Below are positions 1 to 64,000 of a DNA stretch of 64,000 bases, in pieces. The position numbers and the translations under genes are program-made. The stretch covers positions 930,001-994,000 of the forward strand of contig NZ_JH651379.1 of the NCBI RefSeq assembly GCF_000260115.1. The letters are read 5' to 3'. Positions within the stretch are counted from its first letter, which is position 1. Each line of letters opens with the position of its first letter. Origin of the DNA: Galbibacter orientalis DSM 19592 (GTDB lineage Bacteria > Bacteroidota > Bacteroidia > Flavobacteriales > Flavobacteriaceae). The notes below the pieces were generated by a model, which saw only the letters and a list, made by a program, of their open reading frames with translations, made no database searches and had not been told where the DNA came from.

Positions 1-358
1 TATGATGCGGCATGGAATCTTTAGTAATAGGAATGTATTTAGCTCCAGAGGTGGTTCCAGATGTTTTTGCAAAATAAGCAGGCTTTTCTGGCCATAAAAT
101 GTTTTCCTCGCCTTTTACAACACGCTCAATATAGGGTTTTAATTCTTCGTAATCTCTAACAGGAACTCGCTTAGCAAAATCAGAAAAGGATTCAATTTTC
201 TCAAAATTATGATCTTTACCAAATTGTGTGTTTTTTGCTCCTTCAATTAACGCTTTGAAAACTTTTTGTTGTGTTTCCACAGGAGAATTAATCCACTTTT
301 GGTTTTTATAGTGTATATATTTGGCAAATATTTTGGCAGCAAATGCTTTTAGTGACAT
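1..358 (-). CDS. GH3-family acyl-adenylating protein, N-terminal part (cut by window edge)
   Basis: Reading the minus strand from the ATG at 356-358 gives an open frame of about 119 residues that runs off the window. It begins MSLKAFAAKIFAKYIHYKN and contains the adenylate-forming motif KTSGTTSGAKYIPIT near residue 105, typical of the GH3 auxin-responsive-promoter family of acyl-acid ligases found in many Flavobacteria. Members adenylate a carboxylic acid, but the bacterial substrate is unknown. It starts 6 bp after the stop codon of the upstream M23 peptidase gene on the same strand, so the two are probably cotranscribed. Only the N-terminal part is visible, so completeness cannot be judged. 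Confidence 0.8.
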   Translation of the reverse strand, partial: MSLKAFAAKIFAKYIHYKNQKWINSPVETQQKVFKALIEGAKNTQFGKDHNFEKIESFSDFAKRVPVRDYEELKPYIERVVKGEENILWPEKPAYFAKTSGTTSGAKYIPITKDSMPHH

Positions 359-364
359 ATAGTT

Positions 365-1237
365 TTATTCAAAATCGATATAATCGGTTGGGTTAACAGG
401 GTACCCTTCGCTCCATAATTCAAAATGTAGATGAGGTCCAGTGGTAAGTTCTCCTGTATTTCCTATAATAGCAATAACTTCACCAGCTTTAACTTGATCG
501 CCTTGACTTACACTTAAAGACGAATTGTGTTTATAAACCGAAATTAAACCAGAACCATGTTCTATTATACATACATAACCCGTTTCTGCGGTCCATTCTG
601 CAAAAATTACCATTCCATCTGCAACCGATTTTATGGGGGTGTTTTTTGGAGCTAGAATATCTATTGCGTAATGTTTTTCTTTGGCATTGTATTGTTGAGA
701 TAGCGTCCCGTTTACTGGAGGAAATAGCACATAATCTGAAGTAGCAGAAGCCGATTCAAATAAATTGTATTTATCTTCATTAGCAACACGTTCTCTTAGG
801 AGCGAATCTTGTTTGTTTGGTAATAGGCTTATTTGAGACGTATCTCTTCTAACTTCCTCTAATAAAGAGTCTTTATGAATTTCTTGAGTGTTAATCTCTC
901 CTTTTAATACTTTTTGAATTTTATCGTAATATAATTCGTTTGCTCTAAGTTGTGCGGTTAAAGAATCTGCTTTATACGTAAGATCCATAGCCGTTCTTTT
1001 TAAGGAAGTAGAAGAATAACCTGGGATGTATTCTCGTAAAGGAGTAAAAGCAATTAAAATTGTTGTAAAAGCAATGATGAAAACAGAAAATAGTGTCCCC
1101 AATACAAAAACATTTAACCTGTTTAATTTAAATGAAAGCTTTTCTTCAAAAGTATCTTCATTTAAAATAACAAGTCTATACTTGTGGAGCAGTTTTTTTT
1201 TAATCTGCTTTCTTTTCTTTCTCTTTTTATTCATCAT
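365..1237 (-). CDS. M23 family metallopeptidase with N-terminal membrane anchor
   Basis: A predicted zinc endopeptidase of the LytM/M23 type acting on peptidoglycan cross-links in the periplasm. After a very basic N-terminus (MNKKRKKRKQIKKK) there is one transmembrane segment at about residues 47-68, a coiled-coil-like stretch at about 80-140, and the M23 domain at the C-terminus with HYAID near 190 (HxxxD zinc ligands) and GPHLHFE near 266 (HxH). The zinc ligands are all present, so an active enzyme is likely. The frame could be extended to a TTG at 1246, but two tandem ATG codons at 1237 and 1234 follow a GGTG and make better starts. It precedes the GH3 gene by 6 bp. Confidence 0.85.
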   Translation of the reverse strand: MMNKKRKKRKQIKKKLLHKYRLVILNEDTFEEKLSFKLNRLNVFVLGTLFSVFIIAFTTILIAFTPLREYIPGYSSTSLKRTAMDLTYKADSLTAQLRANELYYDKIQKVLKGEINTQEIHKDSLLEEVRRDTSQISLLPNKQDSLLRERVANEDKYNLFESASATSDYVLFPPVNGTLSQQYNAKEKHYAIDILAPKNTPIKSVADGMVIFAEWTAETGYVCIIEHGSGLISVYKHNSSLSVSQGDQVKAGEVIAIIGNTGELTTGPHLHFELWSEGYPVNPTDYIDFE

Positions 1238-1389
1238 CACCAGCAAATATAAATATTAGGATGTTACAATGCTTTCTGTTTACAGATATTTGTTTTTTTT
1301 TAACGTGAAAAACCTCTTTACTATAAGTCGCAAAGTGGTAAAAGTGACGATTTTAAGAAAAAATATGATTTATTGTATACATTTCTTAT

Positions 1390-1397
1390 TACATTTG
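1390..1397 (+). promoter_or_regulatory. Bacteroidota -7 promoter element for tatA
   Basis: TACATTTG matches the Bacteroidota -7 consensus TAnnTTTG and lies 19 bp before the tatA start codon. No convincing -33 TTTG is seen at the right spacing. Confidence 0.5.
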
Positions 1398-1416
1398 TTT
1401 TCTAAAATTTATTAAA

Positions 1417-1614
1417 ATGATATCATTAAACATTTTTCTAGGGATGATTGGCCCATGGCAAATAGCAATAGTAGTTATTTTAGTACTGTTATTGTTTGGA
1501 GGTAAGAAAATACCTGAATTAATGCGTGGACTAGGAAGCGGTATCAAAGAGTTTAAAGATGCCTCAAAAGAAGACGAAGAGCCTACAGTTGATCAGAAAA
1601 AAGAGAATATCTAA
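1417..1614 (+). CDS. tatA: Twin-arginine translocase subunit TatA/TatE
   Basis: A 65-residue protein with the TatA layout: a short N-terminal hydrophobic helix (about residues 5-27), the [20 protein letters not shown] hinge and amphipathic helix, and an acidic/lysine-rich tail. TatA oligomers form the protein-conducting element that moves folded twin-arginine substrates across the inner membrane together with TatC, which is not in this window. The gene stands alone between a promoter-like element and a strong terminator, so it is probably monocistronic. The GMC-oxidoreductase subunit 3 at 15723-16277 has an RR signal and could be a client. Confidence 0.92.
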
Positions 1615-1640
1615 TATTCTTTTTAAAATAAGATTAATCA

Positions 1641-1674
1641 AAAAGCCCATTTGTGTCAATACAAATGGGCTTTT
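1641..1674 (+). terminator. Bidirectional intrinsic terminator after tatA
   Basis: A perfect 14 bp stem (AAAAGCCCATTTGT and its complement) around a 6 nt loop, with T-runs on both sides. It lies between the convergent tatA and DUF4837 genes and can serve both. Confidence 0.9.
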
Positions 1675-1694
1675 TGATGTTATAAAGTTATCTT

Positions 1695-2702
1695 TTATTC
1701 TGATTTTATTGCAAGATCCTTTTTAGGACTTGTAAATTTTAGTGTTTTTAATACAGCTTCCAGTTCAAACATATAATCTCTTTTATTGGTTGAAGGAGCA
1801 AAAGTAAAACCTTCTAAAACTAATAAGCGATTATTAGGTTTGTCTGTAACAATGTAATTTATAAAAGGTCCTGCCATAGCAAAGTTCTTAACTTCCCACA
1901 TTCCTTTGGTTTCAATTGCTTTTCTTCCAGCAATTTCAGCATCAAACACATAAGGGGCATACGCTTTTTCAGTAATCATATACATACCTTCTCTTCTCCC
2001 TGGAATATATTTCTCTCCTATAGAATCTCTCATTTTAATAATGGCGTCTACACGGGTAGAATCGTCTGGAATACTATTTAAAGGCATTTCATATACCAAA
2101 ATATTCATGGTTCCTTTACGGATTTGACGTTCTATCCAAAAGAAATTTCCTTCTTGCTTTGCTATTTTATAAATGGAAGGCATGGTTAAAGAAACTCCTA
2201 ATTCTTCTGAAAGCGCAGTTTCTCTGTTCAAGGAACGGGTAAATCGTTCCTGACTTTCAAGAATATCATTCTTTTTAAAAGCATTTATAATTTGGGGAGC
2301 AGTTTCTGCTATTTTCTGAATGATTTCATCCTCTGTTGGAGCTTTAATAATCCCTACTTTTTGTGGCTTTGCATATAAATCTGTTCTTAGTCCAGCTACT
2401 TCCGCAGTATCTTTTTTTACTACTAAAACATTACGACTATTTCTAGTTGCTCCTGAAAAAACTTCAAATGGTATTTGATGTATAGTGAATAGAGGTTCTA
2501 CCACAGGGAGTCCTAAAACTTCATCTGCATAATATTTCCGAATAGAATCGCCAACGCGACCATTCCACATATCGTTATCAATTACTATTGACAATGTATT
2601 GATGGCGCCAACAGAATTTGGAAGAAATTTTTCTTTTTTATCTTCTTTACATGAAAGAATCAATAAAAAGACCATAATTCCCATTAAAATTTTTTTCATC
2701 AT
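1695..2702 (-). CDS. DUF4837 family lipoprotein
   Basis: The protein begins MMKKILMGIMVFLLILSCKE, a lipoprotein signal with the lipobox LILSC, followed by a periplasmic or outer-membrane-facing domain of about 310 residues matching the Bacteroidota DUF4837 family (NTLSIVIDNDMWNGRVGD near the N-terminus is characteristic). The molecular function is unknown. The frame extends to 2738, but the added residues would precede the signal peptide, and the ATG pair at 2702/2699 follows TAAAA-type leader sequence. It is downstream of and co-directional with the MltD-like gene, about 100 bp apart, so it may share its transcript and an envelope role. Confidence 0.8.
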   Translation of the reverse strand: MMKKILMGIMVFLLILSCKEDKKEKFLPNSVGAINTLSIVIDNDMWNGRVGDSIRKYYADEVLGLPVVEPLFTIHQIPFEVFSGATRNSRNVLVVKKDTAEVAGLRTDLYAKPQKVGIIKAPTEDEIIQKIAETAPQIINAFKKNDILESQERFTRSLNRETALSEELGVSLTMPSIYKIAKQEGNFFWIERQIRKGTMNILVYEMPLNSIPDDSTRVDAIIKMRDSIGEKYIPGRREGMYMITEKAYAPYVFDAEIAGRKAIETKGMWEVKNFAMAGPFINYIVTDKPNNRLLVLEGFTFAPSTNKRDYMFELEAVLKTLKFTSPKKDLAIKSE

Positions 2703-2806
2703 TTTAGGTTTTAGTGTAATTAAACTTAATGAACACAACTTAACTTTTTAGTTTAAACACAAAGAGTTAAGATGAGTTCAATGTAAATACATCCTAATCT
2801 AGTGGA

Positions 2807-4381
2807 TTAACATTTACAAAGAACCAGTTTTGTTCCTGGTTTTAATTTACTCCCACTAATATCGTTCCATTCTTGAATATTTTTAATAGAAATTCCAGGA
2901 AATTTATTTGCAATGCTCCAAAGTGAATCGCCACTTCGAACAATATATTCCTTGGAAGCACTTGTTTTACTGGTTTTATTGCTAGTTGTAGCGATGGGTT
3001 TTTTAGGGTAAATAATTAGGCGTTGCCCAATACGAATATTGTTATTTCTTAATCCATTCCATCTTTTTAATTCGCTTACACGTACCCCATACTTTTCAGC
3101 AATTTTACCCAAAACGTCACCACTTTTTACACGATACCTAATTTGATCGCTTGTTTCTACCAATTCTGGAAGGGGTTTTTCTCGTAATTTAAGCTCTTTA
3201 TCCACACGTGCATATATAGAATCTTCATTTGCTACAAATCTTCCAATAGCTTCTCTAGGGAGTCTTAAACTATAATTTTTATCATCTATAAGTGGAATAA
3301 TATCGAGTTTATAGGATGGATTAAAGAATTGAACTTGCTCTCGGTCTATTTGTAGATACTCCGATATTTGATCAAATGTAATAAGTCTTTTTACTCTTAT
3401 CGTATCTGTTTCAAAATAAGCAGCTCTCGTTTTATAATCTTCAAAACCATGTTCTTTAGCATATTCCATAATATACATAGTTGCTAAAAATGCTGGTACA
3501 TATCCTGCAGTTTCTCTAGGTAGATACGTACGCAGATTCCAATAATTAGTAGAGCCCCCGCTTCTTCTAATTGCTTTATTTACATTTCCTGGACCTGAGT
3601 TATAGGCGGCCAATGCTAAATCCCAGTCGCCAAACATTTCATAAAGCTTACCCAAATATTTACAAGCGGCATCTGTAGAGCGCATGGGGTCGCTACGTTC
3701 GTCAACATAACTGCTTACTTCTAACCCATATGCCTTCCCTGTTGGGTACATAAATTGCCAAATTCCTGTTGCGCCAACCCTAGATTTTGCTTTCGGATTT
3801 AAAGCAGACTCAATAACTGCTAAATATTTCATTTCTAGCGGGATATCATGGTTGTCTAAAGACTGCTCAAATAGCGGAAAATAAAACTGACTCCTAGCCA
3901 TTACTCTTGTTAGAAAACCTCGTTTATTCTTTAAAAACATTTTAATAACGCTTTCTAAAGACGGGTTGTACTCAACATTAAAAGGAGTTTTTTGGTTTAA
4001 TTTAGCCAAACGAACTTTTAAGGTATCTGTAGGGAGGTCAATATAATCAACGGGTTCAAATTCTAAATTGGTAATATCTGTGTAGATAGTATCATACAAA
4101 CCAGCATTTAGAAATTCATTCATCCAAATACTATCTATTTTTTTTGCCTCCGGATGGTCTGCATACCCATAGGGAATTATTTTTTCTTCAGCAATAACAT
4201 ATCGCTTTCCGTCTATTAGCACTGAATCTGTATCCTTAAGAATTTCTTGGTCAACAAGATTTAGGGAATCGCTAGAAATTTCTATTCCTTGTATATTCTT
4301 ATGGAGATTACTTAAAGGTTGTTGGGCGAAGGCGGGGGAGCCAAAAGCGCTGAATAACAGTGCGGTAATAACTTGCTTCAT
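2807..4381 (-). CDS. MltD-like lytic transglycosylase with two LysM domains
   Basis: A predicted membrane-bound lytic murein transglycosylase that cleaves glycan strands to 1,6-anhydromuropeptides. A signal peptide ends near AFAQQ. The SLT catalytic domain covers about residues 165-300, with the catalytic Glu expected in LAVIESALNP, then GATGIWQFMYPTGKAYGL and ALAAYNSGPGNVNKAI. Two LysM peptidoglycan-binding domains follow at about 415-460 (YRVKSGDVLGKIAEKYG) and 480-524 (YIVRSGDSLWSIANKF). The length (524 residues) fits Bacteroidota MltD. The start is the ATG at 4381, since the extra codon upstream is TTG. It lies between pgk and the DUF4837 gene on the same strand, but a terminator precedes it. 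Confidence 0.92.
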   Translation of the reverse strand: MKQVITALLFSAFGSPAFAQQPLSNLHKNIQGIEISSDSLNLVDQEILKDTDSVLIDGKRYVIAEEKIIPYGYADHPEAKKIDSIWMNEFLNAGLYDTIYTDITNLEFEPVDYIDLPTDTLKVRLAKLNQKTPFNVEYNPSLESVIKMFLKNKRGFLTRVMARSQFYFPLFEQSLDNHDIPLEMKYLAVIESALNPKAKSRVGATGIWQFMYPTGKAYGLEVSSYVDERSDPMRSTDAACKYLGKLYEMFGDWDLALAAYNSGPGNVNKAIRRSGGSTNYWNLRTYLPRETAGYVPAFLATMYIMEYAKEHGFEDYKTRAAYFETDTIRVKRLITFDQISEYLQIDREQVQFFNPSYKLDIIPLIDDKNYSLRLPREAIGRFVANEDSIYARVDKELKLREKPLPELVETSDQIRYRVKSGDVLGKIAEKYGVRVSELKRWNGLRNNNIRIGQRLIIYPKKPIATTSNKTSKTSASKEYIVRSGDSLWSIANKFPGISIKNIQEWNDISGSKLKPGTKLVLCKC

Positions 4382-4468
4382 CAATCAATATGGGTTTTCA
4401 TTTAAACGAACAATTTGTAAAAATCGTATTTTTTTCATTTATAAACATATCAAATTTGTTAAAAAAAT

Positions 4469-4495
4469 AAAGCCCTTCAATTTTGAAGAGCTTTA
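4469..4495 (-). terminator. Intrinsic terminator after pgk
   Basis: An AAAGC / GCTTT outer stem and a CTTCAA / TTGAAG inner stem separated by one C-A mismatch. Read on the minus strand it is followed by a run of T residues, directly downstream of the pgk stop codon. Confidence 0.75.
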
Positions 4496-4518
4496 AGTAT
4501 AATTTTTTAAAAGAAATA

Positions 4519-5709
4519 CTAATCTAGTATCGCAGCAATACCAGGAAGTGTTTTTCCTTCTAAGCTTTCAAGCATTGCACCACCACCAGTAGAAACGTAG
4601 CTTACTTTATCTTCAAAACCAAATTGTTTAACAGCCGCAACAGAATCTCCACCTCCTACAAGAGAGAAAGCGCCATTTTTAGTAGCCTCTTCTATAGAAC
4701 TTCCGATAGCGATAGTTCCTTTTGAGAAAGTTTCCATTTCAAAAACTCCAACAGGACCATTCCATAAAATGGTTTTAGATTGAAGGATTACTTTCTTAAA
4801 ATTCTCTAATGTTTCTGGACCAGCATCTAAACCTTGCCACCCGTCTGGAATTTCATTTACTGGAGAGAATTTTGTTTCTGCATCGTTACTAAAATCATCA
4901 GCAGCAATTACATCTACAGGTAAATGTACTTGCACTCCTTTTGCTTCTGCTTCTTTTAATATATTAAGCGCTAGCTCTTGTTTGTCGTCTTCACAAATAG
5001 AATCGCCAATTTTTCCTCCTTGTGCTTTTACAAACGTATATGTCATTCCACCACCAATAATTAAGTGGTCTACTTTATCCAAAATATTTTCAATGATAGT
5101 AATTTTAGAGGATACTTTAGAGCCTCCAAGAATAGCTGTTACAGGCTTTTCTCCAGTTTCCATTACTTTGGTAATAGATTCTATTTCTTTAGCCATTAAA
5201 TATCCAAAACATTTGTTTTCTCCAAAGTACTTGGCAACTACTGTTGTAGAAGCGTGGGCACGGTGTGCTGTACCAAAAGCATCGTTTACATAAATATCTC
5301 CAAGCTTAGAAAGTCCTTCTGCAAAAGTATCGTCTCCCTTTTCTTCTTCTTCATGAAAACGTAAGTTTTCTAGTAATAAAACTTCTCCTGGTTGTAAGGC
5401 AGCTACAGCTTCTTCTGCAACTCTACCTACACATTTGTCGATAAATTTGACTTGAACTCCAATGATTTCAGAAGCTTTATTAGCGAGATGTTTTAAAGAC
5501 ATATCATCTCTAACTTCTCCTTTTGGTCTTCCTAGGTGACTCATTAAAACTGCACTTCCTCCGTCTTCTAAAATCTTAATTATTGTTGGTTTTGCTGCTT
5601 CGATACGGTTTGTATCTGTAATATTAAACTCAGCATCCAAAGGCACATTAAAATCTACACGGATTAAAGCTTTTTTATTTTCAAAATTAAAGTCGTCTAT
5701 CGTTTTCAT
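4519..5709 (-). CDS. pgk: Phosphoglycerate kinase
   Basis: Transfers phosphate from 1,3-bisphosphoglycerate to ADP in glycolysis, and runs in reverse in gluconeogenesis (cytoplasm). The 396-residue length is standard. Seen motifs are the N-terminal [30 protein letters not shown], the GGSKVSSKI loop and the C-terminal nucleotide-binding [10 protein letters not shown]. The start ATG at 5709 gives MKTIDDFNF, the usual beginning in Flavobacteria. It is transcribed alone, with a terminator immediately downstream and an intergenic region of more than 450 bp upstream. Confidence 0.98.
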
Positions 5710-5848
5710 CTTACTTAATGGGTTTATTAAAGCGCTAATTTAATTATTTATAGTTACCTAAGAAAACACAATAAGTTATATAAAGTTAAATCGATATTAA
5801 ATTCGTTAGAATGTTGTTTCTTAAAAACCTTGAATTATTCTTTTAATG

Positions 5849-5966
5849 CTTCATTGAGGGGTTAATTCCCTTACATTTTATGTCGAAAAAGATTAAATTA
5901 TTTTCTTTTGATTAGTTTGTGGTCTTTGTCTACCCAACTGCGTTTGGACGGTTGCCGAGGTAGTAG
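5849..5966 (+). repeat. Diverged copy of the ~112 bp dispersed REP/MITE-like element
   Basis: It starts with the CATTGAGGGGTTAATTCCC block and ends with GGTTGCCGAGGTAGT, the two ends of the element described at 26584-26695. The middle is poorly conserved. It lies in the 457 bp gap between pgk and the delta' gene. The rest of that gap (5710-5848 and 5967-6166) shows nothing I can assign beyond possible promoters. Confidence 0.6.
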
Positions 5967-6166
5967 CTTAGCTTGTATAACAACTACCTTGAATTGAGTT
6001 TACTATGTATTAAAAAGAAAATTTAAAAAATATTTGGACAGGAATCGTGTAGCAAATCAGGAAAAGGTTTAGGAAATTCAAATCTCAATGATCTAGCAAA
6101 CTAATTTATAGGATCACTTGTGGAAATAAAACAGAAAAGTTACTTTCACACCATAAAGAAAAAAGT

Positions 6167-7312
6167 ATGCTTTTCAGCGAAGTTTTAGGGCAACCTCACA
6201 TTAAAAAACATTTAACGCATAGTGCCGATAACAATAGAATTTCTCATGCACAATTGTTTGTTGGGCCAGAAGGAAGTGGTGTTTTGCCAATGGCTATTGC
6301 TTATGCACAATATGTTTTGTGTGGAAATTCTGACGCAGAAAATACTACAGGGAATGCTTCTTGTAATTTAAAATTTAATAATCTTACGCATCCCGATTTA
6401 CATTTTGCTTTTCCTGTTGCAACCACCGATAAGGTGAAGAAAAACCCTGTTAGCAATCATTTTTTAACAGAATGGCGAACTTTTATAAAAGAACAGCCTT
6501 ATGGAAACCTTTTCGATTGGTACCAAGTTTTAGAAGTTGAAAACAAACAAGGGCAAATAGGGGTAGATGAAGCTCAAGAAATTGTAAAATCATTATCGTT
6601 AAAAGCCTATGAAGGGGGTTATAAAGTAATGATTATTTGGATGGCTGATAAAATGAATACCGCTGCTTCCAACAAGTTACTCAAGCTTATTGAAGAACCG
6701 CCTAACAAAACTTTTTTTATTTTAATAGCGGAAGATGAAGAGCAGATTATACAAACTATTCGCTCCCGTTGTCAGATTTTAAACTTTCCTCCGCTGGCAG
6801 AAAATGTAATTACCGAAGCCTTGCAAGCTAAAGGAATTGATGCTAATACAGCGCTTAAAATTGCACACCAAGCCAATGGAAATTACAATAAGGCAATAGA
6901 CTTAGTAAATCGAGATTCCGAGGATTTAGTGTTCGAAAAATGGTTTGTAAGTTGGGTACGTTCTGCATTTAAAGCCCGAGGAAACAAAGCTGTAATTCAC
7001 GATTTGCTTTCTTGGAGTGAAGAAGTAGCTAAAACAGGGCGTGAAACCCAAAAGAAATTTCTTCTTTTTTGTATGGATGTTTTCCGTCAGGCAATGTTGA
7101 TAAATTACCAAGCTAAAGAACTTGCTTTTATGGACTTTTCTGTGGAAAATTTTCAGTTAGAAAAGTTTGCTCCTTTTGTACATGGAAATAACATCCTTGA
7201 AATTACTCAAGAACTCGAAGATGCAATTTACCATATTGAACGTAATGGAAATTCTAAAATTATTTTAACCGATTTATCCATTAAATTAACCCGCTTATTA
7301 CATGTTAAATAG
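6167..7312 (+). CDS. holB: DNA polymerase III subunit delta' (clamp-loader ATPase-like)
   Basis: Part of the clamp loader that opens and loads the sliding clamp at replication forks. The N-terminus MLFSEVLGQPHIKKHLTHSA and RISHAQLFVGPEGSG align with delta'/gamma AAA+ proteins. The P-loop is degenerate (GPEGSG without the usual GKT), as expected for delta', which does not hydrolyse ATP. Further motifs are IWMADKMNTAASNKLLKLIEEP and the sensor-like TIRSRCQ. The length of 381 residues is typical for Bacteroidota. It is a single gene, and a large tandem repeat array follows it. Confidence 0.9.
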   Translation: MLFSEVLGQPHIKKHLTHSADNNRISHAQLFVGPEGSGVLPMAIAYAQYVLCGNSDAENTTGNASCNLKFNNLTHPDLHFAFPVATTDKVKKNPVSNHFLTEWRTFIKEQPYGNLFDWYQVLEVENKQGQIGVDEAQEIVKSLSLKAYEGGYKVMIIWMADKMNTAASNKLLKLIEEPPNKTFFILIAEDEEQIIQTIRSRCQILNFPPLAENVITEALQAKGIDANTALKIAHQANGNYNKAIDLVNRDSEDLVFEKWFVSWVRSAFKARGNKAVIHDLLSWSEEVAKTGRETQKKFLLFCMDVFRQAMLINYQAKELAFMDFSVENFQLEKFAPFVHGNNILEITQELEDAIYHIERNGNSKIILTDLSIKLTRLLHVK

Positions 7313-7381
7313 GTTCTTATGAAGGTTTAACATGTTTTAAATCAGTTTTATAATATCAATTTTCAAGTGTTTTTATATTCC

Positions 7382-8434
7382 GCAGTCATGTCGACCAGCG
7401 GGAGACATCACATTCCCGAGAATACCCTTGATTTAAATAGCAGGATGCGATTTCTCCTTTCTGTCGAAATGACTAGATTAATTCATTTCTTTTAAATCCT
7501 GAAGTCATGTCGACCAGCGGGAGACATCTCATTCCCGAGAATACCTTTGAGTTAAAAAGTAGGGATATGATTTCTCCTTTCATTCGAAATGACTAGATTA
7601 ATTCATTTCTTTTAAATCCTGAAGTCATGTCAACCAGCGGGAGACATCACATTCCCGAGAATACCCTTGATTTAAATAGCAGGATGCGATTTCTCCTTTC
7701 TGTCGAAATGACTAGATTAATTCATTTCTTTTAAATCCTGAAGTCATGTTAACCAGCGGGAGACATCACATTCCCAGAAATACCTTTGAATTAAAAAGTA
7801 GGGGTGTGATTTCTCCTTTCTGTCGAAATGACTAGATTAATTCATTTCTTTTAAATCCTGAAGTCATGTTAACCAGCGGGAGACATCACATTCCTAGAAA
7901 TACCTTTTGATTTAAAAAGTAGGGGTGTGATTTCTCCTTTCCGTCGAAATAACTAGATTAATTCATTTCTTTTAAATCCTGAAGTCATGTCGACCAGCGG
8001 GAGACATCACATTCCCGAGAATACCTTTGATTTAAATAGCAGGATGCGATTTCTCCTTTCCGTCGAAATGACTAGATTAATTCATTTCTTTTATATCCTG
8101 AAGTCATGTCGACCAGCGGGAGACATCACATTCCCAGAAATACCTTTGATTTAAAAAGTAGGGGTGCGATTTCTCCTTTCTGTCGAAATGACTAGATTAA
8201 TTCATTTCTTTTAAATCCTGAAGTCATGTCGACCAGCGGGAGACATCACATTCCCGAGAATACCTTTGATTTAAATAGCAGGATGCGATTTCTCCTTTCC
8301 GTCGAAATGACTAGATTAATTCATTTCTTTTATATCCTGAAGTCATGTCGACCAGCGGGAGACATCTCATTCCCGAGAATACCTTTGATTTAAATAACAG
8401 GATGCGATTTCTCCTTTCCGTCGAAATGACTAAA
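7382..8434. repeat. Tandem array, nine units of 119-121 bp, each with two inverted half-sites
   Basis: Nine head-to-tail units begin near 7382, 7501, 7621, 7740, 7860, 7981, 8100, 8220 and 8339. Every unit has a left arm GTCATGTCGACCAGCGGGAG and a right arm whose reverse complement is GTCATTTCGACAGAAAGGAG, so the two arms are diverged inverted copies able to form a long hairpin. Two internal variants exist, one with AATAGCAGGATGCG and one with AAAAAGTAGGGGTGTG. Their order along the array is A-B-A-B-B-A-B-A-A. No long ORF and no unique spacers are seen. It fills the 1.18 kb between holB and a convergent protease gene. I read it as an expanded REP/BIME-type palindromic repeat. Confidence 0.92.
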
Positions 8435-8490
8435 CTACAGGTTTATAACTTTAACTTTAGAGTTTCTGAGTTAACTGTAAATAGGTTTTC

Positions 8491-10893
8491 TTAAAGTTTC
8501 CCGAAACAACTCATTCCAATTGGAGATCCATCTGGTATTTTAGGAGATTTTGGAATATTAAACTTCTCTGGATTCTTATAGAATTGAGTAATTCTATAGG
8601 CTATTTCAGCCTTATTTGCATCGTTGTTATTGGTGTACTTTTCTTTTATAGTTTTTAGTGTATGGTTGGCTATAGCGTTTACCTGTGGTAGTACATCTTC
8701 ACTTTTAGCTAGTTTCATAATATGCCAAACAACTCTATAGTTTACAGTGTTTTGAACTTCATTTAAGTAACTATCTTTTTCCGTTTTATATACGGTTTCT
8801 TTCAGTAATTCATCTAAAACATCTTGTAATGAAAGCTGATTTTTATCTAATGCTTTTTGCTGAATTAATCGAGAAGCTTTTTCTTCATTCAGTAATAAAT
8901 TAAGGGTCATTTCAGCTGCGGTTTCGGCTGCAGAAAGGGCGTCAAAACCAATATTGAATTTACCTTTTAAAGATTCTCTTGATGCGCTGTACCCAAAAGC
9001 TCTTGGTGGAAATAGATTTAATTTCTCTTGTGGAACGGCAATAACTGTTGCATCTACAGTTTTTAATACTGCATTGAGCGCTGCTTCTTGTTTGTTTTTA
9101 CTTACCAAAGAAACTACTTCTTGATTGCTTCCTTTTACAGCATAAGAATAATTAAGTCCGCCAATTTGTTTTACAGCCGCTTCTGTTTGATAACGATGGA
9201 AAAGATAAATAGGTACAAAAACATCTTCTAGAACAGTATAAGGTTCATCACTTTTAATATTATCTACAGAAAACTGCTTTATAGCAACCTCTCTAACTTT
9301 GAGCATTTGTTCTAGCTCTTCGGTAGCGTCTGCTCCATTGTCCCAAAGGTGCGCATAAGGATGAGCACCACCATTTGGACGTGCATCTTGATCTGTTATA
9401 TAGCGATACCCGTTTTGTGTAGCTTCTTCTAAAATTGTTTTTAAGGCTTTTTCTTCATCTACGCCTTCTTTAAAATCGGAGTACGAATAAGCAACTGTTA
9501 TTTTATCCCATTCCCCAATTCCTACAGCATAAGCATTTGATAAATCGATTTGCTTATTTTTTAAAGTAACTTTTGGGTGAGGGTAATCCATTACCGAAGC
9601 GTTGTTATTGGTGCTTGCCGCAAAATTGTGAGCAAAACCTAAGGTGTGACCTATCTCATGAGCCGATAATTGACGGATTCTTGCTAGGGCCATTTCAAGC
9701 ATGGGTTTATAATTTTCGTTGGTTTCGGCAAATGGTTGATTCATTAAAGCTTGTGCAATTAAAAAATCCTGACGGATGCGTAAACTACCTAAGCTAACAT
9801 GACCTTTTAAAATTTCTCCCGTTCTAGGATCTACAATACTGCTTCCGTAGCTCCAACCTCTAGTGGCACGGTGGACCCATTGGATTACATTGTATCTAAC
9901 GTCCATTGGATCGGCATCGTCGGGTAATATTTTTAGTTGAAAAGCATTTCTATATCCTATAGCTTCAAAAGCTTGATTCCACCATTTTCCACCTTCTAAT
10001 AAGGCGGAGCGAACTGGTTCTGGAGTGCCGTTATCTAAATAATAAATAATAGGCTCTTTTGCTTCGCTAATTGTAGCATTGGGATCTTTTTTTTCTAGAC
10101 GATGCCTCACAATATATTGTTTAAGGGTAGATTCTTGAACAGGTGTTGCATAATCGTAGTATGAGAATGGAAAAGAACCGCTTCTGGGGTCGAATGCTCT
10201 CTTTTTATATTGGTTGTCTGGTAATTCTATAAATGAATGATGTTCTGAAACCGTTACCAATGACGCATTAGGAGTAACAGAGCGAATGTAAGATCCTTTG
10301 GGTTCTCCTTTAAAGGTAAGCGTTACATCAAACTCCACATTTTTTGGAAATGCTTTGGTGCGTTCCAAGTTGAAAGCGCTTTTTGAAGTATCTAGTTTAT
10401 AATCTCCTTGATTGCTACTTTTTAGTCTTTTGTCCACTCCATGCGTATCTTGCATTAAAAAATCGGTTGCATCGATAATGTAAGTGCCGCCTTTTTCATT
10501 TTCAATTTTAAAGCCAAATAATACAGATTTTGCAAAAGCTTGTTCAACCGATTTCTTTTCAAGTTCATTATCGGTAATGGCTCTGTATTTTGTGTTTGGT
10601 TGGATTAATAATAATTTGTTTCCTGCCTTTTTAAAATAGACTACTTGTTCGTTTCCTAATTGTCCTCTATCAAGACCAATATCGTTACTTCCAACACCAT
10701 TGCTTAAAGAGTATACATATAGAAATTCTTTTTCTAAATTGGTTACCTCTAAGTAAATTTTATCATTGTCTTTATCGTAATAAAAATCAAAAAGTCCAGT
10801 ATATTTTTCGTAGTCATTATCAGAATTATAGTTGTCTTGAGATTGAACTGTAATTACAGATAAAAAGACAAAAAGGAACAGGTAGTTTTTCAT
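8491..10893 (-). CDS. Secreted zinc-dependent metalloprotease (metzincin type, DUF5117/DUF4953-like)
   Basis: A predicted exported protease of about 800 residues. The signal peptide is MKNYLFLFVFLSVITVQSQ, which sets the start at the ATG at 10893. The open frame continues upstream to 10962, but that part does not look like a signal. The zinc site HEIGHTLGFAH (HExxHxxGxxH) lies near residues 411-421, with a metzincin Met-turn SVMDY about 35 residues later. The N-terminal half (FKKAGNKLLLIQPNTKYRA, RHRLEKKDPNATISEA) matches the Bacteroidota family annotated with DUF5117/DUF5118 and DUF4953. No type IX secretion C-terminal domain is evident. The substrate is unknown. It is convergent with the repeat array and appears monocistronic. 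Confidence 0.88.
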   Translation of the reverse strand: MKNYLFLFVFLSVITVQSQDNYNSDNDYEKYTGLFDFYYDKDNDKIYLEVTNLEKEFLYVYSLSNGVGSNDIGLDRGQLGNEQVVYFKKAGNKLLLIQPNTKYRAITDNELEKKSVEQAFAKSVLFGFKIENEKGGTYIIDATDFLMQDTHGVDKRLKSSNQGDYKLDTSKSAFNLERTKAFPKNVEFDVTLTFKGEPKGSYIRSVTPNASLVTVSEHHSFIELPDNQYKKRAFDPRSGSFPFSYYDYATPVQESTLKQYIVRHRLEKKDPNATISEAKEPIIYYLDNGTPEPVRSALLEGGKWWNQAFEAIGYRNAFQLKILPDDADPMDVRYNVIQWVHRATRGWSYGSSIVDPRTGEILKGHVSLGSLRIRQDFLIAQALMNQPFAETNENYKPMLEMALARIRQLSAHEIGHTLGFAHNFAASTNNNASVMDYPHPKVTLKNKQIDLSNAYAVGIGEWDKITVAYSYSDFKEGVDEEKALKTILEEATQNGYRYITDQDARPNGGAHPYAHLWDNGADATEELEQMLKVREVAIKQFSVDNIKSDEPYTVLEDVFVPIYLFHRYQTEAAVKQIGGLNYSYAVKGSNQEVVSLVSKNKQEAALNAVLKTVDATVIAVPQEKLNLFPPRAFGYSASRESLKGKFNIGFDALSAAETAAEMTLNLLLNEEKASRLIQQKALDKNQLSLQDVLDELLKETVYKTEKDSYLNEVQNTVNYRVVWHIMKLAKSEDVLPQVNAIANHTLKTIKEKYTNNNDANKAEIAYRITQFYKNPEKFNIPKSPKIPDGSPIGMSCFGKL

Positions 10894-10975
10894 AGGATGA
10901 TTAAGTTGAAAAGATAAATTTAAGTAAAAATGATTTCTTTTGGTACGATTTAAAGACAACAAAATTTTAATTCCA

Positions 10976-11284
10976 TTATTCTAATTTTTTAAGCATACTT
11001 TTTCTTTTATTTAGAATCAAAAACAAAATAACTGCTAAGATTATGGAAATTGGAATTGTTGTAATTGGAGCTATGTTTCTTGCAGTATCATTAATAACTT
11101 TTGTCATTACTTTTTGTTGATCTTTGGTTACTTCATCTCTTTCAAAAAAACCATTTTCATTCAAGTCATATTTTTTTAATTCGCTTTCAAGATAATTTTC
11201 ATATACATAAACAATCGTATTTATACATACATAAATAATAAATGCACTATAAAATATGTTGCTGATTGTCTTCGTGTTAAACAT
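10976..11284 (-). CDS. Small membrane protein with a single EF-hand-like loop
   Basis: A 102-residue hypothetical protein. Two hydrophobic helices (about residues 9-29 and 72-92) flank a soluble segment of about 40 residues that carries DLNENGFFERDE, a near-perfect 12-residue EF-hand calcium loop (D1, N3, N5, G6, E9, E12). I do not recognise the family beyond that. A single loop between two membrane spans could bind Ca2+ in the periplasm or stabilise the protein, but this is inference. It lies 82 bp upstream of the metalloprotease gene on the same strand and could share its transcript. That the neighbour is a metzincin, a group often stabilised by Ca2+, may be coincidence. Confidence 0.65.
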   Translation of the reverse strand: MFNTKTISNIFYSAFIIYVCINTIVYVYENYLESELKKYDLNENGFFERDEVTKDQQKVMTKVINDTARNIAPITTIPISIILAVILFLILNKRKSMLKKLE

Positions 11285-11370
11285 GTCTTAAACTTATTCT
11301 GCTTAAAAAGAATATCCTGTAAATTACGATTTTAATCGTAATCAAATACTTTTCAAGTAATTTAATTAGT

Positions 11371-13074
11371 ATGAAAAAAAAGCTATTTCTTTCTCTTTTT
11401 AGTCTCTTATGCTTACATAAAATCGTTGCTCAAAATAATTTAGAAGAAGAGACTAAAGTGCAACAATTATGTCTTGTTTGGGGTTTTTTAAAATATCATC
11501 ATCCAGAAATATCAAAAGGGAAAGTAGATGTTGACGAACTATTCTTGAAACTTTATAATCAACTGAATTTAGTTGATAAGCAGGAAGAAGTTAACACAAT
11601 TTTTTTGAATATAATTAATTCCTACGGAGACATATCAAATAATACTAATAATAACTCCTCAGAAAGAGATCGTCTAAATTTTTTTGAAAACGAAGATTAT
11701 AATTGGATTGAAAATTTAAACTTCAATAAAGAACTTACAAACAAACTTTTGCTTATAAAGAATAACTATTCGAATCCAAAAGGATATTATGCTTCACAAT
11801 CCAAACTTAGTAAAATATTAAACTTTGATAATGAAAAGATAATTGAAGATTTTGATTTTAATAGTACACCTCATCGACTTTTATCCTTAGCTAGGTTTTG
11901 GAATATTATAAATTATTATAATGTAAATAAGTTTCTTTTTGATGATGACTGGAATAATGTTTTAAATAAATTTATTAAACCTTTTATGGACGCCAAATCC
12001 AAACTTGATTACGATATCCTAAAAGCTAAACTAGTTTCCAATATAGACGATTCTCATGCTTTTTATTTTCCTCAAGGTTTGTATGACAGTCTATTTAATT
12101 ATAAACCTCCGTTTGGAACTAGAATTATTAACGACACTTTACTTATTTCAAATCTTTATAATAAAGATTTAAGTAGTAAAGATTCATTGAGAGGTGGTGA
12201 TATTATTACGCATATTGACGGAAAGCCCATTAATGAATACATGGAAAATAAATTTGGATCATTTTTTTCAGCTTCAAATAAGGACAGTTGGAACAGGATA
12301 CATCAATATTATGCTCTTTATAATAGTACCGATGAGGTGAATGTAACTTATTATTCTCCAATGGAAAATAAACATTTAAAAAAAACGATTCATCTCTATG
12401 AATCATATGATCTTGATAAACAAGTGAAAAGATCCTTAGACAAAGGCAATGAAATTAATACTAGCAAAGAAGTTGGCGAAACAAGTTTGTATATAAACCT
12501 TGAAGCAATCACCAATAAAGAGTTAAAAAAAATATCTAAAACTTTCGACAAATACAATGGGCTTATCTTTGATTTACGTAACTATCCAAAATCAATTGCG
12601 GGTTCAGATATAGCAAAATATATATATCCAGAAAGAAAAGAGTTTATTAAAGTACTGTTTCCTACTAATATTCCGTCGATAGGAGATTATAATGCAGATG
12701 CACCATTAAAATTAATTGCTGATCCATTTAAAGCTGGTAAAAAAAACAATAATTATTACAAAGGAAAAGTAATTTTACTGGTTATCAACTCAACCATTAG
12801 TAAAGCAGAATATATTGGTATGGCAATTCAAAGTGCTCCTAATAGCGTAACAATAGGAGAAACTACGGCTGGAGCAGTTATGAACATCATTACCATTCCG
12901 CTTCCTGACGGAGACAATGTAAATTTTACAGGCATGACTGCATATTATCCAAACGGAGAGGTGGTTCAACGAAAAGGGCTTAAAATAGATCATATTGTTC
13001 ACCAATCTGCCCTTCATCCAGATCAAGATTTACAATTAGAGAAAGCGCTTGAAATTATTAATAAATCAAAATAA
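11371..13074 (+). CDS. S41-family peptidase-like secreted protein with PDZ domain
   Basis: A predicted exported serine protease of the C-terminal-processing/tricorn-core type. The signal peptide is MKKKLFLSLFSLLCLHKIVAQ. The N-terminal helical part (LCLVWGFLKYHHPEI, near 30-45) is typical of Bacteroidota S41 proteins. A PDZ-like segment (RGGDIITHIDGKPI) lies near 272-285, and the S41 core lies in the last 200 residues. Its nucleophile region reads NSTISKAEYIGMAIQ, with the expected Ser before KAE, followed by GETTAGAV. The lysine next to the serine replaces the more common SAAE, so activity is likely but not certain. The AT-rich codon use is stronger than in neighbouring genes. It is followed 16 bp later by a TPR gene. 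Confidence 0.82.
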   Translation: MKKKLFLSLFSLLCLHKIVAQNNLEEETKVQQLCLVWGFLKYHHPEISKGKVDVDELFLKLYNQLNLVDKQEEVNTIFLNIINSYGDISNNTNNNSSERDRLNFFENEDYNWIENLNFNKELTNKLLLIKNNYSNPKGYYASQSKLSKILNFDNEKIIEDFDFNSTPHRLLSLARFWNIINYYNVNKFLFDDDWNNVLNKFIKPFMDAKSKLDYDILKAKLVSNIDDSHAFYFPQGLYDSLFNYKPPFGTRIINDTLLISNLYNKDLSSKDSLRGGDIITHIDGKPINEYMENKFGSFFSASNKDSWNRIHQYYALYNSTDEVNVTYYSPMENKHLKKTIHLYESYDLDKQVKRSLDKGNEINTSKEVGETSLYINLEAITNKELKKISKTFDKYNGLIFDLRNYPKSIAGSDIAKYIYPERKEFIKVLFPTNIPSIGDYNADAPLKLIADPFKAGKKNNNYYKGKVILLVINSTISKAEYIGMAIQSAPNSVTIGETTAGAVMNIITIPLPDGDNVNFTGMTAYYPNGEVVQRKGLKIDHIVHQSALHPDQDLQLEKALEIINKSK

Positions 13075-13090
13075 ACAAAAACTTTAAAAG

Positions 13091-13984
13091 ATGAATGCAT
13101 TATTAAAATTACTCCTCCTTCTAATAATTACTTTAATTGCAACCTTTGTGCAAGCTCAAAATAATATACAATTACAACAAATGGCTAATGCGGATCAAGA
13201 AGAAAGAATGACAACCATTAGTGCTGAAGATTGGAAAGTTTTAATTGAACGAGATAGTCTTAGGAGAGTTAAAGTCTATGGGTTTTTAAAAGATAATAAG
13301 GTTAATACTGCCCAAGATTACTTTAATGCTGGTATTATCTTTCAGCACGGAAATGATACTATTGCATCTAAAATGGCTGTTACTTGTTTTGATAAAGCAA
13401 TTAATATGGATCCTTCGCTTAATAGATGGTGGTATGCGGCTGCTGTAGATAGAGATTTAATGAGGAGGGGAGAACCTCAAATATATGGGACACAAAATAT
13501 ACAAATTAGGGATGAGAATGGAAACCTAATAATGACGCAATATCAAATTGACACTACAAAAATAACAGATAAAGAGCGCCAGTATTATTATGTGCCAACA
13601 TTAGTTCAACAAAAAGAAAATCTTAAACGCCAGAACTTAAAACAAATAAGTTCTTTTTATAGCGAAACCAATTCTATAGATAAAACCGTATCATTGATTA
13701 AAACTGAGTTTAAAAAAGGAAATCATGCAACTTACAATGTTTCTGAAAATACGTTGAATATGTTTGGGTATAACTTAATGAACTCTGAAAAAACAGAAGA
13801 AGCGCTTAAAATCTTTAAAATTAATACAGAACTCTATCCTGAGGCTGCTAACACTTACGATAGTTTAGGAGAGTGCCTATTAAAACTCGGAAAAACCAAT
13901 GAAGGAATTAAAGTTTATAAAAAAGCACTGGAATTAAATCCAGATAATGAAAATGCAAAAACAATTATAGAAACGCATTCTTAA
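13091..13984 (+). CDS. Secreted DUF6624/TPR-type protein
   Basis: A 297-residue protein with signal peptide [23 protein letters not shown]. The segment from about 35 to 150 (MANADQEERMTTISAEDWKV ... DYFNAGIIFQHGNDTIASKM) resembles the DUF6624 family. The C-terminal part holds about two TPR units, ending in AANTYDSLGECLLKLGKTNE and KVYKKALELNPDNENAK, the usual protein-interaction repeats. It is 16 bp after the S41-like gene, so the pair is probably an operon. A role as accessory to that protease is only inference. Confidence 0.75.
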   Translation: MNALLKLLLLLIITLIATFVQAQNNIQLQQMANADQEERMTTISAEDWKVLIERDSLRRVKVYGFLKDNKVNTAQDYFNAGIIFQHGNDTIASKMAVTCFDKAINMDPSLNRWWYAAAVDRDLMRRGEPQIYGTQNIQIRDENGNLIMTQYQIDTTKITDKERQYYYVPTLVQQKENLKRQNLKQISSFYSETNSIDKTVSLIKTEFKKGNHATYNVSENTLNMFGYNLMNSEKTEEALKIFKINTELYPEAANTYDSLGECLLKLGKTNEGIKVYKKALELNPDNENAKTIIETHS

Positions 13985-14017
13985 GATTAGCTTTCTAGTT
14001 AACTATTAGCTGTTGAA

Positions 14018-15730
14018 TTATCCCTTTTTTGATTCCTTTATGGCATGATCACAAGCTCTAGCTGTTAAAGCCATATAAGTTAGCGATGGATTTTGAGTAG
14101 CAGTTGAGGTCATACAAGCGCCATCTGTTACATATACGTTTTTACAAGCATGTAATTGGTTCCATTTATTTAATAAAGATGTTTTTGGATCGTTCCCCAT
14201 ACGTACACCTCCCATTTCGTGAATATCTAACCCTGGAGCTTTGTTAGGGATGTCGTGTGCTTTTATATTTGTAAAACCAGCAGCTTCAAACATCTCTGTA
14301 AACTGTTCTACATAATCGGCAATCATTTTTTCATCATTATCATCGTAATCTAAATTGATGCGTAACTGCGGAATTCCGTATTGGTCTGTTTTTTCCGTAT
14401 CTAAACTAAGGGTACTTTCTTCTTTAGGGATAGTTTCTCCCATCATATGCGAGCCTACTCTCCAATTTCCATATTCAGGATTTACTAAACCTTGTTTTAA
14501 ATCGGCTCCCAAGCCATCGGCATGTTGAATAATTTGTCTGTTAGCACCAAAACCTGCTGCATAACCCCTTAGGAAATCGGTTTCTTGCTTATGAATATTT
14601 CTAAATCTCGGAATATAACCACTTGTAGGGCGTCTTCCTTCGGTAGTAAGATCTAAATTTCCATCGTATTCGGCACTTATACTTACTCTATAATTATGGA
14701 AAGCGATGTATTTTCCTAAAAGTCCATTGTCGTTTCCTAGACCATTTGGAAAACGATTCGATTTAGAATTCAGTAAAATCATATTCGAATTAAAAGCACT
14801 GGCATTTACAAAGATGATAGGTGCAAAATATTCGGTTGTTTCTTTGGTATTGGCATCTATAACTAATACTCCCGTAGCTTTTTCTTGTTTATCATCATAA
14901 ACTATGGAGTGAACCACGGCATTGTGTTGCATGGTTAAATTTCCAGTTTTTTGAGCCCAAGGAAGGGTGCTCGAATTGCTACTGAAATAACCCCCAAACG
15001 GACAACCACGGCGACATAAATCGCGCGTTTGACACATAGCTCTTCCTTGTTTCATAAAGATGTCCTTGTTTTCGGTAATATGAGCACAACGCCCATAAAT
15101 TACATGGCGCTGGTTATTGTATTTTTCAGCAACTACTTTTTTAAAGTATTCTTCTGTGGGATTTAATCCCATCGATTTTAAAAATTCTCCATCTGGTAAA
15201 GTGTCTAAACCATCATATTCACCAGAAATTCCAACAAATTTTTCTACATAACTGTACCAAGGAGCAATATCTTTATAACGAATAGGCCAATCTACCGCAA
15301 AGCCATCACGAGCAGGTCCTTCAAAATCGAAATCGCTTAAACGCTGTGTTTGTCGAGCCCAAAGCAACGATTTTCCTCCTGTTTGATACCCTCTAATCCA
15401 ATCAAAAGGCTTTTCTTGTATATAAGGTTGCTCTTTATCTTTTGTAAAAAAGTGCTGAGAATCTTCCTTGAAATTATAACATCTTGCAGCAATAGGATTT
15501 TCTTTTTGCGTATCAAAAGTGGTATTATTTGCATGTTTTAATTCCCATGGCATCATATTGGTGGTAGGGTAGTCTTTTATATGAGTTACATCTCTTCCAC
15601 GTTCCAAAACCAATGTTTTTAATCCTTTTTCGGCAAATTCTTTAGCAGCCCAACCGCCACTCATTCCAGAGCCAATAACAATGGCATCATAAGTATTCTT
15701 TTTTGTACTGTCAATATTAAAATTAGGCAT
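14018..15730 (-). CDS. GMC-family FAD-dependent oxidoreductase (gluconate/alcohol dehydrogenase-like large subunit)
   Basis: A flavoprotein oxidising a sugar or alcohol. It has the Rossmann FAD motif VIGSGMSGGWAAKEFAEKG near residue 18, a Cys-rich segment CQTRDLCRRGCPFGG around 235-250 typical of membrane-linked GMC dehydrogenases, and the C-terminal signature LDIHEMGGVRMG followed by DGACMTSTATQNPSLT. The start codon overlaps the end of the upstream subunit-3 gene by 8 bp, so the two are translationally coupled and very probably form one complex. No leader is seen on this subunit. It may be carried out with its partner if that partner is a Tat substrate. The substrate cannot be read from the sequence. 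Confidence 0.9.
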   Translation of the reverse strand: MPNFNIDSTKKNTYDAIVIGSGMSGGWAAKEFAEKGLKTLVLERGRDVTHIKDYPTTNMMPWELKHANNTTFDTQKENPIAARCYNFKEDSQHFFTKDKEQPYIQEKPFDWIRGYQTGGKSLLWARQTQRLSDFDFEGPARDGFAVDWPIRYKDIAPWYSYVEKFVGISGEYDGLDTLPDGEFLKSMGLNPTEEYFKKVVAEKYNNQRHVIYGRCAHITENKDIFMKQGRAMCQTRDLCRRGCPFGGYFSSNSSTLPWAQKTGNLTMQHNAVVHSIVYDDKQEKATGVLVIDANTKETTEYFAPIIFVNASAFNSNMILLNSKSNRFPNGLGNDNGLLGKYIAFHNYRVSISAEYDGNLDLTTEGRRPTSGYIPRFRNIHKQETDFLRGYAAGFGANRQIIQHADGLGADLKQGLVNPEYGNWRVGSHMMGETIPKEESTLSLDTEKTDQYGIPQLRINLDYDDNDEKMIADYVEQFTEMFEAAGFTNIKAHDIPNKAPGLDIHEMGGVRMGNDPKTSLLNKWNQLHACKNVYVTDGACMTSTATQNPSLTYMALTARACDHAIKESKKG

Positions 15731-16277
15731 TGATATTTATTTTATCAGTTGGGTTAATCGTTTTAGTTTTATAAGAAAAAGCACCAGGAATTAATTTGTA
15801 TGGCATCAAATTCGTCATGTAATATTCGCTGTTTTTATAGCCCCAAACAGCAGTTTGTTTAGTAGTGTGGAGAAAAGTAGAAACATCAGTATTAAAACTT
15901 TCACTCTGCATCATTGCTAGAAGTGTTGTTAGTTTTTCTTCTGAATTTAAGTCGGAAAAATCCTCGTCAAAATTTTCTTTTACGGTTGACTTGAAAAGTC
16001 TAAGTCCTGCCAAAAAAGTATCTTGTTTTTCTTTATCAGCACAATCGTCGAGCATTACCCAAACAAAATTTTGAATTTTTAGAGAAACACCACCTGGAGT
16101 TTCGGTTTCAGGAAGCATGGTATCAATAATTTCTTCTAAAAGAATTTCCTCTTCTTCCGTTATTTTAAGCTTATGAAGAACAATTGGAGTTCTTTCATCT
16201 AAAAAATTACAGGAAGGCATTAGCACTAAACCTGTAGTTATAAGTCCTAAGCTTTTAATAGCATTCCGTCTTTTCAT
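15723..16277 (-). CDS. Gluconate 2-dehydrogenase subunit 3 family protein
   Basis: A 184-residue small partner of the GMC dehydrogenase. The N-terminus MKRRNAIKSLGLITTGLVLM carries an RR pair followed by a hydrophobic stretch, suggesting a Tat signal, and PSCNF gives a plausible lipobox. The body (EEILLEEIIDTMLPETETPGG) is the hallmark start of the gluconate_2-dh3 family. It overlaps the following GMC gene by 8 bp. The family normally works with the flavin subunit and sometimes a cytochrome c subunit. No cytochrome gene is adjacent here. Confidence 0.88.
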   Translation of the reverse strand: MKRRNAIKSLGLITTGLVLMPSCNFLDERTPIVLHKLKITEEEEILLEEIIDTMLPETETPGGVSLKIQNFVWVMLDDCADKEKQDTFLAGLRLFKSTVKENFDEDFSDLNSEEKLTTLLAMMQSESFNTDVSTFLHTTKQTAVWGYKNSEYYMTNLMPYKLIPGAFSYKTKTINPTDKININA

Positions 16278-16436
16278 TTATTTTGCTTTAGGTAGTTTAT
16301 TTATGATGAATTAGCAGTAAATATAAATATTATGTCTTATATAACTAAATAGTGTGTATTTTTTTTAATAAAATGAAAAAAATAATGCTAAATTTTTGAA
16401 GCGGCAGGAGGGTGTTGGAAGCAATATTAGTAAAAT

Positions 16437-16469
16437 AAAAAAATCCATCTGTATTAGATGGATTTTTTG
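16437..16469 (-). terminator. Intrinsic terminator after tRNA-Cys
   Basis: AAAAAATCCATCT and its complement flank GTATT. On the minus strand it ends in a T-run a few bases after the tRNA 3' end. Confidence 0.85.
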
Positions 16470-16472
16470 TTG

Positions 16473-16543
16473 AGGCATCGAGCGGATTCGAACCGCTGTA
16501 CAAGGTTTTGCAGACCTCTGCCTAGCCACTCGGCCACGATGCC
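16473..16543 (-). tRNA. tRNA-Cys (GCA anticodon)
   Basis: The minus strand folds into a full cloverleaf. The acceptor stem is GGCATCG with CGATGCC, the D-arm GCC...GGC, and the anticodon stem GAGGT/ACCTT with loop CTGCAAA gives anticodon GCA. The variable loop is short, and the T-arm GCGGTTCGAATCCGC closes it. The discriminator base is U, as required for cysteine tRNAs. CCA is not encoded (the next bases read CAA). It is 71 nt long and has its own promoter-like sequence and terminator, so it is a single-gene unit. Confidence 0.97.
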
Positions 16544-16556
16544 TTTTTACGGATGG

Positions 16557-16589
16557 CAAATGTAGTAAAAATATTGTTCTTTAACCAAA
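16557..16589 (-). promoter_or_regulatory. Promoter of the tRNA-Cys gene
   Basis: On the minus strand there is a TTTG element (complement of CAAA at 16586-16589), then 21 bp, then TACATTTG (complement of 16557-16564). This is a good Bacteroidota -33/-7 pair. The predicted start would lie just before the tRNA 5' end at 16543. Confidence 0.75.
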
Positions 16590-16634
16590 AGTATTTTTAA
16601 AATTGAAAATACCTTTTTTTATTCTTTTTTGATA

Positions 16635-16991
16635 TTAGCGTGTAAGTGTCATTTCAATAGTTACTTGCTCTACATTTCCGCCAATAGGAGGATTTATTTT
16701 TGAAACTTCAACGGTAGCTTCTTCTGCAATCTCAATTTCATTAAGAATTCTATCTAAAATACGCTTTCCCACATGCTCTAATAACTTTGAACGAATAGCC
16801 ATTTCTTCTTTTACAATTCTATTTATCTGTACATAATCTACCGTATCCTTAAGATGGTCGCTGGCTGCAGATGGCTGCAAGTTTGCTTTTACGGCAACAT
16901 CTACACGGTAATCGCTTCCTATTTTCCCTTCTTCAACCAAGCATCCGTGGTAGGCATATACTTGTATGTTGGTAACTTTTATAATTCCCAC
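16635..16991 (-). CDS. folB: Dihydroneopterin aldolase
   Basis: Converts 7,8-dihydroneopterin to 6-hydroxymethyl-dihydropterin plus glycolaldehyde in folate synthesis (cytoplasm). The 118-residue length is standard. Seen are the start KVTNIQVYAYHGCLVEEGKI, with the YHG pterin-pocket motif and the conserved Glu, and the C-terminal KINPPIGGNVEQV. No other folate genes are adjacent. It lies upstream of and co-directional with tRNA-Cys but is separated from it by the tRNA promoter. Confidence 0.93.
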   Translation of the reverse strand: MGIIKVTNIQVYAYHGCLVEEGKIGSDYRVDVAVKANLQPSAASDHLKDTVDYVQINRIVKEEMAIRSKLLEHVGKRILDRILNEIEIAEEATVEVSKINPPIGGNVEQVTIEMTLTR

Positions 16992-17007
16992 AATATTTGT
17001 TTTTATG

Positions 17008-17015
17008 CAAAAGTA
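17008..17015 (-). promoter_or_regulatory. -7 promoter element for folB
   Basis: The minus strand reads TACTTTTG, matching TAnnTTTG, 17 bp before the folB start codon. Confidence 0.5.
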
Positions 17016-17090
17016 AAAAAGTTGAAAGTAAAAAGTTATGCTGTTACAAAGAAAAAAACTACCAACTGAGCACTTTCCTTTATATTGAAA

Positions 17091-17510
17091 AATTTAAAGA
17101 TTGAAGGATTGAAAAAGTCAGGAGTCCGAAGCCCGAAGTAAAAAGTTACGTTGTTACAAAGAAAAAAACTTCCTAAATCCTACTGAATACAAGATTCCCA
17201 ACTCCCGACTCCCGACTTCGGTCTTCTGACTTTTTTTCATTTCCAAATCTTCAAATCCTCAAATTGAGGTATTTACATCTTTGCCCCTTTGCCACATTGA
17301 ACCAAAAAGTTATAAAGTTATCGAGTTATGTTGTTACGATGTTACAATGAAAAAACTGCATACTGTAACTGTCAACTGAACACTCCCGTCTTCATTTCAT
17401 TTCCTCATTTCCAAATTAGTAAATTTATAACTTTGTCCCTTTGCCACTTTGAGTTAAAAAGTTAATAAGTTATCGAGTTATATTGTTGTGATATTTCAGA
17501 AAAACTTTTT
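17091..17510. repeat. Dispersed AT-rich repeat block (shared with 55.1-55.8 kb)
   Basis: The block contains AGGAGTCCGAAGCCCGAAG, AAAAAGTTACGTTGTTACAA, CTCCCGACTTCGGTCTTCTG and a stretch about AACTTTGTCCCTTTGCCACT, all found again, several times, at 55136-55790. The GAAGTCCGAAG-type and CTTCGGTCTTCTGAC-type segments are mutually complementary, so long imperfect hairpins are possible. There is no ORF. It fills the space between folB and the heptamer array. Confidence 0.75.
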
Positions 17511-17512
17511 TT

Positions 17513-17636
17513 GCCTAAAGCCTAAAGCCTAAAGCCTAAAGCCTAAAGCCTAAAGCCTAAAGCCTAAAGCCTAAAGCCTAAAGCCTAAAGCCTAAAGCCT
17601 AAAGCCTAAAGCCTAAAGCCTAAAGCCTAAAGCCTA
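17513..17636. repeat. Heptanucleotide tandem repeat (CCTAAAG), 17 full units
   Basis: Uninterrupted CCTAAAG units run from 17514 to 17632, with partial units at both ends. The other strand reads CTTTAGG, a plant-telomere-like heptamer. The right end enters the sulfatase coding sequence: the last two codons (Arg-Leu) and the TAG stop of that gene lie inside the repeat. Confidence 0.97.
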
Positions 17637-19096
17637 TCCACCATCCCAGGACTTCTAGTTTCAGAACCTTCGGTTTTGGTTAAGGCATCTCCTAATTCAT
17701 TTCGCTTTTTATTGGCTAACTCAATTATTGTTTTAACAATTTCAGGGTGTTTTTCAATTACATTATTTTGCTCTACGGAATCTATGGCAAGATTATAAAG
17801 TTCCATTTTTTTAAGGTCGATATGTTTGTATTCGCCTGGTAAACCATCTTTTCCCTGTGGTTGTCCTTCCATAGTTCTGTATTTATGTGGAAAATATAGT
17901 TTCCAATCTTTATAACGCACGGCATGCAATTCGTTTACTCTGTAATAATAGTAGAACGCTTCATGTGGAGTTGTAGTTGTTTTTTCTGTAAGAATATCCC
18001 ACACGTTTTTTCCGTCTATTTTTTTCTTCGGAAGCGTGCTGTTTGTAAGCGCTGCAATTGTTGGAAAAATATCAATACCCATTACAGGCGTTGTTATGGT
18101 TTTGTTCTGCGGAAGTTTTCCAGGGAAACGCGCTATAAATGGAACCCGTTGTCCGCCTTCCCACGAGGTTCCTTTTCCTTCTCTAAAAGGTTTTGCCGAA
18201 CCAGAATGATTTCCGTACGACAACCAAGGGCCATTATCAGAAGTAAAAATAACAAGCGTATTTTCGTCTATTCCTTCTGCTTTTAGTGTTTTTAGAATCT
18301 CCCCAACACTCCAGTCGATTTCCATTATAACATCTCCATACAAACCTCTTTCCGATTTTCCTTTAAATTTATCAGAAACAAAAAGTGGAACATGAGGTTG
18401 TGGATGCGCAACATATAAAAAGAAAGGGTTGTTTTTGTTTTTCTGAATAAAAGAAACAGCATGTTCTGTAATTTGCGTGGTTAGTAGGGATTGGTCGTTG
18501 AGTGTATCTATTACCTTTTCATTTTGATATAAAGGAAGCGGATCGAAATTAAAGATAGGTCCTTGTTGAGGATGATGCGGCCACATATCATTAGAATATG
18601 GAATACCAAAATACTCGTCAAACCCCTGTTTTGTAGGCATAAATTCTGGGGCATCTCCCAAATGCCATTTTCCAAAAATAGCAGTGTTATAGCCTTGTTC
18701 TTTAAGCATGTCTGCTATGGTAATTTCCTCAGGATTTAATCCAATTTTTGCATCCGGCATGAGTGCATTATGAATACCAATTCTATTGGGGTAACAACCT
18801 GTTAAATAACTAGCTCTAGAGGCTGAACATACGGGCTGCGTAGCAGAAAAATCGATTAACTTAATCCCTTCTTTAGCCATTTGGTCGAGATGGGGTGTTT
18901 TAATAGCTGGAGCACCAAAACAACCTACATCTTCAAACCCTTGATCGTCGGTAAGAATAAAAACAACATTAGGTTTTTTATGCTTTTCCACAGCAGAATT
19001 TTCAACAGATTCCGATTCTGTTTTCTTACATGAAACAAATACTGTAGCGACAGCTAATATGGAAAGGAAGCGGCTTGAGAGGGAAAGAAATTTCAT
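17627..19096 (-). CDS. Arylsulfatase-type sulfatase (lipoprotein)
   Basis: Predicted to hydrolyse sulfate esters, perhaps of marine polysaccharides. It starts with a lipoprotein signal (LSILAVATVFVSCKK, lipobox VSC). The N-terminal metal-binding VVFILTDDQGFEDVGCFG lies near 45-62. The formylglycine motif CSASRASYLTGCYPNRIG has its catalytic Cys near residue 90, in Cys-X-Ala-X-Arg form. GKWHLGD and FTSDNGPW follow, as in the S1 family. The 489-residue length is usual. A maturase is needed to make formylglycine and is not in the window. No SusC/SusD pair or glycoside hydrolase is adjacent, so this is an isolated sulfatase. The last codons lie in the heptamer repeat. Confidence 0.9.
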   Translation of the reverse strand: MKFLSLSSRFLSILAVATVFVSCKKTESESVENSAVEKHKKPNVVFILTDDQGFEDVGCFGAPAIKTPHLDQMAKEGIKLIDFSATQPVCSASRASYLTGCYPNRIGIHNALMPDAKIGLNPEEITIADMLKEQGYNTAIFGKWHLGDAPEFMPTKQGFDEYFGIPYSNDMWPHHPQQGPIFNFDPLPLYQNEKVIDTLNDQSLLTTQITEHAVSFIQKNKNNPFFLYVAHPQPHVPLFVSDKFKGKSERGLYGDVIMEIDWSVGEILKTLKAEGIDENTLVIFTSDNGPWLSYGNHSGSAKPFREGKGTSWEGGQRVPFIARFPGKLPQNKTITTPVMGIDIFPTIAALTNSTLPKKKIDGKNVWDILTEKTTTTPHEAFYYYYRVNELHAVRYKDWKLYFPHKYRTMEGQPQGKDGLPGEYKHIDLKKMELYNLAIDSVEQNNVIEKHPEIVKTIIELANKKRNELGDALTKTEGSETRSPGMVDRL

Positions 19097-19221
19097 AGTA
19101 AAATGGTTTTGGAATGGTATTTAAAACAAACATAGCTTAAAAACGCGAGGTTTAAAAGCTATGTTTACTTGTTGTATATAAAATATTCCGAAACAATTTA
19201 CTCGGTAGTCGAGATTTGAAT

Positions 19222-19337
19222 CTCTCATTGAGAGTTTTATTTTCCAAAGCCTGTGCTGAGTTTACCGAAGGGTTCTAAGTCGTAATGAATTAAATTTGTT
19301 TCCTTTGAATACCTTGTAGGCTTGCCTCGAGGTAGTT
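19222..19337 (+). repeat. Copy of the ~112 bp dispersed REP/MITE-like element
   Basis: A well conserved copy. It contains CCAAAGCCTGTGCTGAGTTT, ACCGAAGGG, TTAAATTTGTTTCCTTTGAA and the terminal hairpin ACCTTGTAGGCTTGCCTCGA followed by GGTAGTT. It lies in the 260 bp between the sulfatase start and the reductase stop. Confidence 0.85.
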
Positions 19338-19357
19338 GATTGCCTTGAGGAGTTTAC

Positions 19358-20407
19358 TTATACATCATCAAAATCAATCGAAATAGAATCAGAAGTTGGG
19401 TGTGCCTGGCAGGTTAATATTAATCCTTCTGCAATTTCTCCATCGGTTAGAATTTGGTTTTTTACCATTTCTACTTTTCCTTCGGTTAATCTAGCCACAC
19501 AACTACTACAAACGCCACCTTGACAAGAGTATGGAGCGTCAAGATCTTCGGCTAAAACAGCATCTAAAACACGCTGCTTTCTATCCATTACAATTTCTGT
19601 CTCCTCGTCATCAATTAGTACTTTCACCTTTGTTTTTCCATCTCCAATAGAGTCTGGAACTTCAGAATGGTCGTCCGAAGTGGTGAAATGTTCTACATGA
19701 ATTTTATTTTCTTCTATGCCATTTTCTTTTAATGTTTCCGAAGTACTTTCAATCATGGCTTCAGGGCCACAAATATAGAAAGCATCAAAAGGAGTCTCTT
19801 TGTGCTTATTTTTCAGAATATAATTAATGGTAGAACGTTCAATACGCCCAAATAAAGAACCTTCTTCTTCTGTCTGACTGTAAACAAATTGCGCGCTAAA
19901 TCTATTTGGGAACTCCTTTAATAATTCCATTAAATCTTGATGGAACATCGTTTCTGAAAGCGATTTATTACCGTAAACGAGCATTAAATTTTTGTCGGTA
20001 TTATGCAAAATATCTTTTGCGATACTCATAATAGGTGTAATCCCACTACCGGCTACAAAAGCAGCTACATTTTTTCCTTCGTAATCTGTAGCTTCAAAGG
20101 TAAAACGCCCTTCTGGCGGATGAACTTCTAATACATCCCCAACTTTAATGGTTTGTGCATATTTAGAAAAAGTTCCGTTAGGCATTTCTTTAATTCCAAC
20201 AGAAATGTTTTTTTCGTCTTTTCCAGAGCATATGGAATAAGAACGACGCAACTCTTTCCCGTTGAATTCTTTCTTTATAGTGATGTATTGACCAGGAATA
20301 AATTTATAAAGGTTTATAAGGTCTTCTGGTATTTCAAAAGTTATTACTACAGCTTTTGATGTGATATTATTTATTGCTATTACTTTAAGCGAATGAAAAT
20401 GAGTCAT
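19358..20407 (-). CDS. Ferredoxin-NADP reductase/2Fe-2S fusion (PaaE-like)
   Basis: A 349-residue flavin and iron-sulfur electron-transfer protein. The FAD-binding segment RRSYSICSG lies near 60, the NAD(P)-binding GSGITPIMS near 120, and a C-terminal plant-type ferredoxin domain has PYSCQGGVCSSCVARL and LTCQAHP (Cys-x4-Cys-x2-Cys...Cys). This order is that of PaaE/phenylacetyl-CoA epoxidase reductases and of related flavobacterial reductases. No paa genes are adjacent, so the partner oxygenase or desaturase is unknown. I chose the ATG at 20407 (MTHFHSLKV). The longer frame from 20440 adds a hydrophobic stretch not expected in the family. Confidence 0.85.
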   Translation of the reverse strand: MTHFHSLKVIAINNITSKAVVITFEIPEDLINLYKFIPGQYITIKKEFNGKELRRSYSICSGKDEKNISVGIKEMPNGTFSKYAQTIKVGDVLEVHPPEGRFTFEATDYEGKNVAAFVAGSGITPIMSIAKDILHNTDKNLMLVYGNKSLSETMFHQDLMELLKEFPNRFSAQFVYSQTEEEGSLFGRIERSTINYILKNKHKETPFDAFYICGPEAMIESTSETLKENGIEENKIHVEHFTTSDDHSEVPDSIGDGKTKVKVLIDDEETEIVMDRKQRVLDAVLAEDLDAPYSCQGGVCSSCVARLTEGKVEMVKNQILTDGEIAEGLILTCQAHPTSDSISIDFDDV

Positions 20408-20468
20408 CAATAAAATTTTTGGCAAAAATAGGCATTGCATTCACTTTAAAAAATGTGATTAAGAAAAA

Positions 20469-20495
20469 TTTATACATAATATTCTTATGTATAAA
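20469..20495. promoter_or_regulatory. Perfect inverted repeat, candidate PadR operator
   Basis: TTTATACATAA and its exact complement TTATGTATAAA are separated by TATTC, giving 11 bp perfect arms. The repeat lies 11 bp upstream of the -7 element of the padR operon, where the -33 region would be. The ACAT/ATGT halves resemble known PadR-type operators. Autorepression by the first gene product is inference. Confidence 0.75.
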
Positions 20496-20506
20496 ATTAT
20501 TTACTA

Positions 20507-20514
20507 TATATTTG
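20507..20514 (+). promoter_or_regulatory. -7 promoter element of the padR-ABC operon
   Basis: TATATTTG fits TAnnTTTG and lies 19 bp before the padR start. The expected -33 region overlaps the inverted repeat at 20469-20495. Confidence 0.6.
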
Positions 20515-20533
20515 AGGGAAGATTAATGTTAAA

Positions 20534-20872
20534 ATGGGTAATTCAAAATTATATAAGGGCAGTTTAAATACTATTATTCTAAAATTGTTAGAAAAGAATG
20601 ATAAAATGTATGGTTATGAAATTACGCAAAGAGTAAAAGAGCTAACTAAAGGGGAGTTGGAAATTACGGAAGGTGCGCTATATCCTGCATTGCATAAGTT
20701 GGAGTCGGAAGGATTGCTAGATGTTGAAGTAGTAAAAGTGGATAATAGAATGCGTAAATATTATAAGCTAACACAAAAGGGTACTACAGAAACTGCAAAT
20801 AGATTGGCAGAGTTAGAAGCATTTATAAGAAATATGGAGCATTTGGTAAACCCTAAATGGAGTATTGATTAA
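20534..20872 (+). CDS. PadR-family transcriptional regulator
   Basis: A 112-residue winged-helix regulator. The core reads LYKGSLNTIILKLLEKNDKM, YGYEITQRV, ITEGALYPALHKLESEGLL and RKYYKLTQKG, the standard PadR fold with the recognition helix around GALYPALHKLE, and a short C-terminal dimerisation helix (PadR-s1 type). It is the first gene of a seven-gene run encoding three small membrane proteins and an ABC exporter. PadR proteins usually repress their own operon and respond to small molecules or envelope stress. A perfect inverted repeat sits in its promoter. Confidence 0.93.
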   Translation: MGNSKLYKGSLNTIILKLLEKNDKMYGYEITQRVKELTKGELEITEGALYPALHKLESEGLLDVEVVKVDNRMRKYYKLTQKGTTETANRLAELEAFIRNMEHLVNPKWSID

Positions 20873-20885
20873 TAAGATTGTTGAA

Positions 20886-21560
20886 ATGAAATTAACACAG
20901 GAACAAATACAGGAAATTGAGTATGCTTTAAACAAAAGAGGCATAGACTATATTGATTTAAAGTATGAGTTACTCGATCATATCGCTACTGATATTGAAC
21001 AATTAATGACTGAAGATAAAACAATTTCTTTTGAAGAAGCTTTTAATCAAGCTTTTTATAAGTGGAAGGATGCTTTAAGAAATAGCTCAAGCTTATTATT
21101 AGGATTAGCGTATTCACGACCTAAAATTGTAGTTCAAGCATGTGTTAATATTTTAAAAAGGGGATCGTTTATGTTGACTCTTTATGGCGGAGCAATTACA
21201 TTAGTACTTTACTTACTTATAAAGCTAGGTTTGTTACATTTTTCTGAATTTTTTTTTAATGTCGTAGGGATACTACAATTTATAATCGGTGGAGGATTAC
21301 TACTACTTTTCTTTCATATAAAATCTTCATCTTATAAAACTAGTTACAGTTTTATTTATAATATAAATGTAGCCCCATTTTCGATTTACTATTTTATATT
21401 TAATTATAATATTACAATGATTGGATATCCATTTGAAGGAGGTTTTTTAAGTTTGATAAGTCTTTTTGTACAAGTGGAAATGCTACTTTATCCTTTGTTT
21501 GCATACAGGGTGTTTAAAAACCATTTTAAATTACGAGAAAGAAAAGTATTTGTATCATGA
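20886..21560 (+). CDS. PadR-associated membrane protein, paralogue 1
   Basis: A 224-residue protein of unrecognised family. The N-terminal domain of about 60 residues (LTQEQIQEIEYALNKRGIDY, DLKYELLDHIATDIE) is shared with the next two genes. About four transmembrane helices follow. I use the ATG at 20886, because the start MKLTQEQIQ then aligns with MSLTSEQIQ and MKISSEQIQ of the paralogues. The frame is open back to 20865, which would overlap padR. It starts 13 bp after padR, and its stop overlaps the start of paralogue 2 (ATGA). The position directly after PadR recalls the DUF1700/HAAS-type membrane proteins paired with PadR in Firmicutes. That equivalence is inference. Confidence 0.75.
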   Translation: MKLTQEQIQEIEYALNKRGIDYIDLKYELLDHIATDIEQLMTEDKTISFEEAFNQAFYKWKDALRNSSSLLLGLAYSRPKIVVQACVNILKRGSFMLTLYGGAITLVLYLLIKLGLLHFSEFFFNVVGILQFIIGGGLLLLFFHIKSSSYKTSYSFIYNINVAPFSIYYFIFNYNITMIGYPFEGGFLSLISLFVQVEMLLYPLFAYRVFKNHFKLRERKVFVS

Positions 21561-22207
21561 GTTTAACTTCTGAACAAATACAATTTATAGATAATTACCT
21601 TAAAAATGAAGGGATTGAATACCTTGATATAAGGGTTGAAATGATAGATCATGTTGCTTCTGGAGTGGAAATAGAAATGAAAGAACATGGAACATTATTT
21701 TACGAAGCCTTTAAAAAATATATGTTGCTTCATAAAAAAGGATTACTTAATAGTAACCGAAAGTTTTTAAGGAGTGTTGATATAAGGTTACTCAAGAATT
21801 TTTTTTCAAACGCATGGAGCCTTCAATGTATATTGGTTTTTATAATGGGCTATATAGGTATGAACTTTTTAATTTCTAATTTATATTCATTTAAAGCTAT
21901 AAATATGATCTCGACAACTATTTCAATAGGGGGAGCTCTTTTATATTCCATATTAGTATTTAAAAGAAAGAAATGGTTTAACTTCTCTGCTATTCAGCGG
22001 CTTGGATTGTTCTTTGTGTTGATAAGTCAATTAGGGACAAGTTTTGGAAAATATTTATTTACATTGAATTCTTTGCAAGAACTTAGCGGGAATAAGTTTT
22101 ACATGCTATCGGTTTCAAATGCATTATTATTTACAGCATATTATTTAATGCTTGTAACTGGGATTCAATATAAGAAGGCTTATAAAAAACAATTTATAGC
22201 ACTTTAG
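21557..22207 (+). CDS. PadR-associated membrane protein, paralogue 2
   Basis: A 216-residue protein. The N-terminal domain LTSEQIQFIDNYLKNEGIEY...EMIDHVASGVE matches paralogues 1 and 3 at EQIQ, the Y-x-D-hydrophobic pair, E-hydrophobic-x-DH and the final E. The C-terminal part has about four membrane helices and little visible similarity to the others. It is coupled to the previous gene by a 4 bp overlap, and paralogue 3 follows after 3 bp. The function is unknown. A role as sensor or partner of PadR or of the ABC exporter is inferred from position only. Confidence 0.72.
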   Translation: MSLTSEQIQFIDNYLKNEGIEYLDIRVEMIDHVASGVEIEMKEHGTLFYEAFKKYMLLHKKGLLNSNRKFLRSVDIRLLKNFFSNAWSLQCILVFIMGYIGMNFLISNLYSFKAINMISTTISIGGALLYSILVFKRKKWFNFSAIQRLGLFFVLISQLGTSFGKYLFTLNSLQELSGNKFYMLSVSNALLFTAYYLMLVTGIQYKKAYKKQFIAL

Positions 22208-22210
22208 ACA

Positions 22211-22909
22211 ATGAAAATCAGTTCTGAACAAATACAAAACCTCTATAAATTCACACAAAAACATTATGTGGAGTATTTTGATTTGCAAACAGAATTGGTG
22301 GATCATTTAGCCAATGGAATAGAAACTCAATGGCAGCATAACCCTCATATTTCTTTTGAAGATGCCTTGGAAAAAGAGTTTAAAAAGTTTGGTGTTTTTG
22401 GATTTATGGAGGTGGTTGAAGAGCGACAAAAAGCCTTAGGGAAGAAATATTTAGGAATTATTAAAAAAGAATTTTTGTCATATTTTTCATGGCCTGAGTT
22501 TATTAAGTTCGCTACACTTTGGTCAGTTTTGTTTGCAGGACTGTATTGGGTTGGAAACAAAGAAATGCTTGTTGTAAGTCTGCTTATTATAATTTTTGTT
22601 GTGATGTTGTATATGCTTTTTAAACTCAACCATACAATAAAACAGCGTAGAAGAAACAGTAACAAAAAATGGATGCTAGAGCAACATATTTTTAATTTAG
22701 GAGGCGTTGTAAGAGGGATGTTTATCCCACTTGAATTGGGAGCTCAACTTCGATTATTCGAGCTTTTTTCATGGTCTGTTTTAACAATAACTTTTGTGAG
22801 CTTAGCAATTACGATTTATGTGTTTTTACTGTATATTATGATATATAAAATTCCTAAAAAAGCACGTGTTTACTTAACTGAAACCTATCCGGAATACAAT
22901 TATTCCTAA
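22211..22909 (+). CDS. PadR-associated membrane protein, paralogue 3
   Basis: A 232-residue protein. It begins MKISSEQIQNLYKFTQKHYV and has DLQTELVDHLANGIE, the same N-terminal domain as the two genes before it, then a FEDALEKEFKKFG segment and three to four membrane helices. The C-terminus ends in a basic cytosolic tail. It is the last of the three tandem copies, and the exporter permease starts 60 bp later. The three copies have kept the N-terminal motif while the membrane part diverged, which suggests that the short domain is the functional contact surface. Confidence 0.72.
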   Translation: MKISSEQIQNLYKFTQKHYVEYFDLQTELVDHLANGIETQWQHNPHISFEDALEKEFKKFGVFGFMEVVEERQKALGKKYLGIIKKEFLSYFSWPEFIKFATLWSVLFAGLYWVGNKEMLVVSLLIIIFVVMLYMLFKLNHTIKQRRRNSNKKWMLEQHIFNLGGVVRGMFIPLELGAQLRLFELFSWSVLTITFVSLAITIYVFLLYIMIYKIPKKARVYLTETYPEYNYS

Positions 22910-22969
22910 TAATTGTAACAAAAACATGCTAAACAACACTTATTAATTAAATAACAACCACCTAGCTAT

Positions 22970-24442
22970 ATGATTAAACATTTTTTCGCTCTCCAATGGA
23001 AAGCCTTTTTTAGATCGGCTTCCTTTTCTTCTAATTTGGTAATGAAAATTTTTATGGGCTTTATGGCACTTTATATGATTGCTACTTTTTCAATCATGGG
23101 CGGAGCCTCTTATTATTTTATTGAAGAAGAATTCAATTTAAATGCCTTTGAAGTTATAAACAGGTTATTTATTTATTATTTGGTAATGGATTTGCTCTTT
23201 AGGTATATGCTGCAAAAAATGCCAGTGGTAAATATTAAACCGTTGTTGTATTTACCGTTTAAAAAGGGAAAAATAGTGCAATTCAGTTTATGGAAAACGG
23301 TATTTTCCTTCTTTAATCTCATTCACGCTTTCTTTTTTATTCCTTTTTCAGTAGTGTTAATTATAAAAGGATATCCGCCTTTACAAGTGTTGGCTTGGCT
23401 TATGGGGATTTATGCGTTATTGTATTGTAATAATTTTATAAATATATTTTTAAATGGTGTAAATACGTTTTTATTTGTTGTATTTGGAGCTATTATAATA
23501 TTAGGAGGACTTCAATATTATGGAATATTTGACATAACTCTTTATACAGGGCCTATTTTTGAATTAATGTATGGGATTCCATATGTAGCGTTCATTCCTG
23601 TTTTGTTGTTGGTTGGTTTGTACTATATAGCTTTTAATTATTTTAAAAAGAATTTATATCTCGATGCTGGTTTAGCTAGCAAACATCAAGAGGCAAAAGA
23701 AGAAAACTTAGATTGGTTAAATCGTTTTGGGAGTATTTCTGTGTTTCTTAAAAACGATATCAAACTAATAAAAAGAAACAAGCGCTCCAAAACAGCAGTT
23801 TTTATGAGTTTTCTGTTTGTTTTTTACGGACTCTTATTTTTTACAAATGCTATAGAAGCTTATCAAGGAGCTCCTTGGCGAATATTTGCTTCTATATTTG
23901 TTACAGGTGGGTTTTTATTTAGTTTTGGGCAGTTTGTACCAAGCTGGGACAGTTCTTACTATCCGCTTATGATGAGTCAGAATATACGTTACCGAGATTA
24001 TCTCGACTCCAAGTGGTGGCTTATGGTAATGGCAACTATTCTTACTACAATTGTAGCATCTTTCTATTTATATTTCGGTTGGGAAATTTATTTAGCTATT
24101 ATAACGGGTGCTATTTACAATATTGGTGTAAATGCGCACATGGTTTTATGGGGTGGTGCGTACGTAAAAACGCCTATAGATTTAACAAGTAATAAAAAAG
24201 CCTTTGGAGATTCTCAAGCGTTTAATGCTAAAACTCTTTTACTTACCATACCAAAAATGATTCTTCCTGTATTGTTATATGCACTTGGGCATTATACGGT
24301 TGGACCATTTCTAGGATATTTACTAGTTGTTCTTGCCGGAATTTTAGGATTTGCCTTTAAAGAAAAGGTATTTAATAAAATTGAAAAAGTTTATAAAACA
24401 GAGAAGTACAAAACATTAGTTGCTTACAAACAAAAAAACTAA
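22970..24442 (+). CDS. ABC transporter permease, DUF5687 family
   Basis: A 490-residue integral membrane protein with about ten to twelve helices. It resembles the Bacteroidota DUF5687 family of ABC-2-like permeases (start MIKHFFALQWKAFFRSASF, and FLKNDIKLIKRNKRSKTAVF in the middle). The ATPase gene follows 4 bp later, so together they should form an exporter. The substrate is not evident. It is preceded by the three PadR-associated membrane proteins. The longer gap of 60 bp before it could hold a secondary promoter. Confidence 0.85.
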   Translation: MIKHFFALQWKAFFRSASFSSNLVMKIFMGFMALYMIATFSIMGGASYYFIEEEFNLNAFEVINRLFIYYLVMDLLFRYMLQKMPVVNIKPLLYLPFKKGKIVQFSLWKTVFSFFNLIHAFFFIPFSVVLIIKGYPPLQVLAWLMGIYALLYCNNFINIFLNGVNTFLFVVFGAIIILGGLQYYGIFDITLYTGPIFELMYGIPYVAFIPVLLLVGLYYIAFNYFKKNLYLDAGLASKHQEAKEENLDWLNRFGSISVFLKNDIKLIKRNKRSKTAVFMSFLFVFYGLLFFTNAIEAYQGAPWRIFASIFVTGGFLFSFGQFVPSWDSSYYPLMMSQNIRYRDYLDSKWWLMVMATILTTIVASFYLYFGWEIYLAIITGAIYNIGVNAHMVLWGGAYVKTPIDLTSNKKAFGDSQAFNAKTLLLTIPKMILPVLLYALGHYTVGPFLGYLLVVLAGILGFAFKEKVFNKIEKVYKTEKYKTLVAYKQKN

Positions 24443-24446
24443 GATT

Positions 24447-25178
24447 ATGATTACTATAGAAAACCTTTCAAAAACATATAACGGAAATACAGTTTTATCC
24501 ATAGACGAACTTCAAATTCCTAGCGGACAAATATTTGGGTTGGTAGGAAATAATGGAGCTGGAAAAACTACACTTTTTAGCTTGCTACTAGATTTAATAC
24601 AGCCAACTACCGGATTTGTATTGAATAATGAAATTAAAGTAAATGAGAGTGAAGATTGGAAGCCTTTAACCTCCGCTTTTATAGATGAAACTTTTTTAAT
24701 TGGCTATTTAACTCCTGAAGAATATTTTTATTTTATTGGGGAGCTACGCGGACAGAATAAAGAGGATATTGATAAATTTTTAGTGGATTTTGAAGATTTT
24801 TTCCATGGGGAAATTCTAGGCGGGAAAAAATATCTGCGAGATTTATCCAAAGGAAATCAGAAGAAAGCAGGGATTGTAGCCGCTTTTATTGGAAGCCCAA
24901 AAGTGATTATTTTAGATGAGCCTTTTGCAAATCTCGATCCAACTACTCAAATAAGATTGAAGAAATTGATTACAAAATTTAAAGACGATGCCGATGTTAC
25001 TGTTTTAGTTTCTAGTCACGATTTACTTCATGTAACAGAAGTTTGCGAGCGTATTGTAGTTTTGGACAAAGGAAAAACAGTGAAAGATATTCAGAAATCC
25101 GAAGCAACGCTAAAAGAACTCGAAAGTTTTTTTGCTGAAGAGATTTTGAATGAATCTACTTCAGTAGAAATAAATTAA
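24447..25178 (+). CDS. ABC transporter ATP-binding protein
   Basis: A 243-residue nucleotide-binding subunit. It has Walker A GLVGNNGAGKTTLFSLL near residue 30-45, the ABC signature region LSKGNQKKAGI near 135 (LSKGN in place of the usual LSGGQ), Walker B VIILDEPFANLDP and the H-loop VSSHDLLH. The start is the ATG at 24447 (MITIENLSKTYNGNTV). It powers the DUF5687 permease encoded just upstream. Such pairs in PadR operons usually export lipids or toxic compounds, but nothing here fixes the substrate. Confidence 0.93.
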   Translation: MITIENLSKTYNGNTVLSIDELQIPSGQIFGLVGNNGAGKTTLFSLLLDLIQPTTGFVLNNEIKVNESEDWKPLTSAFIDETFLIGYLTPEEYFYFIGELRGQNKEDIDKFLVDFEDFFHGEILGGKKYLRDLSKGNQKKAGIVAAFIGSPKVIILDEPFANLDPTTQIRLKKLITKFKDDADVTVLVSSHDLLHVTEVCERIVVLDKGKTVKDIQKSEATLKELESFFAEEILNESTSVEIN

Positions 25179-25193
25179 TGATAAGCGTTTTTA

Positions 25194-26045
25194 ATGCAAA
25201 GGTTTATTATTGCAATTTTTTTGATGCTATTTTCTCACGCTCAATATGCTCAAAACATAGTGAGCGGAAAAGTTATTGATGCAGCCACAAAGGAGGCTAT
25301 TCCTTATGTACACATTGGGATTGCAAATAAAAATTATGGAACTATCTCTACCGACGATGGAAACTTTCAGTTAAAACTTCCAGAAAATGTAGATTTAAAA
25401 AACATATCGATTTCATTTTCCTGTATTGGCTATAAGTTAGTGTCTGTAGCTGCTTCAGCAATTAAAAAAGAAAATACCGTTTTGCTTCATCGTGATATTT
25501 TAGCATTAGATGAGGTAGTGATAACTAAAAAGCAGCGAAAAATAAAATCGAAAAAAATAGGTGCGTATCGTAAGTCGATTTTTAATCTTGGGGAAGCTAA
25601 TACCAATAATTATGGAGTAGGTAAGGAATATGGAATTGCTATTCCCTATCCTAAACATGACTATCGAGTTAAGAGCATTAATTTTCAGTTAAGTGAAAAC
25701 ACAATTGATAGTGTTTTATACCGTTTGAATATTTATAAAATTTCTTCAGATGGAATGCCAAAGAACTCCATTTTGAAAAAGCAACTGTTTGTAAAGAGTT
25801 ACTTCGGGGAAAAACTTATCATGCTTGATGTTACTTCAGAGGCTATTCAGATTGAAGAAACTATAGTAATTACAATAGAGCCAGTGCGTTTATGGTATGA
25901 AGAAGATGATGATAATTTACTTTTCTACAAGCATGCTAAAGGATATTCTGAAGCAACATACCATAGAAAGTCTAGTTTATCTCCGTGGTTGAAGGATGAA
26001 ATCCCTGTTCTATCCATATTTTTGGATGCAACTTATGAGAAATAA
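25194..26045 (+). CDS. Carboxypeptidase-regulatory-like domain protein (exported)
   Basis: A 283-residue protein. The signal peptide is MQRFIIAIFLMLFSHAQYAQ, followed by a CarboxypepD_reg-like beta-sandwich (VSGKVIDAATKEAIPYVHIG, GTISTDDGNFQLKLP) of about 90 residues. The remaining 180 residues are unassigned and may be a second beta domain. The first domain is the same module that precedes TonB-dependent receptors, but no receptor barrel follows, so this is a stand-alone version. It begins 15 bp after the ATPase gene and is likely the last gene of the PadR operon. Confidence 0.78.
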   Translation: MQRFIIAIFLMLFSHAQYAQNIVSGKVIDAATKEAIPYVHIGIANKNYGTISTDDGNFQLKLPENVDLKNISISFSCIGYKLVSVAASAIKKENTVLLHRDILALDEVVITKKQRKIKSKKIGAYRKSIFNLGEANTNNYGVGKEYGIAIPYPKHDYRVKSINFQLSENTIDSVLYRLNIYKISSDGMPKNSILKKQLFVKSYFGEKLIMLDVTSEAIQIEETIVITIEPVRLWYEEDDDNLLFYKHAKGYSEATYHRKSSLSPWLKDEIPVLSIFLDATYEK

Positions 26046-26072
26046 AAAATTCTTTTTAATTCATTTTTTATC

Positions 26073-26190
26073 ATTGTTACCCGATAAAAGTCAATTCTAA
26101 CAACTTTTTTATCTACTTCTAATTTTACAGTATTTTAATATGTAGTCTCTGTGCAGTTTTCTTGTAGACAAGCGGTCTTGTATTTTATTT
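26073..26190 (+). repeat. Direct repeat, copy 1 (uninterrupted)
   Basis: This copy of about 118 bp contains CCGATAAAAGTCAATTCTAA, TTTTATCTACTTCTAATTTT and TTCTTGTAGACAAGCGGTCT. The same order of sequence recurs at 26533-26777, where it is split by the 112 bp element. The two copies flank the ACGT array. Confidence 0.85.
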
Positions 26191-26213
26191 GGATGGTAGA
26201 TTGAAACTATAGA

Positions 26214-26394
26214 AAACGTAGCTGTTTACGTTTAATAGCTATCTTTATACGTAGGCAAACGTATGCGCATACGTTTGTTGCCCAAATTTATACGTTTCAA
26301 ACGTATTTCTATACGTTACTTACGTATAGTTTTACGTACCAAGACGTATTCGTTTACGTCTGAGACCTAAAATTATACGTTGCCATACGTAAAA
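26214..26394. other. ACGT array: consecutive inverted repeats with ACGT cores
   Basis: Fourteen ACGT tetranucleotides occur between 26216 and 26390. They pair into consecutive inverted repeats: AAACGTA/TACGTTT (26214-26233), a perfect 22 bp palindrome CAAACGTATGC/GCATACGTTTG (26256-26277), ATACGTTT-C-AAACGTAT (26290-26306), CTATACGT/ACGTATAG (26309-26329), AGACGTA/TACGTCT (26342-26361) and TACGT/ACGTA (26376-26391). TTTTACGT at 26330 also matches ACGTAAAA at 26387. The flanks differ between repeats but match within each. There is no ORF across it. The function is unknown: an operator array, a structured RNA or a replication/segregation site are all possible. Confidence 0.85.
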
Positions 26395-26398
26395 ACAT

Positions 26399-26445
26399 GA
26401 GTAAATTATCCCAATGGAAGCCTTTGGGCAAACTCAGGACAGGTT
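26399..26445 (-). repeat. Partial, inverted copy of the ~112 bp dispersed element
   Basis: CAAACTCAGGACAGGTTTTG is close to the reverse complement of the CCAAAGCCTGTCCTGAGTTT core of the element, and CCTTTGGG precedes it. The terminal hairpin is not recognisable, so this is a decayed fragment. Confidence 0.6.
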
Positions 26446-26532
26446 TTGGCGCATTCAAATCTCAAGTATCAAGTAAAACACCGCTAATTATAGGTTGACG
26501 TACCTATGCAATAAGAAGAAATAACTATAATT

Positions 26533-26777
26533 ATTGTTGCCGATAAAAGTGAATTCTAACAACTATTTTTATCTACTTTTAATCCTTCTTAGAGGGTCTA
26601 ATTCCCCAAAGCCTGTCCAGAGTTCGAAGGACTCTGCGTCGAAATGAGTTGAATTTGTTTTCTTTGAATATCTCACAGGCTTTCCCCGAGGAAATTAATT
26701 TTTTTAGTAGTTAAGATTTAGTCTCTATGTTGTTTTCTTGTAGACAAGCGATCTTGTATTTTTATTCGAATCTTAAT
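26533..26777 (+). repeat. Direct repeat, copy 2 (interrupted by a ~112 bp element)
   Basis: The left part, 26533-26583, matches copy 1 (GCCGATAAAAGTGAATTCTA, TTATCTACTTTTAAT). The right part, from about 26697, continues with AATTTTTTTAGTAG and TTCTTGTAGACAAGCGATCT. The two parts are contiguous in copy 1. The rest of the gap up to 26860 shows no other assigned feature. Confidence 0.82.
26584..26695 (+). repeat. Reference copy of the ~112 bp dispersed element, with an empty-site comparison
   Basis: Insertion into direct-repeat copy 2 defines the ends: TAAT at 26580-26583 is repeated at 26696-26699 as a possible 4 bp target duplication. The element starts CCTTCTTAGAGGGTCTAATT (a short hairpin), has CCAAAGCCTGTCCAG in the middle and TTTGTTTTCTTTGAATATC, and ends in the palindromic region CAGGCTTTCCCCGAGG. 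It codes for no protein, so if mobile it needs a transposase in trans. Confidence 0.82.
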
Positions 26778-26860
26778 GATTTTTTACAGTAATATTCCAT
26801 AGAAAATGGCATGAACAAAAAAATAATGTATTTTTACCTCATATCAGCAATAAATAGGCT

Positions 26861-29419
26861 TTGAATAAATACCTAAAAATACTTACTTTTTTGCTTCTTT
26901 TGGTACTTGTCTCTGTGGCGTGTTCTACCAAAAAGGATGCTTTTTTGAATAAAAATTGGCATGCTTTAAACACAAAGTATAATGTGTTGTTTAATGGAAA
27001 AGAAGCACTTGCAGTAGGTCAACAGGAACTTATAGATAATTATGTAGATAATTATTGGGAGTTACTTCCTGTGGAGCGAATGGAAATTCGTGATGAAATA
27101 ATTATCGATACAGCCCAACTCAATCCTAATTTTAGAAGAGCCGAAGAAAAAGCTACCAAGGCTGTACAAAAGCATGGAATGAATATAGGTGGACAAGAGC
27201 GAAATCCGCAAATCGATGAAGCGTATTTATTGCTTGGAAAAGCACGTTATTACGATCAACGTTTTGTTCCTGCTTTAGAAGCTTTTAATTACATCCTTCG
27301 GAAATATACAGCTAGCGATATTATCCACCAAGCGGCAATATGGAGAGAAAAAACCAATATCCGAATGGAAAATGAAGAGGTTGCTATTACAAACCTCAAA
27401 AAAGTATTGCAATTAGATATTACCGAACAAGAATATGCCGACGCTTCTGCAATGTTGGCGCAAGCATACATTAATCTAAAACAAAAAGATAGCGCTATTT
27501 ACCGATTGAAATTGGCTTCTAATGTCACCAAAAATAACGAAGAGAAAGGACGCTACAATTACATTATTGGGCAACTTTATAACGAAAAGGGAGAGTTAGA
27601 TAGTGCTAATATAGCTTTTGATAAGGTAATTGATTTAAAGAGGAAATCGCCACGCATTTATATGATGAATGCCTATGTGGAGAAAATTAAAAACCTTTAT
27701 CTGCAAGGGGAAGAGGATTCTACCTTATTAGCAGCATTGGATAAAATTGAAAGAAACCGTGAAAATCGACCTTATTTAGGGAAATTATACCGATTGAATG
27801 CTGTTTATTATTTAAAAAATCAACAATTTGATTTAGCGCAGTTTTATTTAAATGAATCCATAAAAAATACTGAAAACGATCCGAATTTATTAGCATTGGA
27901 CTACGAGGATTTGGCAACCATGTATTTTGATAATGCGTATTATAAAGAAGCAGGAGCTTATTACGATAGTACACTTACAAATTTAAATGAAAACTCTAAA
28001 AAGTTTAGAATTTTTACTCGCAAAAGAGAAAACTTAGAAAGTGTAATTAAGTATGAGGATATAGCACATAGAAATGATAGTATTCTTACTGTTCTGGCTA
28101 TGCCAGAAGCAGAAAAAACAGCTTTTTATCAAAGACATATAGATTCTATAAAAGAGGTGGATGCAATGGAGCGAGAGCGAGCAAAAATTGCAGAGTTACA
28201 GAATAATAATTATGGAACTTTAGGAGGTTTAAAAGGTAATAAAAGTGATAAAGCATCCGATTTTTATTTCTATAATCCTACAAGTGTTCAATATGGGGTG
28301 CAGGAGTTCAGAAAAATATGGGGTAATAGAACCTTAGAAGATAATTGGAGGTTAGGAAATAAAACAACTACAATGCAAGGTGAAACCGCAGTTGCAGAGG
28401 TTGTTAATCCAGAAGATGTGCCGTATTATTCTTTAGATTTTTATTTTGATCAGCTTCCAACAACACCAAGAGAAATAGACAGTATTAAGCAAGAGTATAA
28501 TTTTGCTAATTATCAATTAGGTTTAATTTATAAGGAGAAGTTTCAAGAGTATGAATTGGCAGCCAATAAATTAGAAAAACTCCTAGATAATAACCCAGAA
28601 GAGCGATTAATACTCCCAGCAAAGTATAATTTGTATAAAATATATGAACTCTTGGAGTCGCCATTGGCAGCAGAATATAAAGCAGATATTATAGCAAATC
28701 ATTCCGATTCTCGATATGCTGAAATATTGAAAAATCCAGCAGCTGTATTAGCCGACGACGGTTCGAGTCCAAATGCTGTATATGCATCGCTTTACAAAGA
28801 TTTTGAAAATCAGCAGTATGATAAAGTAATTACGGAAGCCGATGATAATATTTCAAAATATAATGGAGAAGAGGTGATGTTGAAGTTTGAAATGTTGAAA
28901 GCTTCCGCAAATGCAAGACTATATGGATATAATTCCTATAAAGAATCTTTAAGCAATATTGCTTTAAATTATCCTAATTCTGAAGAAGGAGCAGAGGCTC
29001 AAAATATTTTAGAAAAAACGCTTCCTTTGGTAGCAGACTCAACGTTTAATATGGATCCAATTTCTTCTAATCAATGGAAGGTTATTTATCCGTTTAAAAG
29101 AAATAATAAAGCAGGGGTTAAAGAATTGACCGATAAAATAGATGCTTCGTTAAAGGACTTAAAATATACGCACGTAAAATATTCAGAAGATATTTATAAT
29201 CCAGGCACAATATTTTTAGTAGTTCATGGTTTTGATACAAAGTTGCATGCTGAGGGGTATGCAGAGCTATTAAAGATTAACAAAGATTATTTGGTTGATA
29301 ATGAGAAATTTGTAATTTCGTCTGCAAATTATAAAAAAGTTCAAATCCATAAGAATCTGGATACTTATTTAGCTGAAAATAAAATTGATAACTTAAATAA
29401 CCCAAATCTAAATAATTAA
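26861..29419 (+). CDS. sprE: TPR lipoprotein SprE/PorW (type IX secretion, gliding motility)
   Basis: A lipoprotein of 852 residues. The signal KILTFLLLLVLVSVACSTKK has lipobox SVAC, and NKNWHALNTKYNVLFNGKEA follows, a stretch I recognise from SprE of Flavobacterium and PorW of Porphyromonas. Many TPR-like helical repeats run from about 110 to 400 and 540 to 720. In the family it is an outer-membrane-associated component needed for type IX protein secretion and for surface gliding. The start codon is TTG (26861), since no ATG fits before the signal peptide. Bactofilin follows 4 bp later. The 815 bp upstream are non-coding and hold the ACGT array. Confidence 0.88.
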   Translation: MNKYLKILTFLLLLVLVSVACSTKKDAFLNKNWHALNTKYNVLFNGKEALAVGQQELIDNYVDNYWELLPVERMEIRDEIIIDTAQLNPNFRRAEEKATKAVQKHGMNIGGQERNPQIDEAYLLLGKARYYDQRFVPALEAFNYILRKYTASDIIHQAAIWREKTNIRMENEEVAITNLKKVLQLDITEQEYADASAMLAQAYINLKQKDSAIYRLKLASNVTKNNEEKGRYNYIIGQLYNEKGELDSANIAFDKVIDLKRKSPRIYMMNAYVEKIKNLYLQGEEDSTLLAALDKIERNRENRPYLGKLYRLNAVYYLKNQQFDLAQFYLNESIKNTENDPNLLALDYEDLATMYFDNAYYKEAGAYYDSTLTNLNENSKKFRIFTRKRENLESVIKYEDIAHRNDSILTVLAMPEAEKTAFYQRHIDSIKEVDAMERERAKIAELQNNNYGTLGGLKGNKSDKASDFYFYNPTSVQYGVQEFRKIWGNRTLEDNWRLGNKTTTMQGETAVAEVVNPEDVPYYSLDFYFDQLPTTPREIDSIKQEYNFANYQLGLIYKEKFQEYELAANKLEKLLDNNPEERLILPAKYNLYKIYELLESPLAAEYKADIIANHSDSRYAEILKNPAAVLADDGSSPNAVYASLYKDFENQQYDKVITEADDNISKYNGEEVMLKFEMLKASANARLYGYNSYKESLSNIALNYPNSEEGAEAQNILEKTLPLVADSTFNMDPISSNQWKVIYPFKRNNKAGVKELTDKIDASLKDLKYTHVKYSEDIYNPGTIFLVVHGFDTKLHAEGYAELLKINKDYLVDNEKFVISSANYKKVQIHKNLDTYLAENKIDNLNNPNLNN

Positions 29420-29423
29420 TAAA

Positions 29424-29843
29424 ATGTTTGCAGAATCCAAAAAAAACAGAGTAGAGCCTTTAGCAGGACAGACCAATAGAATTGTTGAAAACACAATAAT
29501 TAAAGGAGATTTAATTTCTGAAGCAGATATCCGTATTGATGGAGAATTGGAAGGAAGCATTACTGCAAAAGGAAAAGTTGTTATTGGAAGGGCTGGAAAG
29601 GTAAGCGGTAAAATACAATGTATGAATGCCGATATCGAAGGAAAGTTTGACGGAGACCTTAAGGTAGAAAATGTATTGAGCTTAAAAGGAACTGCGGTAA
29701 TAGAAGGAGATGTAGTAGTAGGGAAATTAGCGGTGGAGCCTGGAGCAACTTTTAATGCAGCATGTTCAATGAAAGGAGCTTCGTTAAAAACTGTAAACGA
29801 TAATGGACAAAAACAACCAAAAGCAGACGAAAAATCAGCTTAG
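29424..29843 (+). CDS. Bactofilin (polymer-forming cytoskeletal protein)
   Basis: A 139-residue protein built on a short beta-helix with repeated hydrophobic rungs (NRIVENTIIKGDLISEADIR, DGELEGSITAKGKVVIGRAG, GDVVVGKLAVEPGATF), the bactofilin domain, with short disordered tails. Bactofilins polymerise without nucleotide and scaffold envelope processes. It starts 4 bp after sprE, and its C-terminal codons overlap the start of atpZ by 41 bp. The placement between a gliding/secretion gene and the ATP synthase genes suggests one long transcript. Confidence 0.9.
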   Translation: MFAESKKNRVEPLAGQTNRIVENTIIKGDLISEADIRIDGELEGSITAKGKVVIGRAGKVSGKIQCMNADIEGKFDGDLKVENVLSLKGTAVIEGDVVVGKLAVEPGATFNAACSMKGASLKTVNDNGQKQPKADEKSA

Positions 29844-30054
29844 TTCTTGGGTAAAATTTACTAATATTGGCTTACAAATGGCCATTATTATTGCTGCGGG
29901 TACTTTTTTTGGCGTTTGGCTGGATAAGAAATTTCCTAACGAATATTCCGCATATACCATAGTATTTTCTTTATTGGCTGTTTTTGCTTCACTTTATAAT
30001 GTATATCGTCAAGTAAAAGCACTAGATGAAAAAGAAAGTTCGTCTAAAAAGTGA
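29803..30054 (+). CDS. atpZ: AtpZ/AtpI family protein (F0F1 ATP synthase-associated)
   Basis: An 83-residue membrane protein with two helices (WVKFTNIGLQMAIIIAAGTF and YTIVFSLLAVFASLYNVY), matching the AtpZ/AtpI family placed before ATP synthase genes. AtpZ/AtpI assist c-ring assembly or ion supply. The gene overlaps bactofilin by 41 bp in another frame. The start at ATG 29803 gives a soluble Lys/Gln-rich leader of about 14 residues before the first helix. An internal start is not obvious. Confidence 0.82.
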   Translation: MDKNNQKQTKNQLSSWVKFTNIGLQMAIIIAAGTFFGVWLDKKFPNEYSAYTIVFSLLAVFASLYNVYRQVKALDEKESSSKK

Positions 30055-30083
30055 GATTTTAGTAATGGATTTTTTAAAAAAAA

Positions 30084-30121
30084 TCCAAACTCTAAATGTC
30101 ATCCTGAACTTGTTGAAGGAT
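30084..30121 (+). repeat. 38 bp sequence repeated in inverse orientation at 36306-36343
   Basis: TCCAAACTCTAAATGTCATC, continuing through CTGAACTTGTTGAAGGAT, is identical by eye to the complement of 36306-36343, inside the 153 bp inverted-repeat element. The terminal repeats of that element are not clear here, so this looks like a truncated or diverged copy. Confidence 0.8.
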
Positions 30122-30200
30122 GGACTTCGATAGGTTTTCTAACAATTGAAATGTTAAAAAGTAATGTTGTCTAGCGTAATCATATAATATATTTATTCAT

Positions 30201-30581
30201 TTGAAACATAAATTAATCCCTTATATAAGCGTATTACTATCGCTTAGCATACTACTAGCTTTGGCTCAGTATCTCATACAAGCTTATGTTTTTCCCGATG
30301 TTGAGTTCTTTTATTCCCTTTGGAGTATTTATGTGTTTAATTTTGTAATGGCACTTATAGTTTATGTGGGTATTTTAGCTGCACATAATATATTGCCAGA
30401 AAAAACAGGATTTACATATCTTGCAATGAGTGGTTTGAAGATGCTTGCGGCAATAGTTTTTTTAGTTCCCCTCTTTCAAGCTTCGATGGAAAATCCTATT
30501 CCTACAGTATTCAGTTTTTTTATTCCCTATTTTGTCTATTTATTTTTAGAGGTATTTTTTGTTATAAAACTCTTGAAATGA
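30201..30581 (+). CDS. DUF6168-like membrane protein
   Basis: A 126-residue hydrophobic protein with four predicted helices (LLALAQYLIQAYVF, FNFVMALIVYVGILAAHNI, LKMLAAIVFLVPLF, FFIPYFVYLFLEVFFVIKL). Similar small proteins sit just before atpB in other Flavobacteria and are annotated DUF6168. The four-helix layout also resembles AtpI-like assembly factors, which fits the position. The start codon is TTG at 30201, with no upstream ATG in frame after the repeat fragment. The function is inferred from position only. Confidence 0.7.
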   Translation: MKHKLIPYISVLLSLSILLALAQYLIQAYVFPDVEFFYSLWSIYVFNFVMALIVYVGILAAHNILPEKTGFTYLAMSGLKMLAAIVFLVPLFQASMENPIPTVFSFFIPYFVYLFLEVFFVIKLLK

Positions 30582-30662
30582 GCCTTTTTTGATAAAAAAT
30601 ATTCTTTTTCGCTCGTAACGAAAAAAAAATAGTTGTTAACTTCTTAATGTGAATAAAAAATG

Positions 30663-30670
30663 TACCTTTG
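30663..30670 (+). promoter_or_regulatory. -7 promoter element of the atpBEFHAG operon
   Basis: TACCTTTG is an excellent match to the Bacteroidota -7 consensus, 41 bp before the atpB start, leaving a leader of about 35 nt. The -33 element is poor (TTAACTTC in the expected region). Confidence 0.7.
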
Positions 30671-30711
30671 CACCAAATTTTTGAGGAGCATATATTTTAT
30701 CAATAAGAGGT

Positions 30712-31797
30712 ATGATGATAGCACAGAAATCTGTCGAGAGATTTTTTCTTTTAGTATTATTTGTAATTAGTTTAGGGCTGAATGCTCAAGAACACGAAGA
30801 CGCTCATAGTGAGGAAGCTACAGAGGAAGCTTTTAATCCAACAGAGTTAATTAATCATCACGTATCGGATTCTCATGAATTCCATATAGCAGATTGGAAC
30901 GGGCACGCAATTTCTATGCCACTTCCAGTTATTTTATGGACAGAGAATGGTTTGGTTACTTTTATGTCTTCAGAATTTCACCACGACGAAACAGGTGAGG
31001 TTATCGTAGAGAAAAATGGTCAGAAGTTTGCGCGTGTGCATGATGAAATTTACTACGCAGATGGAGGTTTGAATTTTGACGAAGCGCATCATGTTACTAA
31101 CAGTCGCCCTCTTAATTTTTCGATTACTAAAAATGTATTCACTTTAATGATTACAGCATTATTAATGTTGTTAATCTTTATTCCAGTAGCAAATTCATAT
31201 AAAAAGAATCAAAAAGCACCAAAAGGGATTGCTGGTTTTATGGAACCATTAATTGTTTTTGTTAGAGATGATATTGCGAGACCTAATATTGGAGAGAAAA
31301 AATACAAAAAGTACATGCCGTACTTATTAACAGTGTTTTTCTTAATCTGGATTGGAAACCTTTTTGGATTAATTCCTTTCTTTCCTTTTCAAGGAACACT
31401 TACTAATGATATTTTATTTACTGGAGTTTTAGCAACTTTTACGTTTTTACTTACAATATTTAGTGGAAACAAAGCATATTGGGGACATATTTTTGCTACG
31501 CCAGGTGTGCCAAAATGGTTGTTGCCAATTATGATTCCTGTAGAAGTTTTAGGAATGTTTACAAAACCTTTTGCGTTAATGATTCGTTTGTTTGCAAACA
31601 TTACCGCAGGGCATATTATTATATTAAGTTTAATGTCGCTGATTTTTATTTTTGAATCAGCAGCTGTTTCACCAATATCTATCGGATTCTCATTGTTTAT
31701 GTATGGATTGGAATTATTGGTAGCAGCATTACAAGCGTATGTGTTCACGTTACTATCTGCTTTATTTATTGGGCAAGCAGTAGAAGATCACCATTAA
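30712..31797 (+). CDS. atpB: F0F1 ATP synthase subunit a
   Basis: The proton-channel subunit of the membrane F0 sector. The C-terminal half carries the helices and the essential Arg in FALMIRLFANITAGHIIILS, and LLVAALQAYVFTLLSALFIG closes it. The N-terminal 130 residues are an extra domain with a signal-like helix and a Glu/His-rich stretch (QEHEDAHSEEATEEAFNP), typical of Bacteroidota subunit a and exposed to the periplasm. Two start codons are adjacent (ATGATG at 30712). It is the first gene after the promoter-like TACCTTTG and is followed by atpE after 39 bp. Confidence 0.95.
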   Translation: MMIAQKSVERFFLLVLFVISLGLNAQEHEDAHSEEATEEAFNPTELINHHVSDSHEFHIADWNGHAISMPLPVILWTENGLVTFMSSEFHHDETGEVIVEKNGQKFARVHDEIYYADGGLNFDEAHHVTNSRPLNFSITKNVFTLMITALLMLLIFIPVANSYKKNQKAPKGIAGFMEPLIVFVRDDIARPNIGEKKYKKYMPYLLTVFFLIWIGNLFGLIPFFPFQGTLTNDILFTGVLATFTFLLTIFSGNKAYWGHIFATPGVPKWLLPIMIPVEVLGMFTKPFALMIRLFANITAGHIIILSLMSLIFIFESAAVSPISIGFSLFMYGLELLVAALQAYVFTLLSALFIGQAVEDHH

Positions 31798-31803
31798 TAT
31801 TGA

Positions 31804-32037
<234 letters not shown>

Positions 32038-32051
32038 TTTTTGAAAAAATT

Positions 32052-32086
32052 AAATAACGCTCTAACGGTTGGTTAGAGCGTTATTT
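32052..32086 (+). terminator. Intra-operon hairpin after atpE (attenuator or processing stem)
   Basis: A perfect 15 bp stem AAATAACGCTCTAAC and its complement with a GGTTG loop. The right side is followed by TTTACTC, not a full T-run, so termination should be partial. It could leave more atpE than downstream message. Confidence 0.75.
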
Positions 32087-32175
32087 ACTCACTTTGTGAG
32101 TTTTATGCTCTAAATGTTTGATTTAGAAATGATAAAGTGTCATTTTTACAGTCGTTTTGAGGAGCAGTTAAATCA

Positions 32176-32207
32176 TCTATCTCGTGGCAAGCCCAAGAGG
32201 TGTTGAA
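32176..32207 (-). repeat. Partial inverted copy of the ~112 bp dispersed element (terminal hairpin)
   Basis: CTATCTCGTGGCAAGCCCAA followed by GAGGTGTT is the reverse complement form of the element's 3' hairpin, located between atpE and atpF. The remainder of 32087-32245 has no ORF of interest. Confidence 0.6.
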
Positions 32208-32245
32208 ATAAAAAAACTAGAAAACGTTATTTAATATTTTTTATA

Positions 32246-32737
32246 ATGAATATTACACATCCTGAAAGTCTAATTTTTTGGTCTATAATAGTTTTTATAA
32301 TTCTATTTGTACTATTACGTAAATATGCTTGGAAACCTATTTTAGGAGCAGTTACTAGTAGAGAAGAGTCTATTAATAAGGCATTAGCTTCTGCTGAAGA
32401 TGCGCGTAAAGAATTACAAAATCTTCAAGCAGATAACGAGAAGTTGCTTCAAGAAGCACGTGCAGAAAGAGATACTATGATTAAGGAAGCTCGTGAAATT
32501 AAAGATAAAATGATTTCAGAAGCAAAAGAAGAGGCACAAGCACAAGCAGATAAAGTAATTAAGCAAGCGCAGCAAACTATAGAAAGTGAGAAGCAAGCCG
32601 CTGTTGCAGAATTAAAGAATCAAGTAGCTTCTTTATCAGTAGAAATTGCAGAAAAAGTAGTAAAGTCAGAACTTTCATCTAAAGACAAGCAATTAAAGCT
32701 TGTGGATGATATGTTGAATGAAGTTACCTTAAACTAA
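32246..32737 (+). CDS. atpF: F0F1 ATP synthase subunit b
   Basis: The peripheral stalk subunit. An N-terminal membrane helix (ESLIFWSIIVFIILFVLLRK) is followed by a long charged coiled coil rich in Ala, Glu and Lys (SAEDARKELQNLQADNEKLL onward) that reaches the catalytic head. It is 163 residues long, typical. The gap of about 210 bp to atpE is unusually long for this operon and contains a hairpin and a repeat fragment. atpH follows 18 bp later. Confidence 0.94.
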   Translation: MNITHPESLIFWSIIVFIILFVLLRKYAWKPILGAVTSREESINKALASAEDARKELQNLQADNEKLLQEARAERDTMIKEAREIKDKMISEAKEEAQAQADKVIKQAQQTIESEKQAAVAELKNQVASLSVEIAEKVVKSELSSKDKQLKLVDDMLNEVTLN

Positions 32738-32755
32738 TTTGTAAGTAGGAACACC

Positions 32756-33304
32756 ATGAAAGGTACCAGAGCAGGAGAAAGATACGCAAAGGCTGTTTTA
32801 GACTTAGCGCAAGAGCAAAAAGTTCTTGACGTAGTTAGTGCAGACATGAAAGATATCTTTAATACTATAAACGGCAGTGACGAGTTGAAAGACTTGCTTC
32901 AGAGTCCAGTTATTAAATTATCGGATAAGAGAGCGGTACTTAAAGAAATTTTTTCTGGAGTGCATGCAGTATCAACTGGTTTAATAGATATGCTTGTTGA
33001 TAACAATCGTGTTGGACTCTTAAAAATAATTGCTGAAAAATATATTATTCTTCACGATAAATTAAGAGGAGAAGAGCTTGCAATAGTAACAACAGCAGTT
33101 CCTTTGTCTGAAGAATTAGAGAAAAAAGTATTGGCAAAAGTAAAAGAGCTTACTGGAAACAATGCAACCATTGAAAATAAAATTGACGAAAGCATTATAG
33201 GCGGATTTATATTACGTGTAGGAGATCTACAGTATAACGCAAGTATTGCCAATCAATTAAATAATCTCAAAAGAGATTTACATAACAACACATACGTTTC
33301 TTAA
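32756..33304 (+). CDS. atpH: F0F1 ATP synthase subunit delta
   Basis: A 182-residue stalk subunit linking b to the alpha-beta head. The N-terminal helical domain (GERYAKAVLDLAQEQKVLDV) and the C-terminal IGGFILRVGDLQYNASIANQ are the family signatures. The start ATG at 32756 gives MKGTRAGERYAKAV. It lies 18 bp after atpF and 63 bp before atpA. Confidence 0.95.
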   Translation: MKGTRAGERYAKAVLDLAQEQKVLDVVSADMKDIFNTINGSDELKDLLQSPVIKLSDKRAVLKEIFSGVHAVSTGLIDMLVDNNRVGLLKIIAEKYIILHDKLRGEELAIVTTAVPLSEELEKKVLAKVKELTGNNATIENKIDESIIGGFILRVGDLQYNASIANQLNNLKRDLHNNTYVS

Positions 33305-33367
33305 ATAATAAAATAAAAGGTAGGATGTTTTAATTTTAAAGCATCTAAAATCTAAACACTAAATAAG

Positions 33368-34948
33368 ATGGCTGAAGTTAAAGCGGCTGAGGTATCAGCA
33401 ATATTAAAAAAGCAACTATCAGGATTTGAAGCGAAAGCTTCATTAGACGAAGTGGGAACTGTACTTCAAATAGGAGATGGTATTGCCCGAGTTTACGGAT
33501 TGTCGAATGCACAATACGGAGAGTTAGTTCAATTTGAATCTGGCTTAGAAGGGATCGTACTTAACTTAGAAGAAGACAATGTTGGTGTTGTACTTTTAGG
33601 TCATTCCAAACAAATTAGAGAAGGGGACACTGTAAAACGTACACAGCGTATCGCATCTATTAAAGTAGGTGAAGAAATGGTAGGTCGTGTAGTTGATACA
33701 TTAGGAAACCCTATTGATGGTAAAGGTCCAATTGGTGGAGATCTTTATGAGATGCCTTTAGAGCGTAAAGCTCCTGGAGTTATCTTCCGTCAACCAGTAA
33801 CAGAACCATTACAAACAGGTATTAAATCTATCGATGCGATGATTCCTGTAGGTAGAGGGCAACGTGAGTTAGTTATTGGCGACCGTCAAACTGGTAAAAC
33901 AACAGTTTGTATTGATACCATTATAAACCAGAAAGAATTTTACGATGCTGGAGAACCAGTATTTTGTATATATGTTGCTATCGGACAAAAAGCATCTACA
34001 GTAGCTGGAATTGCTAAGACTTTAGAAGATAAAGGTGCTTTAGCTTATACAGTAATTGTTGCTGCAAATGCATCAGATCCTGCTCCAATGCAGGTTTATG
34101 CTCCATTTGCCGGTGCTGCAATCGGAGAGTATTTTAGAGATACTGGTCGCCCTGCTTTGATTATTTATGATGATTTATCAAAACAAGCAGTTGCGTATCG
34201 TGAGGTATCTTTATTACTTCGTCGTCCACCAGGACGTGAAGCATATCCTGGAGACGTTTTCTTCTTACACTCTAGATTATTAGAGCGTGCTGCAAAGGTT
34301 ATTGCTGATGACAATATTGCAAAAGAAATGAACGACCTTCCAGAATCATTAAAACCAATTGTAAAAGGTGGCGGTTCTTTAACAGCATTACCAATTATTG
34401 AAACACAAGCGGGAGACGTTTCGGCATATATCCCAACAAACGTAATTTCGATTACAGATGGTCAGATTTTCTTAGAATCAGATTTATTTAACTCAGGAGT
34501 TCGTCCAGCAATTAACGTAGGTATTTCTGTATCTCGTGTTGGAGGTAACGCACAGATTAAATCGATGAAGAAAGTTGCAGGTACATTAAAACTAGATCAG
34601 GCTCAGTTCCGCGAATTAGAAGCGTTTGCTAAGTTTGGTTCAGACCTAGATGCTGCAACAATGAATGTTATTAGTAAAGGTAAAAGAAACGTAGAGATTC
34701 TTAAGCAAGCACAAAACGATCCTTATACAGTTGAAGATCAGATTGCAATTATCTATGCAGGTTCTAAAAATCTTTTAAAAGACGTTCCTGTAGAGAAAGT
34801 TAAAGAGTTTGAAAGAGATTTTCTTGAGTTCTTAAATGCTAAGCATAGAGGTACATTGGATACATTGAAAGCAGGGAAACTTACCGACGAAGTAACCGAT
34901 ACACTTTCTGAAGTAGCAAAAGAAGTTTCAGCAAAATATAAAGGGTAA
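33368..34948 (+). CDS. atpA: F0F1 ATP synthase subunit alpha
   Basis: The 526-residue non-catalytic nucleotide-binding subunit of the F1 head. It has the P-loop GDRQTGKTT near residue 175-183, [28 protein letters not shown] with the [14 protein letters not shown] segment, and the ATP synthase alpha/beta signature region [14 protein letters not shown]. It is full-length compared with the family. The gap to atpG (34949-35050) contains a GAGAGG-type hairpin. Confidence 0.98.
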
Positions 34949-34950
34949 AA

Positions 34951-35047
34951 GCCCCACTCGGTCTCCTCTAAGGGGAGAAGATTAGGTTACATATTAATTT
35001 TTAAAATAGAACAAGTCCTCTCCCTTGGAGAGGATTTAGGAGAGGCT
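34951..35047 (+). repeat. CTC/GAG hairpin repeat between atpA and atpG
   Basis: CCTCTCC at 35017-35023 and GGAGAGG at 35027-35033 form a short stem, followed by ATTTAGGAGAGGC. The left end has GTCTCCTCTAAGGGGAGAAG, a second similar palindrome. No T-run follows, so it is more likely a REP-type or mRNA-stability element than a terminator. Confidence 0.6.
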
Positions 35048-35050
35048 AAA

Positions 35051-35914
35051 ATGGCAAATTTAAAAGAGATACGTAGTAGAATTACATCGGTTGGTTCAAC
35101 CATGCAGATTACTAGTGCCATGAAAATGGTATCGGCTGCAAAGTTGAAAAAAGCGCAAGATGCTATCACAGCAATGCGTCCATATTCCGATAAACTTACC
35201 GAGCTTTTACAAAGCCTTAGTGCAACGCTAGATGGTGATGCAGGAAGTGTTTTTGCAGAACAAAGAGACGTAAAAAGTGTGCTTGTTGTTGCAATAACTT
35301 CCAATAGAGGTTTGTGTGGAGCCTTTAATACCAATGTTATAAAAGCTTCTAATAAACTTGCAGAGAGTACTTATGCAGGCAAAAAAGTAAGTTTTGTAAC
35401 TATAGGTAAGAAAGGAAACGATATTCTTAAAAAGAACCATTACGTTACTCATAATAATAATGAAGTGTACGACGATCTTACTTTTGATAATGTCTCTGAT
35501 ATTGCTGAAAGATTAATGACACTTTATAAAGAAGGAGCGTATGATAAGATTGTTTTAGTTTACAATCATTTCAAAAATGCAGCTACACAGATTGTTAAGA
35601 CAGAAGATTTCTTGCCAATAAAACCTATTGAAAGCGAAGAAGTAAGTTCTTCAGCCGATTATATTTTTGAGCCTTCAAAAGAGGAAATTATTGAGACATT
35701 AATTCCGAAGTCATTAAAAACACAATTGTATAAAGCTATTCGCGATTCTTTTGCTTCTGAGCACGGAGCACGTATGACGGCAATGCACAAAGCAACCGAC
35801 AACGCAGCCGATTTAAAAGCAGAATTAACGCTTACATATAATAAAGCACGTCAAGCAGCCATCACCAACGAAATTTTAGAAATTGTTGGTGGAGCGGAAG
35901 CGTTGAACAATTAG
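35051..35914 (+). CDS. atpG: F0F1 ATP synthase subunit gamma
   Basis: The 287-residue central rotor shaft. The N-terminal helix MANLKEIRSRITSVGSTMQI and the C-terminal LTYNKARQAAITNEILEIVG are the two coiled-coil halves that pass through the head. It is the last ATP synthase gene in this cluster. The beta and epsilon genes (atpD, atpC) are absent, as is usual in Bacteroidota, where they lie elsewhere. The last codons (EALNN and the TAG stop) are part of a repeat copied five more times downstream. Confidence 0.97.
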   Translation: MANLKEIRSRITSVGSTMQITSAMKMVSAAKLKKAQDAITAMRPYSDKLTELLQSLSATLDGDAGSVFAEQRDVKSVLVVAITSNRGLCGAFNTNVIKASNKLAESTYAGKKVSFVTIGKKGNDILKKNHYVTHNNNEVYDDLTFDNVSDIAERLMTLYKEGAYDKIVLVYNHFKNAATQIVKTEDFLPIKPIESEEVSSSADYIFEPSKEEIIETLIPKSLKTQLYKAIRDSFASEHGARMTAMHKATDNAADLKAELTLTYNKARQAAITNEILEIVGGAEALNN

Positions 35915-36180
35915 GCGTAGCGATAGCGGAGTCAAATTTTCAAACTTGCCGAGGCGTTGAACAATTAGGCGTAGCGATAGCGGAGTCAAATTTTCAAAAA
36001 GATTGTAAGCGTTGAACAATTAGGCGTAGCGATAGCAAAGCCAAATTTTCAAACTTGCCGAGGCGTTGAACAATTAGCGACCAACGGGAGCAAATAGAAC
36101 CCAATCGGAAGCGTTGAACAATTAGGCGTAGCGATAGCGGAGTCAAATTTTCAAAAAGATTGTAAGCATTGAACAATTAG
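35900..36180 (+). repeat. Six-copy tandem repeat seeded by the 3' end of atpG
   Basis: GCGTTGAACAATTAG starts at 35900 (inside atpG), 35954, 36009, 36063 and 36111, with a one-base variant at 36166. Spacings are 54, 55, 54, 48 and 55 bp. Most units continue with GCGTAGCGATAGCGGAGTCA and AATTTTCAAA. The first unit holds the atpG stop codon. The array extends the 3' region of the ATP synthase transcript. Confidence 0.92.
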
Positions 36181-36210
36181 CGAGCGCTTTAAATACAGAA
36201 AATATATCTT

Positions 36211-36363
36211 AAGAGGCTCTCTAAAAAGTAATTTGTAGTTGTCAAAGGAGCTTGTCGTTTTTAAAACTGAGCTTGTCGAAGTTTAAACAACTAACACTCA
36301 AAATAATCCTTCAACAAGTTCAGGATGACATTTAGAGTTTGGATACTTTTTAGAGAGCCTCTT
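36211..36363. mobile_element. 153 bp MITE-like element with 20 bp perfect terminal inverted repeats
   Basis: AAGAGGCTCTCTAAAAAGTA at 36211-36230 and its exact complement at 36344-36363 bound a non-coding 153 bp segment. Inside lie GAGCTTGTCG motifs and the 38 bp sequence shared with 30084-30121. No target duplication is clear. Transcribed, it would fold into a long stem ending in CCTCTTTTTG, so it may also act as a terminator for the atp operon. The rest of 36364-36537 shows nothing further. Confidence 0.8.
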
Positions 36364-36537
36364 TTTGTTTATAAAAATGATTTTCTTTGGTTAATCTTGT
36401 GTTTTTGATTGTTTTTCCTCGTTTTTAACCCAAATTCTGTTAAACCTTTGTGAACTTCTGAAGTTTATTCCTTGTTTATTTTTGAGTTCTCTATAATTAT
36501 TTAATCTTGCCGCTTAGTATAATAAAAAAGAAATCAC

Positions 36538-37023
36538 ATGTTAACAGTAAAAAGATTAAAAATAGCACTCATATTCGTAGCCATTTTAGGAAGTGTAAAT
36601 ATGTTTGCGCAAGCACAACCTTCTGTAACTCCAGCAAAAGCAGAGAATGTTTCTGATGCAGAACTTCAACAATTTGCAGATGCTTACATGGCAATGCAAA
36701 AGGAGAATCAGCAAGCACAACAAGTAATGGCAAAAACTATAGAAGAGGAAGGTTTAGAGTTAGATCGTTTTAATGAAATACATAAGGCATCTATGGATCC
36801 TAATACGGAAATAGAAGCTTCAGAAGAAGAAATAGCAATGCATAAGGCAGCTATTGCTAAATTAGAAAAATTACAGCCTGAGTTTGAGGCTAAAATGAAA
36901 ACTATTATAGAAGATAGCGGCTTGTCTTTAGACCGTTATCAAGCTTTAGGAGCAGCTATACAGGCGGATCAAGCTTTACAGCAAAAGCTTCAGGGAATTA
37001 TGATGAAAAACGTTCAGGGATAA
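36538..37023 (+). CDS. DUF4168 domain protein (exported)
   Basis: A 161-residue protein. The signal peptide is KIALIFVAILGSVNMFAQAQ, then a helical, Glu/Gln-rich domain resembling DUF4168 with two similar segments (VSDAELQQFADAYMAMQKEN ... EEGLELDRFNEIHKA and IEDSGLSLDRYQALGAAIQA). The function is unknown. It is a single gene followed by a good terminator. Confidence 0.78.
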   Translation: MLTVKRLKIALIFVAILGSVNMFAQAQPSVTPAKAENVSDAELQQFADAYMAMQKENQQAQQVMAKTIEEEGLELDRFNEIHKASMDPNTEIEASEEEIAMHKAAIAKLEKLQPEFEAKMKTIIEDSGLSLDRYQALGAAIQADQALQQKLQGIMMKNVQG

Positions 37024-37050
37024 CCTGCATCAAAATACAACTTTAAGCAA

Positions 37051-37083
37051 CCCCAAAGATTTTAAGCTCTTTGGGGTTTTTTT
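37051..37083 (+). terminator. Intrinsic terminator after the DUF4168 gene
   Basis: CCCCAAAGA and TCTTTGGGG pair around an 8 nt loop, followed by seven T residues, 27 bp after the stop codon. Confidence 0.92.
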
Positions 37084-37179
37084 ATACCCAATTTAGATTT
37101 TTATCAATCTGGCATCAATTTTGAAATCGTATATTTATATCGAACTGATTTAAAAAGTTCTTAAATAAAATTAATTAGT

Positions 37180-37683
37180 ATGATGCGGTTATTAAATATA
37201 ATCTTAGGAACAGTTATTATTATGGGGTTTTCGCAATGTGGAAGTTCACAAAAGCTAGTAGATAATCCTCCTTTTGTTTTAGGGGAAGTAAAAAGTGAGC
37301 CTTGGACTGCAGGAGCTAATAAAGAAGCTAATGGAGTTAACGTATATCTTCCAGTAGAAAATGAGAATGGGGCTGAATTAGATAGCTTATATTACCAAAA
37401 CAAGGTTGTAAAGTTGGAAAGAATTAAAAAAGACAATTATTTAGTCTACATAGCACGCTATTCTTTTAATAAACAGCCTCAGGATATAATTATGCATGCC
37501 GACCCAAAAAAGGAGTTCGGAAATAAGCCGCCTCAAGTAAAAGCAATTATGCCTTTTGAATTGGAAGAAGGGGAAGCTATTGTGAGTTATACCGTTAATG
37601 GAAAAGTAAACTATTATAAAATTTCTGAGATTGAGCAGTCAACTTCCATACATTATAGAGAAGTTCCGCCATTAAAAAACTAA
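37180..37683 (+). CDS. Hypothetical lipoprotein
   Basis: A 167-residue protein. The signal LLNIILGTVIIMGFSQCGSS has a plausible lipobox (FSQC). The mature part has EPWTAGANKEANGVNVYLPV, a beta-rich look and no recognised motif. Similar small lipoproteins occur in Flavobacteria without known function. ATG codons at 37180 and 37183 both fit. It precedes the flippase gene by 60 bp and may be transcribed with it. Confidence 0.65.
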   Translation: MMRLLNIILGTVIIMGFSQCGSSQKLVDNPPFVLGEVKSEPWTAGANKEANGVNVYLPVENENGAELDSLYYQNKVVKLERIKKDNYLVYIARYSFNKQPQDIIMHADPKKEFGNKPPQVKAIMPFELEEGEAIVSYTVNGKVNYYKISEIEQSTSIHYREVPPLKN

Positions 37684-37743
37684 TCCCTTGTTTTGTTGAG
37701 TCTTTATAAATCGATACTTTTAGCACTTTAATATAATTCGTTA

Positions 37744-39219
37744 TTGGGAGCTTTAAAAAAATTATTTAAGCATACTTTTATTTACGGTCTAGCTACGGTT
37801 TTACCAAGGTTGTTGAGCTTTATTCTAACACCTATTTATACCGATAAACTTGCAACGGAAGATTATGGAATCTATGCTTCGTTATACGTTTATTTAATAT
37901 TAGGAAATGTATTGCTTTCCTATGGAATGGAGACAGCCTTTTTTAGGTTTATGAATAAAAGTGAACGAAAGTCTGAAGTGCAATCTACTGCGCTTACGTC
38001 TATTTTTATTTCTTCTGGTCTATTTCTTATTATTTCATACCTATTAAAAGATACTATTGCATCCTTTTTAGAGTTCAAGCCTGAATTTATTTTATACGGT
38101 ATTCTCATTCTCTTTTTTGATGCGCTTTGCGTTATTCCTTTTGCTTGGCTTAGAAACCAAGAAATGCCATTAAAATATTCATTTATAAAAATAGCAACCG
38201 TAGTAATTAACTTAGGCTTAAATTTATTTTTCTTTTTAGGCTTACCATGGTTAATTTCTAGAAATGAAGCCTCTAATTTAAACTTCTTTGTCTTTGAAAA
38301 TAAGGTTCATTATATTTTTATTTCTAATCTAATAGCTAGTTTTTTTGGGTTGATATTTATCCTTCCTCTATATTTTAGAATTAGGTTACGACTCGATTTT
38401 TACCTTTGGAAACGAATGTTTCGCTATGCACTTCCTGTGCTTATATCCGGAATTGCATTTTCTGTAAATGAAGGGTTTGATAGATTAATGTTAAAATATA
38501 TACTTCCTGAAAATATTGCTGAAGAAACTGTTGGGATTTATGCAGCATGTTATAAACTGGGTGCGTTTATGACCTTGTTTGTAACTGCTTTTAAATTGGG
38601 AGTTGAGCCATTTTTTTTCAGTAATGCCAATAAAAAGAATGCTAAGGAAATCTATGCAGATACCACGCTGTATTTTACAATATTTGGTTCGTTTATCTTT
38701 TTGTTTGTAGTTGTATATGCTGATATTTTTAAACGATTATTAATTCATAATGAAGCTTATTGGGAAGCACTTTGGGTAGTACCTTTTATTTTGCTGGCAA
38801 ACTTATGCCTAGGAATTTATCATAACCTTTCCGTTTGGTATAAAATTACCGACCGGACTATTTTTGGAGCGTATATTTCTGTATTTGGAGCATTTATAAC
38901 ACTTATTATTAATTTTATATTAATTCCTGTTATAACTTACAAAGGCTCTGCTATTGCTACTTTGATAGCCTACGGAAGCATGATGCTTTTATCTTATTAT
39001 TTCGGACAAAAAAACCATCCAATTCCTTATAATCTAAAGAAAATTGGAAGCTACCTAGGAGTGTCCATTCTTTTTGTATTTCTATCTTTTTATGTATTCG
39101 ATAGAAATCTAATTATAGGAACACTCTTACTTTTAGTATTTTTGACCTTGATATATAGATTGGAGAATAAAGAACTTAAGAAAATGATGAAATCAATTTC
39201 GATTAAAAAGACTAAATAA
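37744..39219 (+). CDS. Polysaccharide flippase (Wzx/MATE-like)
   Basis: A 491-residue protein with about twelve to fourteen transmembrane helices. The start [20 protein letters not shown] and [20 protein letters not shown] are typical of the polysaccharide biosynthesis (PST/MATE) exporter family that flips lipid-linked oligosaccharides across the inner membrane. The start codon is TTG at 37744, and its product start MGALKKLF suits the family. Its last base overlaps the first base of the dut start codon (TAATG), so the two are coupled. The nucleotidyltransferase downstream fits a role in surface-glycan synthesis. Confidence 0.87.
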
Positions 39220-39653
39220 TGACAGTAAAAATTGTAAATAAATCAACACATCAATTACCAAATTACGAAACTATAACCTCTGCGGGGATGGATATTCGTG
39301 CAAATATAGATGCTCCAATAGTGTTAAAACCCTTAGAACGTACCATAGTTAAAACGGGTTTGTTTATTGAGCTTCCAATAGGTTCCGAAGCGCAAGTACG
39401 CCCAAGAAGTGGCTTGGCTGCAAAAAAAGGAATTACCGTATTAAATGCTCCTGGAACTATAGATGCAGACTATAGAGGAGAAATTGGCGTTATCCTAATA
39501 AATCTTTCTAATGAGGATTTTACAGTAGAAAATGGAGAGCGTATTGCACAATTAGTTATTGCAAAACACGAACATATTAGTTGGGAAGAAGTAGAAATTC
39601 TTTCAGAAACAAAACGTGGCGAAGGCGGTTTTGGAAGTACTGGGGTGAAATAA
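39219..39653 (+). CDS. dut: dUTP diphosphatase
   Basis: Hydrolyses dUTP to dUMP and pyrophosphate. It is 144 residues with the five trimeric dUTPase motifs in order: [50 protein letters not shown] and the C-terminal [10 protein letters not shown]. It is full-length and overlaps the flippase stop by one base. Confidence 0.96.
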
Positions 39654-39719
39654 TTTTTGACTTCCTAGATTAGTAAAGTTTAATTTAAAATAAATACCCC
39701 GAGTTGTCGGGCATAACAT

Positions 39720-40730
39720 ATGAAAATAATTGTTCCAATGGCTGGACGAGGATCCAGACTTAGACCACATACATTAACAATTCCAAAACCATTAATTCCA
39801 ATTGCTGGAAAACCTATTGTTCAGCGTTTGGTAGAAGATATTGCAAAAGTACTGGATCAGGAAATTGAAGAAATTGCTTTTATTATTAAAGACGATTTTG
39901 GAGCTGAGATAGAAGCTAAATTAAACGAAATTGCAGCAAGTTTAAATGCTAAAGGAACTATTTATTATCAAGATAAGCCTTTAGGAACTGGTCATGCTAT
40001 TATGTGTGCCCAAGAATCGCTTTCCGGCCCTTGTGTAATTGCCTATGCTGATACACTTTTTAAAGCCGATTTCAATTTAGATAAAACGGCAGATAGTGTT
40101 ATTTGGGTAAAACAAGTAGATAGACCAGAAGCATTTGGTGTAGTTGAGTTGAATGAAGAAAAGAATATTTCTGGATTGGTAGAGAAACCCCAAGAGTTTG
40201 TGTCGGATTTGGCTGTTATCGGAATTTATTATTTTAAACATGGGGAAGCACTTAAGGCTGAATTACAAAAAGTGTTGGATGCTAATATTATTCACGGTGG
40301 AGAATACCAAATTAACGACGGTATCAAAGCTATGATGGCGCAAGGAAAGAAGTTTGTTCCAGGAAAAGTGGATGAATGGATGGACTGCGGAAATAAAAAT
40401 GTTACTGTGGAAACCAACGGAAGAATGCTTCAGTTTTTGCAAGCAGATAAAGAAGATTTGGTATCTTCTTCAGTAAAAAATGAAAATTCTACCATTATTG
40501 AGCCATGCTATATTGGAGAAAATGTAGTACTTAAAAATGCAACTGTTGGGCCAAATGTTTCATTAGGTAATGATACTGTTGTAGAAAATTCAACAATAAA
40601 AAATAGCTTAATTCAGACGCAGGCTGTAATTAAAAACGCTAATTTAGAGAATGCTATGATTGGAAATTTTGCAAAATTTGATGGAAAGTTTACCGATGTA
40701 AGTATTGGAGATTATTCGGTATTAGAGTAA
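39720..40730 (+). CDS. Sugar-phosphate nucleotidyltransferase (GlmU/RmlA-like)
   Basis: A 336-residue enzyme that activates a sugar phosphate with a nucleoside triphosphate. The N-terminus MKIIVPMAGRGSRLRPHTLT and IPKPLIPIAGKPI form the NTP-binding signature, with YADTLFKADF and GEYQINDGIKAMM following. The C-terminal 90 residues are hexapeptide-like repeats (NVVLKNATVGPNVSLGNDTV), a left-handed beta-helix. It is likely part of the glycan genes with the flippase, though the sugar cannot be told. Confidence 0.88.
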   Translation: MKIIVPMAGRGSRLRPHTLTIPKPLIPIAGKPIVQRLVEDIAKVLDQEIEEIAFIIKDDFGAEIEAKLNEIAASLNAKGTIYYQDKPLGTGHAIMCAQESLSGPCVIAYADTLFKADFNLDKTADSVIWVKQVDRPEAFGVVELNEEKNISGLVEKPQEFVSDLAVIGIYYFKHGEALKAELQKVLDANIIHGGEYQINDGIKAMMAQGKKFVPGKVDEWMDCGNKNVTVETNGRMLQFLQADKEDLVSSSVKNENSTIIEPCYIGENVVLKNATVGPNVSLGNDTVVENSTIKNSLIQTQAVIKNANLENAMIGNFAKFDGKFTDVSIGDYSVLE

Positions 40731-40781
40731 GTTGAAAGTTAGAAAGTTAAAAAGTTCAAAGTTGTACTTGATAGTCCAGAT

Positions 40782-40813
40782 TTAAATGCTTTAAGGCTTG
40801 CGCTAAGGTAGTT
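40782..40813 (+). repeat. Partial copy of the ~112 bp dispersed element (3' hairpin)
   Basis: The segment keeps AAGGCTTGCGCTAAGGTAGT, similar to the element end, in the 105 bp gap between the nucleotidyltransferase and the TPR gene. The 5' half is not present. Confidence 0.45.
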
Positions 40814-40835
40814 TACTTTCTTAACTCGTAGAATT

Positions 40836-41768
40836 ATGATAAGAAAAGGGTGTATTAAAACAATAATGCTAGTGGTTTTTACAACCACCATGTTTGTTAA
40901 CGCCCAAGAAACGAATGCAGATATTTCTCATCAGGCAAATGAGGATGCTTTCCAAGAGTTTTTTTACGAATCTCTTAAGCAAAAGGGAATTGAAAATTAC
41001 GACAAAGCAATTACCGCATTGTTGGAATGTAAATTGCTGGAGCCAGAAAATGAGGTTATAGATTATGAGTTGGGCTTAAATTATATGTATCAACATAAAT
41101 ATGTAGAAGCACAACCGTACTTTGAAAAGGCAATTTCAAAAGATGCTGCAAATAAATGGTATTTGGACGCATTGTTGGATTGTTATAAAAACCAGCAAAA
41201 TATTGAAAAAGCAATTGAAGTTGCATCAACATTGGCAGAACAGAATTCTAACTATAAAATAGTTTTGGTTGATTTATATATTGAAAACAAAGATTACGAA
41301 AAAGCAATGGGGCTTTTAGATCAAATGGAAGCTCAAGGAATAAGTAGATCTGAGGTTGTTCAACGAAAATCTAAAGTTGTAATGTTGAATAATATAAATG
41401 CTTTAGCAGATAATTATACAGCAGCAGAATCGAAATCTGTTTCTATAAATAACCCAATTGAAGATTATAAAAAGCAAATATTAAAACAAAAGCAGCGTAC
41501 CGACTATAATGAAATGCTTATTGTGAGTAGTGAAGCTTTAGATAATTATCCAACCCAACCAGAATTCTATTATTTAAAAGGGGTAGCTCTAAATAAGCTT
41601 CAGAAATTTGAAATGGCAAAAAATGTTTTAGAAGAAGGCTTAGGGTATTTGCTTGACAATAAACAGCTTGAAAACAATATTTATAATGAATTGGTGTTTG
41701 CTTATAATGGATTAAATAATGTAGAGAAAGCCAAAGAATATCAGCAAAAAATAAATTCCAATAATTAA
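40836..41768 (+). CDS. Exported TPR protein
   Basis: A 310-residue protein. The signal peptide is IKTIMLVVFTTTMFVNAQET, then TPR-type helical pairs (EPENEVIDYELGLNYMYQHK, KYVEAQPYFEKAISKDAANK, ALDNYPTQPEFYYLKGVALN). It precedes, by 16 bp, the DUF4292 lipoprotein and then the EnvC-like protein, a gene order conserved in Flavobacteria as far as I recall. It is probably a scaffold in an envelope process. Confidence 0.8.
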   Translation: MIRKGCIKTIMLVVFTTTMFVNAQETNADISHQANEDAFQEFFYESLKQKGIENYDKAITALLECKLLEPENEVIDYELGLNYMYQHKYVEAQPYFEKAISKDAANKWYLDALLDCYKNQQNIEKAIEVASTLAEQNSNYKIVLVDLYIENKDYEKAMGLLDQMEAQGISRSEVVQRKSKVVMLNNINALADNYTAAESKSVSINNPIEDYKKQILKQKQRTDYNEMLIVSSEALDNYPTQPEFYYLKGVALNKLQKFEMAKNVLEEGLGYLLDNKQLENNIYNELVFAYNGLNNVEKAKEYQQKINSNN

Positions 41769-41784
41769 TAAGTAAAAGATTTAA

Positions 41785-42564
41785 ATGAATATAATAAGAA
41801 AGACTTCTGTAACTATTTTTGCAACAATCTTACTTTTTACTACTTCTTGTGGTTCTAAAAATGTACTTGGAATTGGAGAGTTGAAAAGCAACCTTTCAGC
41901 AAAAAACATTATTGGGAATCATTATAAAAATGAATTGGATTTTGAAACGCTTACAGGAAGAATTAAAATTGATTATTCCGATGGGGAGAATTCTCAAGGG
42001 ACTACTGTAAGTATTAGAATGAAGAAAGATGAGGCTATTTGGATGAGCGCTACACTTTCTGTGGTTAAAGTTTTAATTACGCCAACACGAGTTTCATTTT
42101 ATAATAAACTTGACAATACTTATTTTGATGGTGATTTTTCTTACTTAAATAAGCTTTTGGGAACCGAATTAAATTTTGAGATGGTACAAAACTTATTATT
42201 GGGACAAGCAGTTTTCGACTTAAATAAAGAGCCTTATTATGCCTCTTCGGTTGCAAATAAATATCAGTTAAAGCCAGAAAAGCAATCAGAATTATTTAAA
42301 ACCCTATTTTTGTTGGAGCCTACGTATTTTAAAATGTCATTACAGCAAATATCACAACCATCAAAAAATCGTTTATTGAGCATAGATTATAAAAATTACC
42401 AAACGGTAGATGGTAAAATTTTACCAAATGAGATTGAAATAAATGCGGTAGATAAGGAGCATAAAAATAGAATTGAAATTGAATACAATAGTGTTGAATT
42501 TAACCGAGATGTTTCTTTTCCTTACAGTATTCCAAGCGGATTTAAACAAGTAGAAATTAAATAA
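41785..42564 (+). CDS. DUF4292 family lipoprotein
   Basis: A 259-residue protein. The signal KTSVTIFATILLFTTSCGSK has lipobox TTSC. The body (FETLTGRIKIDYSDGENSQG, VSIRMKKDEAIWMSATLSV) matches DUF4292, which has a LolA/LolB-like fold in my recollection and may handle lipids or lipoproteins in the periplasm. It is preceded by a TPR gene and followed directly (1 bp) by the EnvC-like gene. Confidence 0.8.
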   Translation: MNIIRKTSVTIFATILLFTTSCGSKNVLGIGELKSNLSAKNIIGNHYKNELDFETLTGRIKIDYSDGENSQGTTVSIRMKKDEAIWMSATLSVVKVLITPTRVSFYNKLDNTYFDGDFSYLNKLLGTELNFEMVQNLLLGQAVFDLNKEPYYASSVANKYQLKPEKQSELFKTLFLLEPTYFKMSLQQISQPSKNRLLSIDYKNYQTVDGKILPNEIEINAVDKEHKNRIEIEYNSVEFNRDVSFPYSIPSGFKQVEIK

Positions 42565-42565
42565 T

Positions 42566-43813
42566 ATGAGTCAGCGGAATTTTTTATTTTCAGCCGTTTT
42601 AATTGCTTTTATGTCGTTTGGCTCCCTCTATTCTCAAAGTGATGAGCAAAAGGAATTAGAAGCACGTAAATCGCGTTTACAAGAAGAGATTCAACAATTC
42701 AATACCTTGCTTTCTCAAAAACGTCAAGAAAAAACAAGTGTTTTGGAAGATGTGGAAGATTTAGATCATAAAATAAAAATCCGTAAAGAGCTTATAAAAG
42801 TCACCAATCAGCAAGCAAGTCTTATTAGTCGCCAGATAAATAATAACATTAATAAAATCTCTAAACTTCGAGACGATTTAAAAGAATTAAAAAGCGATTA
42901 TGCTGAAATGATTCGCAAATCTTATAAAAACAAATCGCAGCAAAGTAGATTGATGTTTTTATTGTCTTCTGAAGATTTTTTTCAGGCTTATAAACGACTT
43001 CAGTATATGAAACAGTATACGAATTACCGAAAGGAACAAGCCGATGAAATTCAGTCTAAAACTAAAGAACTACAAGATTTAAATAATGGTTTGGTGGTGC
43101 AGCGCGAAGAAAAAGAAACTTTAATTGCTGAAAATAAAAAAGAGCAAACCACTTTAGAAAGAGAATTAAATTCGCAAAAAGGACTTATTGCAAGTATTAA
43201 GGAGAAAGAAAGTGAGTATGCTTCTCAAATCCGCAAAAAACAAAGTCAAGCCGATGAAATTGATAGGCAAATAGATAATTTAATTAGAGAGGCAATTGCC
43301 AAAGCTAATGCTGCAAATAAGGAAACTACTAAGGAAACCAGAGAAAGCGCTACAAAATCTTCCAATTTTGCTTTAACTGCCGAAGCCAAATTGGTGGATA
43401 CAGATTTTAAGGCCAATAAAGGAAAACTGCCTTGGCCGGTTGAAAAGGGGGTTTTAAAAATGCGTTATGGAAAACAACCGCATCCTATTGTAAAATCTGT
43501 TACTATACAAAGTAATGGGGTTAGAATTGCAACGGAAGCAGGTTCTAAAGCACGTGCAATTTACCGAGGAAAAGTATTAGCAGTACAAGCAATAAAAGGA
43601 GGAAATAAGGCGGTTTTAATTCAGCATGGTAATTATATTTCTGTATATAACAATCTTGGAAAGGTATATGTAAAAGAAGGAGATAATGTAGTTACCAAAC
43701 AAGAAATAGGAGAAGTTTTTACTAGCCCAAGTAATAATGAAACAGTATTGAAATTTATGATTTATGATAACAATCACACCGATAATCCAGCAAATTGGAT
43801 TTATAGAATGTAG
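42566..43813 (+). CDS. EnvC-like murein hydrolase activator (degenerate M23)
   Basis: A 415-residue exported protein with a signal peptide near residues 5-22 (LFSAVLIAFMSFGSLYSQ), long coiled coils to about residue 240, and a C-terminal LytM domain (KLPWPVEKGVLKMRYGKQPH, AIKGGNKAVLIQHGNYISVY). The zinc ligands of active M23 enzymes are missing: SNGVRIA replaces HxxxD and LKFMIYD replaces the final HxH. This layout is that of EnvC, which activates cell-separation amidases and does not cut peptidoglycan itself. It starts 1 bp after the DUF4292 stop. Confidence 0.88.
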   Translation: MSQRNFLFSAVLIAFMSFGSLYSQSDEQKELEARKSRLQEEIQQFNTLLSQKRQEKTSVLEDVEDLDHKIKIRKELIKVTNQQASLISRQINNNINKISKLRDDLKELKSDYAEMIRKSYKNKSQQSRLMFLLSSEDFFQAYKRLQYMKQYTNYRKEQADEIQSKTKELQDLNNGLVVQREEKETLIAENKKEQTTLERELNSQKGLIASIKEKESEYASQIRKKQSQADEIDRQIDNLIREAIAKANAANKETTKETRESATKSSNFALTAEAKLVDTDFKANKGKLPWPVEKGVLKMRYGKQPHPIVKSVTIQSNGVRIATEAGSKARAIYRGKVLAVQAIKGGNKAVLIQHGNYISVYNNLGKVYVKEGDNVVTKQEIGEVFTSPSNNETVLKFMIYDNNHTDNPANWIYRM

Positions 43814-43847
43814 AACGTGTGATTTAGTTTTAATGTGTAAACAATAT

Positions 43848-43884
43848 AAAAAATGCTTTGATGAATTTTATCAAAGCATTTTTT
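43848..43884. terminator. Bidirectional terminator between the EnvC-like and thioesterase genes
   Basis: AAAAAATGCTTTGAT pairs perfectly with ATCAAAGCATTTTTT around a 7 nt loop, in the space between two convergent genes. Confidence 0.92.
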
Positions 43885-43895
43885 AGTATAAGAAG

Positions 43896-44408
43896 TTATT
43901 CTGTAAACAGTGCTTTAAGCTCTGTTGCTTCATTAGGTTTCATTTTTCCTGCAAGCACTAAACTCAATTGTTTTCTTCTTAGAGCAGCTTCAAAACGTTC
44001 TTTTTCTAGTTTTGATTCTGGAGAAATAGGAGGAACGGTAACTGGCTTTCCTGTATCGTCTACCGCTACAAAAGTATAAATAGCTTCATTTGCTTTGCTT
44101 TTATGTCCGTTTTCTCGGTCTTCAATCCAAACATCAATATATATTTCCATAGAGCTATTAAAAGCTCTTGATACAGATGCTTCTACAGTTACAACACTTC
44201 CAAGTGGAATAGCGCGATTAAAAGCTACGTGGTTTACAGAGGCAGTAACAGTAACCCTACGCGAATGCCTTCTTGCAGAAATACTTGCCGCTCTGTCCAT
44301 TCTAGCTAATAATTCACCACCAAATAAATTATTTAACGGGTTTGTTTCACTAGGTAAAACAAGGTCGGTCATTACGGTTCTAGATTCACTAGGTGTTTTT
44401 GCTTGCAT
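43896..44408 (-). CDS. Acyl-CoA thioesterase (hotdog fold)
   Basis: A 170-residue thioesterase hydrolysing acyl-CoA to the acid and CoA, of the YciA/BACH group: NPLNNLFGGELLARMDRAAS carries the conserved Asn-Gly-Gly region with the catalytic Asp, and SVNHVAFNRAIPLGSVVTVE follows. The start ATG at 44408 is preceded by a good promoter. It is monocistronic and convergent with the EnvC-like gene. Confidence 0.9.
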   Translation of the reverse strand: MQAKTPSESRTVMTDLVLPSETNPLNNLFGGELLARMDRAASISARRHSRRVTVTASVNHVAFNRAIPLGSVVTVEASVSRAFNSSMEIYIDVWIEDRENGHKSKANEAIYTFVAVDDTGKPVTVPPISPESKLEKERFEAALRRKQLSLVLAGKMKPNEATELKALFTE

Positions 44409-44423
44409 TGTTTAAATTTTATG

Positions 44424-44431
44424 CAAAGATA
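44424..44431 (-). promoter_or_regulatory. -7 promoter element for the thioesterase gene
   Basis: The minus strand reads TATCTTTG, a match to TAnnTTTG, 15 bp upstream of the start codon. Confidence 0.6.
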
Positions 44432-44483
44432 TCAGCAAATACCACAATATGAAAATTGTTTTAATAAAGTTCTTCTGTACTTA

Positions 44484-45515
44484 TTATGGATAAAATACCT
44501 TGTCTAAAAAGTTTATAATTTTATGGATAGGCTCAATGGCATCCTTTTCAAAAGAATTTCCTAAAAACTCATTACTTCCAGAATCTAAATAAGCGTGATT
44601 TCTACCTTCGTAAACCCAATATTCTACTGATTGTCCGTTTTCTTCCAATTTAGCTACATATGCTTTAATAGATTCAGGGGTGGTAGTTTGATCTTTAGAG
44701 CCTACATGGCAAAATTGAGGAGGAAGCTTTCGGTCGTTTTTCTTGGGTATGGTGTATATTGGAGAGCAAATTTTGTAATAATTAGGATTGTCTTTTACGT
44801 TAATATCTTTTCCAAAAATTCCTCTTGCCTCAGCCTCGCCCATTTGCCAAAAGAAATTACTGCTACTTTCAAAGCCATTAACACCGTCTCCCAATGCGGC
44901 AGCGTATATATCTACTGCTGGGTAACTTAATACAGCTGCTTGAACAGCTAAGGCATCGGAAGTTTTAAGCTCTTCAAGAGTTTTATTTGGAGGTAAATAA
45001 GAAGGTGTAAAACTTAATCTTCCTGCCTCAAATCCTGTTTCAGAAATATTATCTTTTGCATTTACAACCATTGCTGCCAAATGTCCGCCAGCACTATCGC
45101 CAGTTACCGCAATTGCATTTGGATTCCCTTTGTATTTGGAAATATTCTCCTTAGTCCAAAGTACAGCGCCCAGAGCATCTTCAATAATTTCATTCATGTT
45201 GGTGGTATTATTATTTGCGGTAAGTAAACGGTAATTAACATTACAAACCACATATTCGCTATGAGAAGCAATGTATTGAGACATTTCATCCATAATAGAT
45301 TTGTTGTTAATAAGCCATCCACCGCCATGGTAGATAATTAGCACAGGATATGTAGGCTTTTCTATATTAGGGGTGTAAATATCCATTGTTAAATCATATC
45401 CTTTTGGACTAGCCCATAGGATATCTTTTTCAACTGAAAAGGAATGTTTTTTGGTTCCTTGTGCGGATAGTGTGACGGTTAATAATAGTACTATTAAGTT
45501 GAATAGTTGTTTCAT
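44484..45515 (-). CDS. Alpha/beta hydrolase (esterase/lipase, HSL type), exported
   Basis: A 343-residue hydrolase. The signal peptide is MKQLFNLIVLLLTVTLSAQG. The oxyanion-hole motif YHGGGW lies near residue 63, the nucleophile elbow GDSAGGHLAA (catalytic Ser) near 145, the acid region HVGSKDQTTTPE near 272 and the catalytic His in EGRNHAYLD near 310. These are the hormone-sensitive-lipase family features. The substrate is a carboxylic ester of unknown type. Confidence 0.88.
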   Translation of the reverse strand: MKQLFNLIVLLLTVTLSAQGTKKHSFSVEKDILWASPKGYDLTMDIYTPNIEKPTYPVLIIYHGGGWLINNKSIMDEMSQYIASHSEYVVCNVNYRLLTANNNTTNMNEIIEDALGAVLWTKENISKYKGNPNAIAVTGDSAGGHLAAMVVNAKDNISETGFEAGRLSFTPSYLPPNKTLEELKTSDALAVQAAVLSYPAVDIYAAALGDGVNGFESSSNFFWQMGEAEARGIFGKDINVKDNPNYYKICSPIYTIPKKNDRKLPPQFCHVGSKDQTTTPESIKAYVAKLEENGQSVEYWVYEGRNHAYLDSGSNEFLGNSFEKDAIEPIHKIINFLDKVFYP

Positions 45516-45666
45516 TTTTATTTGTTTTTGATGTTAGTAGTTGTATAAAAATACATTAATACTTTAAAGTACACATAAGAATTTTTTCTGATGATATGAT
45601 TTATGTCATTAATATTTTTTAGGAGTTGTAATAATTTTACCACATAAATTTATAAATATTCAAACA

Positions 45667-46326
45667 ATGAGAAAATTATTTTTAAGTATGGTATTTGGGG
45701 TGCTTGCATCTGGTATTGTATGTGCGCAAGAGAGTGAAGAGAAGTTGTATCATAACGATTTTCATAAATGGCAAGTAAGATTGCGTGGGATATTAGTAAC
45801 TCCTGATGAAAGTGCAAATATTGGTTTAATTGGAGGTGATGCAGCTATAAGTAAGTCTTTTATGCCAGAGTTAGATTTTACATATTACTTTACTAAAAAT
45901 ATTGCAGCTGAATTAATTTTAGGAACAACCAATCATGATGTCAAAGCAATTAATACAGCTGTAGGCAATTTAGATTTAGGAGATGTGTGGTTACTTCCAC
46001 CAACTTTAACACTTCAATACCATTGGAATGTAGAAGAAAATGTACGTCCATATGTAGGAGCCGGTTTTAATTATACTATTTTTTATAATGCAGCTAATGG
46101 TCCAATAGCCGATAATGTTGATTATGAAAATAGCTTTTCTCCAGCAATGCAGTTTGGTATTGATTTTGACATAAGCAAGCGTTGGTTTATTAATATTGAT
46201 GCCAAGTACTTGTTTTTAAGTACCGATGTAGAAGTAGATGCAACTTCGGCTTTGGGAGCTGTAGTAAACGCAGAGGTAGATATTAACCCATTTATTGCGG
46301 GAATTGGTATTGGGTTTAAATTATAG
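45667..46326 (+). CDS. OmpW-family outer membrane protein
   Basis: A 219-residue beta-barrel with a signal peptide (MRKLFLSMVFGVLASGIVCA) and alternating beta strands, with KWQVRLRGILVTPDESANIG, YYFTKNIAAELILGTTNHDV and the C-terminal FIAGIGIGFKL typical of OmpW. It is a small eight-stranded channel of unclear cargo in this group. It is followed by a terminator. Confidence 0.88.
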   Translation: MRKLFLSMVFGVLASGIVCAQESEEKLYHNDFHKWQVRLRGILVTPDESANIGLIGGDAAISKSFMPELDFTYYFTKNIAAELILGTTNHDVKAINTAVGNLDLGDVWLLPPTLTLQYHWNVEENVRPYVGAGFNYTIFYNAANGPIADNVDYENSFSPAMQFGIDFDISKRWFINIDAKYLFLSTDVEVDATSALGAVVNAEVDINPFIAGIGIGFKL

Positions 46327-46355
46327 TTTGAGTTAGTAGTTTGGTTATGTAAAAG

Positions 46356-46390
46356 AAAAGGGCTTTGAAATATTTCAAAACCCTTTTTTT
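46356..46390. terminator. Terminator between ompW-like and HU/SPOR genes
   Basis: AAAAGGG and CCCTTTT enclose TTTGAAA-TA-TTTCAAA with one mismatch. T-runs on both sides suit the two convergent genes. Confidence 0.88.
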
Positions 46391-46404
46391 ATTTTTATAA
46401 TTTT

Positions 46405-47352
46405 TTAGTCTTCTATATTTTCATCTACTAAAAGCCAAGCTTCTTTGGACTCTTCACTTTTTACTTTTCGTAAAAAATCTAAAGCTTCAGGAACTTCAGC
46501 AAAACTAGCGTATGTAACTTGGTGTAAGCCATATTTATTTTCCCCAATCCGTTCAGCCTCATATCCTCTTTCTTTAAGCTGATCTACCTTTTTATCCGCA
46601 TTTTCTTCAACTCTAAAAGCACCTGCTATAATATGATATTTAAGAGGTTGTTTCTCTACTTTCAAAGTAATTGAAGGGATCTCCAAAGGAGTTGTATCAA
46701 AAAATGTAGCTTTTTGAATATCGTTTTCAATTTGCTTTTGTGCTTCTTGTTGCGCTACTTGAATTTGATTTTCTTTCTGAATATCAACAAGTTTATAACC
46801 GATAGTTCCAGCGGATAAGGCAAGTAAAAATACAGCAGCATATTTTAAGTAAGAACGATTTTTCCTACGTTCAGGAGTAAATGCTATTGGAGCTTTTTCT
46901 TCTAATGTTTCTACTTCTTTCTTCAATTCCTCTCTTGTGATGGAAGGAGATACGAAAGAAGATAGTCCAAATGAAGAAGTTAAATAGTTTAAATGGTATG
47001 AAGGTTGGAAAAGAATTTTTTCATCTTCACTCCACCAAAGATCTCCAATATTTTTAAGGGCTATTTTTTCTTTTGAAATTAAAGATTTTCTCCAGCTTAG
47101 AACGGTAGCTTCAATCTTAGTTGATGCTTCTTCATAACTAATATTTTGCGCTTCTGCAATGTACTTTGTTAGAAGTCCGTCATTAGATTTTAATTGCTCG
47201 TTAAAGGCAATAGATTTTGATGGCGGATAGAAAGCATTTGTATTATGATGCACTTTTGCAGGTTGATACTGCGTAATAAATGAACCAAACCCAGGTACAG
47301 TTACGCATTCATATCGGTATAATAAATCGCTTATGTAATTTTCTATTCGCAT
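46405..47352 (-). CDS. HU-CCDC81 and SPOR domain membrane protein
   Basis: A 315-residue protein. The N-terminal half (MRIENYISDLLYRYECVTVP, GFGSFITQYQPAKVH) has the HU-CCDC81 bacterial domains, a DNA-binding-like fold. One membrane helix lies near 170-190 (KYAAVFLLALSAGTIGYKLV). A SPOR domain, which binds denuded glycan at division sites, lies at 235-310 (KYHIIAGAFRVEENADKKVD). It joins an HU-like cytosolic part to a periplasmic peptidoglycan-binding part, so a chromosome-to-septum link is possible but unproven. It is divergent from dprA. Confidence 0.85.
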   Translation of the reverse strand: MRIENYISDLLYRYECVTVPGFGSFITQYQPAKVHHNTNAFYPPSKSIAFNEQLKSNDGLLTKYIAEAQNISYEEASTKIEATVLSWRKSLISKEKIALKNIGDLWWSEDEKILFQPSYHLNYLTSSFGLSSFVSPSITREELKKEVETLEEKAPIAFTPERRKNRSYLKYAAVFLLALSAGTIGYKLVDIQKENQIQVAQQEAQKQIENDIQKATFFDTTPLEIPSITLKVEKQPLKYHIIAGAFRVEENADKKVDQLKERGYEAERIGENKYGLHQVTYASFAEVPEALDFLRKVKSEESKEAWLLVDENIED

Positions 47353-47457
47353 AAAGCAAAGATGTAAAAAAATCGAATTGATTTGAAAATACTTTTTCAG
47401 TTTTTATCAACAGTAGAATTTTTTCTATACTTTTATTACTGAAAATCATATGTTTAA

Positions 47458-48567
47458 ATGACGGATAAAGAGCTTCTTTTTTTATTAACAATTCACAGAG
47501 CGTCCAAAATAGGGGATATAACTGCCAAAAAGCTCATAAAACATTGTGGTAGCGCTGAAGAAGTTTTTAAAGAAAAGCGAAATAACCTTCTTAAAATTGA
47601 TGGTATTGGATTGCATATTTTGAGTATGCTTAACAATAAAAACAATTTAATTGATGCTGAGAAGGAGCTTCAATTTATACGAGACCATAATTATGATGTG
47701 GTTTCTTATGAAGAAGAAGAGTACCCTAGAAACCTAAAACATTGTATAGATGGTCCTATTCTTATTTTTAGTAGGGGAAATATTAATTTGAGAAAGCAGC
47801 ATCAGAAAATTATAAGTGTGGTGGGAACTCGTCAAATAACATCGTATGGAATTGCTGCTTGTGAAAAATTTATTGAGGAAATAACGCCATTCGATCCAAT
47901 CATTCTTAGTGGTTTTGCTTATGGTGTAGATATCTGTGCCCATAATGCTGCTATTAAAAATGAATTACAAACTATTGGTTGTTTAGCGCATGGATTAAAT
48001 CAGGTATATCCCAAATCTCATGCTAAATACGTGGATTCCATAATGCAAAATGGAGGTTTTATAACAGATTTCTGGAGTGATGAGGGGCCGGAGCGAAATA
48101 ATTTTTTAAAAAGGAATCGTATCATCGCTGGAATGGCAGATGTTACTGTTGTGGTAGAATCTGCTAGTAAGGGTGGGAGTTTGGTAACTGCAGATATTGC
48201 ACTTTCTTATAATCGAGAAGTTTTTACTTTTCCTGGTCGCAGCACCGATAAATATAGTGAAGGGTGTAATAACTTACTTAAAAGTCAGCAAGCGCATATG
48301 TTAACCTCAGCAGCCGATTTAGTGTACATATTAGGATGGGATTTTAATGAGGACTCTAAAGCCTCGGTTCAGAAACAATTGTTTGTAGAGTTGGATAGTA
48401 ATGAACAAACAATTTATGATTATTTGCAGAAAAAAGAAAAGCAATTACTAGATGTAATTGCTTTGGATTGTATGATGCCAGTTCATAAACTAGCGGCTAT
48501 TCTTTTATCAATGGAAATGAAAGGCGTTGTGCGTCCATTACCCGGCAAACTTTTTGAGGTAATTTAA
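47458..48567 (+). CDS. dprA: DNA-processing protein DprA
   Basis: The 369-residue protein that loads RecA on incoming single-stranded DNA in natural transformation. Seen are the N-terminal helix-hairpin-helix-like IGDITAKKLIKHCGS, the Rossmann-type segment VVGTRQITSYGIAACEKFIE, GLNQVYPKSHAKYVDSIMQN and FLKRNRIIAGMADVTVVVES with KGGSLVTADIAL. A C-terminal winged-helix region (DYLQKKEKQLLDVIALDCMM) follows. recA is 5 kb away on the other strand. Confidence 0.93.
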   Translation: MTDKELLFLLTIHRASKIGDITAKKLIKHCGSAEEVFKEKRNNLLKIDGIGLHILSMLNNKNNLIDAEKELQFIRDHNYDVVSYEEEEYPRNLKHCIDGPILIFSRGNINLRKQHQKIISVVGTRQITSYGIAACEKFIEEITPFDPIILSGFAYGVDICAHNAAIKNELQTIGCLAHGLNQVYPKSHAKYVDSIMQNGGFITDFWSDEGPERNNFLKRNRIIAGMADVTVVVESASKGGSLVTADIALSYNREVFTFPGRSTDKYSEGCNNLLKSQQAHMLTSAADLVYILGWDFNEDSKASVQKQLFVELDSNEQTIYDYLQKKEKQLLDVIALDCMMPVHKLAAILLSMEMKGVVRPLPGKLFEVI

Positions 48568-48581
48568 TCCCTCAAAAAGTT

Positions 48582-49550
48582 TTAATACCCTATTTTGCTT
48601 CGTACTCTTCCAAGGACATCATTAGCAACTTTTCTTGCCTTTTCAGCACCTACAGCCAATACGTCATCAATTTCATTAAGATTCTCCATATAATAGTTGA
48701 AGCGTTCTCTTTCTGTGGAGAATTTATCAAGAATTAATTCGAATAATGCTTGTTTTGCATGTCCATAACCAAAACCGCCTTTTTCATATTTTTGACGCAT
48801 ATCTACTATTTGTTCTGGCGTTGCAAGCAATTTATAAATTCCGAAAACCTTACATGTATCTGGGTCTTTTGGAGCTTCCAATGGAGTACTGTCTGTTTCA
48901 ATACTCATTACTTGTTTGCGTAATTGCTTTTCAGGGAGAAAAATATTGATAAAATTATTTCTCGATTTACTCATTTTCTGCCCATCAGTTCCTGGAATAT
49001 ACATGGTTTCTTCTTGTACTTTTCCTTCAGGAATAACAAAGGTTTCTCCAATTTGAGTATGCATTCTTGAGGCTACATCCCGAGTAATCTCAATATGTTG
49101 CATCTGGTCTTTTCCAACAGGAACAATCTCAGCATCATACAACAAAATATCGGCAGCCATTAGCATTGGATAGCTAAATAATCCAGCATTCACATCATCC
49201 AAACGGTCTGCTTTGTCCTTAAAAGAATGTGCTAATGTTAAACGTTGGTATGGGAAATAGCAGCTTAAATACCAAGTTAGTTCAGTAGTTTGAGGAACAT
49301 CACTTTGTCTGTAAAAAACAACCCTATTTATATCTAATCCACATGCAAGCCAAGCCGCAGCAACATTGTATGTATTGTTTCTTAATGTTTCTCCATCCTT
49401 AATTTGCGTCAATGAATGCATATCTGCAATAAAAAGGAAAGAATCGTTTTCTGGTTTCTCAGACATTTTTATCGCTGGGATAATAGCACCCAACAAATTT
49501 CCTAGATGTGGAGTTCCTGTACTCTGTATTCCTGTAAGTATTCTTGCCAT
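48582..49550 (-). CDS. trpS: Tryptophanyl-tRNA synthetase
   Basis: A class I synthetase charging tRNA-Trp. The 322-residue length is standard for the compact bacterial form. The HIGH region reads TGTPHLGNLLG and the KMSKS loop reads GQKMSKSRNNFI, with PMLMAADILLYDAEIVPVGK between them. It is convergent with dprA (14 bp between stops). Confidence 0.97.
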   Translation of the reverse strand: MARILTGIQSTGTPHLGNLLGAIIPAIKMSEKPENDSFLFIADMHSLTQIKDGETLRNNTYNVAAAWLACGLDINRVVFYRQSDVPQTTELTWYLSCYFPYQRLTLAHSFKDKADRLDDVNAGLFSYPMLMAADILLYDAEIVPVGKDQMQHIEITRDVASRMHTQIGETFVIPEGKVQEETMYIPGTDGQKMSKSRNNFINIFLPEKQLRKQVMSIETDSTPLEAPKDPDTCKVFGIYKLLATPEQIVDMRQKYEKGGFGYGHAKQALFELILDKFSTERERFNYYMENLNEIDDVLAVGAEKARKVANDVLGRVRSKIGY

Positions 49551-49572
49551 TTTTCTATTTTAAACAGTCGCA

Positions 49573-49580
49573 CAAAGGTA
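49573..49580 (-). promoter_or_regulatory. -7 promoter element for trpS
   Basis: The minus strand reads TACCTTTG, 22 bp upstream of the trpS start codon. A matching -33 TTTG is not at the expected distance. Confidence 0.55.
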
Positions 49581-49744
49581 TGATGTTTTACAAAAAGTAT
49601 AAACCAGTTTGTTGCAAATGTTTATTTTTGATTCCGTAAAAATCCTCATTAGAGGGTATTTTATATCCAAAGTAGTTGCCTGTACAAAAGCTTGTGGATA
49701 AAGCGTAAGTTTATTAGGTAGCAATTTCTTTCATAATTATATAA

Positions 49745-49752
49745 TATATTTG
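49745..49752 (+). promoter_or_regulatory. -7 promoter element for plsC
   Basis: TATATTTG lies 16 bp before the GTG start of the acyltransferase gene. A decayed stretch at 49643-49660 upstream recalls the 5' hairpin of the dispersed element. Confidence 0.5.
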
Positions 49753-49768
49753 ACTTAAACGTATTCGT

Positions 49769-50503
49769 GTGAAAATAATAATAATTCGTTTTTTACAGCT
49801 TTTATATAGAGTTTGGTTTTATTTATTAATGTCAATACCGATTGTTATTTTATTTCCAATCCTATTGATACTTACTGTTAGCGAGAAATTATATCCTTTG
49901 TTTTTTTGGATTGCAAGAAATATTTGGGCAAATTTTGTACTGTATGGTATGTTTTTGTTTCCTTCTATTAAACGCCACCAAGAAATAGAAAAGGGAGAAA
50001 GTTATATGCTTATAGGAAATCATACCTCCATGCTTGATATTTTAATGATGCTAAAAGTGTCTAAAAATCCATTTGTATTTGTAGGGAAAAAGGAGCTAGC
50101 TAAAATTCCAATTTTCGGATTTTTTTATAAAGGTGTATGTATTTTGGTGGACAGAAGCTCCGCTAAAAGCAGGACAGCTGTGTATAAAAGTGCACAACGC
50201 CGATTAAAACAAGGGTTGAGTATATGTATTTTTCCAGAGGGTGGGGTTCCAGACGATTTGAATATTGTTTTAGATGAATTTAAGGAAGGAGCATTTAGAT
50301 TGGCTATTGAACATCAAATTCCAATTGTTCCTGTTGTGTTTTTAGATAATAAAAAACGCTTTTCATATGAGTTCTTTAGCGGCTCTCCTGGAAGAACACG
50401 CGCTATAGTTATGGAATTTTTGAATACTCATGGTTTAAAATCTTCAGATGCTACTCAGATTAAGTTACATGCTAGGCAGGCTATTTATGATCATTTATCT
50501 TAA
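49769..50503 (+). CDS. plsC: 1-acyl-sn-glycerol-3-phosphate acyltransferase
   Basis: A 244-residue membrane enzyme converting lysophosphatidic to phosphatidic acid in phospholipid synthesis. Two N-terminal hydrophobic segments precede the catalytic NHTSMLDI (H-x4-D) near residue 90. KELAKIPIFGFFYKGVCILV and the FPEGGVPDD acceptor motif follow. The start codon is GTG at 49769. It is a single gene with its own promoter element and terminator. Confidence 0.92.
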   Translation: MKIIIIRFLQLLYRVWFYLLMSIPIVILFPILLILTVSEKLYPLFFWIARNIWANFVLYGMFLFPSIKRHQEIEKGESYMLIGNHTSMLDILMMLKVSKNPFVFVGKKELAKIPIFGFFYKGVCILVDRSSAKSRTAVYKSAQRRLKQGLSICIFPEGGVPDDLNIVLDEFKEGAFRLAIEHQIPIVPVVFLDNKKRFSYEFFSGSPGRTRAIVMEFLNTHGLKSSDATQIKLHARQAIYDHLS

Positions 50504-50507
50504 ATAC

Positions 50508-50538
50508 AAAAATCCCCTTCCAAGTGGAAAGGGATTTT
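50508..50538 (+). terminator. Intrinsic terminator after plsC
   Basis: AAAATCCC-C-TTCCA pairs with TGGAA-A-GGGATTTT (one mismatch), 5 bp after the stop codon. Confidence 0.85.
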
Positions 50539-50595
50539 CTTTAGGTAAAATGCAATTAAGCAAATAACCTAACCAACTATTTTTAATTTTTTAAG

Positions 50596-50699
50596 CAGGG
50601 TTTTATTTCCCCTGAGCCTTTACTGAGTTTACCGAAGGGCTCTAAAATGGATTAAATTATTTTCCTTTGAATACCTTGTAGGTTTACCTCGAGGTAGTT
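50596..50699 (+). repeat. Copy of the ~112 bp dispersed REP/MITE-like element
   Basis: The copy has ACTGAGTTTACCGAAGGGCT, TTTTCCTTTGAATACCTTGT and the end ACCTCGAGGTAGTTT. The 5' hairpin is eroded. It occupies most of the gap between plsC and the barrel gene. Confidence 0.82.
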
Positions 50700-50771
50700 T
50701 ATTCTCAAAGCATGCGTCAATTCAATCAAAAAGGCGCTGCTTAGAAAAGGTCAAATGTTATGTTTAACTTT

Positions 50772-52217
50772 TTAAAATTTAAAACTCAGTCCTGTATACA
50801 CCCCTAAGATATATGGCGAAAAACCACCATCTTCTCTTGAAAATGTATTTAGTTGATATTTAAACATAGGCTCTAAATTGAAAAGTAGTTTGTTTGATAA
50901 TTGATAGTCCAAACCAACTCCAATGTTGGTACTAAAACTTAGGCCGTTTAAATTATTAGCTTCTCCAACCTCTGTAGTTAAAGAGCTAGATTGTATAGAA
51001 ACTTCATTGCTGGTTAAAAACAAAGAACTCATCCCACCAATGATATTAATTCCAAATCGTTTATCTACCAATCGGTATTTTAATTCCATTGGAACTTCAA
51101 TATATCCAAACTCTTGCTTCATGCTACCTTCAGAAACATTTTCAGTCTTAGCTTCAAACTGACTATTGGAGTTCGGGCTAAAGGAAGGAGACTTATCGCT
51201 ACTAGATACATTTAATGAGGTTTCGCTACTTTTAAAATCTATAGTGGAAAGCGATTGTGAGGCTCCAAAAACAGCTGGACCAAAATTAACATCATTGGTG
51301 CTATAACCCATGTTTACATTGTTAATACCAGAACGCACGCTTAAACGTTTACTTACATTATAAGCTACATTAATTCCGTAGCTCATATTTATAACTCCTT
51401 CTTTAGCATTGGAAGAAAATTCGCTGTTTATAGGAGATCCTTTACTTAAAGAATTATAGTAAACAGGAGCAACATTTGGATTAACTGTCCATCTTGAATT
51501 TTTAGGCTCCTTAACAGCTACCAATTCTTTCTCTTTTTCCATTTCTGCAACAACATCTAGTAAAGACTTTTTCTCGTTATTATCTTTCTTTTCAGAAGGG
51601 CTTTCATCTTCCGTATTGTTTTCTGCTATCGACTGTTTTTCTATAATGTTTTTGTTGACAGTATTTTGTTCACTCTCACTCTTACTCTCTGGAGTTGTAT
51701 TGGCAACCAAATTATTTTTAACCAAATTGGCTTCTTCGTCAGGTTTTTTAGGGTTTCTTATAGCAGTATTTCCATCTGAAGAATTTTGGACTGCAATTCC
51801 AGAATTTGTATTTGTTATTGCAGTTTTAGGATTGTTACCTTCACTATTGGTCAACTTCTCTTCACTAGTTTTGTTAGCGCTATTTGCTACGGCATCATTG
51901 GTTTTTATAATAGAATTTTCGTCAAGAGTATTTTTTCCGTTTTCTTTGTTAGTTTCTTGTTCTGTGTTTGTAATAATATTTGAATTAGGAAGAGTGTTTT
52001 CAGAAGAATTAAAAAATAAATCTCCAAATAAAATCAATAATGCAATAGCTGCTGCTGCACCTCCAAGTTTCCACCAAATAGGAATTACTTTTCTGTCTTG
52101 CTTTGCTTTTTTGTCCAAAGAAGCATCGATGCGCTCCCACATATTTTCTGGTGGAGCAGTATCGAAGTCTTTAAACTTCTCTTGGAATAAGCGTTCTATA
52201 TTTTTTTTGTCGTTCAT
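50772..52217 (-). CDS. Membrane-anchored outer membrane beta-barrel protein (putative anti-sigma-linked)
   Basis: A 481-residue protein of unusual layout. The cytosolic N-terminus (RLFQEKFKDFDTAPPENMWE, a motif common at the start of flavobacterial proteins encoded after ECF sigma genes) is followed by one transmembrane helix (about residues 48-68). A linker of about 165 residues rich in Asn, Glu, Lys and Ser runs to about 235. The C-terminal part of about 240 residues resembles the PorT-like porin family (VAYNVSKRLSVRSGINNVNM, ending in YILGVYTGLSFKF). One chain could thus reach from the cytoplasm to the outer membrane. It follows the ECF sigma gene by about 115 bp, so a regulatory link is plausible. 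Confidence 0.8.
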   Translation of the reverse strand: MNDKKNIERLFQEKFKDFDTAPPENMWERIDASLDKKAKQDRKVIPIWWKLGGAAAAIALLILFGDLFFNSSENTLPNSNIITNTEQETNKENGKNTLDENSIIKTNDAVANSANKTSEEKLTNSEGNNPKTAITNTNSGIAVQNSSDGNTAIRNPKKPDEEANLVKNNLVANTTPESKSESEQNTVNKNIIEKQSIAENNTEDESPSEKKDNNEKKSLLDVVAEMEKEKELVAVKEPKNSRWTVNPNVAPVYYNSLSKGSPINSEFSSNAKEGVINMSYGINVAYNVSKRLSVRSGINNVNMGYSTNDVNFGPAVFGASQSLSTIDFKSSETSLNVSSSDKSPSFSPNSNSQFEAKTENVSEGSMKQEFGYIEVPMELKYRLVDKRFGINIIGGMSSLFLTSNEVSIQSSSLTTEVGEANNLNGLSFSTNIGVGLDYQLSNKLLFNLEPMFKYQLNTFSREDGGFSPYILGVYTGLSFKF

Positions 52218-52330
52218 TTTAACTTCAATACCAATAGGTATTTTATTTTGTTATTGTAAAGAAAGTGTTTTATATTGAATTTATTTTTTTAATCCGTCTT
52301 ACTTTATTCACTAGCACTTTACGTTAAATG

Positions 52331-52380
52331 TGTTATATTTTTTTTGTTTGAATACCTCGTGGGCTTCCCCTGAGGTAGTT
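52331..52380 (+). repeat. 3' part of a ~112 bp element forming the end of the sigma-factor gene
   Basis: TTTTGTTTGAATACCTCGTG, GGCTTCCCCTGAGGTAGTT is the 3' half of the element. Read on the minus strand it encodes the last 15 residues of the sigma factor and its stop codon. Decayed 5' sequence may extend to about 52290. Confidence 0.8.
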
Positions 52381-52896
52381 TTTATCTTCTTCAAGCCTAT
52401 TTCTTAAAGCCATTTTAGCACGTGCTAAATTAGATTTTGATGTCCCTTCACTTATACCAAGTATTTCGGCTATTTCTTTGTGAGAATATCCATCTAGTAC
52501 ATATAAATTAAAAGAGAGTCGGTATCTATCTGGTAATTCTTGAATAAGTTTCAGTAAATAATCCAATGAAACATTATCGGTAGTTACTTCTACAGAGACT
52601 TCATCTTCTAAATTGTTCGGAAGCGCATCAAAAGCGCCTTGTTTTCTATATTTTTGGAGCACGGTATTTACAGTAACTCGTTTAAGCCAGCCTTCAAAAG
52701 AACCTTTAAAATTATAGGTGTCAATTTTGTTAAAAATAACCATAAAGCTATCGTGCAGATTGTCTTCTGCCTCCACTTGATTGCGCGAGTATTTGAGGCA
52801 CACACTAAATAATTTTCTACTGAAAAGTTTATAGAGTTCTTCTTGTGCCTTTCTATCTTGCTGTTTACATTGCTTTATGAGTTTATCTAGACTCAC
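52333..52896 (-). CDS. ECF-type RNA polymerase sigma factor
   Basis: A 187-residue sigma-70 family protein. Region 2 covers about 10-80 (KLFSVCLKYSRNQVEAEDNL with the DSFMVIFNKIDTYNFKGSFE-like core) and region 4 about 120-170 (SFNLYVLDGYSHKEIAEILG, ISEGTSKSNLARAKMALRNR). It should direct transcription of an envelope or stress regulon. The final residues NYLRGSPRGIQTKKI come from a dispersed repeat element and are not family sequence, so the original C-terminus was replaced. They lie after region 4, so function is probably retained. The barrel protein gene follows on the same strand. Confidence 0.92.
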   Translation of the reverse strand: MSLDKLIKQCKQQDRKAQEELYKLFSRKLFSVCLKYSRNQVEAEDNLHDSFMVIFNKIDTYNFKGSFEGWLKRVTVNTVLQKYRKQGAFDALPNNLEDEVSVEVTTDNVSLDYLLKLIQELPDRYRLSFNLYVLDGYSHKEIAEILGISEGTSKSNLARAKMALRNRLEEDKNYLRGSPRGIQTKKI

Positions 52897-52915
52897 TCGT
52901 AGCTAAGTAGTTTTA

Positions 52916-53010
52916 ATCCCTCATGGAGGGTGTAATTTGCCGATGCTCTTTGCATTGAAATTAATTAATATTTTTTTGTTTGCTACCTCGTATACTTACA
53001 TCGAGGTAGT
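52916..53010 (+). repeat. Copy of the ~112 bp dispersed element ending a lipoprotein gene
   Basis: The copy starts with CCCTCATGGAGGGTGTAATT (5' hairpin) and ends with GCTACCTCGTATACTTACAT followed by CGAGGTAGTAG. Its 3' hairpin supplies the last codons and TAA stop of the lipoprotein gene at 52996, read on the minus strand. Confidence 0.82.
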
Positions 53011-53448
53011 AGTTTCTTCGCCTACTTCTCTTACAGGGACCTCATAAGTAAGATATTGTTTTTCGCCATTATCATCCTCTCCAATATAAAATTTAAAGGT
53101 ATAGGTGTTTCTATATCTTACTTCAAAATCAAAACTATCAGTCCCTTCTGTGTCTGTTAAGGTTTCACAATCGGTTCTATCTAGTACTGTTGCTACTGCA
53201 AAGATAGTACGTTCAGTTTCACCAGTATGATTAAACTCAAAACCATTGTAGATATGGCAATCTGTAGGTCTTAAATAAGTAAAGTCAATTGGGTATACTT
53301 TTCCATACTCGAAATATTCTGGAAAATTAGCGCTTGTAATTTCCATGGTTTCGTAGTAAAAATTTGTTGCATCATCATCCGATAAGTCACAAGAACTAAA
53401 GCTTAGCAAAGTAAAAGTGCAAAGCATTAAAACAAAAAACTTTTTCAT
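52996..53448 (-). CDS. Hypothetical lipoprotein
   Basis: A 150-residue protein. The signal MKKFFVLMLCTFTLLSFSSC has lipobox FSSC. The mature part is acidic (DLSDDDATNF) and contains two Cys pairs in a beta-rich domain. I do not recognise it. Its last four residues (TTSM) and stop codon lie in the hairpin of a dispersed repeat element, so the natural C-terminus may have been longer. It is located between the sigma factor gene and recA on the same strand. Confidence 0.65.
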   Translation of the reverse strand: MKKFFVLMLCTFTLLSFSSCDLSDDDATNFYYETMEITSANFPEYFEYGKVYPIDFTYLRPTDCHIYNGFEFNHTGETERTIFAVATVLDRTDCETLTDTEGTDSFDFEVRYRNTYTFKFYIGEDDNGEKQYLTYEVPVREVGEETTTSM

Positions 53449-53511
53449 TTTTTTATACTAATTTTCTTAGTAGATGCATTTAGGATGAAAGGGTTGCGTT
53501 TTTCTATAAAA

Positions 53512-53541
53512 AAATCCCGAGAAGATAAATTCTCGGGATTT
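53512..53541 (-). terminator. Intrinsic terminator downstream of recA
   Basis: AATCCCGAGAA and TTCTCGGGATT form an 11 bp stem with a GATAAA loop. The A-run on the left gives a T-run on the minus strand. It lies after the repeat element that follows recA. Confidence 0.88.
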
Positions 53542-53545
53542 CCTA

Positions 53546-53660
53546 CCTCATAGAGGGTTTGATTCCTCAAAGCCTATTCTGACTTTACAGAAGGGCTCTG
53601 TATCGAAATGAGGTAAACTTATTTTTATTACATACTTTGAGAACTTATCTCGAAGCAATT
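53546..53660 (+). repeat. Copy of the ~112 bp dispersed REP/MITE-like element
   Basis: CCTCATAGAGGGTTTGATTC at the start, CTCAAAGCCTATTCTGACTT and GAAGGGCTCTGTATCGAAAT in the middle. The terminal hairpin is diverged (GAACTTATCTCGAAGCAATT). It lies between the recA stop and its terminator. Confidence 0.82.
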
Positions 53661-53683
53661 TTTAAAGGTGTTTTACAACAGTA

Positions 53684-54691
53684 TTAGTTATCCATTGCTT
53701 TAATACCTTCTTTTATTTTTCCTTCTAACTCATCTAAAAGTTCAGGGTTATCTTGTAAAATTGTTTTTACAGCGTCACGTCCTTGTCCTAGTTTGGTATC
53801 GCCATAACTAAACCATGAACCACTCTTTTTAATAATTTCGAACTCAACTCCTAAATCTAGAATTTCCCCAACTCGAGAAATCCCTTCTCCATACATAATA
53901 TCAAATTCTGTAGCTTTAAAAGGAGGAGCTACTTTGTTTTTCACCACTTTTACTCTGGTTTTATTACCAGAAGCCCCGCCATCACTATCTTTTATTTGTG
54001 TAGAACGACGAATATCTAACCGAACTGAAGCATAAAACTTTAAGGCATTTCCACCAGTTGTTGTTTCTGGGTTTCCGAACATCACTCCAATTTTCTCACG
54101 AAGCTGGTTGATAAAAATAACCGTACATTTTGTTTTGCTGATACTTGCTGTAAGTTTACGTAGAGCCTGCGACATTAAACGAGCATGAAGTCCCATTTTG
54201 GAATCTCCCATTTCTCCTTCAATTTCACTTTTTGGCGTTAATGCAGCTACAGAATCCACAATTACAATGTCAATAGCTCCTGAACGAATTAAGTTATCGG
54301 CAATTTCCAGAGCTTGCTCTCCATGGTCTGGTTGAGAAATAATTAAATTATCAATATCAACCCCCAATTTTTGTGCATAAAAACGGTCAAAAGCATGCTC
54401 CGCATCTATAAAGGCAGCAATTCCACCAGATTTTTGAGCCTCAGCAATAGCATGTAACGTAAGTGTTGTTTTACCAGAAGATTCTGGTCCGTATATTTCT
54501 ATAACTCTACCTCTTGGATACCCGCCAACACCTAACGCAATATCCAGTCCGATAGACCCTGTTGGAATAGCATCAACATCTTCCACAACACTATCTCCCA
54601 TTTTCATCACCGCTCCCTTACCGTAGGTTTTATCCAACTTGTCTAAAGTGAGCTTTAGTGCTTTTAACTTTGCATCTTTTTCCGAACTCAT
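53684..54691 (-). CDS. recA: Recombinase RecA
   Basis: A 335-residue DNA strand-exchange protein and SOS co-protease. It has Walker [11 protein letters not shown] near 66-75, the [19 protein letters not shown] loop L1 region, [20 protein letters not shown] (loop L2 region) and [20 protein letters not shown] in the C-terminal half. The start ATG at 54691 gives the short N-terminus [12 protein letters not shown]. No recX or SOS box was recognised next to it. Confidence 0.98.
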
Positions 54692-54926
54692 TTCTTTGTA
54701 TTCTTTTGTTTCGTGCTAAAATACTATTTCTTTTTTCAGCATACAATTTGCCACGCAACCTTTTTATTTTTTTCGTATCTAATAAAAAATGGAAGGCTGA
54801 GTAGCCCTAAAATTAATGGGGTTTACCCATTAGTTATTGTTTTGAAGGATAAAATTTTGAATATAGAATATAATTATCAACACAAAGGAAAGATACGTCT
54901 TTTATTTTAACATTATTTGATTTTTT

Positions 54927-55105
54927 ATGGAATATCGCAATGTCTACATATGGAAATCGAATAATCCTGCCATAGCAATTCCTTGCAATGGTAAGATGGA
55001 TGGTGGCTAGCTTCGTTGTTATTGCAATGATGAATATTTTAAATATTTAATAACAACGAATTAGCTAATTAAAGAGTTTCAGTAATTATTGAAGCTCTTT
55101 TTTTT
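54927..55105 (+). ncRNA. Candidate small RNA (or small-ORF transcript) with three hairpins and terminator
   Basis: A strong terminator at 55071-55105 has no annotated gene upstream on its strand. Before it lie hairpin CCATAGCAA/TTGCAATGG (54970-54991, one mismatch) and a 12 bp perfect stem TTCGTTGTTATT/AATAACAACGAA (55012-55060). A 27-codon ORF (ATG at 54927, stop 55008-55010, MEYRNVYIWKSNNPAIAIPC...) overlaps the first hairpin and could be a leader peptide. The 5' end is not defined, and no promoter with both elements was found. Confidence 0.5.
55071..55105 (+). terminator. Orphan intrinsic terminator
   Basis: AAAGAGTTTCA pairs with TGAAGCTCTTT (one G-T pair) around an 8 nt loop, followed by a run of T residues on the plus strand only. 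It ends an unannotated transcript. Confidence 0.85.
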
Positions 55106-55135
55106 GGTATTAAAACGAGAAATTCGAGAGAGAAT

Positions 55136-55790
55136 TGGATAAGTCAGAAGTCGGAAGTTCGAAGCCCGAAGTAAAAAGTTACGCTGTTATGTAGTTACGA
55201 TGTTACAAAGAAAAAAAACTGCTTATTGAACGCTTTTTTATTTAAAGATTGAAAAAGAGAGAAGTCTGGAGTTGAAAGGAAACAAGAGTAAAGAGAAGAG
55301 AATATAGATTTTTCTTGACTCTTGATTCCTGACTCTTGATTGAAAAAGAAAGAAGTTGGAAGTTCGAAGCCCGAAGTAAAAAGTTACGCTGTTATGTAGT
55401 TACGCTGTTACAAAGAAAAAACTGCTTACTGAACATTGAACACTGCATTCTGTCTCCCGACTTCAGACTTCGGTCTTCTGACTTTTTTTCATTTCCTCAT
55501 TTCCAAATTTATAACTTTGTCCCTCTGCCACTTTGAACCTTTGCCACTTTGAGTTGAAAGTAAAAAAGTTAGGCTGTTATGTAGTTACGATGTTACAAAG
55601 AAAAAAAACTGCTTATTGAACATTGAACACTGCATTCTGTCTCCCGACTTCAGACTTCGGTCTTCTGACTTTTTTCATTTCCACATCTTCAAATCCTCAA
55701 ATTGACACATTTACAACTTTGCCACTTTGAGTTATAAAGTTATGGAGTTATGTTGTTACGATGTTTCAGGAAAGTTTTTTTTCTGTCTTC
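55136..55790. repeat. Dispersed AT-rich repeat block, several units (shared with 17.1-17.5 kb)
   Basis: Units near 55145, 55345 and 55555 share CGAAGCCCGAAGTAAAAAGT or TTACGATGTTACAAAGAAAA. Complementary partners (CTCCCGACTTCAGACTTCGG, TCTTCTGAC) occur near 55455 and 55640. AACTTTGTCCCTCTGCCACT and related text recur. The arms are inverted relative to one another, so long hairpins are possible. No ORF above noise. It occupies most of the gap between recA and trhO. Confidence 0.78.
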
Positions 55791-55831
55791 TGTCTCCTGA
55801 ACCCAGATTTCCTCCTAAAATTAAAAATCCT

Positions 55832-55839
55832 TACTTTTG
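55832..55839 (+). promoter_or_regulatory. -7 promoter element for trhO
   Basis: TACTTTTG fits the TAnnTTTG consensus, 48 bp before the trhO start codon. Confidence 0.55.
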
Positions 55840-55887
55840 CAAAAATATTAATGAAACAAATTCTTTAACTTAAAAAATTGGTATAGC

Positions 55888-56919
55888 ATGCAACTGTACA
55901 ATAAATTAAGCGCAGAAGAAAGAGCGGCACTTATTGAAGAAGCCGGAAAAGAGCGCCTTACAATTTCTTTCTATAAATACGCTAAAATTGGAAATCCACA
56001 AATCCTTAGAAATCATTTGTTCTTAGCTTGGGACGAATTGGAGGTGTTAGGAAGAATTTATGTGGCAAAAGAAGGGATTAACGCACAATTATCGGTTCCT
56101 GCAGAATTATTTAACGACTTTAAAAAACATTTAGATTCGATTTCTTTTTTAGAAAACGTACGTCTTAATATAGCTATTGAGCATGATGACTTTGCTTTTT
56201 TAAAGCTAAAAGTTAAAGTGCGTGATAAAATTGTAGCAGATGGGTTGAATGACGATGCTTTTGATGTTACCAACAAAGGAATTCATGTAGATGCGGCTAC
56301 TTTTAACGAGCTTATAGAAGATCCAAATACTGTTTTGGTGGATATGCGTAATCATTACGAAAGTGAAATAGGTCATTTTAAAAACGCCATTACACCAGAT
56401 GTAGATACTTTTAGAGATTCTTTGCCAATTATAGAAGAAGATTTAAAAGAGCATAAAGAAGATAAAAACCTTGTAATGTATTGTACAGGAGGGATTAGAT
56501 GTGAGAAAGCTAGTGCTTATTACAAACATAAAGGGTTTAAAAATGTTTTTCAGTTGGAAGGCGGAATTATTAATTACGTACGTCAAATAGAAGCCAGTAA
56601 GCTTGAAAATAAATTTATTGGGAAGAACTTTGTTTTTGATGAACGCCGTTCAGAAAGAATTAGTGAAGATATTATAGCACATTGTCATCAATGTGGAAAA
56701 GCTTGTGATACACATGTAAATTGTGCGAACGAAGCGTGCCATTTATTGTTTATTCAATGTGAAGAATGTGCAGCAAAGATGAATAATTGTTGCTCAACAG
56801 ATTGTATGGATATTGTAGCTTTACCTTATGAAGAGCAAAAAGCGCTTAGAAAAGGAAAAGCAGTAAGCAATTTAATTTTTAAGAAAGGAAGATCGGAAGT
56901 GCTAAAGTTTAAAGAATAG
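55888..56919 (+). CDS. trhO: tRNA uridine(34) hydroxylase TrhO (rhodanese-like)
   Basis: A 343-residue protein of the UPF0176/YceA family that introduces 5-hydroxyuridine at position 34 of certain tRNAs. The N-terminal acylphosphatase-like part (GRIYVAKEGINAQLSVPAEL) is followed by a rhodanese domain with the active-site loop CTGGIRCEKASA near residue 198. The C-terminal cysteine-rich tail (CHQCGKACDTHVNCANEACH) may bind metal. Start and length match the family. Confidence 0.94.
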   Translation: MQLYNKLSAEERAALIEEAGKERLTISFYKYAKIGNPQILRNHLFLAWDELEVLGRIYVAKEGINAQLSVPAELFNDFKKHLDSISFLENVRLNIAIEHDDFAFLKLKVKVRDKIVADGLNDDAFDVTNKGIHVDAATFNELIEDPNTVLVDMRNHYESEIGHFKNAITPDVDTFRDSLPIIEEDLKEHKEDKNLVMYCTGGIRCEKASAYYKHKGFKNVFQLEGGIINYVRQIEASKLENKFIGKNFVFDERRSERISEDIIAHCHQCGKACDTHVNCANEACHLLFIQCEECAAKMNNCCSTDCMDIVALPYEEQKALRKGKAVSNLIFKKGRSEVLKFKE

Positions 56920-57111
56920 CATAAGATTTTTCTTATATTTAGTTTTCTATTTCTGCTGAATTTTAAATTTTAAGATTGTAGAAATTTTAAACAGACTAAA
57001 AATAGTATCTTTACGTATTGAACTGGTTAAAAACTAGTTTATAAGTGAAGTATTTATGAACCTTAACCGAAGTACTTTTAAGGAAGTTTCTTCGGTTCAA
57101 TATATAAAATT

Positions 57112-58281
57112 ATGGGATGTAGCAGTTGTTCAACCGGTAAGGATGGGCAACCACGTGGGTGTAAGAATAACGGTACTTGCGGAACAGATGGTTGTAATAA
57201 ACTTACCGTTTTTGATTGGCTTTCTAATATGTCGCTACCCAATGGCCATGAGCCTTTTGATTGTGTCGAAGTTAGATTCAAAAATAGTAGAAAAGAGTTT
57301 TTCAGAAATAAAGAAAATTTAACCCTTTCCATCGGAGATGTGGTGGCTACAGAGTCTTCTCCAGGGCACGATGTTGGTGTTGTAACGCTTGTTGGAGAGT
57401 TGGTTAAAGTACAAATGAAAAAGAAAAAAGTAGATTTTAAAGATGAAAATCTACCAAAAATCTATAGAAAAGCCTCACAAAAAGATATTGATATTTGGCA
57501 AGCGGCAAGAGACCGTGAAGCAGCAGTTCAAAAGAAATCTCGAGAATTAGCGATTAGTCTTCAACTACAAATGAAAATCTCGGATGTAGAATTTCAAGGA
57601 GATGGTTCTAAAGCTACTTTTTATTATACTGCCGAAGAACGCGTAGATTTCCGTCAGCTTATAAAAGATATGGCACGCGCTTTTAGTACTCGTATTGAAA
57701 TGCGTCAAATAGGATACCGACAAGAAGCTGCCAGACTTGGTGGAATTGGTTCTTGTGGGAGAGAGTTGTGCTGTTCTACTTGGTTAACAGATTTTAGATC
57801 GGTAAATACAGCTTCGGCTCGCTACCAACAGCTTTCTTTAAATCCGCAAAAGTTAGCAGGACAATGTGGAAAACTTAAATGTTGTTTAAATTATGAGCTC
57901 GATGCTTATTTAGACGCTTTAAACGATTTCCCTAGTCAGGAGCAACGACTTAAAACTGAAAAAGGAGAAGCTGTTTGTCAGAAAATAGACATTTTTAAGC
58001 AACTTATGTGGTTTTGTTACGAAGGGCAATGGGCAAATTGGTTTGTATTAACTACAGATCAGGTAAGAGAAATCATCAGTCTTAATAAAAAGAAACAACC
58101 TGTTGCTGGACTTGAAGAATATGCACTTGATTTAACTGCAGATACTAAAACAGAGTTTGAGAACGTTGTAGGACAAGATAGTTTAACACGTTTTGATAAG
58201 CCTAAAGCATCTAAAGGGCGTAGCAAAAATAAAAAAAGACGTACTAACAACAATAGAAGGAAAAGGTCTAATAATGCATAA
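57112..58281 (+). CDS. ricT: PSP1/RicT-family regulator
   Basis: A 389-residue PSP1-domain protein. The Cys-rich N-terminus (C3, C6, C17, C23, C28) is followed by the PSP1 domain at about 70-270 (TESSPGHDVGVVTLVGELVK) and the conserved CGRELCCSTW and CGKLKCCLNYE motifs. In Bacillus, RicT is part of an iron-sulfur complex affecting RNase Y processing. The role in Bacteroidota is not established, and the symbol is by homology only. The basic C-terminal tail (GRSKNKKRRTNNNRRKRSN) could bind RNA. Its stop overlaps the start of gldH by 8 bp. Confidence 0.85.
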   Translation: MGCSSCSTGKDGQPRGCKNNGTCGTDGCNKLTVFDWLSNMSLPNGHEPFDCVEVRFKNSRKEFFRNKENLTLSIGDVVATESSPGHDVGVVTLVGELVKVQMKKKKVDFKDENLPKIYRKASQKDIDIWQAARDREAAVQKKSRELAISLQLQMKISDVEFQGDGSKATFYYTAEERVDFRQLIKDMARAFSTRIEMRQIGYRQEAARLGGIGSCGRELCCSTWLTDFRSVNTASARYQQLSLNPQKLAGQCGKLKCCLNYELDAYLDALNDFPSQEQRLKTEKGEAVCQKIDIFKQLMWFCYEGQWANWFVLTTDQVREIISLNKKKQPVAGLEEYALDLTADTKTEFENVVGQDSLTRFDKPKASKGRSKNKKRRTNNNRRKRSNNA

Positions 58282-58765
58282 GCGACTTGTTTTTTTAAGT
58301 CTTATGGCTTTAATGTTTGTAGCTTGTAGTTCCGATGCGAATGTTTTTGGAGAATATAAGCCTATTAAAAATGGATGGGATAAGAATGAAAAAGTCTCTT
58401 TTGAGTTTCAACCTAAAGATACATTAAATGCTTATAATCTTTTTATCAATCTAAGAAACGACGATAGTTATAAGTTTAGTAATTTATACCTAATAGTTAA
58501 TTTAGATTTTCCAGGAGGAAAAACTGTTTCCGATACTTTGGAATATGAGATGGCAAAACCTAGTGGGGAGTGGCTTGGTAAAGGATTTTCCTCTTTAAAG
58601 GAAAGTAAGCTTTATTACAAAGAAAATGTTGTTTTCCCTACTATGGGAACTTATAATATTGCAATTGAACATGCAATGCGAAAAAATGGAACTGTAGAAG
58701 GAATAACATCCTTAAAGGGAATTACAGACGTAGGTATAAGTATAGAAAAATCAGCTGAAAAATAA
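58274..58765 (+). CDS. gldH: Gliding motility lipoprotein GldH
   Basis: A 163-residue lipoprotein. The signal HKRLVFLSLMALMFVACSSD has lipobox FVAC. The mature part (NLFINLRNDDSYKFSNLYLI, LDFPGGKTVSDTLEYEMAKP, KPSGEWLGKGFSS) matches GldH, needed for gliding in Flavobacterium. The ATG at 58274 overlaps the ricT-like stop. An upstream frame from 58193 lies inside ricT. pbp1A follows 1 bp later. Together with sprE it places the strain among organisms with gliding/type IX machinery. Confidence 0.9.
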   Translation: MHKRLVFLSLMALMFVACSSDANVFGEYKPIKNGWDKNEKVSFEFQPKDTLNAYNLFINLRNDDSYKFSNLYLIVNLDFPGGKTVSDTLEYEMAKPSGEWLGKGFSSLKESKLYYKENVVFPTMGTYNIAIEHAMRKNGTVEGITSLKGITDVGISIEKSAEK

Positions 58766-58766
58766 A

Positions 58767-61112
58767 ATGGCAAAGAAAGTATCAAACAAAAAAGCTAAAA
58801 GTAAAAATCAAGGTTTTAGAAAATATATCTTATGGTTTTGGCGACTCTTCGCAGCAGGAATTCTCTTTGTAGTACTTATATTTTTACTAGCCTCTTGGGG
58901 AGTTTTTGGGAAATTACCTTCATTTGAAATATTAGAGAACCCACAAACAAACTTAGCTTCAGAAATTATATCTTCAGACGGAAAAACCTTAGGAAAATAT
59001 TATTTAAATGATAATAGAACGCCTGTTGATTTTGAAGAATTGCCTAAACATTTAGTAAATGCTTTAATTGCTACTGAAGATGAACGTTATTACGATCATT
59101 CGGGGATTGATGCTTGGGGAACACTTCGTGCTGCTGTGTTTTTAGGAACTCGAGGTGGAGCAAGTACAATTTCTCAGCAGTTAGCAAAACAGTTGTTTAC
59201 CGAGCAGGTTTCTTCAAATATTGTTGAACGGATTATTCAGAAAATTAAAGAATGGATTATTGCTATTCAACTAGAAAAACAATATACCAAAGAAGAAATT
59301 ATTGCCATGTATTTCAATATTTACGATTTTGGTAATAATGCTGATGGTATTCGTTCTGCAGCACGTATTTATTTTGGAGAAGAACCTTCAAACTTAAATG
59401 TAGAGCAATCTGCAATGCTGGTTGGAATGTTTAAAAATTCATCGCTTTACAACCCTAGAAGAAATCCTGTTGGGGTAGAGAATAGACGAAATGTAGTGTT
59501 GAATCAGATGTTTAAAAATGAATTTTTAAATGAACAAGAACGCGATTCTCTTGCTGCAATTCCTTTAGAAATAGATTACCATCCAGAATCTCACCGAGAA
59601 GGGATAGCTACGTACTTTAGAGAGTATTTAAGAGATTGGTTGAAGCAGTGGACTGCCGATGAAGATAATTACCGACCTGATGGCGAGAAATACAATATCT
59701 ATCTTGATGGGTTAAAAATATTTACAACCATAGATTCTAGAATGCAAGCCAATGCAGAAGAGGCGGTAAGTGAGCATATGAAACGTTTGCAAGCGGAATT
59801 TTTTGTGCAAAATACAGACAAGCGTAATCCAACAGCGCCATTTTTAGATGTAACTCCTGAGGAAACCCAACGAATTTATAACCGTTCGATGCGTCAGTCA
59901 GAGCGTTGGAGACGTATGAGAGATGTTCTTAAAAAACCTGAAAAAGAAATCATAGCTTCCTTCAAGAAAAAAATTCCAATGGAAGTTTTTACTTGGCAGG
60001 GAGAAAAAGATACGGTAATGTCTCCTTTAGATTCTATAAGGTATTATAAATATTTCTTGCGTACTGGAATGATGTCGATGGAGCCACAATCTGGTCATGT
60101 TAAAGCATGGGTTGGAGGAATTAACTACAAACACTTTCAATACGATCAAGTAAAACAAGGTCGCCGTCAAGCGGGTTCTACTTTTAAGCCTTTTGTATAT
60201 GCAACTGCTATAGACCAATTGCATTTATCGCCTTGTGATGAGTTTCCAGATATTTATACCTGCATCGAAGCTAATAAATACGGGAATATTTTACCATGGT
60301 GTCCTAAAAATTCCGATGGTAAGTATTCTGGAGATATGTACACCTTAAAGTATGCTTTGGCAAATTCTGTCAATACAATTACTGCTAGGTTAATGGATAA
60401 AGTAGGACCACAACCAGTGGTTAATCTTATTAAACGTATGGGGGTTGAAGCGGAAATTTTACCAGTGCCTTCTATTGCTTTAGGAACTCCAGATATTTCG
60501 GTTTATGAAATGGTAGGTGCCTTTGGAACTTTTGCAAATCAAGGGGTGTATGTTAAGCCAGTTATGATTACTCGTATTGAAGATAAAAATGGAACAGTTT
60601 TATATGAATCGGTTCCAGAAACTAGAGATGTACTAAGTAAAGATGTTGCTTATACTACCGTAAAATTAATGGAAGGAGTAACAGAATCGGGTTCTGGAGC
60701 AAGGTTAAGAGGAACTTGGCGTAAAGATATACAAGTTTATAAAGAGATTATTACGGGGTATCCATACGATTTAAAAAATCCTATTGCTGGAAAAACTGGA
60801 ACAACTCAAAATAATTCCGATGGTTGGTTTATGGGAATGGTGCCAAACTTAGTAACTGGAGTATGGGTAGGTGGAGAAGATAGATCAACGCATTTTAAAA
60901 GTATAACCTACGGGCAAGGAGCAAGTATGGCATTGCCTATTTGGGGACTTTACATGAAAAAATGTTATGCGGATGAAGATTTAGGAATTTCTACTGCTGC
61001 ATTTGAGAGACCAGAAGATTTAAGTATCCGTGTGGATTGTGATGAACCAGCAGAGGCAGATCAAGATTCTATTAAAGTAGATTATAATGAGGGGGTAAAT
61101 ATCGATTTTTAA
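58767..61112 (+). CDS. mrcA: Penicillin-binding protein 1A (bifunctional transglycosylase/transpeptidase)
   Basis: A 781-residue class A PBP that polymerises and cross-links peptidoglycan in the periplasm. A membrane anchor lies near 22-48 (YILWFWRLFAAGILFVVLIF). GT51 motifs are IATEDERYYDHSGID and GGASTISQQLAKQLF near 85-140. Transpeptidase motifs are the active-site SxxK in GSTFKPFVYA near 470, SVN in LANSVNTI, and KTGTTQNNSDGW near 680. It starts 1 bp after the gldH stop. Confidence 0.95.
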   Translation: MAKKVSNKKAKSKNQGFRKYILWFWRLFAAGILFVVLIFLLASWGVFGKLPSFEILENPQTNLASEIISSDGKTLGKYYLNDNRTPVDFEELPKHLVNALIATEDERYYDHSGIDAWGTLRAAVFLGTRGGASTISQQLAKQLFTEQVSSNIVERIIQKIKEWIIAIQLEKQYTKEEIIAMYFNIYDFGNNADGIRSAARIYFGEEPSNLNVEQSAMLVGMFKNSSLYNPRRNPVGVENRRNVVLNQMFKNEFLNEQERDSLAAIPLEIDYHPESHREGIATYFREYLRDWLKQWTADEDNYRPDGEKYNIYLDGLKIFTTIDSRMQANAEEAVSEHMKRLQAEFFVQNTDKRNPTAPFLDVTPEETQRIYNRSMRQSERWRRMRDVLKKPEKEIIASFKKKIPMEVFTWQGEKDTVMSPLDSIRYYKYFLRTGMMSMEPQSGHVKAWVGGINYKHFQYDQVKQGRRQAGSTFKPFVYATAIDQLHLSPCDEFPDIYTCIEANKYGNILPWCPKNSDGKYSGDMYTLKYALANSVNTITARLMDKVGPQPVVNLIKRMGVEAEILPVPSIALGTPDISVYEMVGAFGTFANQGVYVKPVMITRIEDKNGTVLYESVPETRDVLSKDVAYTTVKLMEGVTESGSGARLRGTWRKDIQVYKEIITGYPYDLKNPIAGKTGTTQNNSDGWFMGMVPNLVTGVWVGGEDRSTHFKSITYGQGASMALPIWGLYMKKCYADEDLGISTAAFERPEDLSIRVDCDEPAEADQDSIKVDYNEGVNIDF

Positions 61113-61147
61113 TCCCCTCTAGGAATAGCTTTATAACACAAATTCTA

Positions 61148-61687
61148 ATGAAGGCATTATTAATAGTAGATGTTCAAAACGACTTTTGTACTGGCGGAGT
61201 TTTGGCTGCAAAAGGCGGGGAAGAAGTAGCTCCAATTATTAATAAAATAGCTCCAAATTTTGATTTGGTAATTGCTTCTAAAGATTGGCATCCTATTAAA
61301 ACAAAACATTTTGATAAGTGGCCGCCACATTGTGTGCAAGAAACGCATGGAGCAGAATTTCATTCCGATTTAAACACAGCAAATATTGATTTAGTTGCTT
61401 TAAAAGGAACGGGTACTATAGACGATGGCTATTCTGCTTTTGAAGCTACTAATATTAATCTTATCTCTTTTTTAAAACAAAATAAAATTACCGAGCTCTA
61501 TGTAAGCGGTATTGCAACCGATTATTGTGTGTTGTCTTCTGCATTGGATTCGGTTAAAGAAGGATTTAAAACCTTTGTTGTAACAGATGCTATACGCGGG
61601 GTTAATGTTAATCCAAACGATTCGGAAATAGCGCTACAGCAAATGAAAGAAGCTGGATGTATTTTAATTGCTTCTGAAGAGATTTAG
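61148..61687 (+). CDS. pncA: Nicotinamidase (isochorismatase-like)
   Basis: A 179-residue enzyme hydrolysing nicotinamide to nicotinate in NAD recycling. It has the catalytic Asp in LLIVDVQNDFCTGG, the ASKDWHP motif with the metal-binding His, and the catalytic Cys in SGIATDYCVLSSALD. The length is slightly short for the family but all catalytic residues are visible. It is 35 bp after mrcA. Confidence 0.93.
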   Translation: MKALLIVDVQNDFCTGGVLAAKGGEEVAPIINKIAPNFDLVIASKDWHPIKTKHFDKWPPHCVQETHGAEFHSDLNTANIDLVALKGTGTIDDGYSAFEATNINLISFLKQNKITELYVSGIATDYCVLSSALDSVKEGFKTFVVTDAIRGVNVNPNDSEIALQQMKEAGCILIASEEI

Positions 61688-61729
61688 GGGTATTAGTTTA
61701 TATGATTTTTTTCTAGAAGCATATTTTAA

Positions 61730-61850
61730 TCCCTTATAGAGGGTCTAATTCTCCAATTCCTGCCCTGAGTTTAACTAAGGAATGGCTTTGCGTCGAAATA
61801 AGTTAAATTTGTTTCCTTAGAATACCTTGCGGGCTTGCCCCGAGGTAGTT
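61730..61850 (+). repeat. Copy of the ~112 bp dispersed REP/MITE-like element
   Basis: It starts with CCCTTATAGAGGGTCTAATT, continues with CCTGCCCTGAGTTTAACTAA and GCGTCGAAATAAGTTAAATT, and ends with ACCTTGCGGGCTTGCCCCGA followed by GGTAGTT. It is one of the best conserved copies. It fills much of the 279 bp gap between pncA and scoA. Confidence 0.87.
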
Positions 61851-61966
61851 AATTACTTTCAATTTTTCGATACAAGAATTGGTCAATTCAATATTATTCA
61901 CACATTATTAAAATATAATTTCTATTTTCTTGAAATATTCGTAATTTTCATCTAAAATATTACGAA

Positions 61967-62668
61967 ATGATTAATAAGAAAGAAACATCTGTAGATGAAG
62001 CGCTTCAAGGAGTAAAAGACAACATGACTTTTTTGCTTGGAGGGTTTGGACTTTGTGGAATTCCTGAAAATAGCATTAATAAATTGGTAGCGTTGAATGT
62101 AAAAAATTTAACGTGTGTTTCTAATAATGCTGGGGTCGATGATTTTGGTCTCGGACTGTTACTTCAAAAAAGACAAATTAAGAAGATGATTTCTTCCTAT
62201 GTTGGAGAAAATGATGAGTTTGAACGTCAAATGTTGAGTGGGGAGTTGGAAGTAGAGCTTATTCCGCAGGGAACTTTGGCAGAAAGATGTCGTGCTGCCC
62301 AAGCTGGAATTCCTGCTTTTTATACTCCAGCAGGTTATGGTACCGAAGTAGGAGAGGGGAAAGAAAGCAGAGTTTTTAATGGGAAACCCCATATTTTGGA
62401 ACATGCTTTTGAAGCTGATTTTTCTTTTGTTAAAGCGTGGAAAGGAGATGAAGCTGGAAATTTAATCTTTAAAGGAACCGCTCGCAATTTCAATCCTGTT
62501 ATGTGTGGTGCTGCAAAAATTACCGTTGCTGAGGTTGAAGAGCTTTTGCCAGCAGGAAGTCTGAATCCTAATGAAATACATATCCCCGGAATTTTTGTAC
62601 AACGTATTTTTAAAGGTGAAAAATATGAAAAACGGATTGAACAATTAACTGTTAGGAAGAAAGAATAA
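61967..62668 (+). CDS. scoA: 3-oxoacid CoA-transferase subunit A
   Basis: The alpha subunit of succinyl-CoA:3-oxoacid CoA-transferase, which activates acetoacetate or other ketoacids. It is 233 residues with the glycine-rich [20 protein letters not shown] near 20-40, [40 protein letters not shown] and [20 protein letters not shown]. The beta subunit lies 420 bp downstream, separated by a four-helix-bundle gene, although the two are usually adjacent. Confidence 0.94.
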
Positions 62669-62692
62669 ATTTTATAATTTGAAAATTTGAAA

Positions 62693-63046
62693 ATGAGAAA
62701 TGACAAAGAAAATTTTATAGTTAATCACTCATTCAAGTTTTCACTTGCTATTATTCAATTTTCTGAAGAACTAAGAGGATTGTATAAATATGAAATGGCA
62801 TCCCAAATTTTTAGATCTGGTACATCTATAGGAGCAAATATTGCTGAAGCACAAAATGCAGAAGGTAAAGCCGATTTTATACATAAGTTTAAAATAGCAG
62901 CTAAAGAAGCTGATGAGGTGAAATATTGGTTGAAATTATGTTTAGCGTCTCCTTATTATCCATGTCCAGATGGAATATTATTAGACGATTTGAAATCGAT
63001 AATATTAGTAATAAGTAAAATTATAGCTACGAGTAAAAACAAGTAA
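62693..63046 (+). CDS. Four-helix bundle protein (S23/IVP family)
   Basis: A 117-residue protein of the 23S rRNA intervening-sequence protein family: FKFSLAIIQFSEELRGLYKY, SGTSIGANIAEAQNAEGKAD and FIHKFKIAAKEADEVKYWLK are the family blocks. These genes insert at many sites in Bacteroidota. Here it sits between scoA and scoB, flanked by AATTTGAAAATTTGAAAATG on the left and TTTTCAAATTACCTCATTTA on the right, partly complementary ends. I chose the ATG at 62693. The frame also has a TTG at 62687. Its role is unknown. Confidence 0.88.
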   Translation: MRNDKENFIVNHSFKFSLAIIQFSEELRGLYKYEMASQIFRSGTSIGANIAEAQNAEGKADFIHKFKIAAKEADEVKYWLKLCLASPYYPCPDGILLDDLKSIILVISKIIATSKNK

Positions 63047-63084
63047 TTTTCAAATTACCTCATTTACTAATTAACAAATTAATT

Positions 63085-63741
63085 ATGAGTTTAAATAAAG
63101 AACAAATAGCGCAGCGTATTGCCAAGGAAGTTAAAGACGGGTATTATGTAAATTTAGGAATCGGAATCCCTACTTTAGTTGCTAATTATGTACGGGATGA
63201 TATTTCGGTAGAATTTCAAAGTGAGAATGGCGTTTTAGGAATGGGACCATTTCCTTTTGAAGGAGAAGAAGATGCTGATATTATTAATGCAGGAAAGCAA
63301 ACCATTACTACGTTAAAAGGAGCTTCTTTTTTTGATTCTTCTTTAAGCTTTGGGATGATTCGTGGGCAACATGTAGATTTAACTATTCTTGGAGCAATGG
63401 AAGTGGCGGAGAATGGCGACATTGCCAACTGGAAAATTCCTGGAAAAATGGTAAAAGGAATGGGAGGAGCAATGGATTTGGTAGCTTCCGCAGAAAATAT
63501 AATTGTTGCTATGATGCATACCAATCGTGCTGGAGAGTCTAAGTTATTAAAAGAATGTTCGCTTCCGTTAACGGGGGTTAAATGTGTAAAAAAGATAGTA
63601 ACTAATCTTGCTGTTTTGGAGGTAACTAAAGATGGATTTCTATTGTTAGAACGAGCTCCTGGGGTTTCTGTTGATGAAATTAAAAATGCTACAGCTGGGA
63701 GGCTTATTGTTAATGAAAACACGCCAGAAATGGTTTTGTAA
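63085..63741 (+). CDS. scoB: 3-oxoacid CoA-transferase subunit B
   Basis: A 218-residue beta subunit that carries the catalytic glutamate forming the glutamyl-CoA thioester, seen in VEFQSENGVLGMGPFPFEGE near residue 50. KDGYYVNLGIGIPTLVANYV, FGMIRGQHVDLTILGAMEVA and GKMVKGMGGAMDLVASAENI are further family blocks. The length and start match the family. It pairs with scoA upstream. Confidence 0.95.
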   Translation: MSLNKEQIAQRIAKEVKDGYYVNLGIGIPTLVANYVRDDISVEFQSENGVLGMGPFPFEGEEDADIINAGKQTITTLKGASFFDSSLSFGMIRGQHVDLTILGAMEVAENGDIANWKIPGKMVKGMGGAMDLVASAENIIVAMMHTNRAGESKLLKECSLPLTGVKCVKKIVTNLAVLEVTKDGFLLLERAPGVSVDEIKNATAGRLIVNENTPEMVL

Positions 63742-63745
63742 ATCA

Positions 63746-63862
63746 ATTATTAGGGTTTAACTCCTTGTAGTCTGTCTTATGTTTGCTTAAACTCTCTGTA
63801 TATAAATGAGTTAAATTTATTTTGTTTGAATGCCTACTGTCTGGGCTTACCAAGATAGTGTT
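63746..63862 (+). repeat. Diverged copy of the ~112 bp dispersed element
   Basis: It has TTATTAGGGTTTAACTCCTT, AAATGAGTTAAATTTATTTT and the end GAATGCCTACTGTCTGGGCT TACCAAGATAGTGTT, in the same order as other copies but with more changes. The final bases of the window (63863-64000) show no gene or recognised feature. Confidence 0.65.
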
Positions 63863-64000
63863 AAGAACAGTTTTTTTAAAAGTGCATTTCATCGAATTTT
63901 TATATCTCTATATCCGATAATTCATTATTTATTTTAGATTTGCCACCGTCAAAAAGGGATTATTGTGCTAAAACATATAAAATTTTATTTTGACAACAAG

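Follow-up and report, generated by a model that had tools for sequence, protein, structure and literature searches.

The ACGT-rich cluster at 26216-26402 of the window, as the analysed 64,000-nucleotide stretch of Galbibacter orientalis DSM 19592 is called here, is best read as a solo copy of a helically phased site array that belongs to a Bacteroidota-wide system and would act as a platform for cooperative protein binding, a reading to which we give a probability of roughly 0.6. Across the phylum, the period of such arrays is invariant, while their sequence varies between members of a gene family of ~160 aa that they accompany, and the combination of array and gene family suggests a so far undescribed DNA-protein system. 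Linkage to the gene family, helical phase and sequence constraint support an array on DNA to which protein would bind. An earlier note on this region, made from the sequence alone, had proposed a cluster of dimeric sites among its possible roles and had regarded pairing as the conserved feature; the former is now the best-supported interpretation, and the latter is not supported.

The core of the earlier description was borne out. Fourteen ACGT tetramers start between 26216 and 26387 (the last ends at 26390) against 0.33 expected per 178 bp, and of the 120 tetramers in the whole window the second-best cluster holds three. The perfect 22-bp palindrome is present, and so is the reported absence of an ORF, the interval 26045-26861 being free of any ORF of at least 90 aa. 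The successive ACGT-to-ACGT spacings (12, 21, 10, 12, 21, 9, 12, 9, 12, 10, 12, 21 and 10) reflect a register that the first description had missed, namely nine dyad units of 16 bp separated by linkers of 5-6 bp, with a pitch of one unit per ~21.5 bp, i.e., two helical turns (Table 1). A candidate tenth unit starting at 26408 was excluded from this register owing to its poor fit. With two helical turns (21-22 bp) from one 16-bp unit to the next, consecutive ACGT half-sites face roughly the same side of the helix, and the whole-turn spacing of a phased protein-binding array is thus present. In a period scan of the window, the array stands out at lag 43 only (z 5.3). The same window holds a tandem repeat of the heptamer AAAGCCT at ~17455-17690 (~18 copies, as inferred from tetramer counts), which shows periods from 14 to 63 in steps of 7 and is akin to the TAACTGA heptamer arrays (PMC4679880), and a period of 54-55 bp is prominent at ~35894-36080 (z 7.3).

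Table 1. Coordinates of the array, the dispersed unit that contains it and the neighbouring features (window positions unless a genome locus is given).
Feature	Position	Strand	Basis or remark
Nine-unit array, AC-n12-GT, consensus ACGTAnnnnnnTACGT	26216..26402	.	ACGT spacings, register
Array unit starts	26216, 26237, 26259, 26280, 26301, 26322, 26344, 26365, 26387		
Perfect 22-bp palindrome (third unit and flanks)	26256..26277	.	
Dispersed unit (array plus 130-bp tail)	26197..26532	.	DNA search
Second copy of dispersed unit	G000:C1:2886062-2886395		83% identical over 336 columns
Tail of dispersed unit	26403..26532	.	76% identity between copies vs 88% for the array
Flanking repeat, first copy	26081..26193 (26081-26123 + 26135-26193)	+	Repeat search
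Flanking repeat, second copy	26540..26769	+	Split into 26540-26583 and 26711-26769
Upstream ORF, 283 aa	25194..26045	+	
Downstream ORF, 852 aa	26861..29419	+	Type IX secretion/SprE is the label of the earlier note

A strict two-unit ACGT pattern, searched in 84,980 species genomes, returned 32 stretches, 25 of them in Bacteroidota and seven elsewhere (five in Achromobacter, one in Nocardia and one in Streptomyces); viral contigs gave no strict-pattern match. Long arrays make up 18 of these stretches, all in Bacteroidota, with seven contributed by Phocaeicola abscessus and five by one metagenome bin, and the other 14 are short clusters around two dyads. Within the host's own family the strict pattern occurs in two of 397 genomes, one of which is the host. 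Spacings of 9/10, 12 and 21/22 predominate across 21 long-array loci. Furthermore, long ACGT arrays share a bilateral layout, with units reduced to the right half-site on the left, full dyads in the centre and units reduced to the left half-site on the right. This layout reached p < 0.03 in 15 of 20 arrays (six from one genome, five from one bin; L049, which is split, L062, at a locus end, and L082, the same array as L052, were left out), but none of the three arrays examined in the host reached significance (window array: rho 0.30, p 0.22). As a separate observation, two-dyad ACGT clusters with 12/9-10/12 spacing, alike between species, were found in Aquimarina (L061, L067, L071, L076, L079), where they adjoin recurring genes resembling an integrative element, and clusters of the same kind in Achromobacter (L063, L065, L069, L074, L085); these are possibly tetrameric operators.

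The strongest evidence for a system, rather than a scattered motif, is the company the arrays keep. At four ACGT-array loci the array adjoins a small gene of 158-173 aa with the motif YGSINE-x-NKLFVNK, on its 5' side in L056 and on its 3' side in the others. Of 72 genes of this family (genes with frames running off a contig end and genes sharing the last 80 residues being excluded), 50 have a period-21 array beside them, 44 at the 3' and six at the 5' side, and 22 have none at the cut-off, a count that includes the host gene C1:3481198, whose array is split by an insertion sequence. An array also accompanies 12 of the 17 genes that were fetched once this link had first been tested. Periodicity at lag 21/22 and its multiples exceeded z 5 in 45 of the 72 family 3' flanks. 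Each of six other lag sets did so in none or one of the 72 (0 of 72 for lag 23/24 and multiples), and among control ends 1 of 63 from ORFs of the window (a heptamer repeat) and 4 of 47 from neighbouring genes passed; the sensitivity of this test is limited, the flank of the window array itself, one of the 63 controls, staying below z 5. The reverse search found the gene in seven of eight genomes with long ACGT arrays, three of the seven having been known beforehand, which leaves four of five as new; the background is 18 of 395 genomes in the phylum, obtained with another profile and cut-off, and 8 of 299 in the host's family. Genomes with short clusters have the ~160-aa gene in three of four cases in Bacteroidota and in none of three elsewhere.

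Between gene and array, a terminator-like hairpin with a T run was found in 28 of 44 cases as against 3 of 44 in shuffled flanks, and in many cases the gene's message would therefore not end with the array. Across genomes, the resemblance of array motifs rises weakly with protein identity (Mantel r 0.22, p 0.002; 47 arrays, three of the 50 having been dropped for segments shorter than 150 bp), and the opposite flank shows no such trend (r -0.01, p 0.61). For 21 pairs within the same genome, the median array similarity is 0.04, the motifs differing between paralogues.

The gene family itself is patchily distributed, with 18 carriers among 395 genomes from across the phylum, 8 among 299 from the host's family and 8 among 79 from another family, often as several divergent copies per genome, some of them broken. 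Comparison with Pfam and NCBIfam (10 members) and with PHROGs and PADLOC (four members) gave nothing above the curated cut-offs; transposase models in Pfam and NCBIfam did not match the linked gene (10 members), a sequence search of the PDB returned nothing for the family, and 72,556 plasmid and 50,697 phage records held no relatives of the 158-aa protein. A match to the IglI family of NCBIfam was set aside (E 0.0013, 18.7 bits vs a cut-off of 100). The proteins are mostly acidic (median pI 5.3, with 50 of 65 below 6). For the host 158-aa protein, the confidently predicted model (pLDDT 89, pTM 0.70) has five helices, one of 55 residues, and a Foldseek comparison with the PDB gave no match below E 0.4 (best 0.42) and no DNA-binding fold. 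Because the protein is acidic and its model matches no DNA-binding fold, direct binding to DNA is uncertain. In the host, the ACGT-linked family gene lies at C1:3481198 and a second paralogue at C1:1795142, whose array follows a different motif that recurs once, in part, at C1:2414767-2414882; a short dispersed repeat with 32 further matches in the host genome (L105:1000-1069) adjoins the array of this second paralogue.

In one clade, a second kind of gene is found beside the arrays. All 12 fetched loci of the genomes G033, G277, G298 and G869, together with L181, show an array followed by a small HTH gene. A period-21 array lies 5' of the gene in 13 of 14 HTH loci and 3' in none of the 14, and five of six HTH loci without the 160-aa gene have the 5' array. 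The HTH proteins (115-131 aa, 11 sequences) consist of an N-terminal half that varies (mean pairwise identity 36%) and weakly resembles Cro/C1 HTH domains, and a conserved C-terminal half (67%) that ends in a predicted long helix; the Foldseek neighbours of the predicted model are mostly XRE/HipB/HigA/C-protein regulators, all of them weak (best E 0.37). HTH homologues were not found in 12 of 18 genomes searched, among them the host, Phocaeicola abscessus and eight others with arrays or the 160-aa gene, and the HTH protein was therefore rejected as a universal partner; two of these 12 genomes (G001 and G005) also lack the 160-aa gene. Within the host's family, the HTH gene occurs in three of 349 genomes. 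The HTH N-terminus and the array showed no significant co-divergence (n 11, r 0.04, p 0.40).

The window array is one of several in its host. A DNA and pattern search of the genome located three further array loci, C1:2886062-2886395, C1:3481854-3482975 and C2:142547-142708, of which the second is split by an insertion sequence and lies 3' of the 158-aa family gene, while the other host arrays adjoin unrelated genes; one further Galbibacter genome also has an ACGT array locus. Of the three conditions under which the earlier note would have taken the repeat for a chance or decaying one, the lack of further arrays thus does not hold, the array recurring in the host genome and across the phylum. 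A transposase-like ORF of 292 aa, with translations that look identical, lies inside one host array (L049:9943-10821) and 1.3 kb from another (L050:7334-8212). Just before the array on the second contig, L050:8338-9311 holds a gene pair that resembles an Xre-type antitoxin and a RES-type toxin.

The dispersed unit that contains the window array stands between two copies of a flanking repeat, the second of which is interrupted at 26577-26700 by a 124-bp repeat that is dispersed in the genome; within the tail of the unit, 26418-26480 is similar to short repeats scattered over the host genome. The 124-bp repeat has another window copy at 61724-61854 and at least ~39 more matches, full or partial, across the genome. 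Its 28 aligned copies are L003-L030 (L029 was left out of one analysis); the window copy folds to -32 kcal/mol, and the copy at 26577-26700 had no match in Rfam. Orthologues of the ORF at 26861-29419 occur in all seven genomes of the genus, host included. Conservation of the array upstream of this gene, another check proposed, came out against a function at this locus: the array is absent from the 1500 bp upstream of the orthologue in all six congeners, where 0-3 ACGT tetramers were counted as against 15 in the host. Because none of the six has the array at the orthologous site, the window copy would be a recent arrival or a lineage-specific survivor; since it is absent there yet recurs genome- and phylum-wide, a role specific to the downstream gene appears unlikely.

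Among the rival explanations, the one that survives best is a neutral minisatellite or MITE-like repeat of the BrickBuilt kind, spreading and decaying without function, although we consider it rather unlikely. Its absence from the orthologous site of all six congeners, the other dispersed repeats around it, the strong divergence of array sequences between species and between paralogues, and the patchy gene with its broken copies would all suit such an element. A neutral repeat, however, does not readily account for a period of 21-22 that is fixed phylum-wide while the sequence changes, or for the tie to one gene family. It also sits poorly with constraint on the sites. Substitutions between the two Galbibacter copies affect 14 of 144 positions in dyads, 9 of 43 in linkers and 31 of 130 in the tail, the dyads having fewer changes than linkers and tail together (Fisher p 0.0016) and p 0.064 against linkers alone.

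Selection on the gene points the same way, the family being under purifying selection in the pairs measured. For the pair L089/L106, a dN of 0.046 and a dS of 0.62 indicate purifying selection on the gene, and in its 3' region six consecutive 60-bp blocks keep 83-95% identity, whereas 42% of synonymous sites differ, so that the array of this pair changes less than synonymous sites. Part of the conservation of arrays could stem from recombination: the paralogues L146/L149 of genome G764 have 3' flanks that are 98-100% identical despite a gene dS of 0.49, which suggests recombination or gene conversion between arrays in that genome. The two congeneric genomes of the L089/L106 pair, the sister species G727 and G063, share a block of 964 bp comprising promoter region, gene, terminator and array (88.7% identical) that stands at different loci, with no similarity beyond the block within 1500-bp flanks; to judge from these sequences, the gene and its array can be mobile together. 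The idea of a cassette that is selfish yet functional overlaps with the preferred reading, that of a protein-binding array.

A structured RNA or cruciform, in which the hairpins of a transcribed or extruded array would carry the function, is less probable still and to be regarded as quite unlikely. As RNA, the window array folds far better than its shuffles (z -6.3 on the plus and -4.7 on the minus strand) and contains one terminator-like site where 0.5 are expected, but palindrome arrays of any kind fold. The earlier note had stated that flanks differ between repeats and match within each, and that pairing or symmetry, not one fixed motif, is conserved. Within-unit complementarity in the window array is 0.61, as compared with 0.59 when right halves are shuffled (p 0.35), and none of 12 arrays (those of Phocaeicola abscessus being left out) showed a significant gain in pairing between partner halves over the shuffled control, the p values of the other 11 running from 0.09, the lowest, to 0.998 and several arrays pairing below shuffled. 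The compensatory changes that the note had asked for were likewise not seen: there is no double compensatory change between the two Galbibacter copies, as against seven pair-breaking and three pair-making single changes, and the one pair altered at both sides has lost its pairing.

The paralogue copy keeps its fold energy barely, and not significantly, above random placement of the substitutions (p 0.08 and 0.16), Rfam gave no match up to E 1 across 25900-26900, and 28 of the 44 arrays 3' of a family gene are preceded by a terminator-like site. The hairpin reading was thus unsupported by shuffled partners, by paralogue changes and by fold retention. Dyad symmetry as such is real, exceeding that of synthetic periodic arrays (z > 2) in 21 of 50 arrays only, with z 3.8 for the window array. 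Since halves pair no better than shuffled ones, compensatory changes are absent and dyads are more constrained than their surroundings, the individual half-sites seem to follow a consensus.

That the array is a group of operators serving the downstream SprE-like gene, for which its position in the gene's upstream intergenic region and the same-spacing two-dyad clusters of Aquimarina and Achromobacter (possibly operators) might speak, is very doubtful, because all six congeners lack the array in the 1500 bp upstream of the orthologue, the host's other arrays adjoin unrelated genes, and 458 bp separate the array from the ORF start, and between them, near the gene, lies a stretch that by eye is common to host and congeners. 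A replication or segregation site (iteron origin or centromere) is the most improbable reading. Iterons and parC-type centromeres are likewise phased iterated sites, and the bilateral layout seen in 15 of 20 arrays would suit such a site, but several arrays per genome lie at scattered loci, no ParA-, ParM- or Rep-like neighbours were noticed among the ORFs listed, and the plasmid and phage records hold no relatives of the 158-aa protein.

Under the preferred reading of a phased protein-binding array, dimers of a sequence-specific protein would occupy the dyads cooperatively on one side of the helix. Binding would start at the central full dyads and spread outward over the single half-sites that point to the centre, and the bound dimers may assemble into a nucleoprotein complex. 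The most likely reader in the HTH clade would be the HTH protein; in Galbibacter it may be the 158-aa protein, or another protein with the 158-aa protein as its partner. As to purpose, our guess is a mobile or selfish cassette with a private DNA landmark, which would combine autoregulation with local DNA organisation, and this is favoured over a role at the neighbouring gene. More tentatively, mobile chromosomal cassettes of a small protein gene and a private, rapidly diverging, satellite-like array may exist in Bacteroidota, whose protein, alone or with an HTH partner, assembles on this array and on scattered solo arrays and so organises or marks the chromosome; the system would then be a counterpart in bacteria of satellite DNA that has its own chromatin protein, and the Galbibacter window array a solo mark. 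The significance of the arrays lies in an orphan protein family linked to a DNA array whose period, and not sequence, is constant across a phylum, and intergenic minisatellites of Bacteroidota that lack an explanation could come to be understood as belonging to a single system. A literature search, confined to open-licence papers and thus weak evidence of absence, brought up no account of period-21 arrays linked to a gene.

Several known systems share single traits with the arrays. CRISPR arrays, which have near-identical repeats, unique spacers of regular length and cas genes, were set aside, the units here being imperfect, the linkers 5-6 bp long and Rfam giving no match. Type III toxin-antitoxin systems have an RNA repeat array upstream of the toxin gene with a terminator in between; here, the array is 3' of 44 and 5' of six of the 72 genes, and PADLOC recognised none of four members. 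Cro/C1-type regulators use tandem operators of two or three units, and in one clade an HTH gene likewise lies directly downstream of the sites, whereas the present arrays have many units and also occur beside a non-HTH gene and as gene-less copies. Iterons and ParR/parC-type centromeres offer tandem sites at whole-turn spacing with cooperative binding on one face; unlike these, the present arrays are chromosomal, scattered and multiple, no Rep or Par was noticed, and the linked gene is unclassified and predicted to encode a helical protein.

The remaining comparisons concern dispersed repeats. TAACTGA repeats, some of them in Bacteroidetes, are also intergenic direct repeats, but they are heptamers, with no such gene family described in the accessible part of the paper (PMC4679880). 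REP/BIME elements, which are marked by GTAG/CGTC tags, are likewise intergenic palindromic repeats with several copies per genome (PMC3733652), while the arrays here keep a strict 21-bp phase and their linked gene matches no transposase model. BrickBuilt, reported for Porphyromonas gingivalis and P. gulae, consists of 23-nt direct repeats with leader, tail and IS5-like terminal repeats (PMC4596501). At the ends of the dispersed unit (26197 and 26532), no repeat of at least 14 bp was found within 25900-26900, a search that would miss 12-bp terminal repeats, and a 23-nt unit does not fit the period of 21-22 or the 0 of 72 flanks at lag 23/24. Both are intergenic tandem arrays of Bacteroidota with imperfect units of ~2 turns and several copies per genome; BrickBuilt comes without a gene family in the portion of its description available (PMC4596501), whereas the present arrays keep a period of 21-22 phylum-wide and are tied to a gene family.
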